DNA of 18,289 nt from positions 1 through 18,289 of the forward strand of contig JANOHV010000198.1 of assembly GCA_031406795.1 (NCBI GenBank), in the 5' to 3' direction. Both the position numbers and the translations under genes were made by a program. Below are positions 1 to 18,289 of the stretch, piece after piece (position 1 is the first letter of the stretch; each line of letters starts with the position of its first letter). The notes under the pieces were generated by a model. It worked only from the letters and a program-made list of their open reading frames with translations, did no database searches and had not been told where the DNA came from. Source of the stretch: DATDCY01 sp031406795 [NCBI: Candidatus Rokuibacteriota bacterium]. Lineage in GTDB: Bacteria; JAUVQV01.

Positions 1-19
1 CGGTTCGAATTCTTTGCAA

Positions 20-380
20 TGGTGGAGGAGACGGGAGTCGAACCCGTGTCCCGAAATCTTCGGCCAGAACGTCTACAGGCTTGTCCGGTGTATTTATCTC
101 TCGGCCCGTCTCCTACCCACCGGCAGGAAAGATCGACAAGCCCAACCCGATTTAATCTTGCCTCCGGCCCCCCGGGTGAGGTGCCTTTGGCCAGCCCGTA
201 TAGTCGACGGCCCTACCCTGCGCTACAGGCGCCGCAGGAGAGCCGCTCGCGGGTACTAAGCCGCGAGAGCGTAATCGGTGTTGGCGATTACTGTTTTTCT
301 CAGTTTTTTTACGAGGTTCCGAGAAAACCTCGGCCTGCTGCCCTGACCTCAACTATCCCGGTCGAAACCGTTTCTCCCCC
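20..380 (-). ncRNA. ssrA: transfer-messenger RNA (tmRNA)
   Basis: This is a one-piece tmRNA, the RNA that with SmpB rescues stalled ribosomes and tags the unfinished peptide for proteolysis. Read on the minus strand, the 5' end GGGGGAG pairs over 7 bp (one G-U) with the 3' end CTCCTCC-ACCA. The 5' part continues with GGTTTCGAC, typical of the tmRNA D-loop region, and the 3' part has a T-arm with GGTTCGACTCCCG. The total of about 361 nt is usual for the family. The tag frame reads GCC AAC ACC GAT TAC GCT CTC GCG GCT TAG (285 down to 256), giving ANTDYALAA, preceded by a TAATC box like the TAGTC before the E. coli resume codon. The encoded CCA lies at 22 down to 20. Pseudoknots were not folded explicitly. 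Confidence 0.96.
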
Positions 381-410
381 AGGTCGAGCGAGGTCATCCA
401 ACACGCCCGT

Positions 411-439
411 AATATAGTGCCACCCGGGAGATTGCGCAA
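411..439 (-). promoter_or_regulatory. sigma70-type promoter of ssrA
   Basis: On the minus strand a -35 box TTGCGC (439-434) and a -10 box TATATT (416-411) are separated by exactly 17 bp. Transcription would start about 25-30 nt before the mature tmRNA 5' end at 380. That fits a short leader removed by RNase P. Confidence 0.7.
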
Positions 440-496
440 GCCCGCCGGCCGGGGAACGCCGCCGACCCAGCATTTCCCAGGGATTTGCGGACGATC

Positions 497-517
497 TTGC
501 GGACCGCAATCTTGACA
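497..517 (+). promoter_or_regulatory. possible operator palindrome and -35 box before the exported-protein gene
   Basis: TTGCGG-A-CCGCAA (497-509) is a perfect 6+1+6 palindrome. Its left half also occurs as a direct repeat (TTGCGGAC at 485). It is followed at once by TTGACA (512-517), a consensus -35 box. No convincing -10 box is seen at 17 bp; the best candidate, CATTAA at 538, is too far. The site lies in the divergent gap between ssrA and the gene at 550, so which gene it serves is unclear. Confidence 0.3.
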
Positions 518-549
518 ACCCGGCCCATCTCAAGAAGCATTAACGCAGG

Positions 550-2937
550 ATGAACAGGGAAAGGATGACGAGGGGCCGCTTGCGGGCCGCGAACAGGACG
601 CGTCGGTACGCGACGGGTGTGGCGCTCCTGGCGATGCTCGCAGCGCTACCGGCCGCCGGGGCCTCGCCTCCGAGGCGCTCCGCGGAGAGCACCTGGGTCC
701 GCATCTCCTACCGCGACCTGATCGATCCGGATGTGATCACCCACTCCGGTTCGAAACTGGTCGACGCCCGGCTCCGCAAAGCATCCCGGGGAGAGGTCCA
801 GCCCTATCTCGACCCTTACTCCTCGCTGCTGGGCTACGCGGTGCAGATGATCGCCGGTTCGGACCCGATCCCGCAGACCTCCCTCGTCGCGCGCTATCCG
901 GCGGGGTCGGCCCAACCCGCGTGGGCGGCAATCCTCCGCGAAGGGAAGTACTTCGTCTCGGCCGACGGGCAGGGGCGCGCGCGGGTCTTCGTTCCCGGCG
1001 ACAACCCGCGTCAGGCTTACCGGCGCGCTTTCTCGCTGCTGCGGCACCCGCTGACCGCCGCGATCAAGCCCGGGGCGCCGCTCGCGGTCGAGGTCTTCGC
1101 CTACCGCAACGACTTCGCCGCGGCCGAACTGCTGTTGAACCCCGTGCCCCACCGTTTCACCGCGGCATCCTTCCCCCCCCAGGGGCGGGCGCTGGACCTG
1201 GCCGACCTCGAAGCCTTCTTTCGCCAGGGCGGGCAGCTCGAAGGCGCAGAGCTCTCGCCCGATGCGGGACTGGTGCTCTTCGCCAGCCCGGAGCGGCGCC
1301 AGAAGCTCGGCGGCGAGTCGGTCTCTCTCGCGGATCTCGCCGTCGCCTACCGCGCGGTCTTTCACGCGGGCGATGCCGAGGCGTTCGTCAGCCTGGATCG
1401 CAACGCCGACCCGACGCTGGCCACCGTGAACTTCGGCGGCCTGCTCGAGGACACCCGCATCGGCAAGGCGGTGCTGGCGTCGGACGTGCGCTTCAAGACG
1501 ATCTGCAGCGGGCTCGACCCGGTCACCCACGAGGACATTCGGGAGAAGACGCGCGGCGCCGTCCCGGGCTTCATGAGCAACTCCGAGCGCCAGTTCATCA
1601 CCAACTCCCCGGCCGACCTGGCGCAGTGGGTCATTGCCCGCTACTGGTACTACCCGGATTCCTGCGGCGTGGAGTCCGACGAGGACGACGGCCTGGCGGC
1701 GATCACGAAGACGCAGCTCACCGCCGACGTCGAGCGCGTGGACTCCGGCGCCGGGACGACCCGCGGGAAGCGGCCCGCGCTACCCACCGCTTTTCGCGAG
1801 AACATCCGGGATCTGAACCAGAACTACGCTCGCTACGCGGAGATCTTCCCGGAATTTCACGATCTTTCCTCGGCGGCTCGACTGATGGCGCTCGCCGCCT
1901 GGTTCGGCCGGGTGCGCCCGGCCTGGCTCGACCTGGACGGCCTGCTCGCGGTGACGCTCCCGCCGGTGAGCACCCCCCGGGCCATCCCCCAGCTGCTGAG
2001 CGCGGATATCCTGCAACTCCCCGGGAACGAGCCGCCGGATCGGGGCTATGTGCTGCGAAACACCCGCGTTCAATACCTGACGCCCGAGTTCGACCGGAAG
2101 GTGTCCGAATTCTTCGGCGACGCCCGACACCTGGCGCTGTTCCTCGCGTTCAAGGCCGGCAAGGAGCCCGCCCGGTCCTCCGAATTCAAGTTGGAGGCCG
2201 AACGACTCCTCCCGACCGTGCAGGACAAGCGGGTGCGCGATCTGCTGCGGAGCACCGACGATCTGCACGCCTTTCTGAGGACCTTCGCTGCCAAGACCAT
2301 CGGCGAGCTGTCAAGCGCGTCGTCCCGGGTGGCCGCAAGCGACCTCGCGCGGCTCGAAGCAGTCGTCGCCGAACTGGCCGCTCTGCCGCCAAACGCCGCG
2401 GATGGGAGATCCGACGACCCGCGACGCCTGGCCCTGGAGCAGGAACTTCAGGGCTTCATGCGCCTCTATCATGGGCAGGGTCGCGGCCTGGGGCTGGCCA
2501 CGGTCGTCACGACGCAATACACCGGCGGTGTCAGCCTGTCGCCGCGGCTCTTCTCGGTGAAGAAATCCGCGGCGCGGCCGGCCCTCGAGAAACTCAAGGT
2601 GGCGAGCCGTTCCGCCCGATCGACGGGGGGATCCGGGGGATGGATTCGCAGCGGCGGAGCTGCGTCGTCGAACATCTCGCGTGCGCCCGCACGGCCTCTG
2701 TCGTCGAAAACGCCGCCGGTGCCGCTCCGACCGGCGGCGGCGCCGCACGCGGGAAGGCCCAGCTTCCAGCCGACGCCCCCCGGCGACGTTCCCGGGGAGG
2801 CGGCGCCGGCCCTGCCGTCCGCCACGCCGGCCATGAGCAGTATCGCCGTCCCCGGGTCGGCCACGCCGGCCGGGTCCCCGCTGGTCGGGCGACTCGGGGG
2901 CGACCGCCGCATCGTGTTCACCCGCGTGCCGCGCTGA
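550..2937 (+). CDS. exported protein of unknown function, 795 aa
   Basis: I do not recognise a named family. The N-terminus has an Arg-rich start, then a hydrophobic stretch (about residues 21-34) ending in PAAGA, which reads as a Sec signal peptide cleaved near residue 37. Residues 45-670 look globular. They include LADL segments near 216 and 260, a VNFGGLLEDTRIGKAVL stretch near 293 whose D-T-x-x-G-x-x-L pattern recalls large secreted proteins with DUF1598-like regions (weak resemblance), and a helical block near 415-455. TGGVSLSP occurs at 658-665. From about 680 to 785 the chain is rich in Pro, Ala and Ser, like a linker or wall-spanning tail. Only two Cys are present (319, 372). There is no clear Shine-Dalgarno for ATG 550; ATG 565 is an alternative start that keeps the signal peptide. 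The gene is convergent with smpB, leaving a 10-bp gap. Confidence 0.8.
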   Translation: MNRERMTRGRLRAANRTRRYATGVALLAMLAALPAAGASPPRRSAESTWVRISYRDLIDPDVITHSGSKLVDARLRKASRGEVQPYLDPYSSLLGYAVQMIAGSDPIPQTSLVARYPAGSAQPAWAAILREGKYFVSADGQGRARVFVPGDNPRQAYRRAFSLLRHPLTAAIKPGAPLAVEVFAYRNDFAAAELLLNPVPHRFTAASFPPQGRALDLADLEAFFRQGGQLEGAELSPDAGLVLFASPERRQKLGGESVSLADLAVAYRAVFHAGDAEAFVSLDRNADPTLATVNFGGLLEDTRIGKAVLASDVRFKTICSGLDPVTHEDIREKTRGAVPGFMSNSERQFITNSPADLAQWVIARYWYYPDSCGVESDEDDGLAAITKTQLTADVERVDSGAGTTRGKRPALPTAFRENIRDLNQNYARYAEIFPEFHDLSSAARLMALAAWFGRVRPAWLDLDGLLAVTLPPVSTPRAIPQLLSADILQLPGNEPPDRGYVLRNTRVQYLTPEFDRKVSEFFGDARHLALFLAFKAGKEPARSSEFKLEAERLLPTVQDKRVRDLLRSTDDLHAFLRTFAAKTIGELSSASSRVAASDLARLEAVVAELAALPPNAADGRSDDPRRLALEQELQGFMRLYHGQGRGLGLATVVTTQYTGGVSLSPRLFSVKKSAARPALEKLKVASRSARSTGGSGGWIRSGGAASSNISRAPARPLSSKTPPVPLRPAAAPHAGRPSFQPTPPGDVPGEAAPALPSATPAMSSIAVPGSATPAGSPLVGRLGGDRRIVFTRVPR

Positions 2938-2947
2938 CGGCGGCGGG

Positions 2948-3418
2948 CTATCGGACTCGGGCTCTCGTCTCGCGCTGGGCCTCGCGAAGCGCGTCGCGGT
3001 TCTTGATGGTCTCGCGCTTGTCGTGGATCTTCTTGCCGCGCCCGAGCCCGAGTTCGACCTTCGCCATGCCGTGCTTGAAGTAGATCTTCAGCGGAATCAG
3101 CGAGAGCCCCCGCTCCTTGATCTTGCCGGTGAGCTTGGCGATCTCGCGTTTGTGCAGCAGGATCTTGCGCTTGCGCCGGGGCTCGTGGTTGTTGAGGTTC
3201 CCGAAGGCGTAGGGCTGGATCTGGCAGTCCACGAGCCAGGCCTCCCCGCCGTTGATCACGGCGAAGCCTTCGGTGACGCTGGCCTGCCCGGCGCGCAGCG
3301 ACTTGACCTCGGTGCCCTTGAGCACGAGCCCCCCTTCGAAGGTCTCGAGGATCTCGTACTCGAAGCGCGCTTTCCGGTTGACGCAGACCAGCTTCTCGCC
3401 CGCCCAGGCTTTGGCCAT
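2948..3418 (-). CDS. smpB: SsrA-binding protein SmpB
   Basis: SmpB binds the tRNA-like domain of tmRNA and places it in the A site of stalled ribosomes. The 156-aa protein matches the family length (about 150-160). It shows the hallmarks GTEVKSLRAGQASV, NHEPRRKRKILLHKREI, LIPLKIYFKHGMAKVELGL and the basic C-terminal tail beginning GKKIHDKRETIKNRD. That tail acts as the decoding-centre and mRNA-channel probe in characterised SmpB. ATG 3418 is chosen because AGGGG lies 5 nt upstream; a GTG two codons earlier is in frame but sits inside that Shine-Dalgarno. The upstream ApgM-like gene ends 8 nt before this start, so the two are very likely cotranscribed. The tmRNA gene lies about 2.6 kb away on the same strand. 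Confidence 0.97.
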   Translation of the reverse strand: MAKAWAGEKLVCVNRKARFEYEILETFEGGLVLKGTEVKSLRAGQASVTEGFAVINGGEAWLVDCQIQPYAFGNLNNHEPRRKRKILLHKREIAKLTGKIKERGLSLIPLKIYFKHGMAKVELGLGRGKKIHDKRETIKNRDALREAQRETRARVR

Positions 3419-3426
3419 CGACACCC

Positions 3427-4653
3427 CTACCCCGCCGCGAACAGCCGGGCCAGCAGCTCGTGGCCGCGCTCGACGTAGACTCCGGTCTTCGCGGCCTCGG
3501 CCTCGGTGAATCCCGCGGCCCCCGACGGGCGCCCCGGCGTCCCCGGCCAGATGACGAACGGCACGGCTTCGCCGACGTGCGAGCGCCGTACGATCGGCGT
3601 GTAGTGGTCGGGGGCGACGAGCACGCGGTGCGGCCCCAGCTTCGCCAGCCCGGCGAGCGCCGGCCCGAGGAACTCGGCGTCGATCCGCTCCAGCGCGCGG
3701 ACCTTCTGCGCCGCATCGCCGGAGTGCCCCGCCTCGTCCGGGGCCTCGATGTGCACGAAAACGACATCGTGCCGCGCCAGCGCCGCCAGCGCGAACTCGG
3801 CCTTGCCGCGGTAGTTCGTCTCGACGTAGCCGGTCGCGCCGGGCACCGTCACGCGCTCGAGACCGAGCAGCACGCCGATGCCGTTGACCAGGTCGACCGC
3901 CGAGATCACCGCGCCCGAGAGCCCGTAGTGTTCGCGGAAAAGCTGCAGCGCCGGCCGGCGGCCCGCCCCCCAGAACCAGAAGTTGTCGGCGGCGGCCAGG
4001 CCGCGGCCGCGCCGGTCGCGGTTCATCGGGTGCAGCCGCAGCCAGGGATGCGCGAGAGCCATCAGGCCGAGCAGATTCGGCGCGGCCGCGCCGCGCGGCA
4101 GGTGCTCCTTGAGCGGTAGCCCGAGGATGTCGTGCGGCGGGACGAGTTTCACGTCGGTCGAGCCGCCCCGCCAGACCAGCAGGTGGCGATAGCCGACGCC
4201 GGGGAAGAGCTCGAATTCCGGCAGGTAGCGTTCGCGGTAGATGTCCGAGCCGCGGAAACCCTCGACGATCCGGCGCCCCTCCTCCGTCGTGATGTGGCCG
4301 GCGCTGTAGTCGAGCATCATCGCGTCGGGGTCTTCCGCCGCGGCGCCCCCCGTGGAGACGAGGTTGCAGCGCAGCGCCACGTCGGCGTCGCCGAGCGGCA
4401 CGCCCATGCTCGCGGCTTCGAGCGGCGCGCGCCCGGTGTACGCGCGAGCCGGATCGTTGCCGAACAGGCTCATGCCGGCGACGTCACTGCCCGGCTCCAT
4501 CCCTTCGGGCACCGTGAGCACCCGCCCGAACTCCCCCTCCCGGACCAGCCGGTCGAGATTCGGCATCGCGGCCGCCTCGAGCGTGGTCTTGCCGCCCAGG
4601 ACCGGCACGGGCCAGTCGGCCGCCCCGTCGGGAATCAGGATCAAATATTTCAT
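3427..4653 (-). CDS. ApgM-family phosphotransfer enzyme: 2,3-BPG-independent phosphoglycerate mutase or proposed homoserine kinase
   Basis: The 408-aa protein belongs to the archaeal-type cofactor-independent phosphoglycerate mutase (ApgM) branch of the alkaline phosphatase superfamily. Metal and catalytic motifs are present: IPDGAAD (D9), GSDVAG with the likely nucleophile Ser56, APDEAGHSGD (D306, H310), PDH (D349, H350) and RSH (H359). Length and start (MKYLILIPDG) fit the family. Bacterial members next to homoserine dehydrogenase form a subgroup described as a proposed homoserine kinase (a non-GHMK replacement for ThrB). The placement directly after hom supports that role; glycolytic mutase activity is the alternative. 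ATG 4653 has AAGGGG 6 nt upstream. The five-unit palindromic repeat ends only about 16 nt before the start codon, so ribosome access may be affected. Family is certain; substrate is inferred. Confidence 0.9.
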   Translation of the reverse strand: MKYLILIPDGAADWPVPVLGGKTTLEAAAMPNLDRLVREGEFGRVLTVPEGMEPGSDVAGMSLFGNDPARAYTGRAPLEAASMGVPLGDADVALRCNLVSTGGAAAEDPDAMMLDYSAGHITTEEGRRIVEGFRGSDIYRERYLPEFELFPGVGYRHLLVWRGGSTDVKLVPPHDILGLPLKEHLPRGAAAPNLLGLMALAHPWLRLHPMNRDRRGRGLAAADNFWFWGAGRRPALQLFREHYGLSGAVISAVDLVNGIGVLLGLERVTVPGATGYVETNYRGKAEFALAALARHDVVFVHIEAPDEAGHSGDAAQKVRALERIDAEFLGPALAGLAKLGPHRVLVAPDHYTPIVRRSHVGEAVPFVIWPGTPGRPSGAAGFTEAEAAKTGVYVERGHELLARLFAAG

Positions 4654-4668
4654 ATCATGCCCCTTGAA

Positions 4669-4852
4669 GGCGGGGATTAACCCCGCCCCTACACCTTGTC
4701 TCTTGTTCGGGCGGGGATTAACCCCGCCCCTACACCTTGTCTCTTGTTCGGGCGGGGATCAACCCCGCCCCTACACCCTGTCTTTTGTTCTGGCGGGGAT
4801 CAACCCCGCCTCCACATCTTGTCTCTTGTTCGGGCGGGGATCAACCCCGCCC
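4669..4852. repeat. five tandem 41-bp units, each with a GC-rich palindrome
   Basis: Palindromes of the form GGGCGGGGATYAACCCCGCCC occur at 4669-4687, 4709-4729, 4750-4770, 4792-4810 and 4832-4852; the first and fourth are trimmed to 19 bp. Their start-to-start period is 41 bp. The about 20-bp stretches between them are near identical (CTACACCTTGTCTCTTGTTC with one to three changes). The array fills most of the 260-bp gap between hom and the ApgM-like gene. In the minus-strand mRNA it would fold as five consecutive stem-loops. Related single copies lie at 4881, 15509 and 15570. Confidence 0.95.
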
Positions 4853-4880
4853 CTACGTCATTCCGGTCGCCCAGGCCCTC

Positions 4881-4905
4881 GTAGGGGAGGGGTTCACCCC
4901 CTCCC
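4881..4905. repeat. single palindrome of the same family, opposite orientation
   Basis: GTAGGGGAGGGGTTCACC followed by CCCTCCC forms a stem of about 8 bp with a short loop. The GTAG end is on the left, whereas in the five-unit array CTAC is on the right, so this copy is inverted relative to the array. It begins 8 nt past the hom stop codon (in hom direction). It could act as a 3'-end hairpin, but no U-tract follows, so an intrinsic terminator is not supported. Confidence 0.8.
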
Positions 4906-4913
4906 GACCGCCT

Positions 4914-6212
4914 TCATTCGCCTTTTTCCACGCGGATGCACAGCGGCGGGCCGCTCACCGTCGGCAGCTTCCCGACCTCCTCGAGCGCGGCGCGCACCGC
5001 CGCCCCCGTCGCCTCGTGGGTCATCAGGATAATCGGCACCGCCCGCCCCTTCTCGCGTTCCTTCTGGATGACGCTCGCGATGCTGATCTCGTTTCGCGCG
5101 AGTATCCCCGCCACGGCGGCGAGCACGCCGGGCTTGTCGAGAGCCTGGATCCGGATGTAGCAGGGGGAGACGACCTCGTCCATCGGCAGGATCTCGCGCG
5201 TGGCGGCGAGCGCGACCGCGAGAGGCGGCGGGGCCCCCGCGCCGGCTTTGATGCGGCGGGCCATCTCCATGATGTCGCCGACGACCGCGCTCGCGGTGGG
5301 CAGGCTCCCCGCGCCCAGACCGTAGAAGAGCGTCGGCCCGACCGCGTCGCCGCGCACGTAGACCGCGTTGAAGGCGCCGCCGACGGTCGCCAGCAGGAAA
5401 CGCACCGGCACGAGCGTCGGGTGCACGCGCACTTCGATCGGGCCGCCGGCGTCCTTGGCGATCGCGAGCAGCTTGATGACGTACCCAAGTTCACGCGCGT
5501 ACGCGATGTCGGTCTTGGTGACCCGCCCGATCCCTTCGGTGTGCACCTGGTCGAGACGCACGCGCGTTCCGAAGGCGAGCGAGGCCAGGATGGCGAGCTT
5601 GTGCGCCGCATCGTGCCCCTCGACATCCAGCGTCGGGTCGGCCTCCGCGAAACCCAGCTCCTGCGCCTTCTTGAGCACCGAGGCGTACTCGAGGCCTTCG
5701 TCGGTCATCCGCGAGAGGATGTAGTTGGTCGTCCCGTTGATGATGCCGTGCATCGACTGGATCCGGTTCGCGGCCAGCCCCTCGCGCAGCCCGCGGATGA
5801 TCGGGATGCCGCCGCCGACGCTCGCCTCGAAGCCGATCGCGCCGCCGCCGGCCGCCGCCGCGCCGAAGACCTCCTCCCAGGCGTGGGCCAGCAGCGCCTT
5901 GTTCGCCGTGACGACGCACTTGCCGCGCCGCAGCGCCTCGAGCATGAACTCCTTCGCCGGGGAAAGCCCGCCGATCAGCTCGACGACGATCGGGATCGAC
6001 GGATCCTCGATGAGCGCGCGGGCGTCGCTGGTCAGCAGCGCCGGGTCGACGCTGACCCCGCGGTCGCTCGTCGTGTCCTTGTCCGCGATCCGCGCCAGCG
6101 CCAGCGGGAAGCCGAGGCGCTCGCGGATGATCCCGGCATTCTGCTGCAGAACGCGCACGACGCCCTTGCCGACCGTGCCGAAACCGATGAGACCGACCTT
6201 CACTGCATCCAT
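4914..6212 (-). CDS. hom: homoserine dehydrogenase (monofunctional, with ACT domain)
   Basis: It reduces aspartate semialdehyde to homoserine with NAD(P)H in the threonine/methionine branch of the aspartate pathway. The 432-aa length is normal for the monofunctional bacterial enzyme. Residues 1-135 form the Rossmann domain with GFGTVGKG (10-17) and TANKALLAH (102-110). The catalytic domain carries NGTTNYILSRM (159-169) and GFAEADPTLDVEGHDAAHK (187-205). A C-terminal ACT domain (about 353-432) is the usual site of threonine feedback inhibition. ATG 6212 is chosen because GAGGAG lies 6 nt upstream and the protein then starts at the expected MDAVKVGLIGFG; the open frame extends further upstream without family similarity. 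The ApgM-like kinase candidate follows after the repeat-filled gap. Confidence 0.97.
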   Translation of the reverse strand: MDAVKVGLIGFGTVGKGVVRVLQQNAGIIRERLGFPLALARIADKDTTSDRGVSVDPALLTSDARALIEDPSIPIVVELIGGLSPAKEFMLEALRRGKCVVTANKALLAHAWEEVFGAAAAGGGAIGFEASVGGGIPIIRGLREGLAANRIQSMHGIINGTTNYILSRMTDEGLEYASVLKKAQELGFAEADPTLDVEGHDAAHKLAILASLAFGTRVRLDQVHTEGIGRVTKTDIAYARELGYVIKLLAIAKDAGGPIEVRVHPTLVPVRFLLATVGGAFNAVYVRGDAVGPTLFYGLGAGSLPTASAVVGDIMEMARRIKAGAGAPPPLAVALAATREILPMDEVVSPCYIRIQALDKPGVLAAVAGILARNEISIASVIQKEREKGRAVPIILMTHEATGAAVRAALEEVGKLPTVSGPPLCIRVEKGE

Positions 6213-6240
6213 GCGCCGCTCCTCAGAAAGAATTCGAAGA

Positions 6241-6246
6241 ATTATA
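6241..6246 (-). promoter_or_regulatory. possible -10 box for hom
   Basis: A perfect TATAAT on the minus strand lies about 29 nt before the hom start codon. It stands in a short AT-rich stretch inside the 46-bp gap. No recognisable -35 box is found at 16-18 bp, so this is only a candidate internal promoter that would let hom and the ApgM-like gene be transcribed apart from the CpXC gene. Confidence 0.35.
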
Positions 6247-6258
6247 TCGCCGCCGGCT

Positions 6259-6738
6259 TCAGGAGGGCGAGGGGGGCCCTTCCCCTTCGGGTTTCGCCCC
6301 CTGCGCGTCGTGTGCGTCGAACACCCGCTCCCGAAACAGGACGTAGCGGACGAGCTCCGCCATGTCGAAGACAACGTGCGGCTCGGCCGGCTCCGCTCCC
6401 GGGGGGAGCTTCTTCGCCTTGAGCGCCCGCTCGAACATCTCCGCCACCTGCCGGTCGCGCCCGTCCGCGGTGAAACGGCTCACGAACTCCGCCTCGTCGA
6501 GCCAGCCGAAGGGAAAGAACTGAGTCACGAACTGCCGCTTGCGGTCGTGGTAGAGCAGCGGCACCGGCACCAGTGCGTCGAAGTCGCAGGCCGGGCAGTC
6601 GAAGCGGTTGATCCGGGCCTCGAAGAGCGCGGCGCGCGCCTCGGGGTCGGGGTCCGCGTCGATCGTCTCCCAGATGGTCACCGTCTGTTCCTTCCCGCAC
6701 TTCGGGCAGGGGATCTTCTCTTCTCGCTGGCTGGACAT
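6259..6738 (-). CDS. CpXC domain protein (zinc-ribbon-like), unknown function
   Basis: The 159-aa protein has two CxxC knuckles, CPKC (11-14) and CPAC (48-51). Between them lies a segment with VTIWETIDADPDPEAR, and PLLYHDRKRQF follows (60-70). This layout is that of the CpXC family, presumed to bind zinc; no activity is established. After residue about 80 there is a helical region (FTADGRDRQVAEMFERAL), and the last 15 residues are low-complexity (EGEGPPSPS). The start at ATG 6738 has GGAGGG 7 nt upstream. The gene is 28 bp downstream of the DinB-family gene and may be cotranscribed with it. Confidence 0.87.
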   Translation of the reverse strand: MSSQREEKIPCPKCGKEQTVTIWETIDADPDPEARAALFEARINRFDCPACDFDALVPVPLLYHDRKRQFVTQFFPFGWLDEAEFVSRFTADGRDRQVAEMFERALKAKKLPPGAEPAEPHVVFDMAELVRYVLFRERVFDAHDAQGAKPEGEGPPSPS

Positions 6739-6766
6739 CGTTAATCCCTCCTGCCCCGGCGGCGGC

Positions 6767-7261
6767 CTACATCCCGACGTCTGCGGTGGGCCCGTAGCTC
6801 GGGGGCAGCGGCACGTCGCGCAACCGCAGGTAGACCCCGAGTTGGGCGCGGTGGTGAATCAGATGGCTGATGGCGAAGGAGCGCACGATCGCGGCGCGCG
6901 GCAGCGTGAAGAAGACCTTGGCGCCGTTCTTCAGCGACCAGGGCACGGCGAAGTCGGCGTCCGTGGCCCGCGCGAGCGCCGCGCGGCTGTTCGCGACGTT
7001 CCGGTCGAACGTCGCCAGCAGCTCCTCGACGGTGGTGAACGGCGCCGGGGTCGGCTCGACCGCGAGGTCGAACTCGGTGGTTGCCAGCGCCACGCCGATC
7101 CACGAGGCCATGTTCGCCACGTGCACCGCGAGGTCACCGAGCGCGGCGGACTTCGGGTGCGGCTTCCAGGCGGCGTCCTTCGCGGGGACGCGCTCGAGAA
7201 TCCTGCGGGTCGTCGCGGCCTCCTGGTCGAACTCGGGCAGCAGCATCTCGTTCATGGCCAT
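6767..7261 (-). CDS. DinB-family four-helix metalloprotein
   Basis: The 164-aa protein fits the DinB/YfiT superfamily of four-helix proteins with a His triad. Candidate metal ligands are H47 (LAVHVANM) and the HxxxH pair H133/H137 (ISHLIHHRAQLGVYL). The C-terminal PLPPSYGPTAD is the common end of the family. Members act as metal-dependent thiol transferases or have unknown roles; no substrate can be read here. ATG 7261 is chosen because GGAGGTGA lies directly before it at good spacing. The frame is open 19 codons further upstream, but that part lacks similarity. A TACAAT hexamer (7314-7309, minus) could be its -10 box, without a clear -35. Confidence 0.88.
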   Translation of the reverse strand: MAMNEMLLPEFDQEAATTRRILERVPAKDAAWKPHPKSAALGDLAVHVANMASWIGVALATTEFDLAVEPTPAPFTTVEELLATFDRNVANSRAALARATDADFAVPWSLKNGAKVFFTLPRAAIVRSFAISHLIHHRAQLGVYLRLRDVPLPPSYGPTADVGM

Positions 7262-7329
7262 GATCTCACCTCCGTGGTCCGAATTGTCGCTCACGCGTTC
7301 CGGGGGCGATTGTACCACCGGCGGGCGGT

Positions 7330-7851
7330 CTACCTCGCGCGACGGATCTGCTGGATCAATTCGTCGAGCTTCTGCAGGAACAGCGAGCTGTCGCGCTTGC
7401 CGTGCGGCGCCGGCCCGCCGCTGACGGCGCCGACCTCGCGCAGTTGCGACATCAGATTACGCGTCGCCAGCGCGTCGCCGACGGAGTCCTCCGTGAAGAC
7501 CCGGCCGCGCGGATCCAGCACGCGGGCGCCGGCGGCGACGCAGCGGGAGGCCAGCGGGATGTCCGCGGTAACCACGATGTCCCGCGCGCCGGCCCGCGCC
7601 GCGATCCAGTCGTCCGCCGAGTCGAGCTGCCCCCCGGCGACGAGCACCAGCTTCACCGCACCGCCCTCGGGCACCCGCATCCGCGAGTTTGCGACAAGGA
7701 CGACCGGCAGCGCGTAGCGGGAGGCGACTTTGTAGACGGCCTCCTTGACCGGGCAGGCGTCGGCGTCGACATAGACGACACTTACGGTCGGGCTGCACTC
7801 GCTGCTGCGAAATTCGTCCAGGGCGGTCCCCTCTCCCGTGTGGCGGCGCAC
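7330..7851 (-). CDS. YaiI/YqxD family protein (UPF0178, DUF188)
   Basis: The protein shows the family signature VYVDADACPVKEAVYKVA near the N-terminus. It then has VVLVANSRMRVP, DSADDWIAARAGARDIVVTADIPLA and the C-terminal RDSSLFLQKLDELI. The family has a PIN-like alpha/beta fold with acidic residues that could hold a metal, but its function is not established. Typical members begin a few residues before DADACP, so about 22 extra N-terminal residues remain with the GTG at 7851. No ATG lies nearer, and that GTG lacks a clear Shine-Dalgarno, so the start is uncertain. The gene is divergent from the histidine kinase at 7938. Confidence 0.9.
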   Translation of the reverse strand: MRRHTGEGTALDEFRSSECSPTVSVVYVDADACPVKEAVYKVASRYALPVVLVANSRMRVPEGGAVKLVLVAGGQLDSADDWIAARAGARDIVVTADIPLASRCVAAGARVLDPRGRVFTEDSVGDALATRNLMSQLREVGAVSGGPAPHGKRDSSLFLQKLDELIQQIRRAR

Positions 7852-7889
7852 CGTACCCGGGGCGCGATCGCACCGCCTCAGTTGCCCGG

Positions 7890-7895
7890 ATTATA
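7890..7895 (-). promoter_or_regulatory. possible -10 box for the YaiI-family gene
   Basis: A perfect TATAAT on the minus strand lies about 39 nt upstream of GTG 7851, in the 86-bp divergent gap. The predicted start of transcription near 7883 would give a leader of about 30 nt. No good -35 box is visible. Confidence 0.4.
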
Positions 7896-7906
7896 CCCGA
7901 TCGGCG

Positions 7907-7915
7907 TGCTATGCT
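7907..7915 (+). promoter_or_regulatory. possible extended -10 promoter for the histidine kinase gene
   Basis: TGCTATGCT matches the extended -10 form TGnTATnnT. It lies 22 nt before ATG 7938 and just upstream of the strong Shine-Dalgarno GGAGGTGA, so the leader would be short. The -35 region at 17-18 bp is poor (CGGATT). Confidence 0.35.
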
Positions 7916-7937
7916 AGATTCGGGCTGGAGGTGAACG

Positions 7938-10481
7938 ATGGGTCCGAATCGAAAATATTACCTCCCCGGGATCGTCGTCGTGCTGGTGTCCGTGCTGGCC
8001 CTCGTCTTCTTTCTCGTCAACTCCTACCGGCAGACGGTGCGCCTCGTGAAAGAGCGCTTCTTCGTGCAGCAGGCCCTTTTCACGCGGCAGACCGCGCTCG
8101 GCATCGAGAAGAATTTCACGCTGCTGGAGCGCGAAAGCGAGCTGCTTGCCGCCGACCCGGCGCTCCGTGATCCGGACCCCGAAAGAGCCCGCGCGGCGCT
8201 GCAGCGGACCTTCGACTACGTCAAACGTTTCTCGGTGAACGACATCTCCCTGTCGGATCCCGCCGGAAGGATCCGTTTGGCCCTCAACTCCCCCGAGCTG
8301 ATCGGGCGCGACTTTTCCTTCCGCCAGTACTACCGGCGGCTGCGCGAGGCCGCCGGCTCGGCGCCGGTGTACGAGCACATCACCTTCCAGGGAATCCGCA
8401 AGGGGAGCAAGGGGATCATCATCGCGCGGGCCGTGCGCGGCGAAAAGGGGGAATTCCGCGGTTCCCTCGTGTTCGTCGTCACGGTCGGCGAACTGATCGG
8501 CCAGCTCCCGGCCGGCACCAGCGGCTGGGTGATCGACAACGACGGGATCATCCTGTATCACCCGACCCGCGCTGCCGGAACCCGGATCGACGAGAGCGAC
8601 TCCGGGGACCCGGCCTTTGCGCAATTCGTCGCGGCGCTGCGCCGCGGCACGGCGGAGCGCGGGGAGTATTTCTCCGGCCCGGGGGAACGTTCCCGGACGA
8701 TGGCCACCGCGGTGACCATCCAGGTGGCCGACGAGCCGCTCTCGGTGGTCATCGAGACTCCGGAGCATCTGGTCCGCGGGTACCTGCGCGAGTTCCACCT
8801 GGGCACGATCCTCGGCGTCGCCCTCTCCGCGATCGCCGTCTTCGGCAGCCTCTTTCTCGGGCTGGTCCTGCTGCTGCGGACGAACCGCGACCTGGCTCGG
8901 GAGGCGACCACCCGGCTGCAGGCCGAGGATCGCCACCGCGAGAGCGAGGAGCACTTCCGGCTCCTGATCGAATACTCGCCCGTCGCGATGGCGATCGTCG
9001 ACAGCGACGATCGCTTCGTCTTCGCCAACCGCCGCTTCACCGAGACGCTCGGTTACGAACTCGCCGTCGTGCCCGACGTCGAACACTGGATGGCCGCGGC
9101 CTATCCGGACCCGAAGTACCGCCGGGAGATGCAGGCCCGCTGGCTGCAGTTCCGTGAGCGGACGGCGTCCCGGTCCGGGCCGCTGCGCCCCACGGAGTAC
9201 CTGGTCACCGACCGCGAGGGCACCACCCACACCATGGACATCCACGGCGCGCACATCGGACAGCGGTACCTGATCGTGTTCAACGACATCACCGAGCGCC
9301 TGCGGCTGGAGCACCAGCTCCGGCACTCGCAGAAGATGGACTGCTTCGGCCGGCTCGCCGCCGGCGTCGCCCACGATTTCAATAATATCCTGTCCGTAAT
9401 CATGGGGTACGCGGAACTGCTCCAGAGCAGCCTGGAGCAGGACGATCCAAGGCGGGCCTCGCTGAACGTCATTCTCGGTTCGGTGAACAGCGCCGCGAAG
9501 CTGACGAGCAGTCTGCTCGCCTTCAGCCGCAAACAGGTTCTCAACCCCCAGCCGCTCGACCTGGGCGAACTGACGACCGGCGTGCATCGGCTGATCTCGA
9601 GACTCATCGGCGCGGACATCGCGATCGAGACCACGATCGGGCCCGTGGCCGGCACCGTGCTCGCCGACTACGGACAGCTGGAGCAGGTCCTCGTGAACCT
9701 CGCGACCAACGCCCGCGACGCCATGCCGCGGGGGGGGACGATCGGAATCGCGACGGGAACGGCGACCCTCGATGCGGACACCGCCGCCCGGATCGGCGCC
9801 GCGCGCCCCGGGGCCTGTGCGACGCTGACCTTCTCCGACACGGGCGCCGGCATGGACGAGCGGACGCTCGAGCAGATCTTCGAGCCCTTCTTCACGACGA
9901 AGGAACTCGGCCGGGGCACCGGGCTCGGGCTCGCGATCGTCTACGGCATCGTCAAGCAGCACGGCGGCGGCATCGACGTCGCGAGCCGGCCGGGCGCGGG
10001 GACGACCTTCACGATCTACCTGCCGCTGCACGCGAGCGGTCCGGGAGAAGCGCCCGGGGTGGAGGTCGACGCGACCGGACCCGAAGTGCTCGGGCATGGG
10101 GAGACCATTCTGCTCGCCGAAGACGACGCGATGGTGCGCAACTCGGTCGTGCAGACGCTGACGTCGTCCGGCTACCGGGTTCAGGTCGCCGCGGACGGCG
10201 CGGAGGTGGCGCGCATCTATCGGGCGCTCGGCGGCAACGTCGACCTGCTGCTCCTCGACGTCATCATGCCGAAGAAGTCCGGCAAGGACGCGTACGACGA
10301 GATCCGCTCGCGCTGGGGCGAAGTCAAGGTGCTCTTCCTCAGCGGCTACGCCCCCGACCTGGTCTACCACGGAGGCATGCTCGACTCATCCCTGCCGTTC
10401 CTGCAGAAGCCCGTTTCGCGAAGGGCGCTGCTGGAGAAGGTGCGGCAGACGCTCGACGCGGACACGCAGAATACGGCCTGA
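7938..10481 (+). CDS. hybrid sensor histidine kinase with C-terminal receiver domain
   Basis: This 847-aa membrane sensor is complete. A first membrane segment (about 10-28) is followed by an extracytoplasmic region (about 30-280), which looks like a double-Cache sensor (RDFSFRQYYRR near 124, SGWVIDNDGIILYHP near 195). A second membrane segment lies at about 287-313. In the cytoplasm are a PAS domain (about 335-452), a HisKA domain with the phosphoacceptor His479 in GVAHDFNNIL, and a HATPase domain with N-box NLATNARDAM (587-596), DTGAGM (634-639) and GTGLGLA (660-666). A receiver (about 722-840) has E728/D729/D730, phosphorylatable D774 in LLLDVIMP, S802 and K824. The kinase core is of the HDFNN group. 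The terminal receiver has no output domain, so signal would pass onward by phosphorelay. No partner regulator is nearby. GGAGGTGA precedes ATG 7938. Confidence 0.96.
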   Translation: MGPNRKYYLPGIVVVLVSVLALVFFLVNSYRQTVRLVKERFFVQQALFTRQTALGIEKNFTLLERESELLAADPALRDPDPERARAALQRTFDYVKRFSVNDISLSDPAGRIRLALNSPELIGRDFSFRQYYRRLREAAGSAPVYEHITFQGIRKGSKGIIIARAVRGEKGEFRGSLVFVVTVGELIGQLPAGTSGWVIDNDGIILYHPTRAAGTRIDESDSGDPAFAQFVAALRRGTAERGEYFSGPGERSRTMATAVTIQVADEPLSVVIETPEHLVRGYLREFHLGTILGVALSAIAVFGSLFLGLVLLLRTNRDLAREATTRLQAEDRHRESEEHFRLLIEYSPVAMAIVDSDDRFVFANRRFTETLGYELAVVPDVEHWMAAAYPDPKYRREMQARWLQFRERTASRSGPLRPTEYLVTDREGTTHTMDIHGAHIGQRYLIVFNDITERLRLEHQLRHSQKMDCFGRLAAGVAHDFNNILSVIMGYAELLQSSLEQDDPRRASLNVILGSVNSAAKLTSSLLAFSRKQVLNPQPLDLGELTTGVHRLISRLIGADIAIETTIGPVAGTVLADYGQLEQVLVNLATNARDAMPRGGTIGIATGTATLDADTAARIGAARPGACATLTFSDTGAGMDERTLEQIFEPFFTTKELGRGTGLGLAIVYGIVKQHGGGIDVASRPGAGTTFTIYLPLHASGPGEAPGVEVDATGPEVLGHGETILLAEDDAMVRNSVVQTLTSSGYRVQVAADGAEVARIYRALGGNVDLLLLDVIMPKKSGKDAYDEIRSRWGEVKVLFLSGYAPDLVYHGGMLDSSLPFLQKPVSRRALLEKVRQTLDADTQNTA

Positions 10482-10528
10482 GCGGGTCCGCGGCAGCGCC
10501 CGTGCGCCGCAAGCCACGCCGGGGCCGT

Positions 10529-11503
10529 TCAGCCGCTGAGCAGGCGCCGCGCGCGGTACGAACTGCGCACCAGCGGCCCCGCCGCCACCCGGGCGATCCC
10601 GGCCGCGCGACCGGCCTCCTCGAGCGCGGCGAACTCCTCCGGAAGCCAGTAGCGTTCCACCGGGAGGCTCTGTCGGTCCGGCTGCAGATACTGCCCGATC
10701 GTCAGGAAGCGGACCCCGACCGCGTCCAGATCGCGCATCACAGCGACGACCTCGTCGAATTGCTCGCCGAAACCGACCATGAGGCCGGACTTGGTCGGGA
10801 CCTGCGGGGCGAGTTCCCGGGAGCGGCGCAACAGCGCGAGCGAGCCTTCGTAGTCCGCAAGGGGCCGTACGCGGGGGTAGAGGCGCGGGATGGTCTCGAG
10901 GTTGTGATTGAGGACGGCGGGGCCGGCGGCGAGGACGCTCTCGAGCGCCCCCGGCGCACCGGAGAAATCGGGGACCAGGACTTCGACTGAAGGACCCGGC
11001 CCCGCCCGGACTCCGGCATCTCCTTGCCGTTCTCCGGATGAACAGGGAACCGCACCGGGGCGTCCGGGTGCCGGCCGCGTTGCGGGAGCAGAGCATCCCC
11101 CGAGTGGCATCATTTCCGGATGGCTGTCGCGGATCGCGCCTATCGTTGCCGCGAACTGCGCCGCGCCGCCGTCCGCGAGATCGTCGCGGGTCACCGAAGT
11201 CACGACAACGTACGTCAGCCCGAGACGCCGGACGGCCGCGGCGACCGCCGCCGGTTCCTCCGGGTCGGGCGGCCCGGGCGCCCCCTTGGCGATCGCGCAG
11301 AAGCCGCAGCGCCGCGTGCAGACTTCCCCGAGGATCAGAAAGGTCGCCGTCCCGGCGCCGAAGCACTCGCCACGGTTGGGACAGCGCGCGGACTCGCAGA
11401 CGGTTGACAGGCGCAACTCACGCATCAATCGGCGCACCTCGTGCCCCCCATCGAAATCGGACGGTTTCGGAACGATCCAAGCCGGCTTGAGCATGGCCGG
11501 CAT
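10529..11503 (-). CDS. lipA: lipoyl synthase (radical SAM), with an unusual internal insertion
   Basis: LipA inserts two sulfur atoms into protein-bound octanoyl groups to make lipoyl cofactor. All key motifs are visible in the 324-aa product: the auxiliary-cluster Cys triad C36-x4-C41-x5-C47 (VCESARCPNRGECF), the radical SAM motif C62-x3-C66-x2-C69 (CTRRCGFC), TSVTRDDLADGGA (102-114), NHNLETIPRLY (199-209) and the terminal RSSY motif (313-316). Residues 131-172 are an in-frame Gly/Pro/Ala-rich insertion, placed where other LipA proteins have only a few residues between AIR..HP and VEVLVPDF. Without it the length would be about 282 aa, near the family norm. ATG 11503 is the assumed start; ATG 11494 and TTG 11530 are alternatives, and none has an ideal Shine-Dalgarno. 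The gene is convergent with the kinase gene, with a 47-bp gap and no terminator seen. Confidence 0.93.
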   Translation of the reverse strand: MPAMLKPAWIVPKPSDFDGGHEVRRLMRELRLSTVCESARCPNRGECFGAGTATFLILGEVCTRRCGFCAIAKGAPGPPDPEEPAAVAAAVRRLGLTYVVVTSVTRDDLADGGAAQFAATIGAIRDSHPEMMPLGGCSAPATRPAPGRPGAVPCSSGERQGDAGVRAGPGPSVEVLVPDFSGAPGALESVLAAGPAVLNHNLETIPRLYPRVRPLADYEGSLALLRRSRELAPQVPTKSGLMVGFGEQFDEVVAVMRDLDAVGVRFLTIGQYLQPDRQSLPVERYWLPEEFAALEEAGRAAGIARVAAGPLVRSSYRARRLLSG

Positions 11504-11547
11504 CGTCCACCGCAAACCAACGGGTGTCAATGATCGCGCCGGAACTG

Positions 11548-11774
11548 TAGCTAACGTGGCCAGCGAGGCGGCTGGGGCATGACTGAGGGAAGATGCGCGA
11601 GGACGCCGATCAGCCCGAAGTGCCGACCGGGGCGGTTTCCGCAGGAAACGCGGGCTCGTTGTTTGAGCCCGAAGGGCGAGTTACGAGACCGCGAGCCCCG
11701 GGCGGCGCTTCGGGCCGGCGGCTGAGACGCACGACCGAAGGCATGCCCCCGCCGCCTCGCGCACGCTAACGTCC
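11548..11774. repeat. long imperfect palindrome, about 227 bp, upstream of the EF-G gene
   Basis: The left arm reads CTAACGTGG, then CGAGGCGGCTGGGGCATG. The right arm, reverse-complemented, reads GTTAGCGTG, then CGAGGCGGCGGGGGCATG. Further inward, CCCGAAGTGCCGACCGGGGC on the left matches CCCGAAGCGCCGCCCGGGGC from the reversed right arm. The centre is a perfect hairpin CGGGCTC-GTTGTTT-GAGCCCG (about 11660-11680). No coding frame of note lies inside. It resembles a MITE or other non-coding dispersed palindrome. It ends about 25 bp before the EF-G promoter and begins close to the lipA 5' end. Confidence 0.75.
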
Positions 11775-11799
11775 GATAGCCAGAACGTGGCATCCCCCC

Positions 11800-11828
11800 T
11801 TGACAAATCCGTTACAAATCATTATGTT
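11800..11828 (+). promoter_or_regulatory. strong sigma70-type promoter of the EF-G gene
   Basis: A consensus -35 TTGACA (11800-11805) and a -10 TATGTT (11823-11828) are separated by exactly 17 bp, in an AT-rich patch within very GC-rich DNA. Transcription would begin near 11835 and give a leader of about 120 nt before ATG 11957. Confidence 0.8.
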
Positions 11829-11844
11829 TCGTTTCTTCATCCGT

Positions 11845-11896
11845 GTCCCCGCGCGTCGGGGACGCTACGGCACCCCCGGTCCACTGTTCCGGGGAC
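11845..11896 (+). promoter_or_regulatory. structured leader of the EF-G mRNA, two competing hairpins
   Basis: GTCCCC (11845-11850) pairs with GGGGAC (11858-11863), and CCCCGG (11874-11879) pairs with CCGGGG (11889-11894). A second GGGGAC copy at 11891-11896 could instead pair with the first GTCCCC, which would break both hairpins. This gives two mutually exclusive folds in the untranslated leader. No known riboswitch or ribosomal-protein leader motif was recognised. Confidence 0.4.
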
Positions 11897-11956
11897 GCCG
11901 CGGCACGACGGGCGGGCAGGAACGGAGCCGAAGCGACGGCAAGGAACGGGAGCACC

Positions 11957-14041
<2,085 letters not shown>

Positions 14042-14091
14042 TGGCGCCGCAGGCCGCAACCCTTATCTATCTGCGCGACAGGAGCGTCGAG

Positions 14092-14796
14092 ATGCTGAAG
14101 AAAGACCTGATTCTCAAGAACCCGCTGCGGGCCTGGGAGCCCGACACCGGCCACAACACCGCGACCCCGAGGATGGGGCTGGTCGTCGCCCCCCGCGGCT
14201 CCGGCAAGACCGCGGTGCTCGTGCAGTTCGCCCTCGACAGCGTGCTTCGGGGCAACCGCGTCATCCACGTGAGCATCGGGCAGAGCCTCGAGAAGACCAA
14301 GGAGTGGTACGAGGATCTCTTCCAGGAGCTCTCGCGCAGCTACAAGCTCGAGCACGTCGGCGAGGTCCACAGCGAGATCGCCGCCGCCCGGCTGATCATG
14401 ACCTTCAACACCGGCTCGTTCAGCGCCGCGAAGCTCGAGGAGCGCCTCACCGACCTGATCGAGCAGAACATCTTCCACCCCCAGAGCCTCGTCATCGACG
14501 GTTTCGACTTCGCGAACGCCGACGCGGCCCAGGTGCAGGGCCTGCGGGACCTGGTGCAGGCGCGCAAGCTGCACACCTGGTTCTCCGCGGTGCGCCGCCC
14601 CGAGGACAAGCAGGTCAGCGCGCTCGGCGTGCCCGCCCCGTGCGACCGCTTCGAGGGGCTCTTCGACAGCATCCTTTTGATCAACACCGACGGGCACGGC
14701 ATCTCGCTGACGACGCTCAAGAGCGACGTCGCCGCCTCGAAGGACCACCCGCCGATCCGGCTCGACCCCACGACCTTTCTCGTCAACCAGGGTTAG
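14092..14796 (+). CDS. small P-loop ATPase of unknown function
   Basis: This 234-aa cytoplasmic protein has a Walker A motif APRGSGKT (33-40) and a Walker B-like LVIDGFD (133-139). The stretch AVLVQFALDSVLRGNRVIHVSIGQSLEK is laid out as in RecA/KaiC-like folds, where the second strand follows the P-loop helix and ends in VS. There is no membrane segment and no added domain. I cannot assign a function. ATG 14092 is chosen because GGAG lies 7 nt upstream and MLKKDLILKNPLR is a plausible start. An in-frame ATG at 14041 overlaps the EF-G stop codon and would add 17 residues. The gene follows EF-G by 50 nt on the same strand and precedes a SLOG-like gene, with which it probably forms a functional pair (inference from adjacency). 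Confidence 0.85.
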   Translation: MLKKDLILKNPLRAWEPDTGHNTATPRMGLVVAPRGSGKTAVLVQFALDSVLRGNRVIHVSIGQSLEKTKEWYEDLFQELSRSYKLEHVGEVHSEIAAARLIMTFNTGSFSAAKLEERLTDLIEQNIFHPQSLVIDGFDFANADAAQVQGLRDLVQARKLHTWFSAVRRPEDKQVSALGVPAPCDRFEGLFDSILLINTDGHGISLTTLKSDVAASKDHPPIRLDPTTFLVNQG

Positions 14797-14921
14797 CAGG
14801 CAGCTGAAAATGGCCCATCTGCGGCGTTGTCCTCCTCCCGGCTCCCTGCGGCGGGCACCAGCCCGCCTCAGTCGCCGGATCGTCGTCCGCCTTGCACCTG
14901 GGCCCTTTTGAGCAGCCTGCC
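14796..14921. repeat. imperfect palindrome of about 125 bp between the ATPase and SLOG-like genes
   Basis: The outer arms are GGCAGCTGAAAATGGCCCATCTGC on the left and, reverse-complemented, GGCAGGCTGCTCAAAAGGGCCCAGGTGC on the right. The centre is GGCGGGC-ACCA-GCCCGCC (around 14850). It starts on the last base of the ATPase stop codon and ends 27 bp before the next start codon. The terminal words (GCAGCTGAAAA and TTTTGAGCAGCCTGC) recall dispersed palindromes common in Desulfuromonadales genomes (from memory, not searched). Confidence 0.75.
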
Positions 14922-14948
14922 AAGAGAGCATTGCATAGGAGAGGAGCA

Positions 14949-15512
14949 ATGGTGATGAAGGCGAGTGAATCTATCCTGTTCAGCGGCGGCGCACCGGGCG
15001 TCGAGGCGGCCTTCGGCGCCGCGGCCGAGCGCCATGGCCTCGAGGAGGTCAACTTCACCTTCGCGGGTCACACGGACGCGCGCAGCCGCGGCATCCGGGT
15101 GCTGACCCACGAGGAACTCGAGCGCGGGGACGTGAGTCTGAGCTACGTCTCGAAGCTGATGAACCGCAGCTTTCCCAACGCCCCGCTGATCCGCAAGGTC
15201 CTCCAGACGATCTGGTACCAGGTCAACTCCGGGCAGGAAATCTACGTCGTCGGCTGGATCCAGGAGGACGGCACTGTTCGCGGCGGCACCGGCTGGGGCG
15301 CGGAGTTCGCCAAGCTCTGCAACAAGCCGCTCTTCGTGTTCGACCAGGCCAAGGGCCGCTGGTTCACCTGGAGCGGCGAGGTCTGGGTCGCCTGCGAGCT
15401 GCCGGTCGTCACCCACGCGCACATCACCGGGACAGGCACCCGCTTCCTCGAAGAGAGCGGCAAGCGGGCCATCGAGGAGCTGTTCGACCGCTCGTTCGGC
15501 CCCGCGAAGTAG
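14949..15512 (+). CDS. Rossmann/SLOG-like protein of unknown function
   Basis: The 187-aa protein opens with a beta strand and a Gly loop, SILFSGGAPGVEAAFG (8-23). It later has a second Gly-rich loop, RGGTGWGAEFAKLCNKPLFVFD (111-132). This layout, a nucleotide-binding loop after strand 1 and a GGxG..E motif before a strand, resembles SLOG superfamily proteins (LOG, TIR-sensor-like nucleotide binders); this is a fold-level inference. Other features are THEELERGDVSLSYVSKLM (53-71), LQTIWYQVNSGQEIYVVG (85-102) and a GTGTRF motif near 161. No signal peptide or membrane segment is seen. ATG 14949 is chosen for the GGAGAGGAG just upstream; ATG 14955 is possible. The TAG stop is the first TAG of a dispersed palindrome that begins right there. 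It probably works with the preceding P-loop ATPase. Confidence 0.85.
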   Translation: MVMKASESILFSGGAPGVEAAFGAAAERHGLEEVNFTFAGHTDARSRGIRVLTHEELERGDVSLSYVSKLMNRSFPNAPLIRKVLQTIWYQVNSGQEIYVVGWIQEDGTVRGGTGWGAEFAKLCNKPLFVFDQAKGRWFTWSGEVWVACELPVVTHAHITGTGTRFLEESGKRAIEELFDRSFGPAK

Positions 15513-15532
15513 GGGAGGGGTTGATCCCCTCC
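15509..15532. repeat. dispersed palindrome overlapping a stop codon
   Basis: GTAGGGGAGGGGTTGATC followed by CCCTCC forms the stem GGAGGGG (15514-15520) with CCCCTCC (15526-15532). It has the same core and orientation as the copy at 4881. Its TAG (15510-15512) is the stop codon of the SLOG-like gene. Confidence 0.8.
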
Positions 15533-15569
15533 GCCGACTCTCCAGTTTCGCCTGATCACGCGCCCTTTC

Positions 15570-15595
15570 GGGCGGGGGGTGAACTCCGCCCCTAC
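15570..15595. repeat. dispersed palindrome, inverted partner of the copy at 15509
   Basis: GGGCGGGG (15570-15577) pairs with CTCCGCCC (15584-15591) with one G-U, and CCTAC follows as in the 41-bp units. It is inverted relative to the copy 37 bp to its left, giving a paired arrangement in the 118-bp gap before uppP. The rest of the gap shows no promoter I can support. Confidence 0.75.
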
Positions 15596-15630
15596 AACAG
15601 GGTTCGTCTTCTGATACCATACGCAGATAC

Positions 15631-16443
15631 ATGAGCTGGTTTGAAGCGCTCGCACTCGCGATTGTCCAGGGGCTCACCGAGTTTCTCCCGGTCTCCAGTT
15701 CCGGGCATCTCGTTCTCGCACAGACCTTCTTCGGCATCGAGCCGGCAACCGCTTTTGTCTACGACATCATCCTGCACCTTGGCACCGCGCTGGCCGCGCT
15801 GCTGTTCTACCGCTGCGACGTCCTCGCCGTGCTCCGGGGGCTGCTCCCGCCCTATCATGATGCCCCGCAGGAACTGCGCGAGGCGCGCCGACTGCTCCTC
15901 CTCCTCTCCGCAGCCACGGTGCCGACGGCAGTCATCGGATTGACTTTCAAGGACTTTTTCGAGGGGCTGTTCGCTTCGCCGTCGGCCGTCGTGGCGGCTC
16001 TCGCCGTGACCGGCACATTCCTGATCGCTTCCTCGCTGCTGCCCGCCGCCACGCAGACCCTCGAGAACGCCCCCTGGTGGAAGGCGTCCCTCGTCGGCAT
16101 CGCGCAGGGCGTCGCCATCGTTCCCGGTATTTCGCGTTCGGGCAGTACGATCGTCGCCGGTATCGCGATCGGCCTGCGCCGCGAGGACGCCGTGCGCTTC
16201 TCCTTCCTGCTCTCGCTGCCGGCGATCTGCGGCGCCGCGCTGCTCGAACTGCGCCACCCGCCGGCCGGCGGCAGCGGCGTCCCGGTCGCGCTCGCCGCCG
16301 TCGGGTTCCTCGTCGCCGCCGCGACCGGCTATCTCGCCATCCTGCTGGTGCTGCGCTGGACGCGCGCCGGCAAGCTCTGGCAGTTCGGCCTCTACTGCTG
16401 GGTCGTGGCGGGCCTCGCCGCCGCGGTGCTGGCGCGGCGCTGA
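15631..16443 (+). CDS. uppP: undecaprenyl-diphosphatase
   Basis: UppP (BacA) removes a phosphate from undecaprenyl diphosphate at the cytoplasmic membrane, recycling the lipid carrier for peptidoglycan and surface polysaccharides and giving bacitracin tolerance. The 270-aa length is typical. The signatures are VQGLTEFLPVSSSGHL (12-27, with catalytic Glu17) and VPGISRSGST (164-173, with Arg169). Several hydrophobic membrane segments are obvious. MSWFEALALAIVQG is the classical N-terminus, which fixes the start although no clear Shine-Dalgarno precedes it. ftsK starts 20 nt after its stop, so the two are likely cotranscribed. Confidence 0.97.
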   Translation: MSWFEALALAIVQGLTEFLPVSSSGHLVLAQTFFGIEPATAFVYDIILHLGTALAALLFYRCDVLAVLRGLLPPYHDAPQELREARRLLLLLSAATVPTAVIGLTFKDFFEGLFASPSAVVAALAVTGTFLIASSLLPAATQTLENAPWWKASLVGIAQGVAIVPGISRSGSTIVAGIAIGLRREDAVRFSFLLSLPAICGAALLELRHPPAGGSGVPVALAAVGFLVAAATGYLAILLVLRWTRAGKLWQFGLYCWVVAGLAAAVLARR

Positions 16444-16463
16444 GCGCGGCCAGGAGCGACACC

Positions 16464-18289
16464 GTGGCCCGCGGCAGGAAGAAAAAGAAGGACCAGTCCC
16501 TCCGCCGGGGGCGAGAGCAGGGCGCGCGACGCGAGGCGCGGTGGAACCGCCTGCGGGAGATCGCCGGCGTCGGCTTCGTCGCCCTGACCATCGCCGCCAT
16601 CATCGCGCTGGCGTCGTTCAACGCCCACGACCCCTCCCTGAACACCGCCAGCGGCAGCGCGGCCATCCACAACTTCCTCGGCGTCCTCGGAGCATACTTT
16701 GCCGACTTCCTCGTCCAGTTTTTCGGCTTCGGGGCCTGGCTCTTCCCGCTGTTCGCCTTCGGGGCGGCGGTTCTGCTCTTCGCGGGCATCGCCGTCAGCC
16801 TTCTCAGCCGTTTGGGCCGGGCTCTCGGACTGCTCGGCTTCTCGCTGTCGCTCGTCGCGCTCGGCAATCTCGCCTTTGGAGCGGCCGATCCCTTCTACGG
16901 CGGGGCGGGAATCTCGGTTCCCGCCGGCGGGGCGCTCGGCAACGCGCTGGTGCGGCTGTGCCGCCCCCTGCTCGGCGACGCCGGCACCGGGCTGGTCTTC
17001 ACGTTCCTGCTGGTCGCCTCGTTCACCCTCGCCACGCACCTGACTCCCGGTCACCTCTCACGCGCCGCCGGGTCCGGGCTGATCCGCGCCTGGGAATTGC
17101 GCCGTGGACGCAAGGAGAAGGAGGAGGCGCGAAGCCAGCGGAGCGCCGCAGATGCCCCGGCGCGAAAGCCGGAGCCTGAGCAGCTCCCCCCGCCGCAGCT
17201 CGAAATAGACGCGGAGGACCTCGACGGGCCGATGATCGTGCAGCGGCCGCCGCCGCTGCGCAAGAAGCCGGTCGCCGCACGGCGCGCCGAGCCGGCCCGC
17301 GCCGCGGGCGCCTTCCGCCTGCCGCCCCTCGACCTGCTCGACGACCCGCCCGCCGACCGCGCGCCGGTGTCGCGCGAGGAGATCCTGGCCAACTCGCGCA
17401 TCCTCGAGCGCAAACTCGCGGACTTCGGCGTCAACGGCAAGGTCACTCAGGTGCACCCGGGACCGGTGATCACGATGTACGAGTACGAACTGGCACCCGG
17501 AATCAAAATGAACCGCATCGAGGGCCTGCAGGACGATCTCGCGCTGGCGCTCTCGGCGACTTCGGTCCGCGTCGCCCGGATCCCGGGCAAGTCCGTCGTC
17601 GGGATCGAATTGCCGAACCGCAGCCGCGAGGTGGTGACGCTGAAGGAGATCATGCTCTCCGAGGAGTTCGGGCGGGCGCACTCGAAACTCTCCGTCGCGC
17701 TCGGCAAGGACACCTTCGGCAAGCCGCGGGTCGCCGACCTGGGCAAGATGCCCCACGTGCTGATCGCGGGCGCCACCGGCTCGGGCAAGAGCGTGATGAT
17801 CAACACGCTGATCAGCTCGATCCTGTTCGCGGCGCGCCCCGACGAGGTGCAGTTCATCATGATCGACCCGAAGATGGTCGAGCTGACGATGTACGACGGC
17901 ATCCCGCACCTGATCGCGCCGGTGGTCAGCAACCCGAAGAAGGCGGCCTACGCGCTGCGCAACGCCGTCGGCCTGATGGAGGAGCGCTACAAGATCCTCG
18001 CCGAGAAGAAAGTTCGCAACATCGAGTCCTACAACCACCATCTCGCGGCGGAGGCGAAGGCGCGCGGCGAGGTGCCGGCGCTGATGTCGTTTCTCGTGAT
18101 CGTCATCGACGAACTGGCCGACCTGATGATCCTGGCCCAGAGCGAGGTCGAGGACTCGATCACGCGGCTGGCGCAGCTCTCGCGCGCCGTCGGCATGCAC
18201 CTGGTCATAGCCACGCAGCGCCCCTCGACGAACGTCATCACCGGCATCATCAAGGCGAACCTGCCGGTGCGTATGTCCTTCAACGTCTC
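16464..18289 (+). CDS. ftsK: DNA translocase FtsK (3' end beyond the window)
   Basis: FtsK is a septum-anchored ATP-driven DNA pump that clears chromosome dimers and termini from the division site. The visible 608 residues have a basic N-terminus, about four membrane segments (roughly 35-200), a charged Pro-rich linker (about 215-300), then the alpha domain (near ILERKLADFGVNGKVTQVHP) and the RecA-like motor. The motor has Walker A GATGSGKS (436-443) and Walker B VIVIDELADLM with D549/E550, followed by SRAVGMHLVIATQRPS. The short linker gives a SpoIIIE/short-FtsK layout. The window ends after RMSFNV, so the end of the motor and any gamma domain are missing. Start GTG 16464 has AGGAG 7 nt upstream. 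Confidence 0.96.
   Translation, partial: MARGRKKKKDQSLRRGREQGARREARWNRLREIAGVGFVALTIAAIIALASFNAHDPSLNTASGSAAIHNFLGVLGAYFADFLVQFFGFGAWLFPLFAFGAAVLLFAGIAVSLLSRLGRALGLLGFSLSLVALGNLAFGAADPFYGGAGISVPAGGALGNALVRLCRPLLGDAGTGLVFTFLLVASFTLATHLTPGHLSRAAGSGLIRAWELRRGRKEKEEARSQRSAADAPARKPEPEQLPPPQLEIDAEDLDGPMIVQRPPPLRKKPVAARRAEPARAAGAFRLPPLDLLDDPPADRAPVSREEILANSRILERKLADFGVNGKVTQVHPGPVITMYEYELAPGIKMNRIEGLQDDLALALSATSVRVARIPGKSVVGIELPNRSREVVTLKEIMLSEEFGRAHSKLSVALGKDTFGKPRVADLGKMPHVLIAGATGSGKSVMINTLISSILFAARPDEVQFIMIDPKMVELTMYDGIPHLIAPVVSNPKKAAYALRNAVGLMEERYKILAEKKVRNIESYNHHLAAEAKARGEVPALMSFLVIVIDELADLMILAQSEVEDSITRLAQLSRAVGMHLVIATQRPSTNVITGIIKANLPVRMSFNV

Follow-up and report, generated by a model that had tools for sequence, protein, structure and literature searches.

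Organization of the locus

The window, the whole 18,289-nucleotide stretch of DNA analyzed here, carries on its plus strand an EF-G gene, an ATPase gene and a SLOG gene, followed by UppP/BacA. The EF-G gene (11957..14041) encodes an spdEFG1-type factor, a bacterial relative of mitochondrial EFG1, as judged from TIGR00484, PDB matches and a KDG insertion. The ATPase gene (14092..14796) begins 50 nt after the EF-G stop codon (14041), at ATG 14092, and its stop ends at 14796. It is preceded by a ribosome-binding-site-like AGGAG (14080..14084) and encodes 234 amino acids, assigned from the ORF, profiles and a homologue model to a single-domain RecA/DnaB/KaiC-type ATPase. The SLOG gene (14949..15512, stop ending at 15512) follows at a distance of 152 nt. 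Its ATG 14949, behind a second ribosome-site-like AGGAG (14942-14946), gives a protein of 187 amino acids; ATG 14955, giving 185, is also possible, and the TTG 14892 that heads this frame in the ORF list lies upstream of the conserved start. Model and homologues place the product among SLOG-fold proteins. Two same-strand ORFs had been called here in an earlier, sequence-only reading of the DNA, and both are real and conserved, with homologues in other genomes.

A promoter-like TTGACA-17-TATGTT lies 5' of EF-G (plus strand, 11800..11828; 10/12 in a consensus scan, in itself no evidence of function), and a site scan of the plus strand from EF-G to the SLOG gene found no terminator-like site. Both agree with a single transcript without proving it, and are consistent with an operon of EF-G, ATPase and SLOG. 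Third-position GC content (GC3) is 0.96 in EF-G, 0.97 in the ATPase and 0.93 in SLOG, values that do not hint at a recent foreign origin. In the loci L047, L059, L081 and L083, long open frames that overlap EF-G were taken as shadow frames.

The ATPase

The Walker A motif, APRGSGKT, occupies residues 33-40 (codons 14188..14211, plus strand) and the Walker B motif, LVIDGFD, residues 133-139 (14488..14508), as read earlier from the letters. Among 73 aligned homologues, the window included, G36, G38 and K39 of Walker A are kept in all 73 and D136 of Walker B in 72. Pfam gave sub-threshold matches to KaiC and AAA families; that to the KaiC family PF06745 scored 24.6, below the curated cut-off of 26.6. 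The protein is filed as a member of the RecA/KaiC/DnaB superfamily only, outside PF06745. Single-protein PDB searches with the window ATPase and with the window SLOG found no match for either. A profile built from eight ATPase homologues, run against a PDB set, matched a T4 DnaB-like helicase with an E value of 2.7e-6 and RadA with 0.005.

The fold was assigned through a homologue. For L189, in which ATPase and SLOG are naturally fused (genome G330), a two-domain model was obtained with pLDDT 93 and pTM 0.83. Residues 8-240 of this model match T4 gp41 with a Z of 22.3, DnaB with about 21-22, RadA with 19.8 and KaiC with 19.5. By way of L189, the predicted fold of the window ATPase is of the RecA type. 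The RecA/KaiC-like class proposed before is borne out by the profile match to a DnaB-like helicase and by homologue-model Z values of 19-22.

The ATPase has the fold, Walker A and Walker B in common with KaiC, RadA and DnaB. It differs from them in being, in the window, a stand-alone single domain, in the probable catalytic Glu position and in falling below the Pfam cut-offs. With the correspondence drawn by eye, column 63 of the alignment holds G in 57, D in 13 and E in 1 of the 73 homologues, and column 64 holds Q in 44, E in 13 and D in 9. By that correspondence, the KaiC/DnaB catalytic Glu site is in this family mostly Gly/Gln, and acidic in a minority. Because the catalytic acidic residue is mostly not kept, the ATPase may hydrolyze ATP slowly and play the part of a switch. 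A viral origin of the ATPase was set aside, a search of viral contigs having returned no relative.

The SLOG protein

In the first scan, SLOG relatives were found in 39 loci; 31 share 58-73% identity, one (L031) shares 54% and seven (L033-L039) share 44-50%. The window SLOG, modelled with 37 homologues, gave a pLDDT of 93.0 and a pTM of 0.89. Foldseek ranked first 3imk, a putative molybdenum carrier from Syntrophus aciditrophicus (probability 1.00, E 3.7e-3). The superposition had a VIA Z of 13.8 and an rmsd of 3.1 over 141 residues, the next-best match having a Z of 5.7. The window SLOG has its overall fold in common with 3imk, which we take to be a SLOG member of the MoCo-carrier/YpsA-like kind. 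The two share 16% identity, and the SLOG profile gave chance-level matches only, none of them meaningful, against the PDB set. A molybdenum-cofactor carrier paper is cited among SLOG examples in the available text of PMC6459960. Beyond 3imk, Foldseek returned generic Rossmann folds; classical LOG and DprA were absent among the matches listed, which excludes nothing.

The window protein is best described as a predicted SLOG fold outside the Pfam families tested. It scored 14.3-14.5 bits against YAcAr (PF10686), below the curated cut-off of 28.2, and membership in that family was rejected; YAcAr was matched weakly by 13 of 38 SLOG family members at E up to 1, with a best value of 0.0086. A weak match to the DprA-like PHROG 768 had an E of 5e-4.

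A SLOG-like layout with two Gly-rich loops had been noted from the sequence, and both the match to 3imk and the conservation of these loops uphold it. The GxE motif lies at residues 15-17 counted from ATG 14955 (plus strand, 14997..15005), and its G15 and E17 are present in 110/110 rows of a SLOG alignment that counts genome G023 twice. The second loop, GGTGWGAE, spans residues 110-117 from the same ATG (15282..15305), and a GGTGWxxE-type sequence is found in 106/110 rows. GxD/E is given as a signature of the YpsA clade in the available text of PMC6459960, and PGGxGTxxE as the LOG nucleotide-binding motif in that of PMC4979012. The GxE of the window SLOG fits the former and its GGTGWxxE loop resembles the latter. 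The Gly-rich loop and trailing Glu are shared with the LOG phosphoribohydrolases, but in RGGTGWGAE the Pro and the Thr of PGGxGTxxE are replaced, with Trp standing for Thr and no leading Pro. Assignment as a LOG phosphoribohydrolase was rejected on this ground; working like one is possible. A possible role as nucleotide sensor would be shared with Thoeris ThsA (SIR2-SLOG) and other SLOG signalling systems, as treated in the available text of PMC9503650. Unlike in Thoeris, no TIR or SIR2 gene lies beside the window SLOG, and its partner is an ATPase beside EF-G.

The EF-G is of the spdEFG1 type

spdEFG1 corresponds in bacteria to the translocase EFG1 of mitochondria, one of the halves of a split EF-G, and according to the literature it is carried by Spirochaetes and Planctomycetes. 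The window EF-G scored 990.7 bits against TIGR00484, above the cut-off of 659.4. Its best PDB match was human mitochondrial EFG1 with 829 bits, against 676 bits for T. thermophilus-type and 655 bits for E. coli-type EF-G entries. Its switch I carries a KDG insertion (KGKDGVG), the mark of spdEFG1 in the available text of PMC3150367. In an EF-G tree built without mitochondrial sequences, the spdEFG1 branch is separate from the other EF-G paralogues, and 44 of its 46 rows have the insertion. By closest PDB match and KDG insertion, the window EF-G is an spdEFG1 and not the EF-G type of the str operon. EF-G-type matches numbered 2 to 4 per genome in 15 genomes searched; spdEFG1 was found in 13 of these, always beside at least one more distant EF-G paralogue. 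Other spdEFG1s are reported to perform translocation without ribosome recycling (PMC4342817, PMC3150367), and the available text of these accounts mentions no ATPase partner.

Linkage of the ATPase to spdEFG1

Three phylum draws were sampled, consisting of 297 Desulfobacterota, 193 Myxococcota and 149 Acidobacteriota genomes. The ATPase profile matched in 90, 28 and 11 of these, respectively, with one copy per genome except for two in G032. In the large draws a part of the first-look candidates was scored (14/24, for example), so the numbers of absences, chiefly those of SLOG, may be too high.

The ATPase gene immediately follows spdEFG1, with both on one strand, in 127 of the 129 genomes that carry it; the two exceptions, G378 and G044, have it at a contig end. 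The adjacency holds in 89 of 90 Desulfobacterota genomes, G378 being split over contigs, and the median gap between the two matches is 72 nt. It holds in 27 of 28 Myxococcota genomes, namely 26 and, in addition, G192, where a contig end truncates EF-G; G044 is split over contigs. It holds in 11 of 11 Acidobacteriota genomes, where G578 and G615 keep only the last part of EF-G, at the border of a contig. Adjacency to EF-G had been regarded in the sequence-only reading as weak evidence; it proved to be the strongest and widest signal at the locus, and the EF-G involved is spdEFG1.

The presence of the two genes was compared in the Desulfobacterota and Myxococcota draws, where spdEFG1 was counted; in the Acidobacteriota draw it was not. 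In Desulfobacterota, spdEFG1 was found in 92/297 genomes and all 90 ATPase genomes are among these 92. The two spdEFG1 genomes without an ATPase match are G383 and G289, and none of the genomes of this draw that lack spdEFG1 has an ATPase match. The presence of the ATPase in 90 of 92 spdEFG1 carriers offers a handle on why many bacteria keep spdEFG1 besides other EF-Gs, and also on how spdEFG1 is controlled. In Myxococcota, spdEFG1 was found in 140/193 genomes, and 27 genomes are in both lists; G192 is absent from the spdEFG1 list because its EF-G is cut. The remaining 113 of the 140 have no ATPase match, a count against the explanation preferred below, and spdEFG1 therefore works without the ATPase. 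Genomes without an ATPase match were searched for a replaced or diverged ATPase following spdEFG1, and this possibility was rejected: in 17 regions, with up to six ORFs listed for each, no ORF matched the ATPase or SLOG profile. Of the 20 regions fetched, one lacked EF-G and two had no downstream ORF on the list, which left 15 from the Myxococcota and 2 from the Desulfobacterota draw.

All 27 ATPase-linked rows of the EF-G tree, which holds one EF-G twice, belong to a single branch of 30 rows; its sister branch of 16 contains none. The tree shows clustering and not a rate, since its rows were picked by ATPase status. Because the ATPase-linked rows cluster, the 127 adjacencies are not independent events, and the arrangement is in large part one inherited state. 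The other neighbors of the EF-G-ATPase unit mostly differ between genomes, close relatives excepted, in a comparison that relied on labelled genes and on a simple ORF caller that sometimes took shadow ORFs. The adjacency has outlived most other neighbors.

The second ATPase-like copy of G032 (L070) has no EF-G in 1.4 kb upstream, and the gene that precedes it is urocanase-like by eye. Like the shared inheritance, this copy counts against the explanation preferred below.

Linkage of SLOG to the ATPase and spdEFG1

SLOG is linked to this unit by fusion, by position and by co-occurrence. Seven of the 39 SLOG loci of the first scan also carry EF-G and the ATPase, five in the order SLOG-EF-G-ATPase and two in the order EF-G-ATPase-SLOG, both of the latter fused. 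In Myxococcota, the ATPase and SLOG profiles match in one open frame in 26 of 28 ATPase genomes; of the exceptions, G046 has no SLOG match and G144 has split frames. All 27 Myxococcota SLOG genomes are ATPase genomes. In Acidobacteriota, SLOG was found in 13/149 genomes and the ATPase in 11; two have both, one of them fused (G570).

The Desulfobacterota draw divides into 41 genomes with both, 49 with the ATPase only, 35 with SLOG only and 172 with neither; Fisher's test, which made no correction for kinship, gave p 5e-7. Four of the 41 share a frame, which was checked for G231 and G330 and follows for G301 and G406 from open frames that match. In two more (G002, G342), SLOG lies about 3 kb upstream, and in the other 35 it is distant or on another contig. 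These 35 of 41, and the 49 of 90 ATPase genomes that have no SLOG match, count against the explanation preferred below.

The two genes had been presented as a pair, and this claim stands in part. They co-occur above expectation and are often one polypeptide, but a strict two-gene pair was rejected, as 35 of 76 Desulfobacterota SLOG genomes have no ATPase, a further count against the preferred explanation. The sequence-only reading had made its proposal depend on co-occurrence of the homologues and on a SLOG fold of the second protein; the genes do co-occur and the predicted fold is SLOG. It had also raised the possibility that the two stay together away from EF-G. No such case was seen in the neighborhoods examined, L070 having no SLOG match in 2.2 kb.

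A candidate control device for spdEFG1

Of the claims made here, a functional tie between the ATPase and spdEFG1 has the best support. The explanation we prefer, with chances slightly better than even, makes the ATPase a partner dedicated to spdEFG1 and an ATP-dependent switch, with SLOG as an accessory nucleotide module. The ATPase would bind ATP on its RecA core and act as a slow switch. It would contact spdEFG1, or the complex of spdEFG1 with the ribosome, and alter the activity, assembly or availability of spdEFG1. The SLOG pocket might bind or cleave an adenine/NAD-type nucleotide, and its nucleotide state would be relayed to the ATPase. In part of the lineages, SLOG would serve as a module that is fused, encoded nearby or perhaps recruited in trans. 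The folds, the preserved Walker motifs and SLOG loops, the ATPase-spdEFG1 adjacency in three phyla and the fusion are observed, and contact with EF-G, the direction of control and the ligand are proposed. SLOGs of three separate tree positions at the EF-G-ATPase locus, and a further SLOG branch just ahead of TypA, also count for this explanation. From folds, motifs and context, regulation of spdEFG1 by an ATP switch with a SLOG that reads or cleaves a nucleotide is the likeliest mechanism and stands at about even odds.

RecA-type and SLOG folds and spdEFG1 itself are already known. No prior description of the ATPase or SLOG with spdEFG1 or another translational GTPase was found in open-licence literature, where the sole match for EF-G with SLOG was a viral NAD survey. 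This points to the spdEFG1-ATPase-SLOG linkage, as a partner or control device, being undescribed in that literature.

The same linkage could arise if the ATPase were dedicated to the folding, assembly or repair of spdEFG1 and SLOG were a loosely coupled stress sensor. Eukaryotic eEF2 has chaperone factors such as Hgh1/Cns1, with which an spdEFG1 assembly factor can be compared. The ATPase tracks spdEFG1 in Desulfobacterota, it was seen next to spdEFG1 and next to none of the tree's other 17 EF-G rows, and a RecA-type core can remodel partners. However, many spdEFG1 genomes have no ATPase match, and to our knowledge RecA/KaiC-type ATPases do not act as folding chaperones. We regard such a factor as rather unlikely.

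The other main rival, an improbable one, is that only EF-G and the ATPase form a unit, the window SLOG being a functionally independent nucleotide enzyme or sensor placed there by chance or recently. The window SLOG does group with a branch whose genes are mostly away from the ATPase in the DNA examined, and not with the fused branch. Its nearest tree row is L014, from a genome that has its ATPase on another contig, beside EF-G. Because it belongs to a mostly stand-alone branch, its position in the window may be secondary (or retained). The Desulfobacterota counts, with 41 genomes having both against 49 and 35 having one and with 35 of the 41 apart, also fit independence. Against it, EF-G-linked or fused SLOGs occur at three or more places of the SLOG tree (the fused group or groups, a Desulfobulbales-type group and the window), so that SLOGs of separate tree positions are found at the same EF-G-ATPase locus in differing orders. 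Fusion to the ATPase in many genomes and the 27/27 co-occurrence in Myxococcota speak against it as well.

It is very unlikely that the ATPase is only co-expressed with spdEFG1 from a shared promoter, in a role unrelated to translation. Adjacency by itself is no proof of function, and L070 lies away from EF-G, but the link was kept across three phyla while most other neighbors changed and Desulfobacterota genomes without spdEFG1 have no ATPase match. Least probable of all is a nucleotide-signal defence or abortive-infection unit co-located for expression with EF-G as its target: SLOG acts in NAD/ADP-ribose signalling immune systems in the available text of PMC6459960 and PMC9503650, and EF-G is an obvious target for translation shutdown, but in the PADLOC defence library the window ATPase matched mad8 (E 2e-4) and one fusion typeIV_DinG (E 4e-4), both only weakly, SLOG matched nothing, and the locus is inherited with a core gene.

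SLOG proteins beside TypA

In a separate SLOG branch, some tens of nucleotides lie between the gene and TypA/BipA downstream of it. The arrangement is present in 9/39 loci of the first scan, L012 being counted through a fragment at a contig end, and in 9/30 loci fetched from the Desulfobacterota draw. The TypA identity was confirmed by TIGR01394 for two loci. TypA, as is EF-G, is a ribosomal GTPase.

Through the ATPase fusion and the TypA adjacency, the SLOG link would tie nucleotide-sensing SLOG proteins to ribosomal GTPases; if the control-device explanation is true, SLOG proteins become regulators of ribosomal GTPases. In its fullest form, a KaiC/DnaB-like switch and a SLOG nucleotide sensor or cleaver would be dedicated to spdEFG1 and couple translocation to nucleotide status, and the SLOG module would also serve TypA elsewhere. 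We put this forward tentatively, as possible but with the chances against it.

Further neighbors of SLOG genes include genes for proteins with domains of MnmE, Jag/R3H, Ham1, MgsA-type AAA+, RNase Y, class I tRNA synthetase and UvrA, some translation- or nucleotide-related and some not.

SLOG genes with other neighbours

A gene for TypA/BipA, a ribosomal GTPase, lies directly downstream of a SLOG gene at L010, L011, L018, L021, L022, L023, L025, L028, L100, L101, L112-L117 and L119. This adjacency is a second link between this SLOG family and a ribosomal GTPase.

Stand-alone SLOG genes have other recurrent neighbours, with domains checked in one representative of each arrangement. These are a Ham1-type pyrophosphatase and an aminotransferase at L159, L162 and L166, MnmE and Jag at L157, L160, L161 and L165, and RNase Y, class I tRNA synthetase and UvrA-like genes at L006, L008 and L009. 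The SLOG relative at L013 (1263-1823) contains two in-frame stops, reflecting either a sequencing error or a broken gene.

ATPase and spdEFG1 genes not next to each other

A second ATPase-like copy is present in G032, a genome of the Myxococcota draw (locus L070, contig C468, 108-830, minus strand). It is separated from EF-G, the preceding gene is urocanase-like as judged by eye, and no SLOG match was found in the 2.2-kb stretch that contains it. In the same draw, spdEFG1 occurs without the ATPase at L227, L228 and L230; the gene after it there is DEAD-box-helicase-like, and some genomes also have an ABC-F-like gene downstream (both by eye).

Other genes of the window

A tmRNA gene (20-380, minus strand) with the tag ANTDYALAA and a 158-aa ORF (2948-3424, minus strand), SmpB-like by eye, flank a 795-aa ORF (550-2937, plus strand). 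The latter has a signal-peptide-like start (by eye) and gave zero matches in a Pfam search at 1e-5. By domain search, the gene at 7938-10481 (plus strand) encodes a hybrid sensor kinase combining dCache, PAS, HisKA, HATPase_c and receiver domains in a single protein. The ORF at 10529-11530 (minus strand) resembles lipoyl synthase by eye; a Pro/Gly/Ala-rich stretch in mid-protein has the appearance of an insert.
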